A stretch of 64,000 bases of DNA from Mycetocola spongiae (GTDB lineage Bacteria > Actinomycetota > Actinomycetes > Actinomycetales > Microbacteriaceae), in the NCBI RefSeq assembly GCF_020424085.1, contig NZ_CP080203.1, positions 1,674,001 through 1,738,000 on the forward strand, read 5' to 3'. Position numbers and translations under genes: made by a program. This document shows positions 1 through 64,000 of this stretch, piece by piece (the stretch's first letter is position 1; every line of letters starts with the position of its first letter). The notes below the pieces were generated by a model. The model saw only the letters and a list, made by a program, of their open reading frames with translations, was not told the origin of the DNA and did no database searches.

Positions 1-1054
1 CCAGGGCCAGATCCAGATAGCCGAGGATCGAGGTCAGCGGGGTGCGCAGCTCATGCGAGACCGAGGCGATCAGATCGTCCCGCGCGCGCAGGGCCTGCAG
101 TTCCGCGGTCACATCGCGCTGCACCATGACCGAGCCCGTGCGGGCACCGCGGACATCGGTCAGCTGTCGCCCGGTCACCGCGAGCGCGATGGGCGGCGCG
201 GATTCCGAGGTCATCCAAATCAGCTCATCCTCGAAGCTCTCCCCCGCGAGCAGGCGCTCGAGCGGGAGCTGCTCGCGGCACAGCGGCGTCTGCCGGTCCC
301 GCCCGAAGATTCTGCCCTCGGCCTGGGCGCTGGCATGCGAGCCATAGCGCAGCTTGAGTAGCCGAAACGCCTCATTGCGGTGGGTGCGCCGCCCGTTCCG
401 GTCATAGGCCACCACCGCGAAGCTCACCGCATTCAGCACGGCATCGAGCATAAGCTCCTGCGCGCGGGCGTGATCAAAGGACTGGGTCATCAGCGTGGAC
501 TGCCGCTTCAGCAGCACGCGCTGGGCCGCGGTGCGCCGCGCGGTTTGGTATGTCGCGGTGGAGACAAAAATCAGGGAGATCGGCAGCAGGAGCAGCCGCG
601 GAATATCCGCGAGGCTTAGCCCATCGGTCTCCGTACCCACGGAAAACCACAGCGCGAGGGAGGATACGGTGGGGCCGAGGAAGGCCCCGTTGCGCCCAAA
701 ATAGCCCGCGAGCCAGGTCACGGGGAAGACCAGGAGCAGACCCGCGCCGAGCGCGGGCTCCCCCATCCGGATCATGACTATCGCGAGGATATCGACCACG
801 GGCAGCAGCATCACGAGCCAGCGCGGCCAGAGCGACCAGGGCAGCACGGCCGCGGCCATCGTGACCATAAAGATCACCACCACGCCGCTGATAAACAGCT
901 CATTGCGCAGCGTGACCGGATCCAGCAGCAGGCTCACCGTGATCGTGATCAGCACCACCACCGCCAGCAGCAGCTGCGTCATAAATACGTCGCGCTCGAG
1001 GCGGTTTCCGGGGGCCAGGGCGGGGGAAGCCGGGGCCGCGGGAGAAGTAGTCAT
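1..1054 (-). CDS. Sensor histidine kinase, C-terminal part outside window
   Basis: Membrane sensor kinase of a two-component system; only the N-terminal 351 residues are in the window and the ATPase domain lies beyond position 1. Reading the minus strand from ATG 1054 gives a short cytoplasmic tail, about six hydrophobic helices (residues 20-190), a PAS-like linker (about 210-320) and then the H-box VSHELRTPLTSILGYL just before the window edge. The His in HELRTP is the predicted phosphorylation site. The partner regulator is not visible and may lie outside the window. The gene faces away from asd across a strong hairpin at 1071-1109. The signal is unknown. Confidence 0.85.
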   Translation of the reverse strand, partial: MTTSPAAPASPALAPGNRLERDVFMTQLLLAVVVLITITVSLLLDPVTLRNELFISGVVVIFMVTMAAAVLPWSLWPRWLVMLLPVVDILAIVMIRMGEPALGAGLLLVFPVTWLAGYFGRNGAFLGPTVSSLALWFSVGTETDGLSLADIPRLLLLPISLIFVSTATYQTARRTAAQRVLLKRQSTLMTQSFDHARAQELMLDAVLNAVSFAVVAYDRNGRRTHRNEAFRLLKLRYGSHASAQAEGRIFGRDRQTPLCREQLPLERLLAGESFEDELIWMTSESAPPIALAVTGRQLTDVRGARTGSVMVQRDVTAELQALRARDDLIASVSHELRTPLTSILGYLDLAL

Positions 1055-1070
1055 GGCACGACAATAACAG

Positions 1071-1109
1071 CCGGCCGGGACCCCCGAGGTGTTCGGGGGT
1101 CCCGGCCGG
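1071..1109. terminator. Terminator hairpin downstream of asd
   Basis: An 18-base arm starting CCGGCCGGGACCCCC pairs with its complement around a 3-4-base loop. It lies between the end of asd and the start of the truncated kinase gene, so it most likely ends the lysC-asd transcript. There is no T-run, which is common for terminators in high-G+C actinobacteria. Confidence 0.7.
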
Positions 1110-1127
1110 GAAACTGCGGGTTGCGGG

Positions 1128-2198
<1,071 letters not shown>

Positions 2199-2237
2199 TC
2201 AGATGGCGCCCGGCGTGGCGGGCGGCGGATACGGCCG

Positions 2238-2268
2238 CGCGCCGGCCGGAAGTATTCCGGTCGGCGCG
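2238..2268 (-). terminator. Hairpin between lysC and asd
   Basis: CGCGCCGGCCGGAA pairs with TTCCGGTCGGCGCG (one G-U type mismatch) around a three-base loop. In the direction of transcription it follows lysC and precedes asd. It has no T-run, so it may act as a partial terminator or an mRNA-stabilising element, not a full stop. Function is inferred from position only. Confidence 0.45.
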
Positions 2269-2296
2269 AGGCCTCAAAAACGGGTGTAGGGGGTGG

Positions 2297-2815
2297 TTAG
2301 CGGCCGGTTCCGGCGTAAACGATGGCCTCGATCTCGTTGTCCAGGCCAAAGACCGAGTGCACCACGCGGGCGGCCTCGTTAACCGAGTCGGCGCGGGTGA
2401 CAACCGAGATGCGGATCTCACTCGTGGAGATCATCTCGATATTAATCGACGCCTTATGCAGCGCATCAAAGAGCTTCGCCGAGACACCGGTATTGGCCTT
2501 CATGCCGGCGCCAACCAGCGCAAGCTTGCCGATCTGGTCGTCGTGCTGCACCGAGGCAAAGCCGATGGCGTCCTTCTCGTTGCGCAGCGCGGTGAGCACC
2601 AGCTGGGCCTCGGATTTGGGCAGGGTGAAGGAGATATCGGTCAGGCCCGTGGCGGCGGCCGAAACATTCTGCACGATCATGTCCACATTGGCCTCGGTCT
2701 TGGCGATGATGCCAAAGATCTGCGCGGCCTTACCGGGAACATCGGGCACGCCGACGACGGTGATCTTGGCCTCGCTCAGGTCGGTGGCGACACCGGTGAC
2801 GATGGGCTGTTCCAT
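2297..2815 (-). CDS. Embedded aspartate kinase beta subunit (internal start in lysC)
   Basis: Same frame as lysC. A near-perfect ribosome-binding site, AAGGAGGGTGACGCC, sits directly before an internal ATG at 2815. Translation from there gives 172 residues starting [17 protein letters not shown], exactly the ACT-domain region. Corynebacterium aspartate kinase is an alpha2beta2 enzyme made from such nested starts, and the same size is expected here. The start signal is seen; use of it in this organism is inferred. Confidence 0.75.
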
Positions 2816-3562
2816 GGCGTCACCCTCCTTCGGGTTATAGACGAGGGTACCCTCGTTATTGGTAAATGATGAACGAACGTGGAGCGTGACGCCGTGGCGC
2901 CGCGCAAACTCCACGGCGCGGATATAAAGCACCTTGGCGCCATTGGCGGCGAGCTCGAGCATTTCCTCTGTGGTGATCTTATCGAGCTTGCGGGCCAGCG
3001 GCACGACGCGCGGATCGGACGTGAAGACGCCGTCCACATCGGTATAGATCTCGCAGACATCCGCGTGCAGCGCCGCGGCCAGGGCCACCGCGGTGGTATC
3101 GGAGCCGCCGCGGCCGAGGGTGGTGATATCGGCGGTGTCCTGGGACAGGCCCTGGAAACCGGCAACGATCACGATTGCGCCCTCGTCCAGCGCCTGGCGC
3201 ACCCGCACCGGGTCCACCTCCACGATGCGCGCGGCACCGTGGTGGGTATCGGTGCGCATTCCGGCCTGCGGGCCGGAGAAGGAACGCGCGTCATAGCCCA
3301 TCGATTTAATCGCCATCGCGAGCAGGGCCACGGCGATGCGCTCCCCGCTGGAGAGCAGCATGTCCAGCTCGCGCTGGTCCGGGAGCGGGGAGACCTCATG
3401 GGCGAGATCCAGCAGCTCATCCGTGGAATCACCCATGGCCGAGACGGCCACCACCACGTCATGCCCGGCCTTGCGGGTGTCAATAATTCGCTTGGCGACG
3501 CGCTTAATGCTCTCGGCGTCGGCTACCGACGATCCGCCGTATTTTTGCACGATAAGGCTCAC
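2297..3562 (-). CDS. lysC: Aspartate kinase (alpha subunit)
   Basis: Phosphorylates aspartate, the committed step of the aspartate family of amino acids and of diaminopimelate for peptidoglycan. The 421 residues begin with the kinase signature KYGGSSV, carry the amino-acid kinase domain to about residue 240, and end in two ACT domains (about 260-410) that in this family bind lysine and threonine for feedback inhibition. As in corynebacteria, a second start inside the gene at 2815 would yield the regulatory ACT subunit separately. The gene is first in a lysC-asd unit. Confidence 0.97.
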
Positions 3563-3582
3563 GTGAAACTCCTGATAAGAAT

Positions 3583-3599
3583 GCGGGCGCTACGCCCGC
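3583..3599. terminator. Hairpin between recR and lysC
   Basis: GCGGGCG-CTA-CGCCCGC, followed on the plus strand by GGGGTTTTT. It sits just downstream of recR and upstream of lysC, both on the minus strand, so it could separate the dnaX-recR and lysC-asd transcripts. The T-run faces the plus direction, so efficiency on the minus strand is uncertain. Confidence 0.4.
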
Positions 3600-3649
3600 G
3601 GGGTTTTTAGTCTAGAACGCCGCGAATAACAGATTTGGCATGTTACGAG

Positions 3650-4246
3650 CTAGCCAACGACGGTGCGGCCCTCGAAGGCGCGGCCGAGGGTAATCTCATC
3701 GGCGTATTCGAGGTCGCCGCCCACCGGCAGTCCGGAGGCAAGGCGGGTGACCTTGATGTCCAGGGTGGTGAGCAAACGGCTGAGGTAGGTGGCGGTGGCC
3801 TCCCCCTCAAGGTTGGGGTCTGTGGCGAGGATAACCTCGGTGACGGTGCCATCGGCGAGGCGCTGCATGAGCTGGCGGATGCGCAGATCATCGGGGCCCA
3901 CGCCGTCGATGGGGCTGATTGCCCCACCCAGCACGTGATACAGGCCGCGGAACTCGCGGGTGCGCTCGATGGCGACCACGTCCTTGGCCTCCTCCACCAC
4001 ACAGATAAAGGTTTGGTTGCGGCGCGGATCGCGGCAGATGCCGCAGGTTTCCTCCTCGGCCACGTTGCCGCATATCGAGCAGAAGTGCACGCGCGTGCGG
4101 ATCTCGCCGAGGATCTCGGAGAGCCGGGTGACGTCAAAGCTCTCGGTCTGCAGGATGTGGAATGCGATGCGCTGCGCGGATTTGGGACCGATGCCGGGCA
4201 GGCGACCGAACTCCTCGATCAGTTCCTGAACAATTCCCTCGTACAT
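3650..4246 (-). CDS. recR: Recombination mediator RecR
   Basis: Works with RecO (and RecF) to load RecA at single-strand gaps. The 198 residues have the family architecture: a helix-hairpin-helix region near the N-terminus ([16 protein letters not shown]), a four-cysteine zinc finger (CSIC...CGIC, about residues 56-71), then a Toprim domain with [11 protein letters not shown]. The gene begins 9 bp after dnaX ends, the classic dnaX-recR arrangement, and is presumably co-transcribed with it. Confidence 0.97.
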
Positions 4247-4255
4247 GTGGTCCTC

Positions 4256-6823
4256 TTAGTTGCCGCGGTCGAAGCGGGTTGCGGGGATATAGACCTGTTC
4301 CTCCAGGAACACGGCGCCGAGCATTTCACGCACAACGGCCTCACCGTAGCGGTTGCCCTGGCTCGGCGCAAAACGAGCGCTCGGGGCATCGCGCCGGGCG
4401 GGTGCCGACGCGGCGGGTGCCGAGGCGGTTTTGGGGGCGGCGGGCTCGGGGCTCGCGGGAGGTGCGTCGTAGACGGGGGCGAAGGGTTCATCGGAGGGCG
4501 CGGCGGGGCGCACCGGGGAGGCCACATCGCCGATGCGCACGGCGCCGCCCGAGACCAGGCCACCGGGGACCGGGGCATCCGAGGCGATCATCGCGCGCGG
4601 GGGGATAGCGGCTCCCGGGGGAATGGCCGCTCCCGGGGGAATCACGGGGGTTCCGGGAGCGGCGCCGCGGGGGCCACCGCCCCGGGTGGGGCCGCCCCCG
4701 CGGGGGCCGCCGGGATCGGGGAACGGCGGCTCATCCTCGGAGGGCGGAGCGTCGTTATCGTCGGGGAAGGGGATGCCGTCCACCTCGCTCACCGCGGGCG
4801 GGGCCGCCGGGGCGGCCGCGCGCGCGGCGGCTTCCGGGGCCGGAGCCGGAGGTTCCGCCACCGTCGGGGCTGCCGCGGGTGCGGGGGCGGAGGAGCCGGG
4901 AATGGCCACCACGTCCCAGCCGGAGGAGCTCGCGGGGGCAGCGGGTTCGGAGACAGCGCGAGCGGGGGCCGCGGAATACGAGGAGCTCGCGGGGGGCTTT
5001 TGCGCAGCGGGCGCGGGCTCGGCGGGCTTCGTCGCGGCCCGTGCCGGAGAGGACTGCGCCGGAGTGGGCTGCGCCGGGGCAGACTGTGCCGGGGCGGGCG
5101 GGCGCGCGGGTGCGGCCCCATCGGAGTCGAGGCGGGCAATAAATTTCACGCTCAGGCCCAGCACGTCCACGATCGCCGCGCGCACATGCGTGCTCACGCC
5201 CTCGCCATTGGGTGCAACCTGGCGGAAGCCATCGGCATCCTTCTGGCTCGGGAAACTCAGCGTGAGAATATCGTCGTTCAGCGCACGCACCGTGGCGGTG
5301 GCGGCAACCATCCACGCGGCGCGCTTGCCCGCGGCCAGGCGCTCCAGGATCTCGGGCCAGGCGTGCTTCAGCTGGGCCAGCGTGACCGGGGTGCTCGGGG
5401 TCGCGGCAGCGACCGCCGGAGCGGCGGGAGCGGGAGCGGAAGCCTGCGCGGCGGGAGCCTGCGCGGCAGAAGCCTGCGCGGCAGGAGCCGGAGCCTGCGT
5501 AGGAGCCTGCGCGGCGGGAGCGGCGGCCGGGCGAGCGGCGGGACGCCCCGCGCCCCCGGCGGCCCGCGCCAGATCGGCACCCGAGAGACCCCCGGGATTA
5601 CCCGCGGCCCGCGCGAGCGCGGCCCCGGAGAGCGCGGCGGGCTCGGCGGGACCCACGGCCCCACCCTCCACGCGCCGCTCCAGGCGTTCCACCCGCACCA
5701 GCGCACCACGATCGCTCTCGTCCACGGCCGGAACCAGCACCCGCGCCACCATCAGTTCCAGGTGCAGGCGCGGGGCCGAGGCGCCGCTCATCTCGGAGAG
5801 CGCGGCGTTTACAATATCGGCCGTGCGGCTAAGCGCCGCCTGGCCAAAGGCATGGGCCTGCACGGCATAGCGGTCAAGCTCATCCTGGGGAACCCCGCGC
5901 AGCACGGCCGCGGCGGCATCACCCGTGGCACCCACCACGATCAGATCGCGCAGGCGCTCCAGGAGGTCGTCCACAAAACGGCGCGGATCCTGACCCGTTT
6001 GAATCACGCTGTCCACGGCCGCAAACGCGGCCCCGGCATCGCGCGCCGCCAATGCATCGATGGCCTCGTCCAGGAGCGAGGAGTGGGTATAACCCAGCAG
6101 GGCCACGGCCCGCTCATATTCCACCGTGCCCTCCTCGGAACCCGCGATCAGCTGGTCCAGGAGGGAAAGGGTATCGCGCGCCGAACCGCCGCCCGCGCGC
6201 ACCACGAGGGAGAGCACCCCGGCCTCGACCGTGATGTTCTCGGAGGCGCACATCTGTTCCACATAGGCCAGCATCTGTGCGGGCGGGATCAGCCGGAAGG
6301 GATAGTGGTGGGTGCGCGAACGAATCGTGCCGATCACCTTATCCGGCTCGGTGGTGGCGAAGATGAACTTCACGTGTTCCGGCGGCTCCTCCACGATCTT
6401 CAGGAGCGCGTTAAAACCATTCGCCGTGACCATATGGGCCTCGTCGAGGATAAAAATTTTATAGCGGTCGCGGGCCGGGGCGAAGACCGCGCGCTCGCGC
6501 AGATCGCGCGCATCGTCCACACCACCGTGGCTCGCGGCGTCAATCTCGACCACGTCGAGGGAACCCCCGCCGTCCCGGCTGAGCTCCACACAGCTCGGGC
6601 ATACGCCACACGGGGTATCGGTGGGGCCCTCGGCACAGTTCAGGCAGCGCGCAAGGATGCGCGCGGAGGTGGTTTTTCCGCAGCCGCGCGGGCCGGAGAA
6701 AAGATAGGCGTGATTCACGCGATTGGTGCGCAGGGCCGTCATCAACGGATCGGTCACCTGAGACTGACCGATCAGTTCGGCAAAGGATTCGGGCCGATAA
6801 CGGCGATACAGAGCGGTAACCAC
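4256..6823 (-). CDS. dnaX: DNA polymerase III subunit gamma/tau
   Basis: Clamp-loader ATPase of the replicative polymerase. The GTG start at 6823 gives 855 residues. Walker A is GPRGCGKTTSARIL near residue 46, a zinc-binding Cys cluster follows (CLNCAEG...CGVCPSC), then the DEAH-type Walker B ILDEAHM and the SRTHHY sensor region. From about residue 395 the protein becomes a long Ala/Pro-rich linker with repeated AQAPAAQA-like units, then a small conserved block near 500-560 and a further low-complexity tail. No slippery site for a programmed frameshift was seen, so only the full-length tau-like product is predicted. Confidence 0.96.
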   Translation of the reverse strand: MVTALYRRYRPESFAELIGQSQVTDPLMTALRTNRVNHAYLFSGPRGCGKTTSARILARCLNCAEGPTDTPCGVCPSCVELSRDGGGSLDVVEIDAASHGGVDDARDLRERAVFAPARDRYKIFILDEAHMVTANGFNALLKIVEEPPEHVKFIFATTEPDKVIGTIRSRTHHYPFRLIPPAQMLAYVEQMCASENITVEAGVLSLVVRAGGGSARDTLSLLDQLIAGSEEGTVEYERAVALLGYTHSSLLDEAIDALAARDAGAAFAAVDSVIQTGQDPRRFVDDLLERLRDLIVVGATGDAAAAVLRGVPQDELDRYAVQAHAFGQAALSRTADIVNAALSEMSGASAPRLHLELMVARVLVPAVDESDRGALVRVERLERRVEGGAVGPAEPAALSGAALARAAGNPGGLSGADLARAAGGAGRPAARPAAAPAAQAPTQAPAPAAQASAAQAPAAQASAPAPAAPAVAAATPSTPVTLAQLKHAWPEILERLAAGKRAAWMVAATATVRALNDDILTLSFPSQKDADGFRQVAPNGEGVSTHVRAAIVDVLGLSVKFIARLDSDGAAPARPPAPAQSAPAQPTPAQSSPARAATKPAEPAPAAQKPPASSSYSAAPARAVSEPAAPASSSGWDVVAIPGSSAPAPAAAPTVAEPPAPAPEAAARAAAPAAPPAVSEVDGIPFPDDNDAPPSEDEPPFPDPGGPRGGGPTRGGGPRGAAPGTPVIPPGAAIPPGAAIPPRAMIASDAPVPGGLVSGGAVRIGDVASPVRPAAPSDEPFAPVYDAPPASPEPAAPKTASAPAASAPARRDAPSARFAPSQGNRYGEAVVREMLGAVFLEEQVYIPATRFDRGN
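5440..5530. repeat. Short degenerate tandem repeats in the dnaX linker
   Basis: Repeats built on GCCTGCGCGGC with GGGAG or AGAAG spacers, each encoding Ala/Gln/Pro-rich linker residues of DnaX. They are in frame and look like ordinary low-complexity expansion. Confidence 0.6.
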
Positions 6824-6832
6824 ATCCCCAGT

Positions 6833-8293
6833 CTAATCGGGACGGCCGACCTCCGGGGAGGGTGCGAGGCTGGGTATGGCAATTCCCAGGTCGGAGAGCG
6901 CCGCGCGCGCGGCATAAAAACCGCCGCTGCCGTGCACGCCGGGCCCCGGGGGCACCGCCGCCGACCCCAGATATAGACCCGGGGTGGGCGTGCGCCAGGG
7001 CTCGCGGGCAAGCCGCGGCCGGGCCAAAAGCTGAGCAAAATTGGTGGCGCCGGAGCCAATATCTCCGCCGATAAAATTGGGGTTTCGGGCCTCCAATTGG
7101 CACGCGCTGGTGGCCGCCGAACCGAGGATCAGGTCCCGGAATCCGGGCGCATAGCGCTCGATCTCGGCGCTAATATACTCGGTGGCATCCAGGTCGCTGC
7201 CCGCGGGAACATGCACATAGGCCCAGAGCGCGGCGCTGCCCGCGGGGGCGCGTGTGGAATCCACGAGGCTCGGCTGAACCACAAGAATATAGGGCTGCTC
7301 CACGAGGTTGCCGCGGGCCACCGCTCGCTCGGAGGCGGCCACCTGCGCCGCGGTTCCCCCCAGGTGCACCGTGGGGGACTCCCGCAGCTCCTGCGCGCTC
7401 CAGGGCACGGGGCCCGAGAGCGCAAAATCCACCTTCGCGCTTCCGTTGCCATAGCGGAAGCGGCGCAGCGAGCGGAGATATTTTGTCGGCAGCACATCCG
7501 CCCCGATCGCGGCCAGATCCCGCGCGGAGGTATCGCAGAGCACCACCGCGGCATCACCCACGTCGTGGATCGACGCGATCCGCACACCCGTTGTGATCCG
7601 GCCGCCGTGCGCGCGCAGATCCTCCACGAGGGCCGCGGTGACCGCGCCCGCACCCCCGATCGGCAGGGGCCAGCCGCGCGGGCCGTGCGCATGCGCGGCG
7701 AGCACAACCCCCACCGCGGTGAGCGCAAGCGAGCGGGTATTGCCGATCCCGTGGGCCGCCGCCCCCGCAAAAAGCGCGCGGGCGTTTTCACCGCCGAGGC
7801 GCGGCAACCCGGCGGGGAAATTGGCCAGCACCGAGCCGGCGAGACGGGCCGCCAGCACGGGGTGGCGCGGCCCCTCCGCGAGCGGGGCTCCGAGCAGGCC
7901 CGCGAGTTCGGGGAGCCGCCGCGAGAGCCCCTCAAAGGCCCGCGTCCAGGCCCGGCCATCGCGGCCCAGCCCTGCGGCCGTGCGCCGAATATCGCGATAG
8001 GCCACCGCGATCCGATCCGGGGCGATACCGTGCGCAAAGGAGATATCGGGGGTCACATAGGGTACCCGCTCGGTCAGGCCAAACGCGCGAAAAAACTCCG
8101 AGGTCATCGCCATCGGATGCACCGCTGAGCCCACATCGTGATGGAAGCCCGGCAGCGTCAGCTCCTCGGTGCGGCAGCCGCCCCCGGGCACGGAATCGGA
8201 TTCATAAACGGTGACATCCAGCCCGGCCCGGGCGAGGGTGACCGCGCCGACCAGGCCGTTGGGACCGCTACCGATTACCGCCGCTGTGACCAT
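6833..8293 (-). CDS. CrtI/phytoene-desaturase-like FAD oxidoreductase
   Basis: FAD-dependent amine-oxidase/phytoene-desaturase superfamily protein, 486 residues. The N-terminal dinucleotide-binding motif is IGSGPNGLVGAVTLARAG with GGGCRTEE after it; the C-terminal FAD-binding block has GLYLGSAAVPPGPGVHGSGG. No carotenoid genes lie nearby, so it is more likely one of the PYROXD2-like oxidoreductases of unknown substrate. The start was placed at ATG 8293 because TAGACT at 8306-8301 would be a -10 box about 7 nt upstream, implying a leaderless mRNA. The GTG at 8299 is an alternative. Confidence 0.8.
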   Translation of the reverse strand: MVTAAVIGSGPNGLVGAVTLARAGLDVTVYESDSVPGGGCRTEELTLPGFHHDVGSAVHPMAMTSEFFRAFGLTERVPYVTPDISFAHGIAPDRIAVAYRDIRRTAAGLGRDGRAWTRAFEGLSRRLPELAGLLGAPLAEGPRHPVLAARLAGSVLANFPAGLPRLGGENARALFAGAAAHGIGNTRSLALTAVGVVLAAHAHGPRGWPLPIGGAGAVTAALVEDLRAHGGRITTGVRIASIHDVGDAAVVLCDTSARDLAAIGADVLPTKYLRSLRRFRYGNGSAKVDFALSGPVPWSAQELRESPTVHLGGTAAQVAASERAVARGNLVEQPYILVVQPSLVDSTRAPAGSAALWAYVHVPAGSDLDATEYISAEIERYAPGFRDLILGSAATSACQLEARNPNFIGGDIGSGATNFAQLLARPRLAREPWRTPTPGLYLGSAAVPPGPGVHGSGGFYAARAALSDLGIAIPSLAPSPEVGRPD

Positions 8294-8320
8294 GGTCACC
8301 AGTCTAGGGGCGCGCCCCTC

Positions 8321-8347
8321 GGGGCGGGAGTCCCCGGCTCCCGCCCC
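8321..8347 (-). terminator. Terminator hairpin after the ABC permease gene
   Basis: GGGGCGGGAG-TCCCCGG-CTCCCGCCCC immediately after the permease stop codon at 8356. It probably ends the four-gene export operon. Confidence 0.65.
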
Positions 8348-8355
8348 TGCCCGGG

Positions 8356-9564
8356 CTACACCCCGCGCAATGCCTCCGCGGGGGTCAGGCCCGAGGCGCG
8401 CCAGGCGGGCAGCATCCCGGCGAGCGCCCCCACGCCCAGCGCCAGCACCGGCGCGGCCAGCAGCGTGAGCGGATCGAGGCGGAAGAGCTGCCCGGTGAGC
8501 GCCGAATAAACGCCGGTCCCGAGGATGCCCAGGGCCGCACCGATCAGCCCCCCGATCAGCGAGAGCAGCATCGCCTCGGCAATAAACTGTCCGGCCACAT
8601 CGCGCCTTCTGGCCCCGAGGGCCCGGCGCAGCCCGATCTCGCCGCGGCGTTCGATCACCGCGACCACCATCGTATTGGCCACCCCGATGCCTCCCACCAG
8701 CAGGGCGATTCCGCCGAGCCCCAGGGCGAGGGTTCCGAGCGAGTCATCGGCCTGGGCGCGGGCATCGGCAAAATCGGAGAGCTTCGAGACCGCCACCTTC
8801 TCGGGGCGGGCCGGATTGGCGGTGGCCGCGAGCACGTTGCGCACCGCTCCCACGGCCGCGGGGGTTGTGCGCAGATAGATCATCGTGATCTCCCCGGCCC
8901 CGGTTTCCCCGACCGCCGCGCGCTCGGGCCAGAGCGTTTCCTGCAACCATTTATGGCCCACAAAAACGCTATCGTCCACGCCCGGCGCCAGCTCAACCGA
9001 GGAGAGTATCCCCAGCACCTGATGCCAGGAGCCGCCGAGCCACACCCGCTGCCCGGGCTCGCTGATGCCGAGGGTGATCGCGGCACGCGCGCCGAGGACC
9101 GCGGTGGGCAGCGCCTCGGTGGCCTCGCTGAACCACACACCCGAGGTCATCCGGGCGTCCAGCGCGGTGAGCAGGTCACGATCGGCCCCAAAAACCTTGA
9201 TGCCGCCGGAGTTTCGGGCGGGCACCAGGTCATTGCGATAGACCTTCACCCCCTTGGGGGCGCCATAGACGGTACCCACCGCCTCCACGGGGCCGATCCG
9301 GCCGATCATCTCCGGGGACTGCGCGGGCAGAGCCTCCTCATTGGGGGCGACGGTGAGCAGGTTGGCCCCCGCGCCGTCCAGCTCCGCGAGGAACTGGGCC
9401 CGATTGGAGGCGGCGATCCCGGAGATCGCCACGAGTGCCGCGATGCCCACCGCGATTCCGATTGCCGAGAGCACCGTGCGCAGCGGGCGCGCGGTGGCCC
9501 CGATCAGTGCGGCACCCCAGAGGTCGCGCGGGCGCACCCGGGTGCGGCGGCGTGAAATTTTCAA
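8356..9564 (-). CDS. MacB/FtsX-type ABC transporter permease
   Basis: Permease of a MacB-like tripartite-type exporter, 402 residues. One N-terminal membrane helix (about 22-48, LSAIGIAVGIAALVAISGI), a large extracellular MacB core domain (about 50-270), then three C-terminal helices with the FtsX signature ERRGEIGLRRALGARRRD. Its start overlaps the stop of the ATPase gene by 4 bp (ATGA). Proteins of this type with separate adaptor and ATPase usually export peptides, lipids or drugs or act as mechanotransmitters; the substrate here is unknown. Confidence 0.9.
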   Translation of the reverse strand: MKISRRRTRVRPRDLWGAALIGATARPLRTVLSAIGIAVGIAALVAISGIAASNRAQFLAELDGAGANLLTVAPNEEALPAQSPEMIGRIGPVEAVGTVYGAPKGVKVYRNDLVPARNSGGIKVFGADRDLLTALDARMTSGVWFSEATEALPTAVLGARAAITLGISEPGQRVWLGGSWHQVLGILSSVELAPGVDDSVFVGHKWLQETLWPERAAVGETGAGEITMIYLRTTPAAVGAVRNVLAATANPARPEKVAVSKLSDFADARAQADDSLGTLALGLGGIALLVGGIGVANTMVVAVIERRGEIGLRRALGARRRDVAGQFIAEAMLLSLIGGLIGAALGILGTGVYSALTGQLFRLDPLTLLAAPVLALGVGALAGMLPAWRASGLTPAEALRGV

Positions 9565-10253
9565 GACTCATCCCTCTCGTCCGTGATGATGGATCCATCG
9601 CGAATCGTGATCCGGCGCGGCATGCCCGCGGCGATCTGCTGATCGTGGGTAATCACGATCACCGTGGTGCCCTCGGCCGCGAGATCCCGCAGGAGCGTCA
9701 TGATCTCGGCCCCGGTGGCGGTATCCAGCGCGCCCGTGGGTTCATCGGCGAAGATGATCCGCGGGCTTTTCACCAGGGCCCGGGCGATCGCCACGCGCTG
9801 CTGCTGGCCGCCGGAGAGTTGCCCGGGCCGATGCCCGAGGCGCTCGGCCAGCCCCACCCGGCGCAGCGCGTCCTCGGCCCGGCGCAGGCGTTCGCGCCGC
9901 GGAGCCCCGGTATAGAGCAGCCCGGTAGCCACATTCTGTAGCGCGCTGAGGCTCGGCACCAGAAAAAACTGCTGAAAAATGAATGCCAGATATTCGGCGC
10001 GCAGCGCGGCCCGGCGCGGGTCACCCAGGCCCGCTACCCGCTCCCCCGCGAGATAAACCTCGCCCGTGCTGGGGTTTTCCAGGGTGCCCATGATCGAGAG
10101 CAGCGTGGTTTTTCCCGAGCCCGAGGGCCCCACAATGGCCACCAGTTCGCCGGGAAGAAACTCCAGCGAGGTGTCCTCCAGCACCCGGGTGGGTGGGCTG
10201 GTTGGGTATTCCTTGGTGACGCGGGTGAGCGAGAGGATCGGGTCCGCGCTCAT
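9561..10253 (-). CDS. ABC transporter ATP-binding protein (LolD/MacB type)
   Basis: ATPase of the export system, 230 residues. Walker A GPSGSGKTT, signature LSGGQQQRVAIARALV, Walker B IIFADEPTGALD, and the downstream switch His in VITHDQQ are all intact. It overlaps the adaptor gene upstream and the permease downstream by 4 bp each, so the three are translationally coupled. Confidence 0.95.
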   Translation of the reverse strand: MSADPILSLTRVTKEYPTSPPTRVLEDTSLEFLPGELVAIVGPSGSGKTTLLSIMGTLENPSTGEVYLAGERVAGLGDPRRAALRAEYLAFIFQQFFLVPSLSALQNVATGLLYTGAPRRERLRRAEDALRRVGLAERLGHRPGQLSGGQQQRVAIARALVKSPRIIFADEPTGALDTATGAEIMTLLRDLAAEGTTVIVITHDQQIAAGMPRRITIRDGSIITDERDES

Positions 10254-11305
10254 GACGGGACCACAACCTCATCACCCTCGGCAATATCATCGCCCAGGAG
10301 CTGCACGCGGGCATCGGCCACCAGCCCGATTCGCACCGGCACGATCCGGGTGGTATCCCCGCGCACCACCTCAACCCCGTAGCCCCCCTCGGCGAGCGCA
10401 AGCAGCGCCACCACGGGCACCACGAGGGCGTTCTCCGCCCCCTCGCCGGCCACGCTCACGCGCACGGCGGGGAGGCCGATTCCGGCCAGTGCCTCCTGAT
10501 CGGCGAAGTCGATCACGGCTCGCGGGGGCAGCTTTTCCCCCTCGGCGGTGCTGCCGGGATCGGTATCAATTCGGGAGATCACCCCGGCGAGGCTGCCGCC
10601 CCCGGGCAGCGTGGCGGTCACGGTTGTTCCCACGGCGAGCGAGGTGGACTGGGCGGCGGTCAGGGAGGCCGTGCCGCGGATCAGGGGGCTGGTATAGGTC
10701 AGGACCGGGCCGCTGGCCTCGTCCCCGAGCGTGGCCTTGACCTCGGCGATGCGGATCGAATCGGCGTTCACCACCACCGCGTCCTGGGGCGAAAACACCC
10801 CCGTGGGGGTCGCGATGCCGCGGGATTTTTGCCAGGCCTTCAGCGCCTGCTCGGTGGCCGCCGTGAATTTTTCGTCCACCGTAATTTTTCCTCCGAAGCC
10901 CAGGTCCACCAGGGATTGCTCCAGCTGGGCGATGTCCTTGCCCGGGGTGGAGTCGATTGAGAGTTCCCGCCAATAGGGGCGGCTGCCGCGCAGCAGCGGG
11001 ATCGCCACCCCATCGCGTTCATAGATGTTCTCTCCCACCCGCACGGTGCTGCCCACCGCGGGTAGCTCCGTGAGGATGCCCCCGGTGCCGCCCAGCACCC
11101 CGGGCTCGCCATAACCCAGCTGGGTATTCAGCACGATATTGGAGGCGAGGGATTCCCGGCTCACCGAGACGGTCTTGGCCGTGCCCTCCCCGATAGCGGT
11201 TGCCGGGCCCGCGGCCCAGGGCTGCCAGGCGAGAACTCCGGCACCGGCCCCGAGCACCAGCACGGTGCCCGCGGCAATCAGCGTGATCTTTTTTCCGCGC
11301 GCCAT
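10250..11305 (-). CDS. Export adaptor with peptidoglycan-binding-like domain
   Basis: Membrane-fusion-type adaptor of the ABC exporter, 351 residues. An N-terminal signal anchor (ITLIAAGTVLVLGAGAGVLA) is followed by a lipoyl/HlyD-like region, a putative peptidoglycan-binding-like domain (about 120-165, with DIAQLEQSLVDLGFG and LKAWQKSRG), and a beta-barrel C-terminal part. The domain may tether the complex to the cell wall. A paralogue sits at 25331-26503 in the second cassette. Confidence 0.85.
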   Translation of the reverse strand: MARGKKITLIAAGTVLVLGAGAGVLAWQPWAAGPATAIGEGTAKTVSVSRESLASNIVLNTQLGYGEPGVLGGTGGILTELPAVGSTVRVGENIYERDGVAIPLLRGSRPYWRELSIDSTPGKDIAQLEQSLVDLGFGGKITVDEKFTAATEQALKAWQKSRGIATPTGVFSPQDAVVVNADSIRIAEVKATLGDEASGPVLTYTSPLIRGTASLTAAQSTSLAVGTTVTATLPGGGSLAGVISRIDTDPGSTAEGEKLPPRAVIDFADQEALAGIGLPAVRVSVAGEGAENALVVPVVALLALAEGGYGVEVVRGDTTRIVPVRIGLVADARVQLLGDDIAEGDEVVVPS

Positions 11306-11307
11306 GA

Positions 11308-11994
11308 TTAGTTCTCCGGCTGCGGGGCGGTCATGCCAAAGACTTCCGATAGCCAGTCCTGTTTAAAGGCCCCGGTGAAACTGGGCATCACGATGCCCAT
11401 CATCATCTCGCCGTCCCCGCCGCCGGCTCCGGCACTCGGCTCGGGCGGCATCAGCGTGTCCTCACAGGCCTTATAGGCAGCAATGAACTGTCCCTTGGTG
11501 GTGCCCACGGGCACCTCGATCTGGGCCTCATCATCGGGATCACCCAGTTCGCTCAGGCCATTTTCACGCGCACACTCGGCAAATTTACGCAGCGGTGCGA
11601 GCTGTTCCGAGGAGAGTTTAAACTCCGGGATATTGGCGCTATATTCGGGGACCTTCGTATTGCAGGTTTCGCTGGCGCGCTGGAAAAGTTCCATGCTCGC
11701 ATCATCCCCCACCGTGAGGTCATCGGTGGTTCCGCCGGCCTCGCTCACCCGGCCCGCTGTGATCGCCACCTGCCCGTCAAAAAGCTCCACCCCCTCGACG
11801 CCCTCGGCCTTGAGGCATTCCACATAGGCGGCCGCGGCCTTTTTGGGGTCGGCCCCCTCCCCGGCTCCGGATTTCCCGCCGCCCGAGGCCACCTCGGGGG
11901 TCGCGGAGCACCCGGCGAGGGTAAGCATTCCGATGCTCAAAATGGCGAGGGTTCGGGCAAGGCCCCAATTTCCGCGGGTGGTGGGTCTGGGCAT
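11308..11994 (-). CDS. Putative lipoprotein, first gene of the exporter operon
   Basis: 228 residues of unknown function. The signal peptide ends in a lipobox LTLAGC (Cys near residue 30), so it should be lipid-anchored outside the membrane. The mature part has spaced cysteines (YVECLKAEG, FAECARENG, YKACEDTL) and an acidic composition. The ATG at 11994 was chosen because GGAAAGAGAG precedes it and the signal peptide then has normal length; an upstream in-frame ATG at 12033 would add an unlikely tail. It precedes the adaptor gene by 2 bp and diverges from the two-component genes. A similar lipoprotein heads the second cassette (24445-25338). Confidence 0.75.
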   Translation of the reverse strand: MPRPTTRGNWGLARTLAILSIGMLTLAGCSATPEVASGGGKSGAGEGADPKKAAAAYVECLKAEGVEGVELFDGQVAITAGRVSEAGGTTDDLTVGDDASMELFQRASETCNTKVPEYSANIPEFKLSSEQLAPLRKFAECARENGLSELGDPDDEAQIEVPVGTTKGQFIAAYKACEDTLMPPEPSAGAGGGDGEMMMGIVMPSFTGAFKQDWLSEVFGMTAPQPEN

Positions 11995-12152
11995 GATGCG
12001 CTCTCTTTCCGTGGGAGACAGGATCGGGGCCACACCGGCCGGGGGCCCCAGATCCAGTTCTACGCGGCACCCCGATAGCGCCCGGTCAGTGAGATCCTCA
12101 CCTTTTACTCACCCTGCCTCGCGCATACTAGGGGGGAACCGGGAGGGCAACC

Positions 12153-12830
12153 ATGGATATTCTGATCGTCGAGGACGAGGTGGATCTGGGCGCCAGCCTC
12201 GCCGAGGGGCTGCGCGCCGAGGGCTATCGGGTCGGGCTTGTTCACGATGGCGCGAGCGCGCTGAGCCGGCTCGCGGAGTTTCCGGTAAGGATCGTAATCC
12301 TGGATCGTAATCTGCCGGTGCTCGACGGCGATACCGTGTGTCGCACCCTCACCGCGATGGGCCATCCCGCGCGCGTGCTCATGCTCACCGCCTCGGGCAG
12401 CCTCGAGGATCGGGTGACCGGGCTGAACCTCGGCGCCGATGACTATCTGGCCAAGCCCTTTGCCTATGCCGAGCTGATCGCGCGGGTGCGGGCCCTGAAT
12501 CGCCGCATCGACGACGGCCCCGAGGTGCGCGATTTTGGCGATGTCCGGGTGAATCTCAGCGGCCGTGGCGTCACCCGAGCGGGCCAACATATTCGGCTCA
12601 GCCCCAAGGAATACGGCGTGATGCATGCGCTCGCGCTGGCCCCGGGCACCGTGAGTTTTGAGGATCTGGTGGACGAGGTCTGGGCCGGGGAGGACCGGGA
12701 GATCTCCCGCGGGGCGGTCAAGGCGGTGGTCTATGCGCTGCGTCAAAAGCTGGGCACCCCCGATGTGATCCTCACCGAAACCGGCCGCGGCTATCGGCTC
12801 GTGGCCCCCTCCGAGGCTCGGCCCCGATGA
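12153..12830 (+). CDS. OmpR-family response regulator
   Basis: 225 residues. The receiver domain has the acidic pair VEDE, phospho-acceptor Asp in VILDRNLP (about residue 51), Thr in MLTASG and the KPF lysine. The C-terminal winged-helix domain has the RGAVKAVVYALRQKLG recognition region. A GGGAGGG ribosome-binding site lies 5 nt before the ATG. It is followed by its kinase and faces away from the lipoprotein-adaptor-ABC operon, which it probably controls from the shared 158-bp intergenic region. Confidence 0.95.
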   Translation: MDILIVEDEVDLGASLAEGLRAEGYRVGLVHDGASALSRLAEFPVRIVILDRNLPVLDGDTVCRTLTAMGHPARVLMLTASGSLEDRVTGLNLGADDYLAKPFAYAELIARVRALNRRIDDGPEVRDFGDVRVNLSGRGVTRAGQHIRLSPKEYGVMHALALAPGTVSFEDLVDEVWAGEDREISRGAVKAVVYALRQKLGTPDVILTETGRGYRLVAPSEARPR

Positions 12831-12882
12831 GTTTTTGCCGCCGCCCGGCCCCCGCCCGTAGAGTCCCGCTAGGAGAGCCCCG

Positions 12883-14196
12883 ATGAGTTTTCGCACCCGT
12901 TTAACGCTGACGTTTGCCGCGGTATTTCTTGCGGCCGGGGTGGGCCTGCTGATCAGCACCTATCTGGTTGTGAATCAGCTCTTTAACCAGAACATGGTGA
13001 GCGATGGTGCGCTCTTTGACGGCACCACACCCGCCAATCTCTCGGGGGTCACCACCCCCGCGGAGGAGTTTTTTCTGCTCTCCGCCGAGCAACAGGATGC
13101 GCTCACCTGGGGGCCGGCTACCGGCGTGCCCGGGGTTGCCGCGCGCATCCCCTCGGAGCTGGTGAACCTCACGGAAACGGATACCCTGCACGGGCTCACG
13201 CTCGCGGTGGCCAGCACCGAGGTGGCCCTGCGCGGCGAGGTACTCTCCGCCCTCGGGATTTGGTCGGCCGTGATCCTGGTGATTTTTGCTGCCGTCGCGG
13301 CGCTCGCGGCGTGGCTGCTCTCGCGCACGGCGCTGCGCCGCATCGGGCGGATCACGGAGGCCACCCGGGAGATCACCCAGAGCGGCCTGGACCGCCGCCT
13401 GGACCTGCCCGGGCCCACCGATGAGATTAAGGAGCTCGGGGATACCATCGACGAAATGCTGGGGAGGCTCGAGGCCTCCTTTGAGCGCCAGCGCCGCTTT
13501 ATCGCCAATACCTCGCATGAGCTGCGCACCCCGATTGCCACGGTGCGCAGTGCGCTGGAGATTCCCCTGGCCCAGGGCCGCGTGCCCGAGGAGCTGGAGG
13601 CGGCATTTGCGCGCGCGGTGCGCGCCACCGAACGCAGCGAAAATATCATCGCGGGCCTGCTGGATATGGCCCGCAGCGATGCGGCCTGCCCCGAGAACGT
13701 GGAGGTGCTGGATCTCTCCACCACCGTCGCCGAGTCCCTCGCGGATGCGGCCGAACGACTGGACTCCGCGGGGCTTATGCCCGAGAGCACCCTGAACGGC
13801 GGGGCTGCCGTGCGGGCCGAGCCGGCCCTGCTGCGCCAGGTCGTGGATAATCTGATCGGCAATGCGATCGGTCACGGCCGGGCCGGGGGCACGCTCCGGA
13901 TCATCACCGCGGAGGATCCCGCGGCCGGAACCGTGACACTGCAGGTAGCCAATACCGCGGCCGGTTCGCTTGAGGGAATGGACTGGGACGCCCTGGTGGA
14001 GCCGTTTAACCGCGGCGAGAATACCCGACTGGCCGCCTCGGATGCGGCCCCCGGGGAGGGCCTGGGATTAAGCCTGGTCGCGAGCATCATCGCGCGCTAC
14101 GGGGGCACGCTGGAGCTGGCCCCCAATGCTGCGGGCGAGTTCACGGCGCTGATCACGTTGCCCGCCGCCGCGGTTCCGGCGGTATCCGCGGGATAA
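12883..14196 (+). CDS. Sensor histidine kinase paired with the regulator
   Basis: 437 residues: membrane helix (about 8-30), an extracellular sensor segment (about 31-120), second helix (about 125-148), HAMP linker, H-box SHELRTPIATVRSALE, and an HATPase domain with DNLIGNAIGHGRAGG and GEGLGLSLV. Its ATG lies 52 bp after the regulator stop with GGAGAGCCCC before it. A 15-base copy of the start region (GCCCCGATGAGTTTT) also occurs across the regulator stop codon, 56 bp upstream, as if the junction had been partly duplicated. Likely senses an envelope stress relieved by the adjacent exporter. Confidence 0.93.
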   Translation: MSFRTRLTLTFAAVFLAAGVGLLISTYLVVNQLFNQNMVSDGALFDGTTPANLSGVTTPAEEFFLLSAEQQDALTWGPATGVPGVAARIPSELVNLTETDTLHGLTLAVASTEVALRGEVLSALGIWSAVILVIFAAVAALAAWLLSRTALRRIGRITEATREITQSGLDRRLDLPGPTDEIKELGDTIDEMLGRLEASFERQRRFIANTSHELRTPIATVRSALEIPLAQGRVPEELEAAFARAVRATERSENIIAGLLDMARSDAACPENVEVLDLSTTVAESLADAAERLDSAGLMPESTLNGGAAVRAEPALLRQVVDNLIGNAIGHGRAGGTLRIITAEDPAAGTVTLQVANTAAGSLEGMDWDALVEPFNRGENTRLAASDAAPGEGLGLSLVASIIARYGGTLELAPNAAGEFTALITLPAAAVPAVSAG

Positions 14197-14204
14197 CGCG
14201 GGAG

Positions 14205-14231
14205 GGCCGGGCGCGATAGTGCCGCCCGGCC
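14205..14231. terminator. Bidirectional terminator between kinase gene and ackA
   Basis: GGCCGGGC pairs with GCCCGGCC across a 12-base loop, between two convergent genes. Confidence 0.5.
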
Positions 14232-14245
14232 GCCCCGGCACGGGC

Positions 14246-15448
14246 CTAGCCCTCGATCGCGCCCAGCGTCTGCCGGGCGATCTCCAGTTCCTCGTTGGTG
14301 GGCACCACGAGCACCGCAACCTCGGACTGCGGCGTGGAGATGAGCCGCGGCTCGGATCCGCGCAGCTCGTTCAGCTCCTCGTCAATCTCGATGCCCAGCC
14401 GGCCCAGACCGGCCAGCGCACGCGAGCGCACCAGTGCGCTATTTTCGCCCACACCGCCGGTGAAAACGATGCTGTCCACATGGCCCAGGTTCACATAATA
14501 ATTGCCGATATAGCCGCGCAGGCGGTGCAGATATACGCCGAGTGCCGCGGTGGATACCGCGTCTCCGGCCTCGGCCCGTTCCTGTAGGTCGCGCATATCG
14601 GCCACCCCGGAGAGCCCCAGCAGGCCACTCTTGCGGTTGAGCATCGTATCGATATCGGCATAGGAGAACCCGCCCACGCGCTCCAGGTGCACGATGATCG
14701 CGGGATCGATATCGCCGCTGCGGGTGCCCATGACCAGACCCTCCAGCGGGGTGAAGCCCATCGAGGTATCCACCGATTTTCCGGCGCGGATCGCCGTGGC
14801 CGAGGCCCCGTTTCCCAGGTGCAGGATGATCTGGTTCAGCTGCTCGGGGGCGCTGCCGAGGAATTCCGCGGCGCGCTCGGACACATATTTATGCGAGGTG
14901 CCGTGGAAGCCATAGCGGCGGATGCGATAGCGCGCGGCCAGCGTGGCATCAATCGCATAGCTATAGGCCTCGGGCGGCAGCGTGGCATGGAATGCGGTAT
15001 CAAAGACCACCACATGGGGCACCCCGGGGAAGGCCACCTGGGCGGCCTCGATTCCCTCAAGGTTCGCCGGGTTATGCAGCGGGGCGAGCTCCGCGAGATC
15101 CTGAATATTGATCTTCACCAGGTCGGTCACCACGGTGGCCTCAAAAAACCGTTTTCCGCCGTGCACCACGCGGTGCCCCACCGCGATCACGGGGTGCTCG
15201 GCGAGGTTGGGGCCGTGCTCGGCGAAATTCGCGAGCATCAGGTTAAACGCGGCGGCGTGATCGGCGATGCGCTCGTCATCGCGGCGGAACTCCGCGGGCT
15301 CATATTCCAGGTTTTTATGGGCGGCGAGGCCCGTGGCCTCACCGATGCGTTCGATCAGGCCGGTCGCGAGCACGCGCTCCCCGGCCATCTCGATCAGCTG
15401 ATATTTCAGCGAGGACGATCCAGAATTCACAACGAGTACCGCGGACAT
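14246..15448 (-). CDS. ackA: Acetate kinase
   Basis: Interconverts acetyl phosphate + ADP and acetate + ATP. The 400 residues carry the N-terminal signature VLVVNSGSSSLKYQL, the second signature GHRVVHGGKRF and the ATP-site loop FTGGVGENSA. It lies 12 bp downstream of pta on the same strand, preceded by AGGAAACACCCGT, forming the standard pta-ackA overflow/acetate-assimilation unit. Confidence 0.98.
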   Translation of the reverse strand: MSAVLVVNSGSSSLKYQLIEMAGERVLATGLIERIGEATGLAAHKNLEYEPAEFRRDDERIADHAAAFNLMLANFAEHGPNLAEHPVIAVGHRVVHGGKRFFEATVVTDLVKINIQDLAELAPLHNPANLEGIEAAQVAFPGVPHVVVFDTAFHATLPPEAYSYAIDATLAARYRIRRYGFHGTSHKYVSERAAEFLGSAPEQLNQIILHLGNGASATAIRAGKSVDTSMGFTPLEGLVMGTRSGDIDPAIIVHLERVGGFSYADIDTMLNRKSGLLGLSGVADMRDLQERAEAGDAVSTAALGVYLHRLRGYIGNYYVNLGHVDSIVFTGGVGENSALVRSRALAGLGRLGIEIDEELNELRGSEPRLISTPQSEVAVLVVPTNEELEIARQTLGAIEG

Positions 15449-15460
15449 ACGGGTGTTTCC

Positions 15461-17617
15461 TTACTGTTCCGGTGTGGGCAGATTGCCGGCCACGGCCGAG
15501 GCCTGGATGGCGGTGATGGCCACGGTGTTGACGATGTCCTGTACCAGGGCACCCCGGGACAGATCGTTAATCGGCTTATTCAGCCCCTGCAATACCGGGC
15601 CGATGGCCACGGCACCGGCCGAGCGCTGCACGGCCTTATAGGTGTTATTTCCGGTGTTGAGATCCGGGAAGATAAACACGGTGGCGCGACCGGCCACCTT
15701 GGAATTGGGCAGCTTGGCGGCGGCCACGGCGGCATCGGCCGCGGCATCGTATTGGATCGGGCCCTCGACCTCCAGATCGGGGCGACGCTCGCGCACGATG
15801 GCCGTGGCCTCGCGCACCTTCTCCACATCGGCTCCCGAGCCCGAGGTGCCCGTGGAATAGGAGAGCATCGCGATCCGCGGGGCCACCCCAAACTGGGTCG
15901 CGGTCTCGGCGGAGGAGATCGCGATATCGGCCAGCTGCGAGGAATCGGGATCCGGGATCACGGCGCAATCGCCGTATACCAGCACCCGGTCCGAGAGCGC
16001 CATCAGGAATACACTCGACACCACGTTCACATCGGGGCGGGTCTTGATGATCTCAAAGCCCGGCTTAATCGTATGTGCGGTGGTATGGGCGGCGCCCGAA
16101 ACCATGCCATCGGCCAGGCCCAGGTGCACCATTAGCGTGCCAAAATAGGAGACGTCGTTCACGAGTTCGCGGGCCTTTTCCACGGTCATCCCGCGGTGGG
16201 CACGCAGCCGCGCGTATTCCTCGGCGAAGCGCAGCGAGAGCACCGGGTCGAAGGGCGAGAGCACCTCGGCGCGCGTGATGTCCAGGCCCAGTTCGATCGC
16301 GCGCGAGCGCACCTCAAAGGGCTCGCCGAGGATGGTCAGATCGGCGACCTCGCGGGCCAGCAGCGTATGGGCGGCGCGCAGGATGCGGTCGTCATAGCCC
16401 TCGGGCAGCACGATATGGCGGCGGTCGGAGCGCGCGCGCTCGATCAGCCCGTATTCAAACATCAGCGGGGTGACCACGCCGGTCGTGGAGACCTGAAGCA
16501 GATCCAGCAGGCGTCCGGAATCGATATTTTGTTCAAAGAGCGCCAGCGCGGAATCAAATTTGCGCGGGGATTCGGCGGCGAGGCGGCCGCGGGTGCGGGT
16601 AATCCGCACGGCGGTCTGATAGCTGCCGTAGTTGGTCGCGATGATCGGGGTGGAGGATTTGAGGCCGTCGATCAGGCGGCGCACGGGCTCGGGCAGGTCA
16701 AAGCCGCCGTTCAGCACGATTCCCGAGATGGAAGGGAAGTTATCGGAGGCGTGAGCGAGGAGCACGGCCAGCAGGACGTCGCTGCGGTCTCCCGGGACCA
16801 TCACCACGGCCCCCTCGGTCAGGCGCGGCAGCACGTTTTCCATCGACATTGCGGCCAGTACCACGCCGAGTGCCTCGCGCCCGAGGAGCGCGGGTTCGCC
16901 GCTGATCATGGTGCCGTCCACGGCCTGCAGGATCGACTGCATGCTCGGGGCCACGAGGAACGGATCCTCGGGGATGGCCCATACCGGCACGGCGCTCCCG
17001 TCGGTGCCCGCGGGCAGGACCGATTCGATGGCCGCGACGATCTCCGCGGAGATGGCCGGATCGGCCCGGTTGGCGATGACCGCGAGCAGGTGCGCGTGTT
17101 CGCTGTGCAGCTCCTGGATGGCCTGTTCGGTAATCTGGCGCATCTCATCGGCGTCGCGCCCGGCCGAGAGACCCAGCTCCTCGCCGGTTCCGGGGCCCTC
17201 GCGGCCGCCGAGCACCAGGAGCACGGGAACACCGAGGTTCGCGGCGATACGCGCGTTATATCCAAATTCGGCGGGGCCGGCCACGTCCGTATAGTCGGAG
17301 CCGAGCACAATCACGGCATCGCAGCGGGCCTCAACGGCCTTAAAGCGCTCCACGATCTCGGAGAGCGCGGCATCGGGATCGCGGTGGACCTGATCGTAGG
17401 TCACGCCCACGCAGTCGTCATAATCGAGCGTGACGCTCTCGTGCTGTACCAGGAGTTCCAGCACATAATCGCGCTCGCTCCCCTCGTCGATGCGGACGAT
17501 GGGGCGGAAGATACCCACCCGGGGGCCGCGTCGGCTGAGCGTGTCGAGCACACCCAGGGCGATCGTGGATTTTCCGGTGTGGCCCTCGGCCGCCGTGATA
17601 TAGATGCTCTGCGCCAT
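15461..17617 (-). CDS. pta: Phosphate acetyltransferase (long form)
   Basis: Converts acetyl-CoA and phosphate to acetyl phosphate. The start at ATG 17617 (CGGAG four bases upstream) gives 718 residues: an N-terminal P-loop BioD-like domain (YITAAEGHTGKSTIALG), a central DRTGG-like regulatory domain (about 215-330) and the catalytic PTA domain from about 390, ending with PINDLSRGALVQDIVNT. This long form is typical of actinobacterial and enterobacterial enzymes. Longer upstream reading frame sequence lacks a plausible start. Pairs with ackA. Confidence 0.96.
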   Translation of the reverse strand: MAQSIYITAAEGHTGKSTIALGVLDTLSRRGPRVGIFRPIVRIDEGSERDYVLELLVQHESVTLDYDDCVGVTYDQVHRDPDAALSEIVERFKAVEARCDAVIVLGSDYTDVAGPAEFGYNARIAANLGVPVLLVLGGREGPGTGEELGLSAGRDADEMRQITEQAIQELHSEHAHLLAVIANRADPAISAEIVAAIESVLPAGTDGSAVPVWAIPEDPFLVAPSMQSILQAVDGTMISGEPALLGREALGVVLAAMSMENVLPRLTEGAVVMVPGDRSDVLLAVLLAHASDNFPSISGIVLNGGFDLPEPVRRLIDGLKSSTPIIATNYGSYQTAVRITRTRGRLAAESPRKFDSALALFEQNIDSGRLLDLLQVSTTGVVTPLMFEYGLIERARSDRRHIVLPEGYDDRILRAAHTLLAREVADLTILGEPFEVRSRAIELGLDITRAEVLSPFDPVLSLRFAEEYARLRAHRGMTVEKARELVNDVSYFGTLMVHLGLADGMVSGAAHTTAHTIKPGFEIIKTRPDVNVVSSVFLMALSDRVLVYGDCAVIPDPDSSQLADIAISSAETATQFGVAPRIAMLSYSTGTSGSGADVEKVREATAIVRERRPDLEVEGPIQYDAAADAAVAAAKLPNSKVAGRATVFIFPDLNTGNNTYKAVQRSAGAVAIGPVLQGLNKPINDLSRGALVQDIVNTVAITAIQASAVAGNLPTPEQ

Positions 17618-17986
17618 AACGCTCCGAAGAAAGGTGGAGTAGTTGCTCTGATACCAACCGTACACATAAACAACGCAGTGCACGGTAAATAAAATGACCC
17701 CCCGCGCACCCGCCAGAGCCCGGTTACCCTTGCTACGTTTCCGTCCTGGGGGAATTGGCCTGGATGACGCCACGCGAGGAGTCATCACCTAGCTTAGCGG
17801 AAATTTTTCGCGCGGGTTCTCCCGCGCGGCCGAAACTGCACCATTTATGGCGTGTCGTCGCGATACGCACCGCGGCCCCGGTCCATCCGTGGGGATGGAC
17901 CGGGGCCGCGCCGATCCGCGTATCGGGGTGCGGATCGGGAGAAGGGGCCAGGCCGTTAGGGAATGCCGGGCCCCACACCCGTGGGT
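17618..17986. other. Intergenic region upstream of pta with a strong hairpin
   Basis: 369 bp between the pta start and the end of the surface-protein gene. A 60-bp stretch next to pta is A+T-rich and should hold its promoter, but no confident -35/-10 pair was identified. The distal half is dominated by the hairpin at 17871-17910, itself flanked by CGATACGC and GCGTATCG. No open reading frame with a credible start was found. Confidence 0.5.
17871..17910 (-). terminator. Terminator hairpin after the surface-protein gene
   Basis: A perfect 18-base stem, CGCGGCCCCGGTCCATCC against its complement, around a four-base loop. It lies 77 bp downstream of the wall-anchored protein gene and likely ends its transcript. 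Confidence 0.7.
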
Positions 17987-20179
17987 CTAGGCGTTCTCAC
18001 CCTCCGCGCCGGCAATATCGCGCATGCGCCGGTTCAGCAGGTAGGCACCGCTACCGAGGAGGAGGAGCAGCACCCCCGCTCCGAGATAGGGGAGAGAGTC
18101 AAAACCGGTACCGGCGAGGCCGGCGCCGTTCTGTCCGGGCTTGGCGCCGTTATTTTCCACGGGCTTTCCGTTGTGCCCGTTGCCGGCCCCACCGGGGTTC
18201 GTGCCGGTACCGTTGCCGCCGGGCTTGCCGTTGCCGCCGGGCTTGGCCACGGCCACGACCACGGCGAACTCCGACGTGGTGTTCTCGGAGGCGACATACG
18301 GGGTCTTCTGCTGCGCGGTGACCGTATAGGGGGCCACGGCCACTGCCTCCAGCGGGGCCTTCCAGGTACCATCGGCCTGAACCGTGGTGGTGAACGGACG
18401 TGCCTCATCGCTGCGGCCGGTGACGCTACCCGAGACCTGCGCACCGGCGAGGCCGGTACCGGAGATGACCACGTCTCCCGTGGTGCTCCCCTCGGGGAGC
18501 TCCACGGTGGAGCCGTCCTGCGGGGTGGTAATGACCGGCGCCGCGAGCTTGCCCACGCGGACCGAGGCCGAGGCCAGGTCCACCTGCGCGAGTGCGCTCT
18601 TGGCGGTGAGGTTCGGAAGCAGCGCGACGCGGAGGGCGGTCACCGTGGACGAGCCATCGGTCGGGGCCTTTCCATCGGTGAAGTGTCCCGGGGCCTCCTG
18701 CACGTTGGCCTTGAGGCTCACCACCTTATTGAGCACGTTGGTGAGCGGGGTGAGCAGCGTCACGGCGGCCTGAATCGGCGCGTTCAGGAGCGCACCCACG
18801 CCGCCGATGATCTTGGTCACGGCGCTATAGGGCTTGGCGAGGGCCGCGAGGATCGGGCCGGCCACGGCGTTCTTAATGGACTCGGTGGGCAGCGTGATAC
18901 CGATGGCGCTGACGTCGAATTTCAGGTCCTCGGGCTTGACCTGGCCGGAGAGGACATCGCCCAGGCGGGCACTCATGTCGATGTTCAGCGAGCCGAGCTT
19001 GGTGGTTCCGAGGAGCCCATAGAGCTCACCGGATACCTGGAACGTGGTGCTCACGGCGTTGAGCGCGTTTACCAGGCGGTCCACAACGATCTGCTCAAAG
19101 GACTTCAGCGCCTGGGTGATTGCACCGCGCAGCACATCGCCCACCAGCGCGGCGGAGAGCAGCTCGGTATTCGGGGCGAGGGTATTCAGCGAGGAGCCGG
19201 GGATTCCGGTGCTGATCAGCTTCGCCAGATCAACCTCGATGGTGCCATCGCGCAGCGAGATGGTGACGGCGCCGTTGGCGTCCTGGATCGGGGCCAGCAA
19301 AATCGAGTCGAGAGCCTCGCCGAGCTGCACGTCCACGCCCGCACGGAACTTGGCGTTCTTAATCGTGAGGGGCTGCAGCGGCACGGCCGCGAGACCCGCC
19401 TGCAGGGTCTGCACGAGCCCGTTGATGCCCGTGCTGATGGCACCGTCGGCGCCGAAGAGGCCGTTAATACCCGAGCTGGCGGAATTAAATACCGAGCGCA
19501 CTCCGGCCGAGAGGTTTTCCACGGCGGGGCTGTGCAGGCGCGATTTAATATCGCCGAGCTGATAGGACAGCGCGGCATCGCCGCCGGTGGTGGTTTCGGC
19601 GCGCGCAGAGAGCGCACCGATATCCACGGTGAGCTCGTCCACGAGGGGCTTGGCGATCGCGGAGATCGCGCCGTTGCCCAGCAGGCCGGTGAGGTTGAGG
19701 TGGGCATTGGCCGGGGCCTCCGCGGATCCGCCCACCGAGATGGCGCCCTGATCGGAGATGGCGCCGGAGGCGGCCACCTGGGTGCCCAGAGGATCGGTAT
19801 GAGCGTACTGGGCGAGCGCGCCGAGCTGGATCACTCCCTGCTTGCCAAAGAGCTGGAGCTTATCGCCCAGATCGATATTGAGGCTATTGAGGATCGAGAC
19901 CTTGAGCGGATTATTCACGGTCTCGGGGGCCTGTCCGCCCGGCGAATATGCCCCCTGCAGCTGTGCGATTTTATCGAGGCTGCCGAGCGGGGTCTTGCCG
20001 GTAATAAACCGACCCTCGGCGGTGACATGGGATGTGGCGGGTGCGGGGCCGTCCTCGGTGGCCGCAAGCGCGGCTCCGGGCGCCGCGGTGAGCGCCAGTA
20101 CGGCGGTGGCCGTCAGCACTCCGAGCGAGGCATGAAGCCCTCGCTTTTTCGTGACTCTTGTCTTATTAGCGATTGCCAT
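17987..20179 (-). CDS. Choice-of-anchor G cell-wall surface protein
   Basis: 730 residues, secreted and wall-anchored. Signal peptide at residues 1-40 (GVLTATAVLALTAAPGAALA); a long repetitive Ala/Leu/Gly-rich region (about 60-520) typical of choice-of-anchor G proteins; an Ig-like domain (about 555-640); a Pro/Gly/Asn-rich wall-spanning stretch (about 645-690); then the sorting signal LAGTG, a hydrophobic helix (LPYLGAGVLLLLLGSGAYLL) and a basic tail. LAxTG is the kind of motif recognised by class E sortases. No sortase gene lies in the window. Function on the surface is unknown. Confidence 0.85.
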   Translation of the reverse strand: MAIANKTRVTKKRGLHASLGVLTATAVLALTAAPGAALAATEDGPAPATSHVTAEGRFITGKTPLGSLDKIAQLQGAYSPGGQAPETVNNPLKVSILNSLNIDLGDKLQLFGKQGVIQLGALAQYAHTDPLGTQVAASGAISDQGAISVGGSAEAPANAHLNLTGLLGNGAISAIAKPLVDELTVDIGALSARAETTTGGDAALSYQLGDIKSRLHSPAVENLSAGVRSVFNSASSGINGLFGADGAISTGINGLVQTLQAGLAAVPLQPLTIKNAKFRAGVDVQLGEALDSILLAPIQDANGAVTISLRDGTIEVDLAKLISTGIPGSSLNTLAPNTELLSAALVGDVLRGAITQALKSFEQIVVDRLVNALNAVSTTFQVSGELYGLLGTTKLGSLNIDMSARLGDVLSGQVKPEDLKFDVSAIGITLPTESIKNAVAGPILAALAKPYSAVTKIIGGVGALLNAPIQAAVTLLTPLTNVLNKVVSLKANVQEAPGHFTDGKAPTDGSSTVTALRVALLPNLTAKSALAQVDLASASVRVGKLAAPVITTPQDGSTVELPEGSTTGDVVISGTGLAGAQVSGSVTGRSDEARPFTTTVQADGTWKAPLEAVAVAPYTVTAQQKTPYVASENTTSEFAVVVAVAKPGGNGKPGGNGTGTNPGGAGNGHNGKPVENNGAKPGQNGAGLAGTGFDSLPYLGAGVLLLLLGSGAYLLNRRMRDIAGAEGENA

Positions 20180-20599
20180 TTGTTGGTTGACCTTTCACAA
20201 TGGTGGCCTGTTCTCAGGGGTGAGATTTCGACGTTAGGAGCGCCACCGGCGCGAGTCACCCGTTCGAGGGCCGTTTCAGTGATGCCAAAAACCGAACTCA
20301 GCCTTTAGCTACCCGGCTTCAGTAATTATGAATAGGCCGTTCAGTACCGGTGCGGGTGCCCGCCGGTGTCGGCTCAGTAGCGACGGGGGATGCCATTTTG
20401 GTCAGGCCCGCGCAGGTCGGCCCGGGAGCCCCGGATAAACCGCGGGCGGAGCAAAATCCCCGTAATTGCAATCCATCACGGCGAGTATTTTCTGAGAGCC
20501 GAGGAAACGAATCGGGGGCGTCCGCCCTCTCCCGCCTACGATACGTAGCACCATCCCGGTTGCAGATCGACCTTGGACCGGGAGAAAGAGACCACTGTC
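20180..20599. other. Divergent intergenic region
   Basis: 420 bp between the surface-protein gene and the LuxR-type regulator, transcribed away from each other. It must hold both promoters. It contains an A+T-richer patch around 20320-20345 and another around 20450-20490, but no -35/-10 pair good enough to call, and no credible small gene. Confidence 0.4.
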
Positions 20600-23011
20600 A
20601 TGAACCCCAAAGACGCGACTTCCCCCGCACCACGGCGCCGCCCCGGCCACGAACCCCGGCACCCCCTCTATCCCGAACGCACGGCCGAGATCCGCGCCAT
20701 CCTCCGCGCCGCGGAATCGGGCCGCAGCGTCCTCCTCTTTTCCCGATTTGGGGTGGGCGAGGCGGAGGTCCTGCGCGGCGTCGTGCACAGCATGCGCGGC
20801 CGCAATACCGACATCCTGGTCCTGCACGGCCAGGACTATCGCGGAGCCCGCGATGAACCCACGCTCGAGGCGCTCTTCCAGAATCATTTCCAGCCCCCAA
20901 CCGGTCCCCTGCACGATGAGCCACCCACCGCGGAAAATCCGCGCGTGATCCTCGTGGAGCGCGCGCATCTGCTCGCCGCCGAAGCCGCCGCCCTGCTGGC
21001 GCGGATGGCCAGGCACCGCCAAATCGTCCTGATCGGGACCCTCCTGGTGGAATCCCGCAGGGATCTGGGCGAGGCCGCCCAACAGCTGACCGCCCTGTGG
21101 CTCGAGGGACGGGCCGATCGGATCGACCTGGATCTCCTCTCGCCCGCCCAGGTACGCTTACGCATCGCCAATAACCCCGCCGTGGCCCGGCTCGGCCCGC
21201 TCGTCCGGGAGTGGATTCTCACGGGCAGCGGCGGTTATCCCGGGCTCGTGGATGTGCTCTCCCGGGAGGTCACCCGGCTCGAACCCGCCGATTTATTTCG
21301 CGCCACTCCCCCGCTATCCAGCTCCACAGAACACATCATCGAGCCCTATCTCAAGGCGCTGGATCGCCCCTCGCTGCTGGCACTCGGCACGCTTGCGCCG
21401 CTGCGCGGAATCTCCCCGGAACGCGCCGCACGCGCGGTGGGCCGGAGCCTCGTGCAGCGGCTGGAACACCGCAGGCTGATATTTCGCTCCCGCGATGGCG
21501 GGTTCTGGGTGCCACCGGTCCTGGTCTATGCCGCAACCTGTATGGCCTCCCTGTCCACGTCCACCGATTCGACCGGGGCGGGGCTGGCCGCCACACAGCT
21601 GCTCGCGGATATTGAAAACGGAGTGCGGCTGCACTCCTCGGAATATTGTCTCGCCGCGCGATTGCTCGAGGACTGGCCGGCTACTCACGGCCCCGCGCCC
21701 ACCCCCGGACCGCGCACCCGGGCGCTTCTTGCCCGGGTCGCGGGGATTCTGCGCTCGGGTTGCGGGGAGGACCTGGAGAGCACCCGTTCCGTGGAATCCG
21801 ATCTGACCGGCCTGGATACGGTCGGGGCCGTGGGGCGCATTCGTGAGCTGATCGCGCACCCCACGCTGGAGATGCACGAGCTGGCACCCCTCGCCGTCCT
21901 CGGATACGAGGCGGCGCTCCTGCGCGGGGAACGGGACCTGGCGGCGGAGTTTGTGGAAACGCTGCGCGGCCGTGCGCGGCGCAGCGGCGAGGACCCACTC
22001 GCCTCCCTCCACCTGGCGATTGCCGAAATGCGGATCGGAATGATCGGCCTCGCCGATGATGTCCTGGTGGGTATTGACGGTATTCGTACCCTGCGCAACC
22101 GGATCGGTGCCGAGCTGCGGGAGTCGATCGCGCATCTGAATCCCGTCCAGGGCGGGGGCGCAATTTTGCTCGCCCATCTCCTCGCCGCCCTGCACGGCAG
22201 GGGGGATTCCCTGCCCCCGGTTCCGGTGCTGCCGCGGCTGCCGGCAACCGCGCGCTGCCTCCTCTCGGCGATGGGCGGAACGGATATCGCCTCCGGCGCA
22301 CTCGCCCGCTATTTCCGGCTCCTGGTGGCCGGGGAACACGATCGTCGCCGAGCCGAGGCCGCACTAGATTTCCTGCGCGAGTTTCCGCGGGCCGGCTTTA
22401 CGGTGCGCACAACCGTGGCCGAAATCGCCCTGCTGGGCGGGGCGGCCCCGGATTCCGTGGCGGAGCTGATCGCGGAGGGCGATCGCATCGATCCCCCGCC
22501 GCGCGAACCCCCGGTCGGCGGGCTCTGGCTGCGCCCCACCCTGGCCGAGCTGGGGCACGGTGGAGTGGGGGCGCTCCTCGACCGGGCCGAGACCCTGATC
22601 GATGCCGAGCGCCTGGGCCCCGCACGCGCTGCGCTCGCCCTGGCCGAAACCGTCCTGCGGGCACATCCCAACCAGGCGGCCCTGGTTCGCCTGCGTCGGC
22701 TGCGTAAACGCCTGCCCCCGGAACGCCGAAATTCACCGGGTACCCGCAGCGGGGGGCTCCTCACCAAACGAGAGCTGGAGGCGGCCACGCTCGTAGCGGC
22801 GGGCCTACGCAATGCCGAAATCGCCGAACGGCTCTTTCTCTCCACCCGCACCGTGGAGTCTCATGTATATAACGTGCGGATGAAACTGGGTGCGGACTCG
22901 CGGCGCGATTTTGCCCGGGCGCTGGCCCGGGCGGGCTACGATCCGGAAGACGCGGCGCCCCCGCATGAGGAGATTTATCCCCCGCGGCGCGCCCCGGATT
23001 CCCTCGGTTAG
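20600..23011 (+). CDS. Large LuxR-type transcriptional regulator, degenerate STAND-like
   Basis: 803 residues from ATG 20600 (an in-frame TTG at 20573 is an alternative). The C-terminal 60 residues are a LuxR helix-turn-helix: LTKRELEAATLVAAGLRNAEIAERL then TVESHVYNVRMKL. The N-terminal 300 residues resemble the ATPase part of LuxR/LAL regulators but the P-loop is replaced by SRFGVGEAE, lacking the GKT lysine, and the Walker B acidic pair reads ILVERAH. So it probably does not hydrolyse ATP. The middle is helical. It stands opposite the surface-protein gene and may regulate it. Confidence 0.8.
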   Translation: MNPKDATSPAPRRRPGHEPRHPLYPERTAEIRAILRAAESGRSVLLFSRFGVGEAEVLRGVVHSMRGRNTDILVLHGQDYRGARDEPTLEALFQNHFQPPTGPLHDEPPTAENPRVILVERAHLLAAEAAALLARMARHRQIVLIGTLLVESRRDLGEAAQQLTALWLEGRADRIDLDLLSPAQVRLRIANNPAVARLGPLVREWILTGSGGYPGLVDVLSREVTRLEPADLFRATPPLSSSTEHIIEPYLKALDRPSLLALGTLAPLRGISPERAARAVGRSLVQRLEHRRLIFRSRDGGFWVPPVLVYAATCMASLSTSTDSTGAGLAATQLLADIENGVRLHSSEYCLAARLLEDWPATHGPAPTPGPRTRALLARVAGILRSGCGEDLESTRSVESDLTGLDTVGAVGRIRELIAHPTLEMHELAPLAVLGYEAALLRGERDLAAEFVETLRGRARRSGEDPLASLHLAIAEMRIGMIGLADDVLVGIDGIRTLRNRIGAELRESIAHLNPVQGGGAILLAHLLAALHGRGDSLPPVPVLPRLPATARCLLSAMGGTDIASGALARYFRLLVAGEHDRRRAEAALDFLREFPRAGFTVRTTVAEIALLGGAAPDSVAELIAEGDRIDPPPREPPVGGLWLRPTLAELGHGGVGALLDRAETLIDAERLGPARAALALAETVLRAHPNQAALVRLRRLRKRLPPERRNSPGTRSGGLLTKRELEAATLVAAGLRNAEIAERLFLSTRTVESHVYNVRMKLGADSRRDFARALARAGYDPEDAAPPHEEIYPPRRAPDSLG

Positions 23012-23062
23012 GAACTCGGCCGTTTCACCGGGTAAGATATTCGATGTTGCCTCGGCAATGCT

Positions 23063-23150
23063 GGAGAATTCGCCTAGTGGCCTATGGCGCACGCTTGGAA
23101 AGCGTGTTGGGTGAAAGCCCTCGGGGGTTCGAATCCCCCATTCTCCGCCA
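23063..23150 (+). tRNA. tRNA-Ser (anticodon GGA), CCA encoded
   Basis: Acceptor arms GGAGAAT and ATTCTCC, D-arm with TAGTGGCCTA, anticodon stem-loop CACGCTTGGAAAGCGTG reading anticodon GGA, a long class II variable arm, T-loop GGGGGTTCGAATCCCCC, discriminator G and encoded CCA. It decodes UCC/UCU serine codons. A strong terminator follows 6 bp downstream. Confidence 0.97.
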
Positions 23151-23155
23151 CCATC

Positions 23156-23186
23156 AAGGCCCCGGATCATAAAGATCCGGGGCCTT
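23156..23186 (+). terminator. Terminator of tRNA-Ser
   Basis: Perfect 13-bp stem AAGGCCCCGGATC with loop ATAAA, beginning six bases after the encoded CCA. Confidence 0.85.
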
Positions 23187-23638
23187 ATGCTTTCCCGGCG
23201 CTATCGCGCCGTGCGGCGCCCGGACGGGAGGCGGCGCGGCCTAGTCGATCCGGCCCTCGGGGTGGCTTTAGAGTCGGCCAGCTCATCGCCGATAACCTCG
23301 CCGCGGGCATAACCGGTCAGGCCCTCCCCGGGGCCGCGGACTCGGGGCCGGCGGCCGCGGATTCCGCGGCCTTGGGGTGCAGGGGAAACTCCGCGGTTAC
23401 GGGTAATAAACAGCGCGGTTTTCGGGACCCTCCTGGTTTTGCGTGCCGCGACCCGAGAGCACAACCGTTTATCGAGTCTCCCGGCCCCGACCCTAAGATC
23501 GCGGCCGCCTCCCCCTGACCGGGGAGATGCCTCACCGGGTACTCACGCAGGAAAATGCGGGGGCCTCCGATTCGGGTTCCCCGGTTCCACCCCCTGCCCG
23601 CGATAGGGTGGGGGCACGTTAACACCCGGAGGTGACAC
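23187..23638. other. Gene-free stretch after tRNA-Ser
   Basis: About 450 bp without a convincing gene. A minus-strand frame around 23201-23350 (GLTGYARGEVIGDELAD) has coding-like composition but no good start or ribosome-binding site. It could be a decayed gene. SRP RNA and other small RNAs that often sit near a serine tRNA were looked for and not seen. The last 20 bp carry the CCGGAGGTGACAC ribosome-binding site of the next gene. Confidence 0.4.
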
Positions 23639-24190
23639 ATGGTGGGTAGCGGGAAAAATGTCCCCGTGAAGGTGATGATCCGTCCCCGCCGCGTGCTTTT
23701 TTGGCGCGGAGTCCTGGCCTATGTCATGATCGCCGCCCCCATTTTTGTGGTGCTGTATTGGATCACCGTCCCGCGGGGCACCTGGGGTTGGGTGCTGCTT
23801 GCGCACCTCATTCTCCTGGCGATCGCCGTGTTTTCAGGCTGGCGTTTCAGCCGCACCCGGATGTGGGCCACCTCCGAGGGGCTCACCGAGCGGGCGTTTT
23901 TTGGCCGGATCCATTTCACGCCGCTCTCAGAGATTAACCGCTGCATCATCCTGCAATTGCGGCGCTCGGCCGTGGATCCCACGCCGCAGCTTTTTATCGT
24001 GGCGGATCAGGACCGCGTGGTGGGCCGGCTGCGCGGCGAGTACTGGGCGGCCGAGGATATCGAGAAACTGGCCACGGCCCTGGGCGCGCCGATTCGTCGC
24101 CTGGAGCGGCCGATCAGCCTCGACGAGCTGCAGCGCAATCATGCCGGGATGCTCTACTGGTTTGAGCGCTCGCCGTTCCGCCAGGCCTAG
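23639..24190 (+). CDS. Two-helix membrane protein of unknown function
   Basis: 183 residues with a strong ribosome-binding site (GGAGGTGAC) before the ATG. Two adjacent membrane helices (about 21-43 and 49-67) are followed by a soluble PH-like beta-rich domain (about 75-150), an arrangement common in small actinobacterial membrane proteins. It precedes the second export cassette in the same direction, but a 254-bp gap makes co-transcription uncertain. Confidence 0.7.
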   Translation: MVGSGKNVPVKVMIRPRRVLFWRGVLAYVMIAAPIFVVLYWITVPRGTWGWVLLAHLILLAIAVFSGWRFSRTRMWATSEGLTERAFFGRIHFTPLSEINRCIILQLRRSAVDPTPQLFIVADQDRVVGRLRGEYWAAEDIEKLATALGAPIRRLERPISLDELQRNHAGMLYWFERSPFRQA

Positions 24191-24331
24191 CGACGGGATA
24201 CCCGGCCGCCCCCGCGGAGGGGGAGGCCCTACGGAATCGTTGCCCCTTAACTACTGAATTCCGCACACGACCCTTGTTTGGGGGCGGTTGGCGGTGTTAG
24301 GTTTACGGCATTTCAGCCGAAGGGACACGCA

Positions 24332-24448
24332 ATGAACGGGCGATTTTGGGCGCCAATTAAGCGTGGAACGCCGCCGCCGCCGCGGATTTTCGGCAGGCCG
24401 CTCACGCTTCCGTCCCTCACCCCACCCACGGCGAATGGGGCCCGATGA
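24332..24448 (+). CDS. Possible 38-aa leader peptide overlapping the lipoprotein gene
   Basis: ATG 24332 is preceded by AAGGGA with 6-nt spacing and opens a 38-residue frame (MNGRFWAPIKRG...), rich in Pro, Arg and Gly. It closes with TGA overlapping the lipoprotein ATG as ATGA at 24445-24448. The overlap suggests translational coupling, and the lipoprotein gene has no other ribosome-binding site of its own. Function beyond coupling is unknown; it may be only a regulatory leader. Confidence 0.45.
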   Translation: MNGRFWAPIKRGTPPPPRIFGRPLTLPSLTPPTANGAR

Positions 24449-25338
24449 GGAGCCCATCACAACACCGCCATACCTTCCTGCGTGGGTGCGCCCCGGCCGC
24501 GCTCCTCCTAATATTGTCCCTCGGGGGTTGCGCCCCGGGCACGGAGCCCCCTCCGGAAGCGGCCCGCGCCCACCTCGACCCGGTCGCCGGGGAGATCGTG
24601 ATGCCGCTGGACGAATATGCGTTTTATGGCCGCCACGCGGATAAGCACATGTTTGAGGCCGCGGCCCAGGCCGTGATTGCCGAGTGTATGCGGGGGCGGG
24701 GACTCACCGCCGCCCCCGTCCAGATAACAGGCGATCCCGGCACCGACCTCGACGATCGCAGGTTTGGGATCTGGGAGGAGACTCGCGCCGCACGCTACGG
24801 CTGGGGGTATCCCCCCTCCCCGCTTGATGCCGCGATCACGCGGGCACGCGCCTCCGGCGGACCCGAGTGGGCCGCCGCCTATGACTCCTGCAATGAATCC
24901 GATGCCGACGTCGTCGAGGCGATTAATAAAATCACCCCACCCCAGGCGGAATATCTCGGCAGCGTGGCCTCGCGCCTGGAGGGTGAGGCGCTCGCGCACG
25001 CACGGCGGGATCCGCGCTGGCGCGAGGCGCGGGTGCCCTGGGCCGACTGCCTAACCGCGGCGGGCCTCACCCCGGAGGAGGGCGAAACCTATACCTCACG
25101 GCAGTCCACCGCGCTTCTGGATAATCCCGCGGCCTCCCGCAGTGAGGAGGGAATCCGGCTGGCCTCGATCGAGGCCCGTTGCAATTCCGAGACCGGCCTC
25201 ACCCAGACCCTGGCCGACCTGGAGGCCGCCCAACAGCGGCCCCTGATCGCGGAAAACGAGGCGGCCCTCACCACCGAAAAAACGCAGAAGCAGAAGCTGC
25301 TTAACGCAGCGCGCGAATATCTTGCCACCCATGGCTAG
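24445..25338 (+). CDS. Putative lipoprotein of the second export cassette
   Basis: 297 residues. The signal peptide (FLRGCAPAALLLILSLGGC) ends in a lipobox. The mature protein contains spaced cysteines (IAECMRGRG, YDSCNES, WADCLTAAG, EARCNS) similar in style to the lipoprotein at 11308-11994, though much longer. Helical throughout, with a Glu/Lys/Gln-rich end. It overlaps the adaptor gene by 8 bp. Role is inferred from position only. Confidence 0.75.
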   Translation: MRSPSQHRHTFLRGCAPAALLLILSLGGCAPGTEPPPEAARAHLDPVAGEIVMPLDEYAFYGRHADKHMFEAAAQAVIAECMRGRGLTAAPVQITGDPGTDLDDRRFGIWEETRAARYGWGYPPSPLDAAITRARASGGPEWAAAYDSCNESDADVVEAINKITPPQAEYLGSVASRLEGEALAHARRDPRWREARVPWADCLTAAGLTPEEGETYTSRQSTALLDNPAASRSEEGIRLASIEARCNSETGLTQTLADLEAAQQRPLIAENEAALTTEKTQKQKLLNAAREYLATHG

Positions 25339-26503
25339 CGGCCCGTCCTACCCGCGGCGCTCGGGCCGCATCACCCATCCCGGTCGGGTCGCCGCCTGGG
25401 CCGCGGTGCTCCTCGCGGCACTCTGCGCCGCGTTTCTCACGGGGCGGCTGCTGCACGCACCCGAGCGCACGGCAGTGGAACAGGCCCAGCGGCCGATCCC
25501 CGTAACGGTCCGGGCGGAGGAACGGATCGTGGATGCACGCACCGCACTGGCCGGAAGCGTGATCGCCGGCACCACCCAGCAGCTTGGGCTACCGGTCCTT
25601 CCCGATCCGGCCATCGTGACCCGCCAGGCGGTGGCGGTCGGGGATACCCTCCGGCCGGGCGCCCTGATCGGGGCCGTTTCGGGGCAGCCCCTCTTTGCCC
25701 TGCCCGGCCCCCTTGCCCTCTACCGGGACCTCCGAATCGGGGACCGCGGCGATGATGTAACCTCGCTGCAGCGTGCCCTGCGCGGCATCGGTGCCGAGGT
25801 CCGGATCAGCGGAACGGTGGATGAGCGCACCCTGGCCAGCGTCGCGCGGCTCTTCGGCGAGCATGATTTTCCGGCGCCCACCGGCGCGGGGGAGGCCAGC
25901 CCCGCTACCCCGGGCGGTATCCGGGCCATAAACCCGGATACCGCACTGATCCCCCGCGCCTCGTTTATTGCACTCACCGTGCCCGAGGCCGCCGTGGTCC
26001 AGGCCCTTCCCGTGGGCACTCCTCTCGGTGCCGATAGCCCCCTCGCCACGGTACAAACCAGCCCCAATATCGTCTCGTTCCGGGCCGATGCCGTGCGTTC
26101 CGCGGAGCTCACGGTGGGCCAGGAGGTGGAGATTCAGGCGGGTGACAGTCGGCTCGCGGGGGAAATCACCACGATCGGGGAATTTGCCGAGGCCGCGGAG
26201 GGCAAAACACCGGGCCGGGATATCGCGGTCACCTCCCCCGACCCGCTCTTTGCCGGGCTGACACCCGGCCTCAGCGTCACCGTGCTCCCGCAGGACCGAC
26301 ACGAGGAATCCCTGGCCGTCCCCACCATTGCCCTGCGCCGGGATGCCGAGGGAAGCTATCTGCTCACGCCCGGGGGCGCTACCGGCAGCGCGGATACCCC
26401 GGGGTCGCGGCGCATCCCGGTCACGGTGCGATACTCGGGAAACGGCTGGACCGCCATCTCCGCCGAGAACCTGCGGGCGGGCACCGAGGTGGCACTCCAA
26501 TGA
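25331..26503 (+). CDS. Export adaptor with peptidoglycan-binding-like domain (second copy)
   Basis: 390 residues, paralogue of the adaptor at 10250-11305. Signal anchor (about 18-42, VAAWAAVLLAALCAAFLTG), HlyD-type region, a putative peptidoglycan-binding-like domain with LRIGDRGDDVTSLQRALRG (about 135-180), and a C-terminal barrel. ATG 25331 overlaps the lipoprotein end; an upstream in-frame TTG at 25322 is less likely. The ATPase gene begins inside its stop codon (ATGA). It is intact although the downstream transporter gene is broken. Confidence 0.8.
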   Translation: MASGPSYPRRSGRITHPGRVAAWAAVLLAALCAAFLTGRLLHAPERTAVEQAQRPIPVTVRAEERIVDARTALAGSVIAGTTQQLGLPVLPDPAIVTRQAVAVGDTLRPGALIGAVSGQPLFALPGPLALYRDLRIGDRGDDVTSLQRALRGIGAEVRISGTVDERTLASVARLFGEHDFPAPTGAGEASPATPGGIRAINPDTALIPRASFIALTVPEAAVVQALPVGTPLGADSPLATVQTSPNIVSFRADAVRSAELTVGQEVEIQAGDSRLAGEITTIGEFAEAAEGKTPGRDIAVTSPDPLFAGLTPGLSVTVLPQDRHEESLAVPTIALRRDAEGSYLLTPGGATGSADTPGSRRIPVTVRYSGNGWTAISAENLRAGTEVALQ

Positions 26504-28465
26504 GCGCCGTCCCCGAGCCCGCGGCGTTGCTGGAGCTCACGGGTGTCACCCGGTATTTTGACGGCGATCCGGACACCGGCATCCATGACGTGAACCTCCG
26601 GATTTATCGGGGCGAGTTTATCGCGATCCTCGGTCCCTCCGGGGCCGGCAAAAGCACCCTGCTGAATATTCTGGGGCTCCTGGATATCCCCGATGCGGGG
26701 ATCTATCGGGTGGACGGCATCCCCGTGGGTTCGCTCCCGGAGCGCGCCCGCGATCGGCTTCGCTCCCGGATATTTGGATTTATGTTTCAGCAGTCCTTTA
26801 TCCTCGGCGATTCCAGCGCCCTGGATAACGCGGGTCTTGGGCTGCGCACGCAGCATATCCCCCTCGCGCGGCGGCGGGTCCGGGCGCACGAGGCGCTCGC
26901 CCGCCTGGGGGTGGATGGGCGCGCCCGGGCCGCCGGAAGAGTGCTCTCCGGCGGCGAACAGCAGCGGGTGGCCCTCGCCCGCGCGATTGCCACGCGCCCC
27001 GAGGTCCTTCTCGCGGATGAGCCCACGGGCAATCTTGATCGTGCCAATGGGGCCGCGGTTCTCGCGTATCTGCACGAGCTTAACGCCGCGGGAATGACCG
27101 TGATCCTCATCACCCACGACGAAAATATTGCGGCCACCGCCACCCGGCAGATCCGCGTCGAAGACGGCACGGTCCTCGCCGGGGCACCGCCGGGCGCACC
27201 GCGCCCGTCCCGCCCGCCGGAGGCCCCCGCCGCCGCGCGGGAGGGGGGCCGGCTTCGCCGCCGGCTCACGGCACTCGCGGATGATCTCGGCGATGCCCTC
27301 AACGTGCTCACCACCCGCGCGGGACGCACGCTGTTTTTGCTGCTCGCGTTTACCCTGGGGATCGGCGGGTTGATCACCTCCCTGGGCATCGGCGAGAGCG
27401 CCTCGGCGCAGGTCTCCCAGCGGCTCAGCGCGGCGGCTCAGCGCGGCGGCCCTCGACGAGGTGCGGGTCGCCGTTCCGGGCGGGGCCGCGCTCCTGGAAC
27501 CCGGCGACCCGCGCCTCCCGAACTGGCTGGATTCCGCCGGCTCGCTCCCCCATGTGCGCGCCACCGGTGTGATCTCCCGGGCCGCGGGATCCGCCGCCAC
27601 GATCACCCGGCTGGCCCCCACCGATCCGCGCCCGGATGCCTCCCTCTCCCTCGTCTCGGCCTCCGCAAGCTATCTTCGGGCGGCCGGGGCCACGTCGATT
27701 GGGCCCGATACCCTCTCCCTGCTGGATGATCCCTCGCTCGGGGGCATCGCGATCCTCGGGAGCGCCGCGGCGGAGGCCCTCGAATTGCCGCCGCCCGGGC
27801 CCGGGTCCACGCTCTGGATCAACGGCCGCCTGGTGGACGTGGTGGGTGTGCTTGATGCGGGCCCGCGGCAGGGCGATCTGGCCGATGCCGTGATCGTCTC
27901 CCCCGATGTTCTCCGCGGCCTCCCGGATCTCGCGATCACGCTGCTGGTGCGTACCGAGCCCGGCTATCCCGCCGCCGTGGCGGAGGCCCTGCCCGCGCGG
28001 ATGGATCCGGCCAACCCCGGGCAATTTGCCCTCGAGACCGTGGCCGATCTGCGTGACCTGCGCTACGGGGTCGCCACCGATCTGGGCAGCCTGATCGCGC
28101 TGATCTCGGCCGTCCTGCTCCTTCTCGCCGCGATCAGCGCGGCCTGCACGATGTATGTTTCGGTGCAGGCGCGCAGCCACGAAATCGCCCTGCGCCGGGC
28201 CGTCGGCGCGGGCAGGCGCGCGGTCGCGACGCTATTTTTGGGCGAGGGGGTGCTGATCGGCCTGAGCGGTGGGGCGGTGGGAATCGCCGCGGGGACCGCC
28301 GCAACACTCGCGATCTGCGCCGCCCGGGAGTGGACACCGGTGCTCGCGCCCTGGCTTCCGCTCGCGGGCCTCGGGCTGGGTCTTCTCAGCGGCCTTTTCT
28401 CCGCCGCGGTCCCGGCCTGGGCCGCGGGCAGGCAACGCCCCGCCGCGACCCTCCGCGCCCGCTAA
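26500..28465 (+). pseudogene. Frameshifted MacB-like ABC ATPase-permease fusion
   Basis: One gene in two frames. Frame one (26500 to about 27447) encodes a complete ATPase: Walker A GPSGAGKST, LSGGEQQRVALARAI, Walker B VLLADEPTGNLD, His in LITHDE, then the first permease helix (LFLLLAFTLGIGGLITSLG). Frame two (about 27448-28465) encodes the MacB core and last three helices, ending in the AAVPAWAAGRQRPAATLRA region. The break is an exact 13-bp tandem duplication, GGCTCAGCGCGGC at 27422-27434 and 27435-27447; removing one copy restores AAALDEVRVAVP. It may be a recent inactivation, a reversible switch or an assembly error. Confidence 0.9.
27422..27447. repeat. 13-bp tandem duplication causing the frameshift
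   Basis: Two exact head-to-tail copies of GGCTCAGCGCGGC inside the ABC gene. Thirteen is not a multiple of three, so it shifts the frame by +1, matching the frame change between the two halves of the gene. Confidence 0.95.
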
Positions 28466-28477
28466 TTCCCGCGGGCG

Positions 28478-30490
28478 CTAGCGGCGGCGACGCGTCCCGA
28501 AGATCCCCTCCACCACACCCGTGAGCAGGCTCTTGGTGGCCTTGGAACCAAGCACCTGTTCCAGGACGTTTGTCTCGGGGGCCTTGCGCGTGGTGCGCGC
28601 GGTGCCACTGGTTTTTTTCAGGAGCCGCTCGTATTCGGCATCGGCCTTCTTGCGGGCCGCCTCCTGGGCCTTATCGATCGCGGCCTGCTGCTTGGCATAT
28701 TCGGCGTCGATCTTGGCCTGCTCCACCGCTGCCTGGGCCTGCTCGGCCTGGGCATGCGCGGCATCCAGCTTGGCACCGAGAATTTCGCGGGCCGATTCGC
28801 GATCCACGGCCGTGCCGTATTTGGCCAGGAGCGGCGAGGCGGCCACGGCCGCATCGATCTGCTCCGCGGGGGTCGGATCCATCAGCCCCTGCGGGGCGCG
28901 CAGCCGCGTCCAGGCCACGGGCGAGGGCGCACCCTTCTCGTTCATCACGGTCACCACGGCCTCGCCGGTTCCGAGCGACTGCAATACCTCGCCCAGATCA
29001 TAACCGGATTTGGGATAGGTGGACACCGTGGCCTTAAGCGCCTTGGCATCATCGGGGGTGAATGCGCGCAGCGCGTGTTGCACGCGCGATCCCAGCTGTC
29101 CCAATACATCCGAGGGAACGTCCTTGGGGGTTTGGGTGACAAAAAAGATGCCCACGCCCTTGGACCGAATCAGGCGCACGGTCTGGATGATCTGGGCGAG
29201 GAAATCCTTCGAGGCGTCCTTAAAGAGCAGGTGGGCCTCGTCAAAGAAGAACACCAGCTTGGGCTTATCCAGGTCCCCCACCTCGGGCAGATCATTAAAC
29301 AGATCGGCGAGTAGCCACATCAGAAACGTGGAATATAGCGCGGGCTGATCCTGCACCCCGGGCACCTCGAGGAGGCTGATGATGCCGCGGCCATCGGGGG
29401 CGATCCGCAAAAACTCGGCGGTATCGATCTCGGGTTCACCAAAGAATTTATCGGCCCCCTGATCGGCAAAGGTAATCAACTCGCGCAGGATCACCCCCAC
29501 GGTGGCCCCGGAGAGGCCACCCAGGTCCTTCAGCTCGGCCTTGCCCTCATCGCTCGCGAGGAAGGTGAGGACGGCGCGCAGATCGGAGAGGTCCAGGAGG
29601 GGCAGTCCCGCGCGATCGGCATAGTGGAAGACCAGGCCCAGGCTGGATTCCTGCGTGGGGTTCAGCCCCAGGACCTTGGCCAGCAGGACCGGGCCGAAGC
29701 CCGCGATCGTGGCGCGGATCGGCACACCCTTGCCCACACCGCCGAGCGAAAAATACTCGGTGGGGAAGGACGCGGGGGTCCAGGTTTGACCGATTCCCGC
29801 GGTGCGGGCGATGAGCTTATCGTTGCCCACGCCGGGGGTGGCCACCCCCGAGAGGTCACCCTTAATATCGGCGGCGAAGACCGGGACGCCGTGCGCGCTG
29901 AGCTGCTCGGTGAGCCCCTGCAGGGTGCGGGTTTTTCCGGTTCCGGTGGCACCCGCGACGAGGCCGTGGCGGTTCATCATCGCGAGCGGGATGCGGATCT
30001 GCACGGCGGGATCGGCCTCGCCGTTCATCAGGGCCCCCATTTCCAGGGCGGCACCCTCGATCGCATAGCCGGCCGCGATCACGGCGGCCTGCTCGGCGGT
30101 GAGCGGGGCCCCGGGGTGCGAGGCCGGGGTTGCCGCGGCGGGTGCGGCCGGAGCGGCGGGCTCGACAGGAGCGACGGGCTCGGACTCCGCGGTTACGGGC
30201 TCGACAGGAGCGACGGGCTCGGCAGCGACGGGCTCGGCCGGCTCGGACTCCGCGGTTGCGGGCTCGGCCGTCACCGGCTCCGCGGCAGCAGCCTCCACGG
30301 GGGCAACCTCGGCGGCAGCGGGCTCGGCGGCAGCGGCGGCCTGGGTCGCGGCATTGGCCGCGGCCAGTGCCGCGAGTGCCTCCTGCGCGCGGGCCACCGC
30401 GGCGGTGGCCTCCTCCTGGGCGCGCACGGCCTCGGCGGCGAGGGCGGCGGCATCGGTCTCGGCGGGAGTCTTCGCGTTTTTGGTGCTCAT
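28478..30490 (-). CDS. HerA-like helicase domain protein (DUF853)
   Basis: 670 residues. A repetitive Ala/Glu/Pro/Val N-terminal region (1-125) precedes a HerA/FtsK-type ATPase: Walker A GATGTGKTRTLQGL near residue 190, then AADIKGDLSG, Walker B LVFFFDEAHLLF near 405, and the conserved VTQTPKDVPSDVLGQLGSRVQHALRAF-type block. A Lys/Ala/Gln-rich coiled coil (about 565-635) leads to a C-terminal GVVEGIFGTRRRR. The family is widespread and poorly characterised; it is presumed to act on DNA. Convergent with the broken ABC gene, separated by 12 bp. Confidence 0.85.
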   Translation of the reverse strand: MSTKNAKTPAETDAAALAAEAVRAQEEATAAVARAQEALAALAAANAATQAAAAAEPAAAEVAPVEAAAAEPVTAEPATAESEPAEPVAAEPVAPVEPVTAESEPVAPVEPAAPAAPAAATPASHPGAPLTAEQAAVIAAGYAIEGAALEMGALMNGEADPAVQIRIPLAMMNRHGLVAGATGTGKTRTLQGLTEQLSAHGVPVFAADIKGDLSGVATPGVGNDKLIARTAGIGQTWTPASFPTEYFSLGGVGKGVPIRATIAGFGPVLLAKVLGLNPTQESSLGLVFHYADRAGLPLLDLSDLRAVLTFLASDEGKAELKDLGGLSGATVGVILRELITFADQGADKFFGEPEIDTAEFLRIAPDGRGIISLLEVPGVQDQPALYSTFLMWLLADLFNDLPEVGDLDKPKLVFFFDEAHLLFKDASKDFLAQIIQTVRLIRSKGVGIFFVTQTPKDVPSDVLGQLGSRVQHALRAFTPDDAKALKATVSTYPKSGYDLGEVLQSLGTGEAVVTVMNEKGAPSPVAWTRLRAPQGLMDPTPAEQIDAAVAASPLLAKYGTAVDRESAREILGAKLDAAHAQAEQAQAAVEQAKIDAEYAKQQAAIDKAQEAARKKADAEYERLLKKTSGTARTTRKAPETNVLEQVLGSKATKSLLTGVVEGIFGTRRRR
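30140..30310. repeat. Ala/Glu/Pro-coding repeats at the 5' end of the HerA-like gene
   Basis: Imperfect repeats of units such as GGCTCGACAGGAGCGACGGG coding for EPVTAESEPVAPVEP-like sequence. In frame; probably a flexible linker. Confidence 0.6.
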
Positions 30491-30669
30491 GGCACGAGCC
30501 TAGCCAGTCCCGCCGCCGCTGTCACGGGTGTTTTTTGATCGACCGCTATGGGCACCCCGGACGGGGGTCGCCGCGCCCCGGGCGCGGATTTTTTAAAACG
30601 TAGGTAATTAGATAATCTCCTTGCCAGGGGCGGAAAACCAGCACGCCCACCCGAGCACAAGGACGTCTC

Positions 30670-31284
30670 ATGCGCCTCCCCTTCTCGCGCTCACGCGCGG
30701 CCGCCCCCGAGGCCGCCGTCGAGAACCCCACTCCCGCCGAGATCACCCGAAGGCGCGCCCGCAGGGCCGCGCCGTATGCCGCCGTGGGTATCGCCGCGCT
30801 GCTCATGGGTTCGGGGATGGGCGGGAGTTCGGCGCAGGGCACAATCGGGACCCTGGACCGCGAAAAAACCTCGCTCACCGAAACGGTTGAAGATCTCGAA
30901 ACGCGGCTTCAGGCCGCCGAGCAGAAGCTGGAGGAGGAGCGCGCCCGCAGCATCGCGCTCCGGCAAGAATTCGAGGGTGCCGCCGAGGCCGTGGCGGCCG
31001 AGACCGCCGCCCAGGTCTCCTCCCAGACGGCCCGCATCGCCGAGCTCGAGGCCGAGTCCGCCCAGCGCGCGAGCCGCGTCGCCGAATTGGAATCCACGCG
31101 CATCGCCGCCGCGGTTCCCGCGGCCCCGGCGGCACCGGCAGCGCCGGCAGCACCCCGCTCCAACACCACGGTATTTAAGAACTGCACGGCCGCCCGGGCG
31201 GCCGGGGCCGCCCCCGTTTATCGCGGAGATCCGGGCTATGGTTCGCACCTGGACCGCGACGGCGACGGCGTGGGCTGCGAATAG
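30670..31284 (+). CDS. Coiled-coil protein with excalibur calcium-binding domain
   Basis: 204 residues. A basic N-terminal segment and one helix (about 34-55) are followed by a coiled coil (about 60-145, Glu/Ala/Arg heptads), an Ala/Pro linker and a C-terminal excalibur domain: FKNCTAARAAG...GYGSHLDRDGDGVGCE, with the DxDxDG calcium loop and paired cysteines. Excalibur proteins are extracellular or envelope proteins of unknown detail. An A+T-rich segment at 30590-30620 with GATAAT (30611-30616) is the likely promoter area. It ends directly against the convergent PAP2 gene. Confidence 0.8.
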   Translation: MRLPFSRSRAAAPEAAVENPTPAEITRRRARRAAPYAAVGIAALLMGSGMGGSSAQGTIGTLDREKTSLTETVEDLETRLQAAEQKLEEERARSIALRQEFEGAAEAVAAETAAQVSSQTARIAELEAESAQRASRVAELESTRIAAAVPAAPAAPAAPAAPRSNTTVFKNCTAARAAGAAPVYRGDPGYGSHLDRDGDGVGCE

Positions 31285-31914
31285 TTATCCGCGCGAGCGG
31301 GGCCACAGGCGGACCCAGAGCACCCAGACCAGCAGCGCGATCGTGGCCCCCAGCAGCGCCCCGGCGATCGTATCGCTGAGCCAGTGCGCCCCCAGAATCG
31401 TGCGCGAGAGCGCCATCGCGACCACATAGATCGCGCCCACCCAGGCAATCCAGGCACGCCCAAAAATCAGCGCCAGCGCCACCACGATGGTCGCGGCATT
31501 GGCCGTATGCCCCGAGGGAAACGAGCCATAATCGGCGTGCACCAGGATCTCCTCGGGCCGCGCGCGACCCACCAGGTGTTTCAGCGCCTGCACGCCCAGC
31601 GCGCTGAGGATCGAGGCAACCAAAAAATAGACCCCGGCCCGCGCGCCGCGCCGCCACCAGAGCAGCGCGGTCATAAGCACCGGCAGCAGATAGGTCCCCA
31701 CCAGGCCGCCGCCCAGCCAGTTCAAAAACAGCGCTGCCTGCACCGCGATCCCGCCCTCGCTCAGCGGCAGCATCGCGGCCATCCAGGCCCGGTCCGGGCC
31801 CGCGGTGGCCCCGGCGAGGATCGCGCCGGCCAGAATCGCCGTGGCCGCGACCCCCGCAAGAATGGGGATCCACGCGTCCGCGCTATGCCGCCCTGCGGGT
31901 AGTGCCTGAGTCAT
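31285..31914 (-). CDS. PAP2-family membrane phosphatase
   Basis: 209 residues, about six membrane helices. The three phosphatase motifs are present: KHLVGRARP, PSGHT and SRTILGAHWLSD, with the two catalytic histidines. Members dephosphorylate phosphatidic acid, undecaprenyl pyrophosphate or similar lipids; the latter is plausible in a Gram-positive but not shown. Confidence 0.9.
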   Translation of the reverse strand: MTQALPAGRHSADAWIPILAGVAATAILAGAILAGATAGPDRAWMAAMLPLSEGGIAVQAALFLNWLGGGLVGTYLLPVLMTALLWWRRGARAGVYFLVASILSALGVQALKHLVGRARPEEILVHADYGSFPSGHTANAATIVVALALIFGRAWIAWVGAIYVVAMALSRTILGAHWLSDTIAGALLGATIALLVWVLWVRLWPRSRG

Positions 31915-31979
31915 CGGGAGAGCCGTTCCGCCCGCGGAGGGGTCCCCGGGCTTTCCTCGAAGACTATCGGGTTGCCCCG

Positions 31980-33206
31980 CTAATCAACGAGCGCGGGCAC
32001 CGTGCGGGGCCGCACGATCAGCCACAGCGATGCGATCGAGATCGCGGCGGTTCCCGCCATCACGAGCCCCATCGCGCGGGCATCGCCGCCCAGCACACCC
32101 ACCGCGGGAGACAGCAGACCGGCCATACCAAAATTCACCGCGCCCAGGAGCGAGGCGGCGGTACCGGCCGCGGCGCCGTGTCCGGCGAGCGCGATCACCT
32201 GCACCGCGGGGAAGCCAAATCCGCAGCCCATGATAAACAGGAACAGCGGCACCAGGATGCCAAAGAGCCCCGAGCCATTGCTGCCCAGGATCACGATGCT
32301 CACGGCCGCGCAGAACTGCAGGATCGTGGAGAACGCGAGGATCCACTGCGGGCCAAATTTCCGCATCAGGCGCGAGGAGGTCTGCACGCCGATCACCACG
32401 CCCACCGAGTTCGCGGCAAAGAGCAACCCGTATTCGCGCGGGCTAAGCCCAAATACGGTTTGAAAGAGGAACGGCGAGGCCGAGAGATAGGCAAAAAGAC
32501 CCGAGAAGCTCATCGCACCGATCAGGGCAACACCCACAAAGATGCGGTCGCTGAGCACCGAGCGATAGCCGGCCACGGTCCCGGCGAAGCCGGCCGAGCG
32601 GCGCAGGTGCGGCGGCAGGGTTTCCACAATCCAGAACGTCACCGCCAGGCCCACGGCCACGCCGTAAATCGCCAGCACCACAAATAGCCCGCGCCAGTCC
32701 ATGAAGGACAGCAGCGCACCGCCGAGCATCGGCGCGATGATCGGCGCCATGCCGTTCACCAGCGCGAGGCGCGAGAGCATCAGCACGAGGGGGCGACCGC
32801 CAAAGAGGTCGCGCACCATCGCCATGGCCACCACGGCACCGGCCGCGGCGCCGGCGCCCTGGAGCACGCGGAAGACACCGAGGATCATGACATCGGGGGC
32901 AAATACGGCCCCGCAGGATGCCAGCACGTGCACGCCCGTGGCGATCAGCAGCGGCAGGCGGCGGCCCACCTTATCGCTCCACGGCCCCATCACCAGCTGT
33001 CCGAGGGCAAAGCCCACCGTGGTCCCCGTCAGCGTGAGCTGGATCGCGGTGGAACTGACCGCGAAGTCCTCCTGGAGGCGCGGGAACGCCGGGAGGTACA
33101 GGTCGATGGTGAACGGGCCCAGCGCGGTGAGCGCGCCCAGGATCAGGACATAAACGAGTCGCTGGCGGCGCGTTAGTGCGTCGCCAGGGTGCAGAGCGGT
33201 GGTCAC
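31980..33206 (-). CDS. Bcr/CflA-type MFS drug efflux transporter
   Basis: 408 residues, 12 membrane helices. N-terminal LGALTALGPFTIDLYLPAFP and the loop motif LGQLVMGPWSDKVGRR identify the Bcr/CflA multidrug efflux subgroup. GTG start at 33206. An exact 16-bp palindrome 31-46 bp upstream could be its operator, though no regulator gene is adjacent. Confidence 0.88.
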   Translation of the reverse strand: MTTALHPGDALTRRQRLVYVLILGALTALGPFTIDLYLPAFPRLQEDFAVSSTAIQLTLTGTTVGFALGQLVMGPWSDKVGRRLPLLIATGVHVLASCGAVFAPDVMILGVFRVLQGAGAAAGAVVAMAMVRDLFGGRPLVLMLSRLALVNGMAPIIAPMLGGALLSFMDWRGLFVVLAIYGVAVGLAVTFWIVETLPPHLRRSAGFAGTVAGYRSVLSDRIFVGVALIGAMSFSGLFAYLSASPFLFQTVFGLSPREYGLLFAANSVGVVIGVQTSSRLMRKFGPQWILAFSTILQFCAAVSIVILGSNGSGLFGILVPLFLFIMGCGFGFPAVQVIALAGHGAAAGTAASLLGAVNFGMAGLLSPAVGVLGGDARAMGLVMAGTAAISIASLWLIVRPRTVPALVD

Positions 33207-33236
33207 GGAAGCCTTTGCTGTCTGGGATGAACGAAG

Positions 33237-33252
33237 ATCGAATCGATTCGAT
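33237..33252. promoter_or_regulatory. Perfect 16-bp palindrome upstream of the MFS gene
   Basis: ATCGAATCGATTCGAT reads the same on both strands. It lies in the 136-bp space between the MFS gene start and the end of xylR, in the position of a repressor site. Identity of any binding protein is unknown. Confidence 0.4.
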
Positions 33253-33342
33253 TGATCGTTAAACCCTATCGTGCGCGCGGCGCAGCCCCAAGCCCCCGGG
33301 GGTCAAAATCCCGGATCCACCAGAAAAAACTGAAAACGGACG

Positions 33343-34530
33343 CTATTTAGCCCCCGCGGTTGCAACCCGCGCAATCTCGGAGGGCTCCCCGATTCGCGCG
33401 GGGTCGGCGATCACCCGATCCACCACGAGCTCGGCCGCGCCAATCAGGAGCAGATCCTCCCCCAGCTCGGAGCGCGTGATCTGCACCCCCTCCTCGGCCG
33501 GACCCAGCGCATAGCGCGCCACCGTCTCGGCCAGCAGCTCGGGCTCGATGGCGGCGAGGACCCCGAGGAATCCCCCCAGCACCACGCGCGAGGGATTGGC
33601 GATATTAATCATGCCGCCGAGTGCCCGGCCCAGCACGCGGGCCTGCTCCGCCGTGACGACCCGATCCGATTCGGCGAGCGCACGCTCCAGCGCGGCATCA
33701 TCGGGCACGGGATCCCCCGGGCCAAAGGCCACCGCAACCAGGGCGTCGCGGCTCACGGCATCCTCGAGCGGCACGCCACCCTCGGTGCCAAACGTATGCC
33801 CAAATTCGCCCGCATATCCCCCGGCCCCGCGGATGGGTCGGCCACCCAATACCAGGCCGCCACCGATTCCACTCGCCCCACCGTTGAGGTAGATCAGGTC
33901 GTCGATCCCGCGGCCCGCGCCAAAATGCCGCTCGGCACGCGCGCCCAGGCTGGCATCGTTATCCACATAGACCGGATAGCCGGTGGCCTGCGCGAGCATC
34001 TCGGCGAGGGGCTCATCCACCCAGCCCAGGCGGGGGGCCAGGCGCACCACGCCATCCTCGGCGCGGACCAGCGCGGGGACGGCCACCCCGACCCCGGCGA
34101 TCTGAGTACCCCGGGGCAGCCCGGCCACGAGGTCCACGATCAGCCCGGCCGCGGCAGCCACGCTCTCGGCCGCGCTCGGCGGGGAGGGGAAGCGGTGGCG
34201 CATCCGCGAGTGCACGCTGCCCCCGAGGAGCACGGCGCCGACGGTGACAGCATCAAATTCGGGGTTCACGGCGAGGATCATGGTGCGCTCGCTGGGCGAG
34301 ACCACGGGAGAGGGCCGCCCCACCACCCCCTCGGTGGAGGCAAAGGACTCGGTGACCAGCCCGCGCTCGGCCAGCTCGGTGACCAGCGCGGCGATGGTGG
34401 AGCGGTTCAGCCCCGTGCTGCGGGTCAGCGCCGAGCGCGAGAGCGAGCGCCCGCGGTGCACCAGGTCCACGATCCGGCCGAGGTTATGTCGCCGGACCGC
34501 GTCGAGATTACTGCCATTCGGCTTCATCAA
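33343..34530 (-). CDS. xylR: ROK-family transcriptional regulator of xylose genes
   Basis: 395 residues. An N-terminal winged helix (LSRSALTRSTGLNRSTIAALVTEL, about 30-55) precedes a ROK sugar-kinase-like fold with DNDASLGARAERHFGAG and GGASGIGGGLVLGG. The zinc-binding CxCGxxGCxE motif of the family is absent: the corresponding stretch reads GHTFGTEGGVPLEDAVS. It is divergent from xylA across 120 bp. XylR-type ROK proteins repress xylAB until xylose binds; the position and fold support that role here. Confidence 0.88.
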   Translation of the reverse strand: MMKPNGSNLDAVRRHNLGRIVDLVHRGRSLSRSALTRSTGLNRSTIAALVTELAERGLVTESFASTEGVVGRPSPVVSPSERTMILAVNPEFDAVTVGAVLLGGSVHSRMRHRFPSPPSAAESVAAAAGLIVDLVAGLPRGTQIAGVGVAVPALVRAEDGVVRLAPRLGWVDEPLAEMLAQATGYPVYVDNDASLGARAERHFGAGRGIDDLIYLNGGASGIGGGLVLGGRPIRGAGGYAGEFGHTFGTEGGVPLEDAVSRDALVAVAFGPGDPVPDDAALERALAESDRVVTAEQARVLGRALGGMINIANPSRVVLGGFLGVLAAIEPELLAETVARYALGPAEEGVQITRSELGEDLLLIGAAELVVDRVIADPARIGEPSEIARVATAGAK

Positions 34531-34650
34531 AACTCCCTCTACGTTCTTCGAATCCTAATCCAATTTTTTATTTTGGTGGCATAAACAACATTCTCGTTCT
34601 AATATGTCTATCAGCACAACAAATACCTTTCGACTCTAAGGATGTTCCCC
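34531..34650. promoter_or_regulatory. xylR-xylA divergent promoter/operator region
   Basis: A+T-rich 120 bp between divergent genes. A -10-like TAATAT lies at 34600-34605 on the plus strand, and AAGGA sits 8 nt before the xylA ATG at 34651. The XylR site should be here but no clean palindrome was found. Confidence 0.5.
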
Positions 34651-35844
34651 ATGGCAATGAAGCCCACCAAGGCCGATAAGTTCTCATTTGGTCTCTGGAC
34701 CATCGGCTATAACGGAGCCGACCCGTTTGGCGGCCCGACCCGCCCCGACCTCGACGTGGTTGAGGCCGTGGAGCGCCTGAACGACCTGGGCGCCTATGGC
34801 CTCACGTTCCACGATGACGACCTCTTTGCCTTTGGGGCCACCGAGGCCGAGCGCCAGAACCAGATCGACCGCCTGAAGCAGGCCCTCGCCGATACCGGCG
34901 TTGTGGTTCCGATGGTCACCACCAACCTGTTCTCCGCCCCGGTCTTTAAGGACGGCGGCTTCACCTCCAACGACCGCGAGGTGCGCCGCTTCGCGATGCG
35001 CAAGGTCATCCGCAACCTGGACCTCGCCGCCGAGCTCGGCGCCAAGACCTTTGTAATGTGGGGTGGCCGCGAGGGAAGCGAATACGATTCCGCCAAGAAC
35101 GTCGGTGCCGCCCTCGAGCGCTACCGCGAGGCCGTGAACATGCTCGGCGATTATGTCACCGATAAGGGTTATGACATTCGCTTCGCGATCGAGCCCAAGC
35201 CCAATGAGCCCCGCGGCGATATCCTGCTGCCCACGCTTGGACACGCACTGGCCTTCATCAACACCCTGGACCGCCCCGAGCTGGTCGGAGTGAACCCCGA
35301 GGTGGGCCACGAGCAGATGGCCGGGCTGAACTTCACCGCCGGCATCGCCCAGGCCATCGAGCACGGCAAGCTGTACCACATCGACCTCAACGGACAGCGC
35401 GGCATCAAATACGATCAGGACCTCGTATTTGGTCACGGCGACGTGCAGAACGCCTTCTCGCTTGTGGACCTGCTGGAAAACGGCGGCCTCAACGGCGGCC
35501 CCTCCTATGACGGCCCGCGCCACTTCGACTATAAGCCGAGCCGCACCGAGGACATCACCGGTGTCTGGGACTCCGCGGCCGCCAATATGGCCAACTACCT
35601 CATGTTTAAGGAGCGCGCCGCGGCCTTCCGCGCCGACCCCGAGGTCCAGGAGGCACTCGAGGCGGCCCGTGTTAACGAGCTCTCGACCCCGACCCTGAAC
35701 CCGGGCGAGACCTATGACGACCTGATCGCCGACCGCAGTGCCTATGAGGACTTCGCGCCGGAGAGCTATTTTGGCGGCAAGGGCTACGGCTTTGTGCGCC
35801 TGCAGCAGCTCGCGATTGAGCACCTGCTCGGCGCGCGCGGCTAA
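34651..35844 (+). CDS. xylA: Xylose isomerase
   Basis: Converts D-xylose to D-xylulose. 397 residues, the class I (actinobacterial) size. Conserved metal and substrate segments are visible: [29 protein letters not shown] (catalytic Lys and metal Glu), and [17 protein letters not shown] 34651 has AAGGA at the proper spacing; the ATG at 34642 overlaps that site. Followed by xylB. Confidence 0.98.
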
Positions 35845-35864
35845 TACCCTCGTCACGTGTTTCG

Positions 35865-35909
35865 GCGGCGGTGACCGGTTCGATAGACTTTCGAACCAGT
35901 CACCGCCGC
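35865..35909 (+). terminator. Long hairpin between xylA and xylB
   Basis: CGGCGGTGACCGGTTCGA pairs with its complement (one mismatch) around TAGACTT, followed by GTCTTTCTCT. It lies 20 bp after xylA and 50 bp before xylB. It could be a leaky terminator or a processing/stabilising stem that sets the xylA:xylB ratio. Confidence 0.6.
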
Positions 35910-35959
35910 AGTCTTTCTCTCCCCCTCCCCCGCCGAACCCCGCTTGCCAAAGGAACGCC

Positions 35960-37441
35960 ATGCCCCTCGTCGCCGGAATCGATTCGTCCACGCAGAGCTG
36001 CAAAATTATTATTCGTGACGCCGCCACCGGCGCCCCGATTCGCCAGGGCCGCGCGGGCCATCCCGCGGGCACCGAGGTGGATCCCGAGGCCTGGTGGGAG
36101 GCCCTCGGCGAGGCCGTGCGCGATGCCGGCGGCCTGCGCGATGTGGCCGCGATCTCCGTGGCCGGCCAGCAACACGGAATGGTGCTGCTGGACTCCGCGG
36201 GCCGCGTGATCCGTGATGCCCTGCTCTGGAACGATACCCGCAGCGCCCCCGCCGCCGCGGATCTGGTGGCCGAGATCGGCGCCGAGGACTATGCCCGCCG
36301 CGCCGGGGTGGTCCCCGTGGCCTCGTTCACCGCGACCAAGCTGCGCTGGGTTCGCGATAACGAGCCTCGGCATGTTCCGAAGATCGCCGCCGTGGCGCTG
36401 CCGCATGACTGGCTGACCTGGCGACTGCGCGGCTATGGCCCCGCCGGTTCCTCCCCGCTCGGACCCGATCTGGAGCAGCTGCGCACCGATCCCTCCGATG
36501 CCTCGGGCACCGCCTATTGGTCCCCCGGCAGCGGGGAATACGACCTGGACCTCTTTTATACCGCCCTCGGCCGGGGTGCGCGCGAGGCCGGCGGCGCGGG
36601 CGAGGGAATTGTGCTTCCCGCCGTGGTCCCCGCCGGGGGCCGCGCGGGCGAGGGCATCGACGAGCGCCTGATCGGCGGCGAGATCGGCCAGGAGCCGAGC
36701 GGCATCGCCCCGGGTGTGATCGTGGCCGGCGGCGCGGGTGATAACGCCGGTGCCGCGCTGGGCCTGGGCGCCACCGGCGGCGATGTGGTGGTCTCGATCG
36801 GCACCAGCGGAACCGTTTTTGCCGTGACCGAATCCCAGCCGAGCGATCCCAGCGGCACCGTCGCGGGCTTCGCCTCGGCCTCGGGCGAGTTTCTGCCGCT
36901 GATCGCCACGCTGAATGCCGCGCGCATCCTGGACTCGATTGCCGGGCTGCTGGGCGTGGATCATCACGAGCTGGGCGAACTGGCCCTGACTGCGGAGCCC
37001 GCGGCGCGCGGCCTCGTATTGCAGCCCTATTTTGAGGGCGAGCGCACCCCCAATCTCCCGGAGGCCACCGCGACGCTCTTTGGCATGACGCTGGAATCCA
37101 CGACCCGCGCCGGGCTGGCCCGCGCCGCCATCGAGGGGCTGCTCTGTGGCCTCGCCGATGGCCTGGACGCCGTGCGGGCGCAGGGGGTCCAGGCGGAGCG
37201 CATCCTGATCGTGGGAGGCGCCGCGCAGAATCCGGCCGTGCAGGCCATCGCGGCCCAGGTATTTAACGTTCCCGTGCAGATCCCCACCCCGGGCGAATAC
37301 GTGGCCGATGGCGCGGCGATTCAGGCGGCCTGGGCCCTGGGCGGCACCCGGCCCGATTGGCAGCCGCAGATCGACGCGACCCCGACCCCGGACTTCCGGC
37401 CCGAGATCCGCGCCAATTACGCGGCGCGCGCCGCGGTCTAG
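35960..37441 (+). CDS. xylB: Xylulokinase
   Basis: Phosphorylates D-xylulose to xylulose 5-phosphate for the pentose phosphate pathway. 493 residues from ATG 35960, with AAAGGA 5 bases before it. FGGY features: N-terminal phosphate loop [29 protein letters not shown], and the C-terminal ATP site [10 protein letters not shown] and [12 protein letters not shown]. Same strand as xylA, separated by the 35865-35909 hairpin. Confidence 0.97.
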
Positions 37442-37598
37442 GTCGCGAGGGGGGGGAGGCGGAACTCCCTCCCCGAACGGCCGGTATTCATCAGCCCCGG
37501 GGAGAGGAGTCTTCCCGTCTCACAGGCCGAGTATTGTGGTCTAAAAATACACGCACACATCGCTCTTTGCTGTCGGTAGTCCGACGTACGCTAAGGGC

Positions 37599-38249
37599 AT
37601 GAAAATGCTTCTACTCTCGCGGTTCATCGGCGCTATTCCCGGGTTTTTAGATACACGCGGCCTCGATTCCCGGGCGGCCACGCGCATCGCCTATATCGAT
37701 GATGCGTCCAAGCCCCTGGGCAACGCTCCGTTTATTAAACGCGAACGCCTCCAATTGCACGAGCTGGGCTACTCCCTCGTTCCGCTCACCGTTGGCGATG
37801 GCACCGCAACCGAACTCGCCTCCGCTCTTGATCGGGTTGACGCGATCTACGTTGCCGGCGGCATGGCGGACTACCTCATGGCAACCTTGCGACGGGTCGG
37901 TGCCGATACCGTCCTGATCGAACGGGTCAGGGCGGGGCTGCCCTATATGGGAGCCAGTGCCGGGGCAATGATCGCCGGAAAAAGCATTAAGCCGGCAATT
38001 GCACTCGACGGGCATACAGCCGGAGTCTCCCTAGAGGACCTCACCGGGCTTGGTCTCATCGACGCGGTGATTTTGCCCCACGCCGACGGGCAGCTGCCAC
38101 CCTACCCTCCCGAAAAAATCGCCGCGGTGGCTCGTAAATTCGAGAATACGCACGGCCTAACGCTCCTGCCAGATAACGCAGCCCTGCTCGTCGAGAACGG
38201 AAAAATACTCCGCGTTGAGTCCCCTGAAAACACGTCGGCACCCCGCTAA
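37599..38249 (+). CDS. Peptidase S51 (dipeptidase E-like) protein
   Basis: 216 residues of the S51 family, a class I glutamine amidotransferase-like fold. The nucleophile elbow is MGASAGAMIAG (Ser near residue 127), and the DAIYVAGGMADYL turn matches the family. E-type members cleave N-terminal aspartyl dipeptides. Base composition looks slightly less G+C-rich than its neighbours. The start ATG 37599 lies 3 nt after a possible -10 (GCTAAG) that is 17 bp from TTGCTG, so the mRNA may be leaderless. Confidence 0.8.
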   Translation: MKMLLLSRFIGAIPGFLDTRGLDSRAATRIAYIDDASKPLGNAPFIKRERLQLHELGYSLVPLTVGDGTATELASALDRVDAIYVAGGMADYLMATLRRVGADTVLIERVRAGLPYMGASAGAMIAGKSIKPAIALDGHTAGVSLEDLTGLGLIDAVILPHADGQLPPYPPEKIAAVARKFENTHGLTLLPDNAALLVENGKILRVESPENTSAPR

Positions 38250-38388
38250 ACATGAACGCTCGTACCAGATCGTAGTTAGAGGCTACCGGCCACGTTTCGT
38301 CGATATTTGGGAAGTGGCGATACGCCCAACTATTTGCGGTCATGCCCCGCGCCGCGATCGAGGCGCGCCTGCCGGGGCACCGGCTATG

Positions 38389-38433
38389 CAGAACCTCCCG
38401 CCGGGGGCCCGGGGCCCCCGGCGGGAGGTTCTG
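38389..38433 (-). terminator. Very strong terminator of the RCC1 gene
   Basis: A perfect 22-bp stem starting CAGAACCTCCCGCCGG and closing on a tiny loop, directly after the RCC1-repeat gene stop codon. Confidence 0.8.
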
Positions 38434-38435
38434 CG

Positions 38436-40355
38436 TTAGGCGCGGCGGCGGCGAACCAGGCCCAGGGCGGCGGCCCCCACCCCGATGAGCGCGAGCGCGG
38501 CCAGCCCCCAGGGGGAGAATCCCTCCGCCCCCGTCTGGGCGAGCGGATCGGTGGGGCCCGGGGTCAGCCCCGGGGTACCGCCCGGATTCGGGGAGGCGGT
38601 TTCGCCGGGCGGAGTCGAGGGTTCCCCCGGCACGGTGATCAGGGCCGGCTCGGAGTTGATGGTGCCCAGGCAATTGCTAAATACCGCCCGATACTCGCGG
38701 GTTTCCTCGGGCGAGATAAGCAGCGTGGGGCCGTGGGCATCGGGCACGGTGGCCCAGGAGGCGCCGGGCGCGCGCTGTTCCCACGCGATGGTCGGGGCGT
38801 CATCACCCGTGGCCTCCGCGCTCAGCGTGATCTCCTGCCCGGGTTCCGTCGCGGTGGCCGAGGCGGGGTGGGTCAGGATTTGCGGGGCGCTCCCATAGGT
38901 GAACCCGGCGGGCTGAATGCTCTCCCGGATGAGCCCAAAATAGCTATAGGACACGGTCACATCCACGGGGCCACACGCATGCGCGGGCGTGGTGGCCGTC
39001 CAGCGGGGGCCCTCCTGGCTCGGCCCGGTGGCCGCCTCTCCCCCGAGATCCACCGCGATAATCCGCGTCTCGTCCCAGAGGACGCGCACCGGAAGCCGCG
39101 ACGTGGTGGTTTCCCCGTTTCCCAGCTCCCCGGATCCATTACGTCCCCAGGCATAGAGCGAACCATCCTCCGCAAGCGCAAGCGCAAGCACGTGATAATA
39201 ATTGGCGCTCAGCGAGGTCAATACCACGCCCTCGGGCACGGATACGGGCACCGGGGTCGAGGAGCCCCGCACGGATCCGTTCCCCAGCTGGCCATATACA
39301 TTGGTGCCCCAGCCGAAGACGGTTCCGGCGGCATCAAGGGCAATCACGTATTCGGAACCGGCTTGAATTACGGTCATTCCGGAGTCGGCCGGCGCGCTCA
39401 CCCGGGTGGGGACCTCCGCGCGGTTATTGGTGCCATTGCCCAGCTGGCCCGAGTTATTTTGACCCCAGGAATAGGTGATGCCATTGGCCCCCTGGGCGAT
39501 GGCAAACGCGTTGCCCGCATCGATCCGCGTAAACGTGGTGTCCTCAGGCAGGACCACCGCGACCGGAAGCGCGGAGTCCAGCAGGTTTCCGCTGCCCAGC
39601 TGCCCGTTTTGATTCTGGCCCCAGGAATAGGCGAGCCGATCCGAGCCCAGCGCGATGGTGAAGTTTCGGCCCGCCGTCACCGCGCTATACCGAATATCGC
39701 CGGGGGTCTGGGCCGCGACGGGAAGCGAGGATCCCTCGGTATTGCCCGTCCCGAGCTGGCCGTAGAGATTGGATCCCCAGGAATAGACGTTGCCATCGGA
39801 GCCCAGGGCCACCGAGTTCACCACGGTGGCATGCACGGACGTCAGGGTGATTCCCTCCGGGGCCCTCACCCGCTGCGGGGTGCGCACGGTTTCAGTGTTC
39901 CCCACGCCCAGCTGCCCGGCGCTATTATCCCCCCAGGCATAGAGATTGCCATCGGAGCCGGTGGCTATCGAGTGCATGGAACCGGTGGCCACGGAGGTGA
40001 TTATGACGCCCTCGGGGAAATTCACCCGCACGGGTTCCACGGAGTCCTCCGTGGAACCGTTTCCGAGCTGCCCATAGATATTTGAGCCCCAGGTATAGAG
40101 CTCACCATCGGCGGTGAGGGCCACGGAGGTGCCCAGGTTACCGCCGGTCTGCACCACCCGGTGCGAGGTGGGCAAAAGATCGCTGATCGCGGTGCCCCCG
40201 GCCGTGGGCCCGCTATCGGGAGCCACCGCGGCCAGCGCGGGCAGCGGCCCGGAAAACACGCCGAAGATGGCCGCCAGAATAATACTCCCCAGGGAGAGCA
40301 GCGGGCCGCGGCGGCCGCTCCCGCGCCGGGAGACTTCCCTCGTTGGATAAACCAT
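38436..40355 (-). CDS. RCC1-repeat protein anchored to the cell wall
   Basis: 639 residues. Signal peptide (about 15-42), then seven RCC1-type repeats of about 50 residues (about 75-420) with cores like YTWGSNIYGQLGNG, which should close into a seven-bladed propeller. Next come Ig-like segments (about 450-560) with two cysteines (HACGP, SNCLG), a Pro/Gly spacer, the sorting signal LAQTG, a hydrophobic helix and RRRRA. LAxTG suggests sortase E-type anchoring. RCC1 propellers usually bind proteins or nucleic acids; the surface ligand is unknown. The gene stands alone. Confidence 0.88.
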   Translation of the reverse strand: MVYPTREVSRRGSGRRGPLLSLGSIILAAIFGVFSGPLPALAAVAPDSGPTAGGTAISDLLPTSHRVVQTGGNLGTSVALTADGELYTWGSNIYGQLGNGSTEDSVEPVRVNFPEGVIITSVATGSMHSIATGSDGNLYAWGDNSAGQLGVGNTETVRTPQRVRAPEGITLTSVHATVVNSVALGSDGNVYSWGSNLYGQLGTGNTEGSSLPVAAQTPGDIRYSAVTAGRNFTIALGSDRLAYSWGQNQNGQLGSGNLLDSALPVAVVLPEDTTFTRIDAGNAFAIAQGANGITYSWGQNNSGQLGNGTNNRAEVPTRVSAPADSGMTVIQAGSEYVIALDAAGTVFGWGTNVYGQLGNGSVRGSSTPVPVSVPEGVVLTSLSANYYHVLALALAEDGSLYAWGRNGSGELGNGETTTSRLPVRVLWDETRIIAVDLGGEAATGPSQEGPRWTATTPAHACGPVDVTVSYSYFGLIRESIQPAGFTYGSAPQILTHPASATATEPGQEITLSAEATGDDAPTIAWEQRAPGASWATVPDAHGPTLLISPEETREYRAVFSNCLGTINSEPALITVPGEPSTPPGETASPNPGGTPGLTPGPTDPLAQTGAEGFSPWGLAALALIGVGAAALGLVRRRRA

Positions 40356-40425
40356 ACGGGGACTGTAACAGCTTTAAGCGCGGATCAGATAGCAAAATTT
40401 TTGATTATTTCGGGGCGGCGCCCCT

Positions 40426-40457
40426 CCCGGTCGCCCTCCCGCGGGAGGGCGACCGGG
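40426..40457 (-). terminator. Terminator of the cbs-metB unit
   Basis: CCCGGTCGCCCTCCC pairs perfectly with its complement around GC, just after the metB stop codon at 40464. Confidence 0.7.
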
Positions 40458-40463
40458 TGCGGG

Positions 40464-41633
40464 TTAGCGGGCCAGGCGCGCGTTCATCCGTTCGAGGCCG
40501 CGCTCCACATCGGCGAGCAGATCGGCCACGTCCTCCACTCCCACCGAGAGGCGCACCACGTTATCGGGCACGGCCAGCTCGGTGCCGGCCACCGAGGCGT
40601 GGGTCATCAGCGCGGGATAGTTCATGAGCGATTCCACGCCGCCAAGCGACTCGGCAAGCTGGAAAAGCTCGGTGCTCTCGGCAAAGGCAATCGCCGCCTC
40701 GGCCCCGCCGTGCAGCGCCACCGAGAGCATGCCGCCAAAGCCGCTCATCTGCGCCTTGGCCAGCTCATGTCCCGGGTGCGATTCCAGCCCCGGATAGTAC
40801 ACGCGCTCCACCTCGGGGCGGGTCTCCAGGAACTCAGCGATGGCCTGCGCGTTAATCGAGTGCTGACGCATGCGCAGCGGCAGCGTCTTAATGCCGCGCG
40901 AGGTGAGCCAGGCCTCAAGCGGCGCGGAGATCGCGCCCACGGCAAACTGCTGGAACTTCACGGCCTCGGCGAGCGCGTCATCGTTGAGGACAATCGCCCC
41001 GCCGATCACATCGGAGTGGCCGCCGATATATTTGGTCGTGGAATAGGCCACCACATCGGCGCCCAGCGCGAGCGGCTGCTGCAGAGCCGGGGTGGCAAAC
41101 GTATTATCCACCAGCACCAGCACGTTGCGCTCGTGGGCCACCGCGGCCAGTGCCGCAATATCGGTGATCGCCATGAGCGGGTTGGACGGGGTCTCGATCC
41201 AGAGGATCCTGGTATTCGGGGTGATCGCGGCGGCCACGGCCGCGGCATCGCCCAGGTCGACCACCGAGTGGGTGATGCCCCAGGGGGCGAAGATCTTGGA
41301 GATCAGGCGGTAGCTGCCGCCGTAGACGTCGTTTCCGATCACCACGTGATCGCCCGGGCGCAGCACGGCGCGCAGGAAGCCGTCCTCCGCCGCGAGGCCC
41401 GAGGAGAACGTGATGGCGTGCCTTGCGCCGTCCAGCGCGGCCATCTGGGTCTCCAGGGCTGTGCGCGTGGGGTTACCGGAACGGCCGTATTCATAACCGC
41501 CGCGGAGTTTCCCCATGCTCTCCTGCACAAAGGTGCTGGTGAGGTACAGGGGCGGGATCACGGCGCCGGTGGTGGGATCAAAATCCTGGCCGGCGTGGAT
41601 GGCGCGGGTGGCGAAGCCCTCGGAGTGGGTCAT
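40464..41633 (-). CDS. metB: Cystathionine gamma-synthase
   Basis: PLP enzyme of the trans-sulfuration family, 389 residues. The PLP lysine is in YSTTKYIGGHSDV, the substrate-binding region ESLGGVESLMNYPALMTH near the C-terminus. Homologues at this position are annotated cystathionine gamma-synthase or gamma-lyase; the two are hard to separate by eye. It lies 9 bp downstream of cbs in one operon, so the pair moves sulfur between homocysteine and cysteine. Confidence 0.92.
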   Translation of the reverse strand: MTHSEGFATRAIHAGQDFDPTTGAVIPPLYLTSTFVQESMGKLRGGYEYGRSGNPTRTALETQMAALDGARHAITFSSGLAAEDGFLRAVLRPGDHVVIGNDVYGGSYRLISKIFAPWGITHSVVDLGDAAAVAAAITPNTRILWIETPSNPLMAITDIAALAAVAHERNVLVLVDNTFATPALQQPLALGADVVAYSTTKYIGGHSDVIGGAIVLNDDALAEAVKFQQFAVGAISAPLEAWLTSRGIKTLPLRMRQHSINAQAIAEFLETRPEVERVYYPGLESHPGHELAKAQMSGFGGMLSVALHGGAEAAIAFAESTELFQLAESLGGVESLMNYPALMTHASVAGTELAVPDNVVRLSVGVEDVADLLADVERGLERMNARLAR

Positions 41634-41642
41634 GATGATGTC

Positions 41643-43004
41643 CTAACGGTCGTTGTTCAGGGCGCCGAGCAGCGCGGCGGGGGTCAGCAGGGAGACGGGC
41701 TTGCCGTCGGTGAGAATCAGCAGGGGCGATCCGGCGGCGAGTGCGTCCCGGGCCTCCTCCGGGGTGGCCCCCGAGCCGATCGTGCCCAGGCGCTCCCCGA
41801 TCCCGCGGCCCACCGCGGTCTCGGCGGTGACCTCGCCGCTCAGCAGCGCGGCCAGCAGGGCGCTCTCGCTCACGGCCCCCCAGACCTCGCCCAGCACGGG
41901 GGCGCCCGTGGAGGTGATCACGGGAAGCGCGGGCACGCGCAGCTCGCGCAGCCGGGCGATGGCCTGGGCCACGCTCTCCTCGGGGTGCACGCGGGGCAGG
42001 CTCGCGCCGTCTCCGGGCAGAATAGCGGCGAGGGTGGGGCCCGCGGCGGGCGCGGAATAGCCGTGGTTGTGCATCCAGCCCTCGTTAAAGACCTTATTCA
42101 GATAGCCGCGGCCGGAATCGGGAAGCAGGATCACCATGACATCCTCGGGGCCCAGATCGCGGGCCACGCGCAGGCCGGCCGCGACGGCCATTCCGCTGGA
42201 ACCGCCCACGAGCAGCCCCTCCTCGCGGGCGAGGCGGCGGGTCATCTCGAAGGATTCGGGATCGTCCACGGCCACCACATCGTGCACCATATCGGCGTGA
42301 TACGTGCCGGGCCACATGTCCTCACCCACGCCCTCCACCAGATAGGGGCGGCCGCTGCCACCCGAGTAGATCGAGCCGAGCGGATCGGCGGCGATGATGC
42401 GTACGGCGTCCCCGGAGACCTCGCGCAGATAGCGCGCGGTGCCGGAGATCGTGCCGCCGGTGCCCGCGCCGGCCACAAAATGGGTGACCCGGCCCTCGGT
42501 ATCGCGCCAGATTTCCGGGCCCGTGGAGCCGTAGTGGCTCAGGGGGCCGTTTTCGTTAAAGAACTGATTGGGCTTAAATGCGCCGGGGATCTCGGCGACG
42601 AGGCGATCGGAGACCGAATAATAGGACTCGGGGGAATCCGGGGAGACGGAGGTGGGGGTCACCACGACCTCGGCGCCATAGGCGCGCAGCACATCGCGCT
42701 TTTCCTCGCCCACCTTATCCGGGGTGACAAAAATGCAGCGATAGCCGCGCTGCTGGGCCACGAGGGCCAGGCCCACACCGGTATTGCCGCTTGTGGGCTC
42801 CACGATGGTGCCGCCCGGGGCGAGCTCCCCGGATTTTTCGGCCTCATCGATCATGCGCACCGCGATGCGGTCCTTCACCGAGCCGCCCGGGTTGAGGTAT
42901 TCCACCTTCACCAGCACGGTGGCCGAGATGCCCTCGGTCACGCGGTTGAGCTTCACCAGCGGGGTATTACCGATCAGATCAATGACCGACTCTGCGTACT
43001 TCAT
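41643..43004 (-). CDS. cbs: Cystathionine beta-synthase
   Basis: PLP enzyme joining serine and homocysteine, 453 residues. ATG 43004 has GGAGG 7 nt upstream. The PLP lysine lies in NPGGSVKDRIAVRM (about residue 43), the phosphate loop is TSGNTGVGLA, and GAGTGGTISGTARYL follows. Residues about 330-450 form two CBS domains, which in some relatives bind an adenosyl ligand. Forms an operon with metB. Confidence 0.93.
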   Translation of the reverse strand: MKYAESVIDLIGNTPLVKLNRVTEGISATVLVKVEYLNPGGSVKDRIAVRMIDEAEKSGELAPGGTIVEPTSGNTGVGLALVAQQRGYRCIFVTPDKVGEEKRDVLRAYGAEVVVTPTSVSPDSPESYYSVSDRLVAEIPGAFKPNQFFNENGPLSHYGSTGPEIWRDTEGRVTHFVAGAGTGGTISGTARYLREVSGDAVRIIAADPLGSIYSGGSGRPYLVEGVGEDMWPGTYHADMVHDVVAVDDPESFEMTRRLAREEGLLVGGSSGMAVAAGLRVARDLGPEDVMVILLPDSGRGYLNKVFNEGWMHNHGYSAPAAGPTLAAILPGDGASLPRVHPEESVAQAIARLRELRVPALPVITSTGAPVLGEVWGAVSESALLAALLSGEVTAETAVGRGIGERLGTIGSGATPEEARDALAAGSPLLILTDGKPVSLLTPAALLGALNNDR

Positions 43005-43225
43005 GTTGCGTTCCTCCGCTCGGGCCCGCACCGGCGCAGCCACACGTATGGGCGGTGGTGACCGCCCGGTTCAACTGTACTCGGCGACCGCGCCGTGTTA
43101 CGGAGGGGGTCGGGTGGCTGGGAAACCCCTGCACGGTCGTGAGTTGAAGCGACAACCTAATTCGGTTTGGTTATGCTTCCGACAGGACATCCGTTCGTTT
43201 CCCACACCCGAGAGGTCACTCACCC

Positions 43226-43882
43226 GTGTCTACGTCCCCGAATAAGCCCTCCATTAAGCAGCAGCGCGCGGCCTCGCGCGAGGCCAAGCTGGTGGAGTAT
43301 CGCCGCCAACAGGCCCGCGCCGCGCGCAACCGCAAGCTCGCAATCGGGGGCGGTGTGCTGGGTGGTGTTGCCGTCGTGGCGCTGATCGCTACCACCGTGA
43401 TCCTCACCCCGAAGCCCGTGACCTATGCCACCAACTCGGGTAAAACCGTGCAGGGTGTGGCCACCTTCACCAATGATGCCGCGCATACCACCGCCACCGT
43501 GAACTATGAGCAGACGCCGCCCGCCGGCGGACCGCATGACCCGGTCTGGCTGAACTGCGGCGTGTATACCGAGACCCAGCGCAGCGAAAACGCCGTCCAC
43601 GCCCAGGAGCACGGGGCCGTCTGGGTCACCTATGACCCCGCCCTGCCCGAGGCCGATATCGCCGCGATCCGCGCCAAGCTGCCCAGCACCTATGTGATCA
43701 TGTCGCCGTTCCCGGGCCTCGAAAACCCCGTGACACTGAGCGCCTGGAACGCCCAGCTGAGCCTGGATAAGATCGACGACCCGCGCTTCGAGGAGTTCTT
43801 CGAGGCCTATTGGAAGTCCAATGCCGTCCCCGAGCCCGGTTCGCCGTGCACGGGAGGTATCACCGGACCGGGAGCGGCATAA
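43226..43882 (+). CDS. DUF3105 membrane-anchored protein
   Basis: 218 residues, GTG start with GAGAGG upstream. A basic cytoplasmic N-terminus and one helix (about 38-58, GGGVLGGVAVVALIATTVIL) precede an extracytoplasmic DUF3105 domain with PPAGGPHDPVWLNCGVYTE and AVHAQEHGAVWVTYDP, containing conserved His and Cys. It overlaps the DUF305 gene, a frequent actinobacterial pairing of unknown role, possibly metal-related. Confidence 0.88.
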   Translation: MSTSPNKPSIKQQRAASREAKLVEYRRQQARAARNRKLAIGGGVLGGVAVVALIATTVILTPKPVTYATNSGKTVQGVATFTNDAAHTTATVNYEQTPPAGGPHDPVWLNCGVYTETQRSENAVHAQEHGAVWVTYDPALPEADIAAIRAKLPSTYVIMSPFPGLENPVTLSAWNAQLSLDKIDDPRFEEFFEAYWKSNAVPEPGSPCTGGITGPGAA

Positions 43883-44610
43883 TTTCCGAGCAGCCCGAGG
43901 TCCTGGATCCCGAACTGAGTGAGGCCGAGCAGGCCGCCGCCCGCCAGGGCCGCGGCCGCCGCGCGGTGCTGGCCTGGGCCGTGGGCGGCGGCGCCCTGGT
44001 CATCGCGCTGATCGTGGTGTTCTCCCTCGGTCGCCTCTCGACCCTGGGCGAGCCCACCCCCGGCAACGCCAGCGCCGAAGCGGGTTTTGCCCGGGATATG
44101 CAGGAGCATCACGATCAGGGGGTTGAGCTTGCGATGATCGTGCGCGACCTGACCACCGATCCCGCCGTGCGCACGCTCGCCTATGACATCGCCCGCACCC
44201 AGGGCGCCCAGTCCGGCATGATGAGCGGCTGGCTTGCGGTCTGGGGCCTGCCCCAGGCCGCCCCGGAACCGGCCATGACCTGGATGATGCGCCCCGATAA
44301 TAAGGGAATGGCCCATGACCACTCGGGCCGCGGCGCGGGTAATGCCGCCGTGACCCACCGGCCGGGGGACCCGATGCCCGGCCTGGCCACCCCCGCGCAG
44401 ATCGCCCACCTGGAGACCCTGACCGGGATCGAGGCCGAGCGCGAGTTCCTGGAGCTGATGATCGCGCATCACCGCGGGGCCGTGGAGATGGCCGATGCGC
44501 TGCTGGATCGCAGCACCAACGGCGTGGCCACGACCCTCTCGCGCGGAATCGTCTCCTCGCAGGAATCCGAGATCACGCTGATGACGGAGATGCTCGCGGC
44601 CCGCTCCTAG
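43846..44610 (+). CDS. DUF305 membrane-anchored protein
   Basis: A helix (about 42-62) followed by an extracytoplasmic four-helix DUF305 domain. The paired His motifs are visible: FARDMQEHHDQGVELAMI and LELMIAHHRGAVEMADA, which bind metal in characterised members. The start is uncertain: GTG 43846 gives 254 residues and overlaps DUF3105; the family-typical start may instead be near ISEQPEV just after the DUF3105 stop, where GGGAG is seen but only an ATT codon is available. Convergent with the ABC exporter, overlapping by 4 bp. Confidence 0.85.
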   Translation: MHGRYHRTGSGIISEQPEVLDPELSEAEQAAARQGRGRRAVLAWAVGGGALVIALIVVFSLGRLSTLGEPTPGNASAEAGFARDMQEHHDQGVELAMIVRDLTTDPAVRTLAYDIARTQGAQSGMMSGWLAVWGLPQAAPEPAMTWMMRPDNKGMAHDHSGRGAGNAAVTHRPGDPMPGLATPAQIAHLETLTGIEAEREFLELMIAHHRGAVEMADALLDRSTNGVATTLSRGIVSSQESEITLMTEMLAARS

Positions 44611-46478
44611 CCGAGCGGGCCCTGCACCTGCTCGGCAAAGAGCCGGGCATAAAGCCCGCCGCGCGCGAGCAGTTCCTCGTGGGTGCCGTGCTCAGCGATC
44701 CGCCCGGCCTCGACCACAAAGATCACGTCCGCCGCGACGATCGTGGACAGGCGGTGCGCGATGGCCACGGTGGTGCGCCCGGCCGAGGCCGATTCCAGCG
44801 CCTGCTGCACGATGCGCTCGGAGAGCGTATCCAGCGCGCTTGTGGCCTCGTCGAGGATCAGCACGGGCGGATCCTTAAGCAGCACCCGCGCGATCGCCAC
44901 GCGCTGCTTCTCGCCGCCCGAGAGCCGATAGCCGCGCTCGCCCACCACGGTGTCATAGCCCTCGGGGAAGCGGATGATCGTCTCGTGAATATTCGCGGCC
45001 TTGGCCGCGCGGATCAGCTCGTCCATGCCCGCGTCCGGCCGCGCATAGCGCAGGTTTTCGGCGATGGTCGCGTGGAAGAGATACGTCTCCTGGTTGACCA
45101 CACCGATCTCGCTCACGAGCGAGCGGTGCCGCAGGTCCTTCACATCGGTGCCGCCGAAGATCACGCTTCCGCCGGTGGCGTCATAAAAGCGCGGAATCAG
45201 ATAGGACACCGTGGTTTTTCCCGCGCCACTCGGGCCCACAAAGGCGGCAAATTGGCCGGGCTCAATCGTGAAGCTCACGGCGTCCAGCGTGGGGCGCTCC
45301 CGCTCGGTGGCATCGGGATAGCGGAAGGTGACCTCGCGGAACTCGATCCGGCCCGCGGGCCCGGGGCTCTGCGCCACGTCGATCGCCTCGGGGCGGTCGG
45401 AGATCGCGGGCCGAAGATCCAGGTATTCAAAGATCCGGGCAAAGAGGGCACCCGAGGTTTGCAGGTCCAGGCCCACCCGCATGATCGCGATCAGCGGGAA
45501 GAGTAGCCGGGACTGCACCGTGGTGAAGGCCACGATCACGCCCGCGGAAATATCCATATGACCGCCGGTCATCAGCCAGCCGGAGACCAGATAGACGATC
45601 GCGGGGATCGAGGAGAGGAAGATATTCACCATCGCGAAGAACCACTGGCCGCTCATCTGCTGGCGCACCTGGAGGCCCACCTGCACCCGGTTGGCCGCCC
45701 GATAGCGGTCGATCTCGGCCTCCTGGCGGCCGAAGCTCTTGGACAGCAGCACACCCGAGACGCTCAGGGTCTCCTGCGTGATGGCGGTCATATCGGAGAG
45801 CGATTCCTGGGTTTTGGTGGCGATCTTGGCGCGCACCTGCCCCACCCGGCGCTGCGCGATCACGAGGAACGGCATCAGCACGAGGGCCACAAACGTGAGC
45901 TGCACGTTCAGCAGCAGCATCGCCACAAGCGCGGCCAGCACGGTCACGGTATTACCGAGAACACTCGAGATGGTATTGGTCAGGACCGAGGAGACCCCGC
46001 CCACGTCGTTTTGCAGGCGCGACTGGATCACGCCGGTCTTGGTGCGGGTAAAAAAGCTCAGCTCCATGTCCTGCAACCGGCTAAATAGCCGCACCCGCAG
46101 CTCGCCCATCACGGTATTACCCACGGTCGCGGTGAGCCAGGTCTGCCAGACGCCCAGCGCGGTCGAGACGATAAAAATCGCGATCATGGTGGAGACGATG
46201 ATCGTCAGTGCGGGCAGATTGGGGCCGCCGGTCTTGGGGAACAGGCCCACATCAAAGGCCTGCGAGACCAGCAGGGGCGGGATCACCGAGAGGGCGGCGC
46301 CGATCAGCACCAGTGCCACGGTGACGATGATCTTCTTTTTATGCGGCCGGAACAGCCCCATGATTCGCCGAAACAGGTGCGGAATCTTCGGGGCCTCGGC
46401 GTTAATCGCCCGCTGGGCGGACTCGTCTCCGCCGCTGACCCGGCCTCCCCCGCGGCCTCCGCCGCCACGCATACTCAT
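44607..46478 (-). CDS. ABC exporter, fused membrane and ATPase domains
   Basis: 623 residues from ATG 46478. Gly/Arg-rich N-terminus, six membrane helices (about 45-330), then ATPase with GPSGAGKTTVSYL, LSGGEKQRVAIARVLL, VLILDEATSALD and IAHRLSTI. This is the homodimeric multidrug/lipid exporter type. It lies about 2 kb from the linaridin-like island but beyond the MarR/MFS pair, so a role in peptide export is only a possibility. Confidence 0.9.
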   Translation of the reverse strand: MSMRGGGGRGGGRVSGGDESAQRAINAEAPKIPHLFRRIMGLFRPHKKKIIVTVALVLIGAALSVIPPLLVSQAFDVGLFPKTGGPNLPALTIIVSTMIAIFIVSTALGVWQTWLTATVGNTVMGELRVRLFSRLQDMELSFFTRTKTGVIQSRLQNDVGGVSSVLTNTISSVLGNTVTVLAALVAMLLLNVQLTFVALVLMPFLVIAQRRVGQVRAKIATKTQESLSDMTAITQETLSVSGVLLSKSFGRQEAEIDRYRAANRVQVGLQVRQQMSGQWFFAMVNIFLSSIPAIVYLVSGWLMTGGHMDISAGVIVAFTTVQSRLLFPLIAIMRVGLDLQTSGALFARIFEYLDLRPAISDRPEAIDVAQSPGPAGRIEFREVTFRYPDATERERPTLDAVSFTIEPGQFAAFVGPSGAGKTTVSYLIPRFYDATGGSVIFGGTDVKDLRHRSLVSEIGVVNQETYLFHATIAENLRYARPDAGMDELIRAAKAANIHETIIRFPEGYDTVVGERGYRLSGGEKQRVAIARVLLKDPPVLILDEATSALDTLSERIVQQALESASAGRTTVAIAHRLSTIVAADVIFVVEAGRIAEHGTHEELLARGGLYARLFAEQVQGPLG

Positions 46479-46586
46479 GCCGTCAGCATACCCAGTACGA
46501 TGGGATGCGGGTATGGCGCCATGCATAATCCGGCGCGCAAAATCGGTCCGCGCCCGGGCCGCACCCGGGCGCAGACCGGCCGCGGC

Positions 46587-47807
46587 CTAGGACTCGCCGA
46601 GCCCAATCGCCTCGGCCACCTCGAGGGTGTCCTCATGGGCGATATCCACGCGGTCCAGGGCGCGCCGGCCCAGCACCACGATCAGCAGCGCCACGAGGGC
46701 CGAGCCCGCGGCCACAAAATACGGCGCACCGGGGCTGAGCAGCAGCGCGATCTCGGCGGCCGCGGGCGGGGCCGCCGCGCCGCCGAGGAATCGGATCGCG
46801 GAATACGAGGAGGAGGCCACGGCACGCGGCAGATCGGTGGCCTCCATGACACACTCCGTGAGCACGGTATTGGCGATGCCCAGGATCAGGCCGCCGATGA
46901 TGATCGTCACGATCAGCCCGGCGGTATTATCTACGAGCAGGCCGGCCGCGATCAGATCCGCGGCGAGCAGCGCGAGCACCAGCCAGAGCACGCGGGTGCG
47001 GCGCAGGTGTGCGGTCAGCAGCGGCGCACCAAGCACGCTCGTAAGAGCAAGGGCGAGACCCCAGCCAAAGAAGGTAAAGCCGAGCCCAAGCGTGGTCAGC
47101 CCGAGCGGGAACGGGCTATAGGCGAGCATCACAAAAAACGCGATGTTATAAAACAGTGCGGCCACGGCCAGCAGGGCCAGGGCGGGCTGCCCAAGCGCCC
47201 GGAACGGCGCGGAGAGCTTCACGGGTTGTGGCTTTTCGGTGGGGCGATCCAGCAAAACTACGATCGCGATGAAGCCCACGGCCATCAGCGCGGCGGTGCC
47301 AAAAAACGGTCCGCGCCAGCTGAGGGAGCCGAGCAGGCCACCCACCAGCGGGCCGATCGCGATGCCCACGCCGAGGGCCGCCTCATAGAGGATGATGGCC
47401 GAGCCGGTTCCGCCCGAGGCCGCGCCCACGATTGTGGCGAGGGCCGTGGAGATAAACAGGGCGTTGCCCAGGCCCCAGCCGGCGCGGAAGCCGATGATCT
47501 CGTTCACGCCGCCCGCGAGGGCCGCCGCGAGGGCAAAAATCACGATGATGACCAGGCCCACGAGCAGCGTGCGCTTGGCGCCGATCCGGCTGGAGATCCA
47601 GCTGGTGAAAAACATGGCCAGGCCGGTGATCAGCAGATAGCTGGTGAAGAGCATCTCGGTCTGGGTGGGGGTGGCGTCGAGGTCGGCGGCGATGACCGGC
47701 AGGATGGGGTCCACGAGGCCGATCCCCATAAACGCGATGACACAGGCGAAGGCCACGGCCCAGACCGATTTGGGCTGGCGCCAGATTCCGGCGCTGGACC
47801 CGCTCAT
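46587..47807 (-). CDS. MFS efflux transporter under MarR control
   Basis: 406 residues, 12 helices. VWAVAFACVIAFMGIGLVDPILPVI and the loop after helix 2 (TSWISSRIGAKRTLL) mark a drug-efflux MFS protein. Its start overlaps the MarR gene stop by 4 bp, so the two form one autoregulated unit, the standard MarR-pump arrangement. Confidence 0.9.
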   Translation of the reverse strand: MSGSSAGIWRQPKSVWAVAFACVIAFMGIGLVDPILPVIAADLDATPTQTEMLFTSYLLITGLAMFFTSWISSRIGAKRTLLVGLVIIVIFALAAALAGGVNEIIGFRAGWGLGNALFISTALATIVGAASGGTGSAIILYEAALGVGIAIGPLVGGLLGSLSWRGPFFGTAALMAVGFIAIVVLLDRPTEKPQPVKLSAPFRALGQPALALLAVAALFYNIAFFVMLAYSPFPLGLTTLGLGFTFFGWGLALALTSVLGAPLLTAHLRRTRVLWLVLALLAADLIAAGLLVDNTAGLIVTIIIGGLILGIANTVLTECVMEATDLPRAVASSSYSAIRFLGGAAAPPAAAEIALLLSPGAPYFVAAGSALVALLIVVLGRRALDRVDIAHEDTLEVAEAIGLGES

Positions 47808-48268
47808 GCGAGGTCCCCGCGCCCGGGGCCCACCCGGTCGGTCAGGACTGCGGCGGCGCGATCGAGGGCGTCGAGTTCGGCGGGGTCAAGATCGCTAAAG
47901 CGCGGCAGGAGCTGGTCCAGCAGCTGTTGCCGCCAGTTTTCCAGCGCGGCGAGCCCGGCGGGGGTGAGGTCCAGGAGCTGGGCGCGGGCATCACCGCTAT
48001 CGGCGATGCGGCGGATCCACTCCTCGGAATCCAGCCGGGTGATGATCTTGCTCATCGTGGGCTGGCTCACGCGGCCGTGCCGGGCGAGTTCGCCCACGCG
48101 CATCGGGCCGCTATGGGCGAGGGTTCCGAGCGTGCGCCAGACGGCGGGCGACTCCTGGTTTTGGGTGGCATGCGCGGCAAGACGGGTGAGGCGGTGTGCG
48201 GAGAACACCAGGTCGCCCAGGATGTCGTGAATACCACGCTGAGCGGTGGTGGATTCAGGATCAGACAT
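47804..48268 (-). CDS. MarR-family regulator
   Basis: 154 residues from ATG 48268 (MSDPEST). The winged helix has MRVGELARHGRVSQPTMSKIITRLDSEEWIRR and a wing DARAQLLDLTPAG. TATAAT at 48279-48274 places transcription start at or next to the ATG, so the mRNA is likely leaderless. A perfect dyad directly overlaps this promoter, pointing to autorepression together with the downstream MFS pump. Confidence 0.92.
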   Translation of the reverse strand: MSDPESTTAQRGIHDILGDLVFSAHRLTRLAAHATQNQESPAVWRTLGTLAHSGPMRVGELARHGRVSQPTMSKIITRLDSEEWIRRIADSGDARAQLLDLTPAGLAALENWRQQLLDQLLPRFSDLDPAELDALDRAAAVLTDRVGPGRGDLA

Positions 48269-48278
48269 ACCGCAATTA

Positions 48279-48297
48279 TACATAGCTTGGCTATGTA
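48279..48297. promoter_or_regulatory. MarR operator overlapping the -10 box
   Basis: TACATAGC-TTG-GCTATGTA, a perfect 8-bp inverted repeat with a 3-bp centre, one base into the TATAAT (48279-48274) of the MarR gene. MarR proteins bind such dyads; the location fits repression by blocking polymerase. Confidence 0.75.
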
Positions 48298-48300
48298 CTT

Positions 48301-48471
48301 TTATGGGGTGGCGCAATCGGGCGCCATCTGCCCCGGATCCACAGCCCACGGCCGGGTTCCGCCGATACGATCCCGGACGAAACGGTCGATGAGGCCTGCC
48401 CGCTCATCGGCTGCACCGAAAGAGCGCGTGGCGACGCGAATTTGCGAAATTCCACATTTGCGCAGGCTGGT
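48301..48471 (-). pseudogene. Possible 3' remnant of a gene truncated at the island border
   Basis: The minus strand is open from a stop near 48472 to a stop at 48301, and the segment 48301-48437 has host-like high G+C and coding-like sequence (FGAADERAGLIDRFVRDRIG). No usable start exists, and composition changes abruptly near 48437. This would fit the tail of an older gene cut by arrival of the island. The protein family is not recognised and chance openness is possible. Confidence 0.25.
48438..48452. promoter_or_regulatory. Inverted repeat upstream of the precursor-peptide genes
   Basis: GAATTT-GCG-AAATTC, followed 3 bp later by a second ATTTGCG. It lies about 120 bp before the first precursor gene at the point where base composition becomes A+T-rich. 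A promoter-proximal operator is possible; no regulator gene was found inside the island. The rest of 48298-48574 holds no other clear element and no confident promoter. Confidence 0.35.
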
Positions 48472-48574
48472 TATCTCCTACCAGAACACATTGTGCTCCA
48501 CACATATCTTTTGTATCGAGCGCAAGCTGATTCCACACAAGCATTCCCGTTACTCACGAGGTTTAGGAGAAACA

Positions 48575-48778
48575 TTGAAACACTCAATCAGTATTCATAC
48601 GTCGATGGAGAGCTTTGCGCGAACACAATATCCCGGTACAAAAGCTGTGCTTAACCATCCGTCTCAATCCAGCCCAGCGCTGACCACTCCTGTGGTGCTT
48701 GTAATTGCCACCCCGGAGGAAGTCGCGGTAGCTAGCGCGATCGCCAACCTTGCAATCGCTGCAGCCATGTCGAACTGA
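48575..48778 (+). CDS. Linaridin-like precursor peptide 1
   Basis: 67 residues. TTG start at 48575 with AGGAG five bases upstream; from here it aligns with precursor 2 at the PALTTP block without any gap, which settles the start. Leader (about 1-36): MKHSISIHTSMESFARTQ onward, with FAR corresponding to the FAN motif of linaridin leaders. Junction motif PALTTP fits PxxxTP. The predicted core starts at TTP, is about 31 residues, hydrophobic (VVLVIATPEEVAVASAIANL) and ends MSN, with Thr at core positions 1, 2 and 10. No Cys, so no AviCys ring. Thr dehydration to Dhb is expected by analogy, not shown. Confidence 0.82.
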   Translation: MKHSISIHTSMESFARTQYPGTKAVLNHPSQSSPALTTPVVLVIATPEEVAVASAIANLAIAAAMSN

Positions 48779-48808
48779 CACGAATAAAACCATAAATTGG
48801 AGATGAAA

Positions 48809-49012
48809 ATGCATAAAACGAACCACACAAAAATGGAAATGTTCGCAAATGAGCTATTTGTCAATCCTGACTCATTCGTCGGCAATCGTGATACAGGGTT
48901 CCCTGCACTGACCACGCCGATAGTTCTAGTGGTCGCAACCCCGCAGGAGGCTGCGGTTACCGCCGCTGTTGGCGCAGCCGTCGCCTCGATCGTAGGCAAG
49001 GTCATCGGCTGA
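48809..49012 (+). CDS. Linaridin-like precursor peptide 2
   Basis: 67 residues from ATG 48809, with GGAG six bases upstream; ATG 48803 and TTG 48797 are in-frame alternatives. The leader contains KMEMFANELFVNPDSF, whose FAN motif matches the linaridin precursor of cypemycin, then FPALTTP (PxxxTP). Predicted core from TTP, about 33 residues: IVLVVATPQEAAVTAAVG then an Ala/Val/Ile/Gly-rich tail ending GKVIG. It has Thr at core positions 1, 2, 10 and 17 and no Cys. It lies 30 bp after precursor 1 and just before a strong hairpin. Products are probably membrane-active. Confidence 0.85.
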   Translation: MHKTNHTKMEMFANELFVNPDSFVGNRDTGFPALTTPIVLVVATPQEAAVTAAVGAAVASIVGKVIG

Positions 49013-49030
49013 GATGAAATGGGGCACCCT

Positions 49031-49062
49031 GAGGCTGGGGCGCTACAAAGCGCCCCAGCCTC
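49031..49062 (+). terminator. Hairpin between precursor genes and biosynthetic genes
   Basis: A perfect 14-bp stem, GAGGCTGGGGCGCT against its complement, with loop ACAA, starting 18 bp after the second precursor stop codon. RiPP operons often use such a leaky terminator so that precursor mRNA exceeds enzyme mRNA. It also argues that the HTTM gene does not start at ATG 49014, which would put the stem inside its coding region. Confidence 0.75.
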
Positions 49063-49172
49063 ATTCCAGGGCTTCGGCTAAGAGCGGATCTTCTCAGTCG
49101 AACAGCTTGCACAGAGATCCGCAACTTTCTGAGGCGTATACAAAGCTCAGCCATGTCCAAAGGGTCGCAGCT

Positions 49173-49931
49173 ATGGGGACGATCATCAACAGCCTCGAGG
49201 GCATCAACCAGCGGTCACTCTATGAAACCGGCGGCTTATTATCCGGACGGTTCACGGAAAACCATCCAAGGTTCGCAAAACTCTTTCCGCAAGTGGCCAG
49301 CATTATAGATAGCGCGTTTTTCGCAATAGCACTGGATGGGGTGCTGCTGGTTAATTCGCTGTCCACGATAGCGCGCAGCAACCACAAACAGGCTACTCCG
49401 CTACGACCCCTCATCTCGACCGCGGTTGCCATTTTGCAACGCTTACGCACAGGCTACGGGCGTGACGGATCCGACCAGATGTTTGAACTGCTATCTGGGA
49501 TCTGTACGCTCGCGGCGACGTCCCCTTTGCGCGAACAATCTGCCGATAATGCTCTTCGTGCCATAAACATCGAGCTGTCAATTTCCTACGTCGCGTCGGG
49601 ACTTGTCAAACTTTTCGGGCCCGAATGGCGGAACGGCACCGCAGTAGCCTCAATCATGCAAACCAGTAGCTACGGCTCGCCTTGGTTGTCACAAGCGCTG
49701 AACAAACATCCCTCGCTCTCTACGGCGGCATGCTGGGCAACTATCGCGGGCGAAACGCTGTTTCCCGTAATTTTTATGCTGCCCACAGCAGCTGCACGAC
49801 GCTTGCTTCCAATCGCCACTCTTTTTCATCTGGCAATCGCCTATTTCATGGGACTACCTAGGTTTTTCTGGGCATTCGGCGCCGCACATGTCGCCAGCCT
49901 GTTCGTAATCGAGAACAAATCAAAAAGATAG
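49173..49931 (+). CDS. HTTM-like membrane protein of the linaridin-type cluster
   Basis: 252 residues from ATG 49173 (AAAGGG eight bases upstream). In-frame starts at TTG 49107 and ATG 49014 exist, but the latter would span the hairpin. Several membrane helices. The segment INIELSISYVASGLVKLFGPEWRNGTA is the HTTM hallmark (YxxSGxxKL...W..G), followed by GETLFPVIFMLP, LFHLAIAYFMGLPRFFW and a last helix. HTTM domains are related to vitamin-K-dependent carboxylase membrane domains. In linaridin clusters an HTTM-type region occurs with an alpha/beta hydrolase, fused as LinH or split. Here it is separate. Lower G+C than flanks. Confidence 0.75.
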   Translation: MGTIINSLEGINQRSLYETGGLLSGRFTENHPRFAKLFPQVASIIDSAFFAIALDGVLLVNSLSTIARSNHKQATPLRPLISTAVAILQRLRTGYGRDGSDQMFELLSGICTLAATSPLREQSADNALRAINIELSISYVASGLVKLFGPEWRNGTAVASIMQTSSYGSPWLSQALNKHPSLSTAACWATIAGETLFPVIFMLPTAAARRLLPIATLFHLAIAYFMGLPRFFWAFGAAHVASLFVIENKSKR

Positions 49932-49944
49932 GAAACGATAACTC

Positions 49945-50163
49945 ATGAAACTAAGGCCTCAGAAGCGCGAACAAAGGATTGCGTTCAGACGCGGTTCAGC
50001 CATCGGTATCGCGTTAATTATTGCGTTCGGGTTGTCAGCCCTTGCCCGAATCTTTCTGCATGGGCCCGTGGCCGGTTACACGGTCGCAGCGATTGTGGTC
50101 ACCGTGATCGTAGCCGCTCTCGTCTATTCGCATTGGGGAGGGAAGAACATTGGGGACAGGTAG
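49945..50163 (+). CDS. Two-helix 72-aa membrane protein
   Basis: A basic N-terminus (KLRPQKREQRIAFRRG) and two membrane helices (about 19-37 and 43-61). It starts 13 bp after the HTTM gene with AGGAAA upstream, and its end overlaps the hydrolase start by 14 bp, so it is embedded in the operon. It might link the HTTM and hydrolase proteins into one membrane complex, or protect the producer. No family recognised. Confidence 0.65.
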   Translation: MKLRPQKREQRIAFRRGSAIGIALIIAFGLSALARIFLHGPVAGYTVAAIVVTVIVAALVYSHWGGKNIGDR

Positions 50164-51121
50164 CGCAGGGACAACCAAGATCAACAGTTTTGAGGGAGGA
50201 TTTCTCACCGCACTAGGGGGCTTAGTTACTGCATCTATTCTGCACGTTGCCGTTCGTGCCTCGCTGGCTCCCATGTTTCGTCAGGCAAGGTTAGGTACAA
50301 AAACCGAGTTGGTCGAGGGCGGCCGAGTTGAATATCTACTCACAAACGGCGCTCAAGCAGGACCTTTGATCGTCTGTGAAAATGGTCTCGGTAGCCCGTT
50401 GGAGTCCTGGGACTGGTTCACAGGGTCTGATCACCTAAAAGACCACAAAATACTGGCCTACAACCGCGCAGGATATGGCGCATCACGCTCTAACCAGTCT
50501 GGACCCCAGTTCTTAGCAAACCTACTTGCAAAGATAGGAAACCACGATCCTCTCGTATTTGTGACCCACTCCCTCGGAGTATTTCACTACTTACGCGCGT
50601 TGCCGTACTGCGGGTCGTTATTGCCTCCGGTTCTTGGCGCAGTGATCGTAGATGGGACAGACGCCACGCAGTTTCAGGATCAGAACACCAGTATCGAGCC
50701 GTTTGATAAGGTGCGACAAGCTCTAACTATTCAGTGCTTTTCGGCATTGATAGGAACCGCGTTGCACAGCCCAGCCCTGGCGCGAGAGGTTTCCTATCGT
50801 GGTGTCATCCAACGCTCCTTCATTGACTATTCGGTTTCGCCGAGAACGGCGTTTAACGCGAGGGCAGAGTTTTCTCACGCAATGAAATTTCCTCCGAGGT
50901 TACCGAGCACAACCATTCCCACAAAAATTATTTCGGCGGAGCACGGAGCTACAAACAGCGCTGAGCATCTAGCCGAGCAAATTGCACTTAGCCGATCGCT
51001 TCACGCCAATAAGCCCATTAGTATTCGGGGGGCAACTCACCGCTCAATTCTGGGAGATCGAGTGCATGCGAATGCCGTGGCTAAGGAGGTGAGCGAGTTC
51101 GTTGTCTCCATTCGCAATTAA
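50150..51121 (+). CDS. Alpha/beta hydrolase of the linaridin-type cluster
   Basis: 323 residues; TTG start at 50150 with GGGAGGGAAG upstream, inside the preceding gene. One N-terminal helix (about 16-38, FLTALGGLVTASILHVAVRA) anchors an alpha/beta-hydrolase domain. Oxyanion-type loop CENGLGSPLESWDWF, YNRAGYGAS, nucleophile elbow VTHSLGVF (Ser near residue 142), and a late His in GATHRSILGD complete a plausible catalytic triad. By analogy with grisemycin and cypemycin, where H and L proteins form a complex needed for dehydration, epimerisation and leader removal, this may be the hydrolase half. The reaction itself is inferred. Confidence 0.75.
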   Translation: MGTGSAGTTKINSFEGGFLTALGGLVTASILHVAVRASLAPMFRQARLGTKTELVEGGRVEYLLTNGAQAGPLIVCENGLGSPLESWDWFTGSDHLKDHKILAYNRAGYGASRSNQSGPQFLANLLAKIGNHDPLVFVTHSLGVFHYLRALPYCGSLLPPVLGAVIVDGTDATQFQDQNTSIEPFDKVRQALTIQCFSALIGTALHSPALAREVSYRGVIQRSFIDYSVSPRTAFNARAEFSHAMKFPPRLPSTTIPTKIISAEHGATNSAEHLAEQIALSRSLHANKPISIRGATHRSILGDRVHANAVAKEVSEFVVSIRN

Positions 51122-51716
51122 GCGTAGGCAGTCAGTGTGGCATCTCATCTCCACGACCCTATTGATGTTATGGCTCTTGGCTACAGCCCTCAGCAATAGC
51201 CCAGATAGCTTTATCGGCGCACGAAAGATTGCGCGTCGCTTGGGCGTAGTGATGCCAAACTGGCGATTTTTCGGGCCAAACCCGGGGACAAATGACTACC
51301 ACTTGCTCTACAGGTTTGGAAGGAGAAACTGCCCTCTAACGCAATGGGTAGAAGTCCCAACAGCCGTCCCCAGAGGCTGGAATTCGCTCTTTTGGAACCC
51401 TGGGTCCCGTGGTCCCAAGGCCGTTTTCGACTGTTGTCAGACTATTGTCCTCAACGCGTCAACCCAAAATAACAGCCTCCAGCAGGCTACCGACAGCGCT
51501 GCGTTTCAGGCAATACTTCAGTTTATCGAGACGAAAACGCCTGTTTCTGATGCCGAAGAAATCCAGGTGATGATCTTGTCGACCATTCGCGAAGATGACG
51601 TAAATAACGTTTCACCGATGCTGATCACACACTTCATGAATCGAAGTAGAGGAAATGCGGAAGGAGACGGTAAACGCGCCTCTGCGATGACCACGCGATC
51701 CGCCGACACCAAATGA
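51102..51716 (+). CDS. LinL-like membrane-anchored protein
   Basis: 204 residues. TTG start at 51102 overlapping the hydrolase end, with a perfect AAGGAGGT at 51083-51090. One N-terminal helix (about 13-31), then an extracytoplasmic or soluble domain opening with NWRFFGPNPGTNDYHLLYR, a motif seen in proteins that accompany HTTM proteins. The rest is helical and ends in a polar tail. Order and partner genes suggest the LinL-type partner of the modifying complex, but homology was judged by motif only. Confidence 0.6.
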   Translation: MSPFAIKRRQSVWHLISTTLLMLWLLATALSNSPDSFIGARKIARRLGVVMPNWRFFGPNPGTNDYHLLYRFGRRNCPLTQWVEVPTAVPRGWNSLFWNPGSRGPKAVFDCCQTIVLNASTQNNSLQQATDSAAFQAILQFIETKTPVSDAEEIQVMILSTIREDDVNNVSPMLITHFMNRSRGNAEGDGKRASAMTTRSADTK

Positions 51717-51798
51717 GAGAGAAGATGCAGAGCCTTCTCGGACCCTGCGAGAACAGCGAGGAGGTGGGAGGCTGATCACGATATGCCTCCTCGCTAGC

Positions 51799-52212
51799 AT
51801 GGTTCTCGCACTGGCCTACAGCGTATGCTGTGTCACTCTCTCTGACTCTTATGTCGAGTTCATGCTTATCCGGGCCGGAATATCCTCCACCGATCCGGAG
51901 CATTCAGTGATCGCTGCCACGGGTTACGTCGTTGTATATGTGAGGCTATTAGGTTCCGTTTTTATCGCACTAACCGGGGCTAAAATGCTGAAAGCGCTCG
52001 GAGCACACGCGGAAAAATCCTACTCGGTGATATCTGTTGCTTCGTGCCTTGGCGTCATCGCCTATGGCTACCTACTCACGATTCGAAGCCCATTCTGGAT
52101 AAGAACTTTCCAATTTCTTCAGGTCGCATCCATGTTCGTGGTCTTCTGCATTGCAGCGGCTCAGGCTCAGCTCTACCGCAGGAAGCTAAAGCGGACCGCG
52201 AATGATAAATAG
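51799..52212 (+). CDS. Four-helix membrane protein, last gene of the island
   Basis: At least 137 residues with four membrane helices (about 1-14, 38-60, 72-93, 104-124) and a basic tail (RRKLKRTAND). The only standard start is ATG 51799, inside the first helix and without a ribosome-binding site. The frame continues upstream as LITICLLASM from a CTG at 51772, and GGAGG lies at 51767-51771, so the true N-terminus is unsettled. It is a candidate immunity or export factor by position; family unknown. Confidence 0.55.
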   Translation: MVLALAYSVCCVTLSDSYVEFMLIRAGISSTDPEHSVIAATGYVVVYVRLLGSVFIALTGAKMLKALGAHAEKSYSVISVASCLGVIAYGYLLTIRSPFWIRTFQFLQVASMFVVFCIAAAQAQLYRRKLKRTANDK

Positions 52213-52247
52213 AACACACCCCCATCCCTAAGGATGGGGGTGTGTTC
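52212..52247. terminator. Bidirectional terminator between the island and rplL
   Basis: GAACACACCCCCATCC pairs perfectly with its complement around CTAA. It serves the convergent island operon and rplJ-rplL, and marks the right border of the lower-G+C block. Confidence 0.85.
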
Positions 52248-52293
52248 TCAGAGCACCGAAGTGTTCAAGCAAGAGCCTCTCTCGAGGCGCAAA

Positions 52294-52677
52294 TTACTTG
52301 AGGGTAACGGTAGCGCCGGCCTCCTCCAGGGAAGCCTTGGCCTTCTCGGCAGCTTCCTTGGAAGCGCCCTCGAGGACGGCCTTGGGGGCGCCATCGACAA
52401 CGGCCTTGGCCTCGCCGAGACCCAGCGAGGTGAGCTCGCGGACGACCTTGATGACCTGGATCTTCTTGTCGCCAGCAGCCTCGAGGATAACGTCGAAGTC
52501 CGACTTCTCCTCAACCTCTTCGGCAGCGGCGGCGGGGCCTGCGGCACCGGCAACGGCTACGGGAGCGGCGGCGGTGACCTCGAAGGTCTCCTCGAATGCC
52601 TTAACGAACTCGGAGAGCTCGATGAGGGTGAGCTCCTTGAAAGCGTTCAGCAGTTCTTCAGTTGACAGCTTAGCCAT
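52294..52677 (-). CDS. rplL: 50S ribosomal protein L7/L12
   Basis: 127 residues. N-terminal dimerisation helix ([27 protein letters not shown]), an Ala/Glu-rich hinge, and the C-terminal domain with [28 protein letters not shown]. Forms the ribosomal stalk on L10. Co-transcribed with rplJ, 50 bp downstream of it. Confidence 0.99.
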
Positions 52678-52727
52678 GATGTTTCTCCTTATAGTTTCTA
52701 AAAATACTCACCGCGAACTAGTAAAAA

Positions 52728-53243
52728 CTAGTTTGCGGACTCCTGCTTCTCACGCAGCGCCTCGACCGTGCGAACGGCCTTCGAGAGCGGTGCGTTGAAC
52801 AGGTAAGCGGCTCCGAACAGCGAGGCCTTGAAGGCGCCGGCAAGCTTGCCGAGCAGAACTTCGCGGGACTCGAGGTTGGCGAGCTTGCCCACCTCTGCTG
52901 CGGTCAGGGGGTTACCGTCGAAGTAACCGCCCTTGATCACAAGCTGAGGGTTTGCCTTGGCGAAGTCACGCATGGTCTTGGCCACGGAAACGGGGTCTCC
53001 GTGAACAAAGGCGATGGCGGACGGGCCGTTGAGCTCTTCGTCAAACGAAGAGATACCGGCGGCGTTGGCCGCAATCTTGGTCAGCGTGTTCTTCACCACG
53101 GCGTAGGTTGCGTCTTCACTGATCGAAACACGCAGCGACTTAAGCTGCGCAACAGTGAGGCCGCGGTACTCGGTCAGCAGAACGGCAGTCGAGCTCTGGA
53201 ATTTCTCCGTGAGCTCGGCAACCGCGGCTTCCTTGTTCGCCAT
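52728..53243 (-). CDS. rplJ: 50S ribosomal protein L10
   Basis: 171 residues: [25 protein letters not shown] at the N-terminus and the C-terminal helix that carries L7/L12 dimers. AAGGAG lies 7 nt before the ATG. Its long leader has a promoter and an attenuator, so L10 or its L12 complex probably controls its own synthesis. Uncommonly for bacteria in general, rplK-rplA are not adjacent. Confidence 0.99.
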
Positions 53244-53473
53244 GGCTTACTCCTTGTGTAATAGTTCCCACATCGCGGGAGCGATGTGCACCATTTTCCA
53301 CCGGGGCATAAAAAAATGCTCCGGCACAGGTACCGGAGCGGGAGAAACAACTGCACGGGGCAGCTGCCTAAATCCTTTTCGTTACCTACGCTGGTCGTTT
53401 CCCAAAAGGAAACCTTCGCTGAGTCATGATGTGCTTTCGCGCACCACGCAACAGGACCGGCGGTCTGTGGCTT
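53244..53473 (-). promoter_or_regulatory. L10 leader with intrinsic attenuator
   Basis: About 230-nt 5' leader of rplJ-rplL. It has stem-forming segments around 53380-53460 typical of L10 leaders, and within it an intrinsic terminator: GCTCCGG stem halves at 53318-53324 and 53333-53339, followed on the minus strand by seven T residues (53316-53310). The arrangement fits autogenous control by attenuation. No other gene is here. Confidence 0.75.
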
Positions 53474-53479
53474 TGACTC

Positions 53480-53508
53480 ACTATATGCGAACCCGCGCCC
53501 GCATGCAA
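53480..53508 (-). promoter_or_regulatory. Promoter of rplJ-rplL
   Basis: On the minus strand TTGCAT (53508-53503), a 17-bp spacer and TATAGT (53485-53480) form a near-consensus vegetative promoter, placing transcription start near 53473. Confidence 0.7.
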
Positions 53509-53600
53509 ACCCACCCGCACCCGGCCCCGCACACCCGGGTGGCGCGGATCCCGGGCCGCCGATCGCGGCGATGTCGGTGGAATACGCAATACTCAACGAC

Positions 53601-54416
53601 ATGACCCCCGCAGATACCCCCTCCGCCTCCCAGCTCTCCCGCGCCGCGCTCCTGCACACCCTGCACGACGAGGGCCGCATCCTCATCCTCCCCAATGCCT
53701 GGGATGCCGTCTCCGCCCGCGTGGTCGAGGAATCCGGCGCCGCGGCAATAGCCACCACCAGCGCGGGCGTGGCCTGGAGCCTCGGCGCGCGCGATGGCGG
53801 CGGCATTTCGAGCGAACGTGCACTGGATGTTGCGCGCTCCATCGTGGCGGCCGTGGACCTCCCGGTCAGCGTGGACATCGAGGCCGGCTATGCCGATCTC
53901 GCCGTCACGGTCGCCGGGGTGATCCGCGCGGGCGGCGTGGGCATCAACCTCGAGGACGCCCGCGACGGCGCGCTGCTCCCGCTCGCGGAGGGCGTCGCCA
54001 ATATCGCCCTCGCCCGCGCCACCGCCGAGGAGGCCGGGCTGCCGCTGTTTATTAACGCGCGCATCGATACCTTCTTTAAGGCCCACCCCACCCCGCTGGC
54101 CGAGGCCATCACCCGCGCCCACGCCTATCTGGCGGCCGGGGCCAGCGGCATCTTTGTGCCCGGCGTCACCGATCCCGAGACCATCGCGGCACTCGTTCGG
54201 GAAATCCCCGCGCCCGTGAACATCATGGCCGAGCCCGGCTCCCCCAGCGTGCCCGAGCTCGCCGCGCTGGGCGTGCGCCGGGTCAGCGCCGGGTCGAGCA
54301 TCGCCCAGGCCGCATATGCCCTGGTGCAGGATGCCGCCACCGAAATGCTCACCGCGGGCACCTATGACACCGTCGCGGGCATGCTCGACTACGCCCGCCT
54401 CAACGCGGTGCGCTAG
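53601..54416 (+). CDS. Isocitrate lyase/PEP mutase family enzyme
   Basis: 271 residues from ATG 53601; ATG 53571 is an alternative. The barrel motifs PNAWDAVSARVVE, DIEAGYAD, GVGINLEDARDG and INARIDTFF identify the family, whose members cleave or form C-C or C-P bonds next to a carboxylate (for example oxaloacetate/2-methylisocitrate-type lyases, PEP mutase-like). The exact substrate cannot be read. AATACT about 7 nt upstream of ATG 53601 suggests a leaderless mRNA. Monocistronic between rplJ and the aminotransferase. Confidence 0.82.
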   Translation: MTPADTPSASQLSRAALLHTLHDEGRILILPNAWDAVSARVVEESGAAAIATTSAGVAWSLGARDGGGISSERALDVARSIVAAVDLPVSVDIEAGYADLAVTVAGVIRAGGVGINLEDARDGALLPLAEGVANIALARATAEEAGLPLFINARIDTFFKAHPTPLAEAITRAHAYLAAGASGIFVPGVTDPETIAALVREIPAPVNIMAEPGSPSVPELAALGVRRVSAGSSIAQAAYALVQDAATEMLTAGTYDTVAGMLDYARLNAVR

Positions 54417-54557
54417 CGCGCCGGGGGGCGAGGGGTTTTCCCACCGGGGGAACCTTTATCGCCTCCCGGGCAACCTTTGTTAAAAATCGGGAGAATTACC
54501 GGGCTCCCGCCCGTCTCGGGCCTCCCTAAGTGGGGCCATTCTCGATACGATCAGAGG

Positions 54558-55760
54558 GTGACTACTACACCGAGACTCTCCACCAAAATTTCCGCCATCG
54601 CCGAATCGGCCACGCTGAAGGTCGATGGTAAAGCAAAGGCGCTTCAGGCACAGGGCCGCCCGGTCATTAGCTACGCCGCGGGCGAGCCCGATTTTGCCAC
54701 GCCCGCGCATATCGTTGAGGCCGCCGCGGCCGCCGTGGCCGATCCGCGCAACCACCGCTATACGCCCGCCGCGGGCCTGCCCGAGCTGCGCGAGGCCATC
54801 GCCGCGAAGACCCTGCGTGATTCCGGCATCGCCGTGGAGCCGAGCCAGGTCATCGTGACCAACGGCGGAAAGCAGTCGGTCTATGAGGCCTTCCAGGTGC
54901 TGCTGAACGAGGGCGATGAGGTCATCATCCCCACCCCGTATTGGACCACCTACCCCGAGGTGGTGGCCCTCGCCGGCGGCGTCTCGGTGGATGTCTTTGC
55001 CGATGCCGCCGCGGGCTATAAGGTCACCATCGCCCAGCTGGAGGCCGCGCGCACCGAGCGCACCAAGGTGCTGCTTTTTGTCTCCCCCTCCAACCCCACC
55101 GGCGCCGTCTACTCCCCCGAGGAGACCCGCGCGATTGGCGAATGGGCGCTCGAGCACGGCATCTGGGTCATCTCGGACGAGATCTACCAGAACCTCACCT
55201 ATGACGGCGTGCGCGCCGTGTCGATCCTCGAGGCCGTCCCGGCCCTGGCCAATCAGACCCTCCTGGTCAACGGCGTGGCCAAAACCTATGCCATGACCGG
55301 ATGGCGCGTGGGCTGGACCGTGGGCCCGGCCGATGCGATCAAGGCCATCACCAACCTGCAGTCGCACCTGTCAGGCAACGTAAATAACATCGCGCAGCGC
55401 GCCGCGATTGCCGCCCTCACCGGCCCGCAGGACGACGTGGAGGCCATGCGGGTGGCCTTCGACCGCCGCCGCAAGACCATCGTGGCCGAGCTGAATAAGA
55501 TCAGCGGCGTCTCCGTCCCCACCCCCGAGGGTGCGTTTTATGTTTATGCCGATGTCACCGGCCTGCTCGGTCGCACCTGGGACGGCGTCACCCCCACCAC
55601 CTCGCTGGAGCTCGCCGACCTGATGCTGGATAAGGCCGAGGTCGCGGCGGTTCCCGGCGAGGCCTTTGGCCCCTCCGGCTATCTGCGCTTCAGCTATGCG
55701 CTCGGCGATGACGCGCTGCTGGAGGGCGTGCAGCGCCTGCAGAAGCTCTTCGCGAGCTAA
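54558..55760 (+). CDS. Class I PLP aminotransferase, aspartate aminotransferase-like
   Basis: 400 residues from GTG 54558 ([17 protein letters not shown]). PLP-binding features: [37 protein letters not shown], the Schiff-base lysine in [16 protein letters not shown], and the C-terminal Arg in GYLRFSYAL. In actinobacteria this gene near ribosomal genes is usually annotated as aspartate aminotransferase. TACGAT six bases upstream suggests a leaderless transcript. Confidence 0.9.
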
Positions 55761-55798
55761 CCCGGAATAACCCGGGAGGGGGAGGCGTTATCACGGAT

Positions 55799-56344
55799 AT
55801 GAATCCGGATAGCACCTCCCCCTCTTCTCTTTCCCGGGAGGCCATAGCCGGCCTGCCCGAGGGCACGCGGCGCGTGCTGGATGCCGCCGCCCGGCTGGGG
55901 CTGGACGCGGAGGTGCGCGAACGCGCGGCCGCCGGAAGCCTGGCCGAGGCCGCCGCCCTGATGGGCATCCCCACGGGCTCGCTCGTGAAGACCCTCGTGG
56001 TGCGTCGCCACGACGGCAGCTATCTGCTTGCGCTGATCCCCGGGGGCCGCAAAATCTCCTGGGCCAAGCTGCGCACGGCGGTGGGCGTGAATCGCCTCTC
56101 GCTGCCCAGCGCCGAGCTTGCGCTGGAGGCCACCGGTTTTGAGCGCGGCACAATCACCCCGCTGGGTTCCCATACCGACTGGCCGATCTTTGCGGATGCG
56201 GGCCTGGGCGCGCTCGCGCCGGGCGCGCGCATCGGGCTCGGCGCGGGTGCACACGGCTATGGCCTGATGGTTGAGGCCGCGCCCCTCCTGGCCGCCACGG
56301 GCGCGATCCTCGCCGATATCAGCGATCCCGAGGAGAGCGCATGA
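55799..56344 (+). CDS. YbaK/ProX-type aminoacyl-tRNA deacylase
   Basis: 181 residues. The YbaK fold is recognised by GIPTGSLVKTLVVRRHDGSYLLALIPGGRKISWAKL, with the conserved Lys, and GSHTDWPIFADAGL. These proteins hydrolyse misacylated tRNAs such as Cys-tRNA-Pro. Its stop overlaps the next start as ATGA, so the downstream small protein is co-translated. Confidence 0.88.
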   Translation: MNPDSTSPSSLSREAIAGLPEGTRRVLDAAARLGLDAEVRERAAAGSLAEAAALMGIPTGSLVKTLVVRRHDGSYLLALIPGGRKISWAKLRTAVGVNRLSLPSAELALEATGFERGTITPLGSHTDWPIFADAGLGALAPGARIGLGAGAHGYGLMVEAAPLLAATGAILADISDPEESA

Positions 56345-56625
56345 ACCGCTGCTGCGGGGCCCGCGAGGATCTTGACGCCGAATCCGCCGCCGCGGACGGC
56401 GAATCGGCACTGATCGCGCTGCTGAGCAGCCCGCTGCCGCGCGAGCGCAGCGCCGCGGCGCGCGCCCTGGGGCGGGTGAGCGGCCCCCAATCGGGCGCTG
56501 TCACCCACGCCCTGGTGCAGGCGTTGCGCGCCGAAAAACGCTCACTCCCCCGGCTGCGGATGGGGCAGGCCCTGGAGGCGGCGGGCGTCCCCGCGTCGAT
56601 CGCGCTCCTGGGCGACCTGGGCTAG
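56341..56625 (+). CDS. Small HEAT-repeat-like protein
   Basis: 94 residues. Starts MNRCCGARED, then helical sequence with LIALLSSPLPRERSAAARALGRV and VTHALVQALRAEKRS reminiscent of one or two HEAT/armadillo repeats. Coupled to the deacylase gene by a 4-bp overlap. Function unknown. Confidence 0.65.
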   Translation: MNRCCGAREDLDAESAAADGESALIALLSSPLPRERSAAARALGRVSGPQSGAVTHALVQALRAEKRSLPRLRMGQALEAAGVPASIALLGDLG

Positions 56626-56639
56626 GCCCGCAACCGCGG

Positions 56640-56697
56640 ACGCCCGCGGCGGGCACCCCGGGCGTCGCGAGACGCGCGGGATGCCCGCCGCGGGCGT
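56640..56697. terminator. Bidirectional terminator
   Basis: ACGCCCGCGGCGGGCA pairs with its complement across a 26-base interior that itself folds (GGGCGTC/GACGC). It lies between the small protein gene and the convergent ABC importer operon. Confidence 0.75.
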
Positions 56698-56708
56698 TCC
56701 CGTGCCGG

Positions 56709-57785
56709 TTAGGACACGGGGCGCGCGGTGACCGCGACCGCGGCCACGCTCACGCGCACGGGCTCGCCCACCGCATAGCGCCGGGTGACCGGGTGCTGAA
56801 TGCGCACATCGGTGCCGCCCGTGAGCCGCACGGTGGTGCGCCGCCAGGAGCCCAGGAAGCTGGTTGCGGTGACCTCCCCGGCCACACCGGCCAGGTCATC
56901 CTCGGAGTGCAGGGTCAGATCCTCGGGGCGGATCAGCGCCTCATGGGTGCCCGCGGGCAGCTCCGGGTTGAGCAGCTCCAGGCGCGTGCCCAGCAGGCCG
57001 ATCCGGCCCTCGGAGACCTCGCCCGTGAGCACGTTGCTCTGCCCCACAAACGCCGCCACAAACGGGGTGGCCGGGCGCTGATAGAGCTCCTCGGGAGTCC
57101 CGATCTGCTCGATCACACCCGCGTTCATGACCGCGATCCGATCAGCCATCGCAAGCGCCTCCTCCTGATCATGGGTCACAAATACCGTGGTGATTCCGAG
57201 CGTGAGCTGGATGCGCCGGATCTCCTCGCGCAGCTGCTGCCGCACCTTGGCATCCAGCGCCGAGAGCGGCTCGTCCAGCAGGAGCACGCGGGGATTGGTG
57301 ACCAGGGCGCGGGCCAGGGCCACGCGCTGCTGCTGACCGCCCGAGAGCTCATCGGCATAGCGATTCTCAAAACCGGCAAGCCCCACCAGCGCCAGCATGT
57401 CCAGCGCGCGGCGCGTGCGCTCGGCCGCGGATACCCCGCGGGTCTGCAGCCCAAACTCCACGTTGCGGCGCACATCCAGGTTGGGGAAGAGCGAATAGGA
57501 CTGGAAAACCATGCCCAGATCGCGGCGGTTCACCGGGACGGCCGTGATGTCCTCGCCGTCGATCAGCAGCTGTCCCGAGCCGATATCCTCGAGCCCGGCC
57601 AGGCTGCGCAGCGCGGTGGTTTTCCCGCAGCCCGAGGGACCCAGCAGGGCCACAAACTCGCCCGGTTCGATCTCCAGCGAGAGCTCGTCCAGGGCCCGCA
57701 CGGCGCCATAGTTTTTGATGATATTGCGGAAGGACACCGCCACCCCGCGGGTCGTGGTGGAGAGAGTGGGTGAGACTGAGGTCAT
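56709..57785 (-). CDS. ABC importer ATP-binding protein (Fe3+/polyamine type)
   Basis: 358 residues from ATG 57785. Walker A GPSGCGKTTALRSL, LSGGQQQRVALARALV, Walker B VLLLDEPLSALD and VTHDQEEAL are intact; residues about 260-350 form a TOBE domain. The type energises importers for iron(III), polyamines, thiamine or phosphonates. Last gene of the operon; its ATG overlaps the upstream permease stop (57782-57785). Confidence 0.94.
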   Translation of the reverse strand: MTSVSPTLSTTTRGVAVSFRNIIKNYGAVRALDELSLEIEPGEFVALLGPSGCGKTTALRSLAGLEDIGSGQLLIDGEDITAVPVNRRDLGMVFQSYSLFPNLDVRRNVEFGLQTRGVSAAERTRRALDMLALVGLAGFENRYADELSGGQQQRVALARALVTNPRVLLLDEPLSALDAKVRQQLREEIRRIQLTLGITTVFVTHDQEEALAMADRIAVMNAGVIEQIGTPEELYQRPATPFVAAFVGQSNVLTGEVSEGRIGLLGTRLELLNPELPAGTHEALIRPEDLTLHSEDDLAGVAGEVTATSFLGSWRRTTVRLTGGTDVRIQHPVTRRYAVGEPVRVSVAAVAVTARPVS

Positions 57786-58591
57786 CGGGTACCTTTCGAG
57801 CGTGCGCGGCGGCGCGGGGCCGCAATGCGGCCAATGGCAAGCAGCAGGCAGGCCACAAAAACCAGCGCCAGCAGCGAGAAGATCACGGCCACATAGGGGT
57901 CCGTGCGGGAGATAGAGACGATCGCGACCTGAAGGTTTTCGCGGTTCAGCAGCGAGGCCACCGTATATTCGCCCAGCACCACGGCGATCGAGATAAACGC
58001 GGCCGCCAGGATTCCGCGGCGCAGATTGGGAAGCAGGATCTGGCCAAATACCCGCAGCCAGCCGGCACCCAGCGAACGCGCGGCCTCCACGAGGGTGCGC
58101 AGATCCACCGCCTGCATCGCCGATTCCAGCGCGCGCGAGGCAAACGGCAGCACAAGCACACCGTAGACCAGGCCGAGGGTCCAGCCGCCCGAGCCGAGCA
58201 CCCGCACCACGACGCCATAGACGGGCGCGAGGCCCACCACCAGGGCGATCGCGGGCACGGCGATCGGGATCAGGCAGATCAGTTCCAGCACGCGGCGCAG
58301 CCTCGGGAACCGCAACCGCACCAGCAGCATCGTGGGCAGCAGCAGCGCAAGCACCACGATCACCGCGACGATGCACAGGATAAGCGATTCGGTGATGCCC
58401 GTGAACAGCGGGCGATAGCGGAACGCATTTTCGGGATCAAACAGTCCCGTCCAGTGCACAAAGCCGTGCCCGTTTTCGGTGCGCAGGCTGAACTCCAGCA
58501 TCGCCAGGAGCGGCAGGGCAAAGAGCGTGCCCACCACCGCGAGGATCGCGATCGAGACGCCGCGGCGCGGGGCCAGGCTCGGCGCGCTCAT
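57782..58591 (-). CDS. ABC importer permease 2
   Basis: 269 residues from ATG 58591, six helices. The EAA-type loop is EAARSLGAGWLRVFGQILLP. Starts MSAPSLAPRRG and overlaps both neighbouring genes by 4 bp. Same ABC system as its neighbours. Confidence 0.92.
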   Translation of the reverse strand: MSAPSLAPRRGVSIAILAVVGTLFALPLLAMLEFSLRTENGHGFVHWTGLFDPENAFRYRPLFTGITESLILCIVAVIVVLALLLPTMLLVRLRFPRLRRVLELICLIPIAVPAIALVVGLAPVYGVVVRVLGSGGWTLGLVYGVLVLPFASRALESAMQAVDLRTLVEAARSLGAGWLRVFGQILLPNLRRGILAAAFISIAVVLGEYTVASLLNRENLQVAIVSISRTDPYVAVIFSLLALVFVACLLLAIGRIAAPRRRARSKGTR

Positions 58592-59580
58592 CGCTGCCAC
58601 CGCTGGGTGCGGGCCTGCAGCGCGGAATAGGCGATCATCAGCACGATCATCACGATGATCATTCCGAAGGCGAGTGCGCCCGCAAGGTTTTCCCGGCCGA
58701 GCACGGTATCGCTGATCAGCGCCGCGCGAATCTGCAGCGGCACGATCTGGGCACCCTGGCTGATCAGGGCCGCCGCGGTGGCATAGGCCGAGAACGCATT
58801 GGCAAAGAGCAGCAGGAAGCCACCGGCAAAGGCGGGCGCGAGCACGGGGATACCCACGCGCCGCCAGAAGTTCAGGGAGGTACCACCCAGCGTGGCATTC
58901 GCCTCGACCCAGGAGGCCTTTAGGCCGGAGAGGGCGGGCATAAACGTGAGGATCATCAGGGGCACCTGGAAATAGAGATACGGCAGGATGAGGCCGGGCA
59001 CCTGATAGAGCCACATGCCGCCCGCGAAAATATCAAGGCCAAACACATCGCGCAGCGCGACGGTGATCAGGCCCTGGGTACCGATCGTGGCGATAAACGC
59101 AAAGGCAAGCATCACGCCACCAAATTGCGCCAGCACCCCCGAGACGGCATCCACAAACGTGCGCAGCCGGGACTCGGCGGGGAACGAGGCGAGGGCGAGG
59201 CACGCGAGGGCGCCGATCAGCGCTCCGCCCGCGGCGGTGACCAGCGAGACCCAGAAGGAGCTGCCGAAGGTTTCCAGGACAACCGGATCGCCAAGCGCGG
59301 CGAGGTTATCCAGGGTGAAGGCCCCCGTGGAGGTGAAGAAGCCGGAGAATACGGCGATCACGGTGGGGACCACGAGGAAGAGCAAAATATAAAGAGCAAA
59401 CGGGGCGAGACCCAGGATCGGGCCCGCGCCGCGGCGGCGACGGGGGACGGGGGCCGCGGACCCGGGGGTGGCCGCGGCCACTCCCCGGGAGGATTCCGCG
59501 GCGGGAACCGCGGGCCCGGCGGGCACGGACGCCGAGGTCCGCACCCGCCGGATCCGATTCCCGGAGGAGGAAACGGTCAT
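58588..59580 (-). CDS. ABC importer permease 1
   Basis: 330 residues. Gly/Ala/Pro-rich cytoplasmic N-terminus (about 1-50), six helices, and an EAA-like loop VEANATLGGTSLNFWRRVGIPV. Begins immediately after the binding-protein gene stop codon. Pairs with the second permease to form the channel. Confidence 0.92.
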   Translation of the reverse strand: MTVSSSGNRIRRVRTSASVPAGPAVPAAESSRGVAAATPGSAAPVPRRRRGAGPILGLAPFALYILLFLVVPTVIAVFSGFFTSTGAFTLDNLAALGDPVVLETFGSSFWVSLVTAAGGALIGALACLALASFPAESRLRTFVDAVSGVLAQFGGVMLAFAFIATIGTQGLITVALRDVFGLDIFAGGMWLYQVPGLILPYLYFQVPLMILTFMPALSGLKASWVEANATLGGTSLNFWRRVGIPVLAPAFAGGFLLLFANAFSAYATAAALISQGAQIVPLQIRAALISDTVLGRENLAGALAFGMIIVMIVLMIAYSALQARTQRWQR

Positions 59581-60696
59581 CTACTTGACCGCTGCCGCCC
59601 ACTTTTCGCCGAGGAGCTTTCCGGCACCCTCGGTCTGCTTGGCGTTGGGCTGCACAAGCGCGGTGGGGTCAACATCGGCGGCGGTCAGTGCAGCCTTATT
59701 CACGGTTCCGGCCTCGTCCATCGCGGCGAGGGTTGCGGGGATTGCGCCGGCCTCGAGGTAGAGGTTCTGCGCGGTCTCGCCGTAGATGAATTCCTGCCAG
59801 AGGCGGGCGGCCGCGGGGTGCGGGGCGTCCTTATTGATGGCCTGGCTGTAATAGGTGCCATAAGCGGCACCGTCGAGGATCACGGTCTTCCAGGACGGAA
59901 CGGCCTTGGTCTGGGCGAGGTTGTTATAGTTCCAGTCGAAAACCACGGGGGTCTCACCCGAGGCGATCGTGGCGGGGGTGGGGTCCACGGGCAGGAAGTT
60001 TCCGGCCTTATTTACCTCGGCGAAGAAGTCGATTCCGGCACCGAAGTCATCGAGGGTTCCGCCGTTGTGCAGCGCGGCAAAGCCCACCGCTGCAAACGCG
60101 GCACCGGCCTGGGTCGGGTCGCCGTTGATGGCAACCTTGCCCTTATAGTCGGCACCCAGGAGGTCCTCAAGCTTCGTGGGCTCGGGCACAACCTTGGAGT
60201 CATAACCGATCGACATCACACCGGTATAGTCGTTGACCCAGAGGCCGGTCTTTTCCTTATTGGCATCGGGGATATCGGCCCAGTTCTCGACCTGATAGGG
60301 CGCAAACTGGTCAACATTGGCGAGGGTTACGGCTGCTCCGAGGTCAAAAACATCGGGGGCGGTGTCCTGGCCCTTGAGGTCCTTCGCGGCCTTGATCTCC
60401 TCGGCGCTGGACGCATCGGGGTTGGCCGACTTTACGGTGATCTTATACTTCTCTTCAAAGGCCTTGATGATCTTGCCGTAGTTGGACCAGTCCTCGGGCA
60501 GCGCGATAACGTTCAGCGTGCCCTCCTTCTGGGCCGCCTCGACGAGCTTATCCAGCCCTCCGAGGTCCTTGGCCGAGGTGGCCGAGGCCGCCGAGGTGCC
60601 GTCAGTGGTGTCGGCCGAGGCCGAGCAACCGGTGAGTCCGAGAGCTACAACCGCCGCCGCCGAAACGGCAACAAGCCATGCGCGCTGAACCTTCAT
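59581..60696 (-). CDS. ABC importer substrate-binding lipoprotein
   Basis: 371 residues. Lipoprotein signal (VAVSAAAVVALGLTGC) followed by a periplasmic-binding-protein fold of the Fe3+/spermidine/2-aminoethylphosphonate type: EKYKITVKSANPDASSAEE, WVNDYTGVMSIGYDSK, PTKLEDLLGADYKGKVAINGDPTQAG. First gene of the four-gene operon. The ligand cannot be read; the nearby PEP-mutase-like gene hints at phosphonates but is not co-directional. Confidence 0.9.
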   Translation of the reverse strand: MKVQRAWLVAVSAAAVVALGLTGCSASADTTDGTSAASATSAKDLGGLDKLVEAAQKEGTLNVIALPEDWSNYGKIIKAFEEKYKITVKSANPDASSAEEIKAAKDLKGQDTAPDVFDLGAAVTLANVDQFAPYQVENWADIPDANKEKTGLWVNDYTGVMSIGYDSKVVPEPTKLEDLLGADYKGKVAINGDPTQAGAAFAAVGFAALHNGGTLDDFGAGIDFFAEVNKAGNFLPVDPTPATIASGETPVVFDWNYNNLAQTKAVPSWKTVILDGAAYGTYYSQAINKDAPHPAAARLWQEFIYGETAQNLYLEAGAIPATLAAMDEAGTVNKAALTAADVDPTALVQPNAKQTEGAGKLLGEKWAAAVK

Positions 60697-60878
60697 TATT
60701 CCTCCGTTGGAGGGCGATGTCGGTGGCCCGCGCTGTTACGGACCTGAGCTGACCGATCGCCCACGAAGGTGACGCTATCAACGCCGGGATACCCGCGCTG
60801 GACGCCGGGGAAACGGCAGATTAACGCGCGGGAAAAGGTTTCTCCGCGGTGTGTGGGGCCGCCTGGAAAACGCCTCAG

Positions 60879-60898
60879 AACCGCGATATTTCGCGGTT
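60879..60898 (+). terminator. Small intrinsic-terminator-like hairpin
   Basis: AACCGCGA-TATT-TCGCGGTT followed by TTTTT on the plus strand. Both adjacent genes run on the minus strand, so its role is unclear. Confidence 0.35.
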
Positions 60899-60929
60899 TT
60901 TCTCCGGGAGCGGCCCCCGACTTTGGGTG

Positions 60930-60960
60930 CAAATCCGGGTGCCCGGGGCACCCGGATTTG
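60930..60960 (-). terminator. Terminator of murB
   Basis: CAAATCCGGGTGCC pairs with its complement around CGG, 15 bp after the murB stop codon. Confidence 0.7.
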
Positions 60961-60975
60961 GGCCCGGAAGCGCGC

Positions 60976-62109
60976 CTAGAGCTCCAGGCCCACCAGCACG
61001 GGCTCGGGCATCAGGCGCACACCAAACTCGTTTTCCACCATCGACTGCACATAGAGCGCGAGGCTCGCGATCTCGCGCGCGGTGGCATGGCCGGTATTGG
61101 TCAGTGCGAGGGTGTGCTTGCCGGAGATCGCGGCATTCGAGCCGGGCAGTCGGAACCCGCGGCCCACCCCCGCATGCTCGATCAGCCAGGCGGCGCTGAG
61201 CTTGACCAGCTCGGGCGCGCGCGTGGTGGCCAGCGGGGGAAGCTCCCCCACATAGTGGTCCAGGGCGATCACGGTGGGCTCCGGCTCGACGCCGGGCTCG
61301 GGCCAGCGCGGGGCTTCGGCGGGCAGCGTGCGGGCAAAGGCCGCGGTCACGATCGGGTTGGTAAAAAACGATCCCGCGCTGAAGGTATCGCGGTCGGCGG
61401 GATCCAGCACCATGCCCTTACCCGCGCGCAGCGCAAGCACCGCATCGCGAATCTGCCGCACGGGCAGCTGCGAACCGGGCTCCGCGCCCAGCGCGGAGGA
61501 GAGCTGAGGGAAGTTCAGGGGCGCGCTCAGGCCCGCGTTATCCGCGAGGTCCAGCTCGATGCCCAGCACCACGGCCTCGCGCTCGGCGGGCAGGCCGCCG
61601 TGTCGCTTCAGCGTGGAGGTGCGATAGCCCAGCCGCAGGTCGGCCGCGGGCACCCACTCGGGCTCCTCGGCATAGCGGTCCAGCAGCTCCACGGCGATCA
61701 GGGAGGCCGCCAGCTCCTGGCCATAGGCGCCGATATTTTGGATGGGTGAGGCACCCACCGAGCCGGGAATCCCGCTCAGGCCCTCGATGCCGCTCCAGCC
61801 GCGATCTACGGTATGGGCCACCAGCTCATCCCAGGGCACACCGCCGGCCACGCGCAGCCGCACCCGGCCGGGCGCGGCAGGTAGCTGCTCGAGCCCGTGA
61901 TGGGCCACCCGGATGACCACGCCGTCATAGCCGTCATCGGAGGCCAGCAGATTGGAGCCCCCGCCGAGGATCAGCGGTTCCTCCCCCGCCGACCACACCG
62001 CGCGCACGGTATTGATGAGGTCCTCGCGCGTGGTGGGTTCCACGAGTTCGGCGATCGGCCCACCCACCGCGAGGGTGGTCAGCTGGGCGAGCGTGGCGGG
62101 GGCACTCAC
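60976..62109 (-). CDS. murB: UDP-N-acetylenolpyruvoylglucosamine reductase
   Basis: Reduces UDP-GlcNAc-enolpyruvate to UDP-MurNAc for peptidoglycan. 377 residues. FAD-binding part with EPLILGGGSNLLASDDGYDGVVIRV, then SGIPGSVGASPIQNIGAYGQE, the catalytic Ser in FSAGSFFTNP, and the type I insertion (GYRTSTLK). Overlaps the MaoC-type gene upstream by 4 bp, the same arrangement known in many actinobacteria. Confidence 0.97.
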   Translation of the reverse strand: MSAPATLAQLTTLAVGGPIAELVEPTTREDLINTVRAVWSAGEEPLILGGGSNLLASDDGYDGVVIRVAHHGLEQLPAAPGRVRLRVAGGVPWDELVAHTVDRGWSGIEGLSGIPGSVGASPIQNIGAYGQELAASLIAVELLDRYAEEPEWVPAADLRLGYRTSTLKRHGGLPAEREAVVLGIELDLADNAGLSAPLNFPQLSSALGAEPGSQLPVRQIRDAVLALRAGKGMVLDPADRDTFSAGSFFTNPIVTAAFARTLPAEAPRWPEPGVEPEPTVIALDHYVGELPPLATTRAPELVKLSAAWLIEHAGVGRGFRLPGSNAAISGKHTLALTNTGHATAREIASLALYVQSMVENEFGVRLMPEPVLVGLEL

Positions 62110-62543
62110 GGGGTCGGCGCCCCCAGGGCGATGCGCACCTGGGCCTTACCCAGCACGGTTTTGCCCTCGAAGCTCACGGTGAGGTCGATGCGGGCGGCAT
62201 TATTTTCGGCGTCGAGCTGGCCCACCTTGGCGAGGATCTGCACGCTGGCCCCGGCCTCGGGGTCCACGGGCACCGGGCGGGTGAACCGCACCTGATAATC
62301 GGTCACGCGCGCGGGATCGCCAACCCAGTCCACCACGGGCTGCACAGCGAGGCCCATCGTGAGCATGCCGTGTGCGAGCACACCGGGCAGGCCCACCGAG
62401 GCGGCCACATCATCGCGATAGTGAATGGGGTTAAAGTCTCCCGAGGCACCGGCATAGCGCACGAGGGCATCGCGGGTCAGGATGAGAGTGCGCTCGGCAA
62501 CCACATCACCCACGGTCAGGGAGGACAGGAGGGGAGTGCTCAT
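62106..62543 (-). CDS. MaoC-type dehydratase subunit
   Basis: 145 residues, single hot-dog domain. The hydratase motif YAGASGDFNPIHYRDDVAASVG contains the catalytic Asp and His, followed by GVLAHGMLTMG. Works as a heterodimer with the neighbouring non-catalytic partner, like the HadB partner in mycobacterial (3R)-hydroxyacyl-ACP dehydratase. Overlaps its neighbours by 4 bp on both sides. Confidence 0.9.
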   Translation of the reverse strand: MSTPLLSSLTVGDVVAERTLILTRDALVRYAGASGDFNPIHYRDDVAASVGLPGVLAHGMLTMGLAVQPVVDWVGDPARVTDYQVRFTRPVPVDPEAGASVQILAKVGQLDAENNAARIDLTVSFEGKTVLGKAQVRIALGAPTP

Positions 62544-62980
62544 TCGTCACCTCGGACTACAAGGGTGGAAATCGCGGTGACAACATGCTCACCGCGGGCG
62601 TCCACGATCTGGGTTTCGGCGGTCACCATCGAGTGTGCACCGAGGGTCTTCACGGCCGCGACGGTGAGCGTCGCGGTGAGTTCATCCCCGGCCACGATGG
62701 GCTGGCTAAACGTGAAGCGCTGATCGCCGTGCACCACCCGGGAGAAGTCGATTCCGGCATCGGGCTCGGCCAGGAGCTGCGCCAGCGCACCCTCCTGCAC
62801 CACCACGGCAAACGTGGGGGGCGCCACCACATCGGCATAACCGGCGGCGCGGGCGGCCTCGGGATCCAGGTTGATGGGGTTCGTGGCAAAAACGGCACGC
62901 GCAAACTCGCGCACCTTCTCGCGGCCCACCAGATAGCTCGGCGCGGGGGGCAGGGTCCGGCCCTGCAATTCGGGATTCAC
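62540..62980 (-). CDS. HadA-like dehydratase partner subunit
   Basis: 146 residues from GTG 62980 (AAGGG six bases upstream; GTG 62986 is possible). Hot-dog domain with FARAVFATNPINLDPEAARAAGY and PPTFAVVVQEGALAQL, which are the non-catalytic substrate-binding elements of HadA/HadC proteins. Forms the dehydratase with the next gene; role in fatty-acid elongation is inferred from family. Confidence 0.88.
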   Translation of the reverse strand: MNPELQGRTLPPAPSYLVGREKVREFARAVFATNPINLDPEAARAAGYADVVAPPTFAVVVQEGALAQLLAEPDAGIDFSRVVHGDQRFTFSQPIVAGDELTATLTVAAVKTLGAHSMVTAETQIVDARGEHVVTAISTLVVRGDE

Positions 62981-63093
62981 ACTCACCCCTTCAGGATAGC
63001 GTGCGTCGCGCCCGCGCACGGTACTCCGCGCCACCGCGACCGGGAAGTGCCCATGATCCGGTGTTTTTGCGTTTCCGGGGCTAACATGAGCGT

Positions 63094-63708
63094 GTGACTG
63101 AACAGGTTCTCACCCTTGAGAAGGATTCCCGGATTCGCCGCGCACTCGCCTCGGATATCGAGCGCATGCAGAATATCGAACGCGCCGCGGGTGCCCCCTT
63201 TGCCGAGATCGGGATGCTCGCCGTGGCCGAGGATGATCCGCCCGCCGCATCCGAGTTTGCCGCCGCGATCTCCCGCGGACTGTGCTGGATCACCACGATC
63301 GGCGATCATCCCGGGGATGCCACACCGGTGGCCTATCTGCTCGCCGGGCTGGTGGACGGCACGCTGCATATCGAACAGGTCAGTGTGCACCCGCTGGCCG
63401 CGCGTCACGGGCTCGGGGCGGCGCTGATCGCGGAGGCCGAGCGCGAGGCCGTGCGGCGCGGGATTGCCGAGCTCACGCTCACCACCTTTATGGATGTGCC
63501 CTGGAATGCCGCCTATTATCGGCGGCTGGGTTTTGACGTCCTGCCCGAGGCCGAGCTGGGTCCCGATCTGGGGGCGCGCCGCCTCGCGGAGGCCACCCAC
63601 GAGCTCGACCGCTGGCCGCGCGTGGCGATGAGCCGCGCGGTGCGCTACCGCGAGGCCGTGCCGGCGGGAAAACGGATCGGGGTCGCGCCGAGGTCCCAGA
63701 GGGCATAG
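63094..63708 (+). CDS. GNAT-family N-acetyltransferase
   Basis: 204 residues from GTG 63094. The acetyl-CoA loop is VHPLAARHGLGAALIAEAE, followed by LTTFMDVPWNAAYYRRLGF, the typical motif B. TAACAT about 7 nt upstream of the GTG suggests a leaderless start. Substrate unknown. Its last 64 bp overlap the convergent partial gene. Confidence 0.85.
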   Translation: MTEQVLTLEKDSRIRRALASDIERMQNIERAAGAPFAEIGMLAVAEDDPPAASEFAAAISRGLCWITTIGDHPGDATPVAYLLAGLVDGTLHIEQVSVHPLAARHGLGAALIAEAEREAVRRGIAELTLTTFMDVPWNAAYYRRLGFDVLPEAELGPDLGARRLAEATHELDRWPRVAMSRAVRYREAVPAGKRIGVAPRSQRA

Positions 63709-64000
63709 GCCCCACACTCGGCCGCGCGCGTGGCGTGAACCCCCGCGATATCCGGGGCCGCCGCCCAGGCCGGGGTGATCAGGAACGAGACCTCCACGCC
63801 GTCATAATCGGAGCGGTTCACGAGCCAGGGCCGCGGCAGCCAGGTGGCGCCCACCTGAATAAAATCGGCGGGGTCCTCGGCATAGGCCTTCGCGGCGCGC
63901 ACGGTCCAGAACTCGCCCGCGCCGGTTCCGCCGTGGGCGCCCGCCCAGTCCAGCACACAGCCGATATCGGGGTGCGGTGTGCGCACACGCTCGACCAGCG
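63645..64000 (-). CDS. Hypothetical protein, 5' end outside window
   Basis: The frame is open to the window edge, so the start lies beyond 64000; at least 118 residues are present. Visible sequence includes HPDIGCVLDWAGAHGGTGAGE and FLITPAWAAAPDIAGVH. No family recognised. It overlaps the GNAT gene by 64 bp tail to tail, which is unusually long, so one of the two ends might be misjudged. Confidence 0.6.
   Translation of the reverse strand, partial: LVERVRTPHPDIGCVLDWAGAHGGTGAGEFWTVRAAKAYAEDPADFIQVGATWLPRPWLVNRSDYDGVEVSFLITPAWAAAPDIAGVHATRAAECGAYALWDLGATPIRFPAGTASR

Follow-up and report, generated by a model that had tools for sequence, protein, structure and literature searches.

The gene cluster occupies a block of about 3.9 kb sited between rplL and marR in the 64,000-nucleotide stretch analysed (the window). 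All reading frames were open, and the genes were overlapping or close-packed (50150/50163, 51102/51121) in the order A1-A2-G-(2TM)-E-L-(4TM). The features are as follows.

48279..48297, no strand: palindrome before marR (a minus-strand gene); left insertion edge
48575-48778, plus strand: pre1 (LinA1), 67 aa, TTG start, Shine-Dalgarno TAGGAGA; leader FAR, junction PALTTP, predicted core TTPVVLVIATPEEVAVASAIANLAIAAAMSN
48809-49012, plus strand: pre2 (LinA2), 67 aa, ATG start; leader FAN, junction PALTTP, predicted core TTPIVLVVATPQEAAVTAAVGAAVASIVGKVIG
49030..49063, plus strand: strong hairpin with a 15-pair stem and no U-run, between precursors and enzyme genes (folding)
49107..49931, plus strand: HTTM membrane protein of LinG type; its frame is open from 49014 (homology, tree)
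49945..50163, plus strand: 2-TM basic protein, 72 aa (ORF, hydropathy scan)
50150..51121, plus strand: LinE-type alpha/beta hydrolase with an N-terminal membrane helix (Abhydrolase_6, homology, tree)
51102..51716, plus strand: LinL, WRFFGPNP protein with one N-terminal helix (homology, tree)
51772..52212, plus strand: 4-TM protein, start uncertain (CTG 51772 or ATG 51799)
52211..52248, minus strand: terminator-like hairpin 3' of rplL; cluster end and right insertion edge

Every ORF of the preliminary description was recovered at its place. The hairpin after pre2, described there as terminator-like, proved to be strong (-40.3 kcal/mol, z -4.5), but it lacks a U-run and falls within the opening codons of the HTTM frame as listed. 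The real HTTM start is therefore probably later, at TTG 49107 or ATG 49173 rather than at 49014, and the hairpin is possibly a processing or attenuation element. A simple hydropathy scan found two strong helices in the HTTM protein, two in the 2-TM protein and four in the 4-TM frame. No ATG, GTG or TTG start of the 4-TM frame preserves all four helices; CTG 51772, 7 nt past AGGAGG, would do so.

Insertion site and gene content

The claim of a lower-G+C operon was borne out: the block has 53% G+C against 68%, or 53.2% compared with at least 65.3% (the minimum) in 522 other same-size windows. In three of three congeners rplL and marR adjoin each other without the cluster, and the palindrome core is also found ahead of marR in the congener loci (L058-L060). 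The block is an inserted island, and a minimal linaridin cluster acquired horizontally is very likely. The neighbouring ABC exporter (44607-46526), MFS gene (46587-47807) and MarR were weighed as parts of the system and set aside; they look native because homologues occur there in congeners without the cluster. Homologues of MarR and MFS come after rplL in all three, and an exporter homologue (83-84% identical) is present in two of the three congener stretches, the third contig stopping just beyond the MFS gene. Genes for an ABC transporter, methyltransferase, SDR or decarboxylase were not found inside the block (ORF list, Pfam and NCBIfam profile searches), and no kinase or lyase gene was seen in it.

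Precursor peptides

The two 67-aa precursors were confirmed as homologous: their alignment scored 114, against 25.2 +- 4.8 for 2000 shuffles, none of which reached 114. They are diverged tandem paralogues that share the leader-core junction and differ at the core ends. The proposed PxxxTP junction is present in both as PALTTP, and the FAN leader motif held for pre2 but not for pre1, which has FAR. Among 1070 window ORFs of at least 30 aa, only these two carried the pattern FA[NR]...PxxxTP...end. The cores hold three and four Thr, and Cys is absent from both precursors.

Alignment to the linaridin precursor of locus L055 scored 59 for pre2 and 57 for pre1 (shuffles about 26 +- 5, 0/2000 reaching either), and the core likeness to L055 reads ATPExxAVxxA. 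With the L023 precursor as the sole comparison, shuffles did as well in 90 and 84 of 2000 cases. A profile of four relatives gave the precursors E-values of 0.011 and 0.22 among the 1070 ORFs (ranks 1 and 3). Of the curated models, NF033752 scored pre2 at 12.8 bits against a cut-off of 35, and pre1 matched no linaridin model (NCBIfam; NF033402, NF033403, NF033752); these three models describe subfamilies already known and do not define the linaridin family. A plasmid search with pre2 gave no match.

Relatives and phylogenetic analysis

Pfam and NCBIfam searches with the window alone gave weak labels only. The hydrolase matched Abhydrolase_6 (E 3e-6), and the top NCBIfam match of the HTTM protein was SdpB (E 7e-5, 22.5 bits; cut-off 178.4). 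These matches, weak as they are, did not place the proteins in unrelated families. Relatives were obtained by whole-genome and plasmid searches; protein identities to them are low, mostly 25-40%. Two single-protein scans of genome contigs returned no relative, probably because a search by exact peptide patterns demands too much at that level of identity.

Homologues of the window HTTM protein, hydrolase and WRFF protein sit side by side in loci with curated linaridin precursors. The precursors scored 89.6 bits in L018 (NF033752), 78.4 in L023 (NF033403), 110.2 in L055 (NF033402) and 98.9 in L056 (NF033752), with cut-offs of 35-40. L055 was initially detected via the precursor model, independently of the enzymes. 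L056 represents a complete type A cluster, made up of precursor, LinH fusion, WRFF protein, flavoprotein, methyltransferase and ABC ATPase, so that the WRFF protein directly follows LinH. In the small sets compared, E-values were 3e-56 (L055), 1e-52 (L023), 3e-42 (L018) and 3e-39 (L056) for the HTTM protein, 7e-27 (L056) and 1e-19 (L055) for the hydrolase, and 8e-27 (L055) and 5e-18 (the L056 protein after LinH) for LinL. The conserved motifs of HTTM and LinL proteins are retained in the window proteins, and the aligned Ser, Asp and His of the hydrolase sit in the motifs THSLG, VDGTD and ATHRS.

Trees were built without L053, which takes the same place as L056. The window fell within the precursor-verified clade in the HTTM tree (support 100/99; without L040, whose HTTM match is short), the hydrolase tree (99/99), the LinL tree (99/93) and the joined three-protein tree (100/100). 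LinL of L018 is interrupted by a contig end and was left outside the LinL tree; 95 residues of it were used in the joined tree. In the latter the window was sister to type A, which has G and E joined in a single protein, LinH, with support 94/93. The AU test gave p 0.103 for the window with the split pair and p 0.048 for the window outside the other four, so the placement as sister to the cypemycin-type clusters is a lean of the sequence data and not a result. These trees, with the homologues beside curated precursors, uphold the linaridin-type assignment. The "separated form" of the machinery was also seen, G and E being separate genes here, but it is not new: separate genes also occur in corynaridin and in L055, L023, L029, L030, L032 and L033.

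The LinL profile was compared with DUF5819 using hhalign, which returned 93.4% (E 2.5e-7) over 39 columns only; controls (five column-shuffled, one hydrolase) gave 0.1-0.2%. LinL as an SdpA homologue was tried and rejected (0.3%, three SdpA rows). All 15 SdpA or DUF5819 loci inspected contained a match to the HTTM model. By profile comparison over those 39 columns, a kinship of LinL with DUF5819 proteins, which likewise lie near HTTM genes, is supported; it would put linaridin enzymes among wider membrane peptide-maturation pairs.

The 4-TM protein had no relatives among 148 other genomes of the order, and neither it nor the 2-TM protein had any in plasmids. Four genomes that carry linaridin clusters gave the 2-TM protein weak matches only (best E 0.027), none of them inside such a cluster.

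Proposed pathway and alternative explanations

From the sequence comparisons, the window very probably carries a linaridin-type RiPP cluster of minimal layout that would make two modified peptides. It holds a LinL homologue, separate LinG and LinE, and a PxxxTP junction with a Thr-containing core. Points against this reading are the precursor scores below every curated cut-off, the low protein identities, and the lack in the block of ABC transporter, methyltransferase and SDR genes and of any kinase or lyase gene. The FAN/FAR leaders would carry both precursors to a membrane complex of LinG, LinE and LinL, at which Thr and probably Ser of the hydrophobic cores would be dehydrated, as in known linaridins. 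Some core residues may be epimerised, conceivably by LinL, and the leader would be cut between PAL and TTP as in known systems, perhaps by LinE. Since the block has no decarboxylase or methyltransferase and the precursors no Cys, the products are expected to be linear peptides that carry dehydrobutyrines and whose ends are unmodified. By analogy, two linear peptides beginning at TTP with dehydrated Thr/Ser are likely (predicted 2916.58 and 2982.73 Da), and from known linaridins they would be expected to act as narrow-spectrum bacteriocins. The calculated monoisotopic masses are 2916.578 Da for core 1 with three Thr and two Ser dehydrated and 2982.727 Da for core 2 with four Thr and one Ser dehydrated; dehydration of Thr alone would give 2952.599 and 3000.737 Da, and the unmodified cores have 3006.631 and 3072.780 Da. 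The 2-TM and 4-TM proteins are candidates that may confer immunity or aid export.

The HTTM protein and its WxFF partner might instead process an unmodified peptide in an SDP-like (SdpABC) or DUF5819/HTTM toxin system. SdpB as best NCBIfam match, although below cut-off, would fit this, as would the resemblance of LinL to DUF5819 and the HTTM match at every SdpA or DUF5819 locus inspected. Both window proteins nevertheless fell inside the linaridin clade; the hydrolase and PxxxTP precursors accompany linaridins, whereas L037-L040, HTTM/WRFF-type loci outside the clade, had no match to the hydrolase model; LinL did not resemble SdpA; and the window genome had no SdpA match at E 1e-5. We regard an SDP-like system as highly improbable. 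Decay of the cluster, with exporter and methyltransferase lost and no product made, is unlikely. The block does lack ABC transporter, methyltransferase and SDR, and start codons are odd (TTG, possibly CTG), but the frames are open and tightly arranged, the HTTM and LinL motifs and the hydrolase Ser, Asp and His are kept, and corynaridin shows activity although it has no methyltransferase (PMC9927463).

Within a linaridin cluster, the precursors may be halves of a two-component linaridin acting jointly rather than two independent variants. Tandem paralogues with a common junction and different core ends are compatible with this, but two or three short precursor-like ORFs often precede the enzyme genes of relatives (two in the fused cluster of L029, three in L030, two in L031, three in L036, one of these without PxxxTP), which also fits product variety; joint action is possible but rather doubtful. 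We also put forward, tentatively, that the minimal linaridin cluster represents a third true-linaridin lineage near the root of type A. Two peptides would be produced together there, G, E and L would suffice to modify both and to remove their leaders, and the 2-TM and 4-TM proteins would take the place of the usual ABC exporter. If so, LinH of type A would have arisen later, when separate genes like these fused, and LinL would belong to the DUF5819 kind of HTTM partners. With only three candidate enzymes in one 3.9-kb block, testing the sufficiency of G, E and L becomes simple, and the stripped-down set could help reveal which linaridin enzymes perform the chemistry. That these proteins dehydrate and epimerise residues and remove the leader is suspected in the literature, not proven protein by protein. 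One paper holds that LinH or LinL is thought to perform dehydration (PMC7794033), and a second describes the linaridin enzymes as still unreconstituted in E. coli as of 2022 (PMC9576775), although later work may exist. Cypemycin is grouped, in one review, with RiPPs made using kinases and lyases (PMC10880069).

Comparison with known systems

With type A (cypemycin/grisemycin; L056 and L018 by NF033752) the window shares homologous HTTM protein, hydrolase and LinL, a FAN leader and PA(M/L)xTP, and its order A-G-E-L parallels A-LinH-LinL of L056. It differs in having G and E as separate, unfused genes (49014-49931, 50150-51121) with the 2-TM gene between them, two precursors, and no C-terminal Cys, flavoprotein decarboxylase, methyltransferase or ABC gene. 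Type B linaridins include legonaridin, mononaridin and corynaridin, and an SDR gene is said to be present (PMC9927463). L055, going by its NF033402 match, probably belongs with them. As in type B, HTTM (G) and hydrolase (E) genes are separate, LinL is present, and Cys and decarboxylase are absent, but SDR is absent too. The split relatives L055 and L023, of the same clade, both have a methyltransferase and ABC transporter close by, L055 has an FAD oxidoreductase as well, and their gene order is E-L-A-G. In SdpAB and DUF5819/HTTM pairs, too, a small protein bearing a WxFF-type motif lies close to a match of the HTTM model, but the similarity of LinL to SdpA is not significant.

Corynaridin (Corynebacterium lactis), compared by its published description, likewise has separate crdG (HTTM) and crdE (hydrolase), crdL and PxxxTP, and no methyltransferase or decarboxylase; it is cut at PxxxTP, with all seven Thr and one Ser dehydrated, and the exact mechanism of its G and E proteins is unclear according to its authors (PMC9927463). 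Unlike the window, its cluster has one precursor (69 aa), crdC (SDR) and crdT (ABC) (PMC9927463). What is new in the window is two Cys-free precursors under every curated cut-off, two membrane proteins without relatives in the searches made, and a block free of decarboxylase, methyltransferase, SDR and ABC genes.

Reading frames and precursors

The reading frames named in the preliminary description were present on the forward strand of the window:

48575-48778, + strand: precursor 1 (pre1), 67 residues
48809-49012, + strand: precursor 2 (pre2), 67 residues
Following pre2, to 52212, + strand, in order:
HTTM protein (G, LinG)
2-TM protein
alpha/beta hydrolase (E, LinE)
WRFFGPNP-motif (WRFF) protein
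4-TM protein

HTxMExFA[NR] and PALTTPxVLVxATPxExAV are common to both precursors, which align with a score of 114 (shuffles 25.2 ± 4.8; 0/2000 reach 114). The FAN leader motif, previously ascribed to the precursors, was found in pre2 only and not in pre1. The pattern FA[NR]-PxxxTP-tail occurs in 2 of the 1070 six-frame ORFs of ≥30 residues in the window, namely pre1 and pre2. The precursor of L055, a cluster of genome G624 with separate G and E, is matched by pre2 along FAN, GN, PxxxTP and ATPxxxAVT (score 59; shuffles 26.7 ± 4.9, 0/2000 reaching it) and scores 57 with pre1 (0/2000). Scores against the precursor of L023, the other split cluster of the same clade, were unremarkable (reached by 90 and 84 of 2000 shuffles). 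A profile from four relatives' precursors ranked pre1 first (E = 0.011) and pre2 third (E = 0.22) among the 1070 ORFs. Against linaridin_CypA (NF033752) pre2 scored 12.8 bits, with 35 needed; neither precursor attained any curated linaridin cut-off, and both thus lie outside the three NCBIfam linaridin models.

The relatives' precursors give independent evidence. Those of L018 and L056, both type A (cypemycin-kind, with G and E fused as LinH), gave 89.6 and 98.9 bits to NF033752 (cut-off 35), L023 gave 78.4 bits to NF033403 (cut-off 40) and L055 110.2 bits to NF033402 (cut-off 35). With NF033403 as the sole model, a search across the phylum (396 genomes) yielded one genome at E ≤ 1e-3, G624 (26.1 bits, under cut-off); NF033402 in 394 genomes of the class again returned G624 alone (up to 15 candidates scored per genome).

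A hairpin 3' of pre2 has a 15-pair stem and is without a U-run (the stretch folds at -40.3 kcal/mol, z = -4.5). It occupies the first codons of the HTTM frame as listed, so that the HTTM protein probably starts later. A sigma-70-type scan of 48250-52400 gave no promoter match.

Genomic setting

G+C is 53.2% in the block (48300-52210) and 67.7% in the remaining window; the lowest value among 522 other same-size windows was 65.3%. Spacing between rplL and marR is 4025 bp in the window, against 153, 153 and 161 bp in the three congeneric genomes searched (the contig of the third, G299, starts inside rplL). Because this gap is short in the congeners, and the hairpin downstream of rplL and palindrome before marR at the edges are found in window and congeners alike, insertion of the cluster between two native genes is the simplest reading; its loss from all three congeners would be a less simple one. 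Upstream of the block, the genes for MarR, MFS and the ABC exporter look native, from identities to congener homologues of 56-61%, 70% and 83-84%, respectively (exporter homologue in two of three stretches fetched). Outside the cluster, a DUF305 protein gene (43810-44610) adjoins the native-looking exporter.

Protein identities and relatives

Profile libraries give little information on the block (hydrolase, Abhydrolase_6, E = 3e-6; HTTM protein, SdpB family, E = 7e-5, far under cut-off; WRFF protein, DUF5819, E = 0.12), and protein identity was settled by relatives. The hydrolase matched at E ≤ 1e-3 in 14 of 297 genomes of the order, mostly weakly and with the window's own counted; in the best three others an HTTM part precedes the hydrolase part within ORFs of 620-679 residues. 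The HTTM protein matched in at least 12/394 genomes of the class at E ≤ 1e-20 (own included; up to 5 candidates scored per genome) and in 24 plasmid records, 12 more of which were taken as loci L029-L040; plasmid records also gave one further cluster each from Tsukamurella and Embleya.

Beside the L055 precursor lie homologues of three window proteins (HTTM, E = 3e-56; hydrolase, 1e-19; WRFF, 8e-27). L056, the second G624 cluster, contains a type A precursor, fused LinH, WRFF protein, flavoprotein (PF02441), methyltransferase and ABC ATPase; G624 thus carries a type A and a split FAN-type cluster together. Since the WRFF protein directly follows LinH in L056 and is present in five compared clusters plus L055 and L056, it is named LinL, by place and co-occurrence and not by a characterised LinL sequence. 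Invariant columns number 21 in 11 HTTM rows and 13 in 11 LinL rows. The hydrolase Ser, Asp and His are aligned in all 8 rows compared, with THS(L/I)G common to the window and L056 and GHS in the other six, L018 included.

Several plasmids carry related genes. In Streptomyces californicus (NZ_CP070247.1, 945-4034 and 5494-8446) fused-LinH and split G/E/L clusters adjoin on opposite strands, both with short precursor-like ORFs. Split G, E and L homologues lie beside lantibiotic dehydratase and lanthionine synthetase C genes in Streptomyces atratus (NZ_CP109382.1, 975-8019) and Streptomyces sp. NBC_00158 (1-8319), possibly as hybrid lanthipeptide-linaridin clusters; PxxxTP was absent from the short annotated ORFs read in these two loci. 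On an unannotated 32-kb Kocuria sp. plasmid (AP022832.1, 4286-8041) a short ORF with SPLAATP precedes homologues of fused LinH and of LinL, likely a linaridin-like cluster.

Phylogenetic placement

Trees were built from 30 HTTM, 25 hydrolase and 28 LinL rows, and a joined tree from 17 rows (822 columns). The window groups with L055, L023 and L056 (and L018 where included) at 100/99 for HTTM, 99/99 for hydrolase and 99/93 for LinL, and inside this clade has the type A rows as its sister group (95/89, 96/89 and 91/84). The joined tree supports the clade at 100/100 and the sister position at 94/93. Constraining the window to the split pair in the joined tree lowers the likelihood by 5.2 log units (AU p = 0.103), and placing it outside the other four by 5.9 (p = 0.048). 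From these supports and tests, clade membership is firm and the type A sister position a lean; in the hydrolase and joined trees the window row was flagged for unusual composition. The lean is matched by gene order, A-A-G-x-E-L in the window resembling the A-(G-E)-L of L056 and differing from the E-L-A-G of L055 and L023.

HTTM, LinL and DUF5819

Among 31 loci matched by the HTTM model, 30 also had a LinL-model match (E ≤ 1e-3), a count in which ten loci supplied the model's rows and L053 and L056 represent the same site. The sole miss was L037 and the weakest match Bacillus L040 (9e-4). Hydrolase-model matches were absent in L037-L040 (Paroceanicella, Rhodococcus, Haloplanus and Bacillus plasmids), L043 and L052. 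An HTTM gene adjoins one for a small protein carrying WxFF or a similar motif in Paroceanicella, an alphaproteobacterium (L037, 5411-6510), Rhodococcus sp. DMU1 (5136-6504) and the plasmid of the archaeon Haloplanus sp. GDY1 (5397-6807; YcaO and SagB-type genes near).

Profile comparison supports a relation of LinL to DUF5819 over 39 columns (93.4%, E = 2.5e-7; five column-shuffled profiles and the hydrolase profile, 0.1-0.2%). Taken singly, the L056 LinL matched DUF5819 at E = 5.5e-4, under cut-off. HTTM matches were present in 15/15 SdpA or DUF5819 loci. A LinL-SdpA relation was unsupported (0.3%, from only three SdpA rows). In the available text of the papers listed as naming two or more of SdpB, HTTM, linaridin, SdpA and DUF5819, and in that of PMC5719810, no link between these groups was seen (the linaridin survey of Georgiou et al., 2020 lies outside this scope).

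Proposed maturation and comparison with known systems

Cleavage within PxxxTP is presumably at the same point as in cypemycin, and the window products would then start at TTP. A membrane complex of G, E and L would dehydrate the peptides, and the products would have free ends. Leader peptidase is the leading, if tentative, role for LinE; for the 2-TM and 4-TM proteins together, immunity or export is most likely, with about an even chance of being right. One review places cypemycin with the RiPPs whose synthesis uses kinases and lyases (PMC10880069), a grouping at odds with dehydration by G/E/L; Pfam and NCBIfam profile searches revealed no kinase- or lyase-like gene in the block. Another review describes grmL as indispensable for grisemycin and potentially epimerase-encoding (PMC10373908).

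The block is a linaridin-type cluster. Clusters with separate G, E and L are already known, so the system as such is not of a new kind. Corynaridin is reported to come from a cluster in which G and E are separate genes accompanied by L, without methyltransferase or decarboxylase, and to be cleaved at PxxxTP; all 7 Thr and 1 Ser are dehydrated, less dehydrated variants also occurring, and it is active on corynebacteria, apparently without pore formation (PMC9927463). New in the block are the twin precursors outside the models, the minimal enzyme set and two orphan membrane proteins, in a lineage that is probably next to type A, yet keeps G and E separate. Its chief interest is as a small set of genes on which a little understood dehydration chemistry can be tested.
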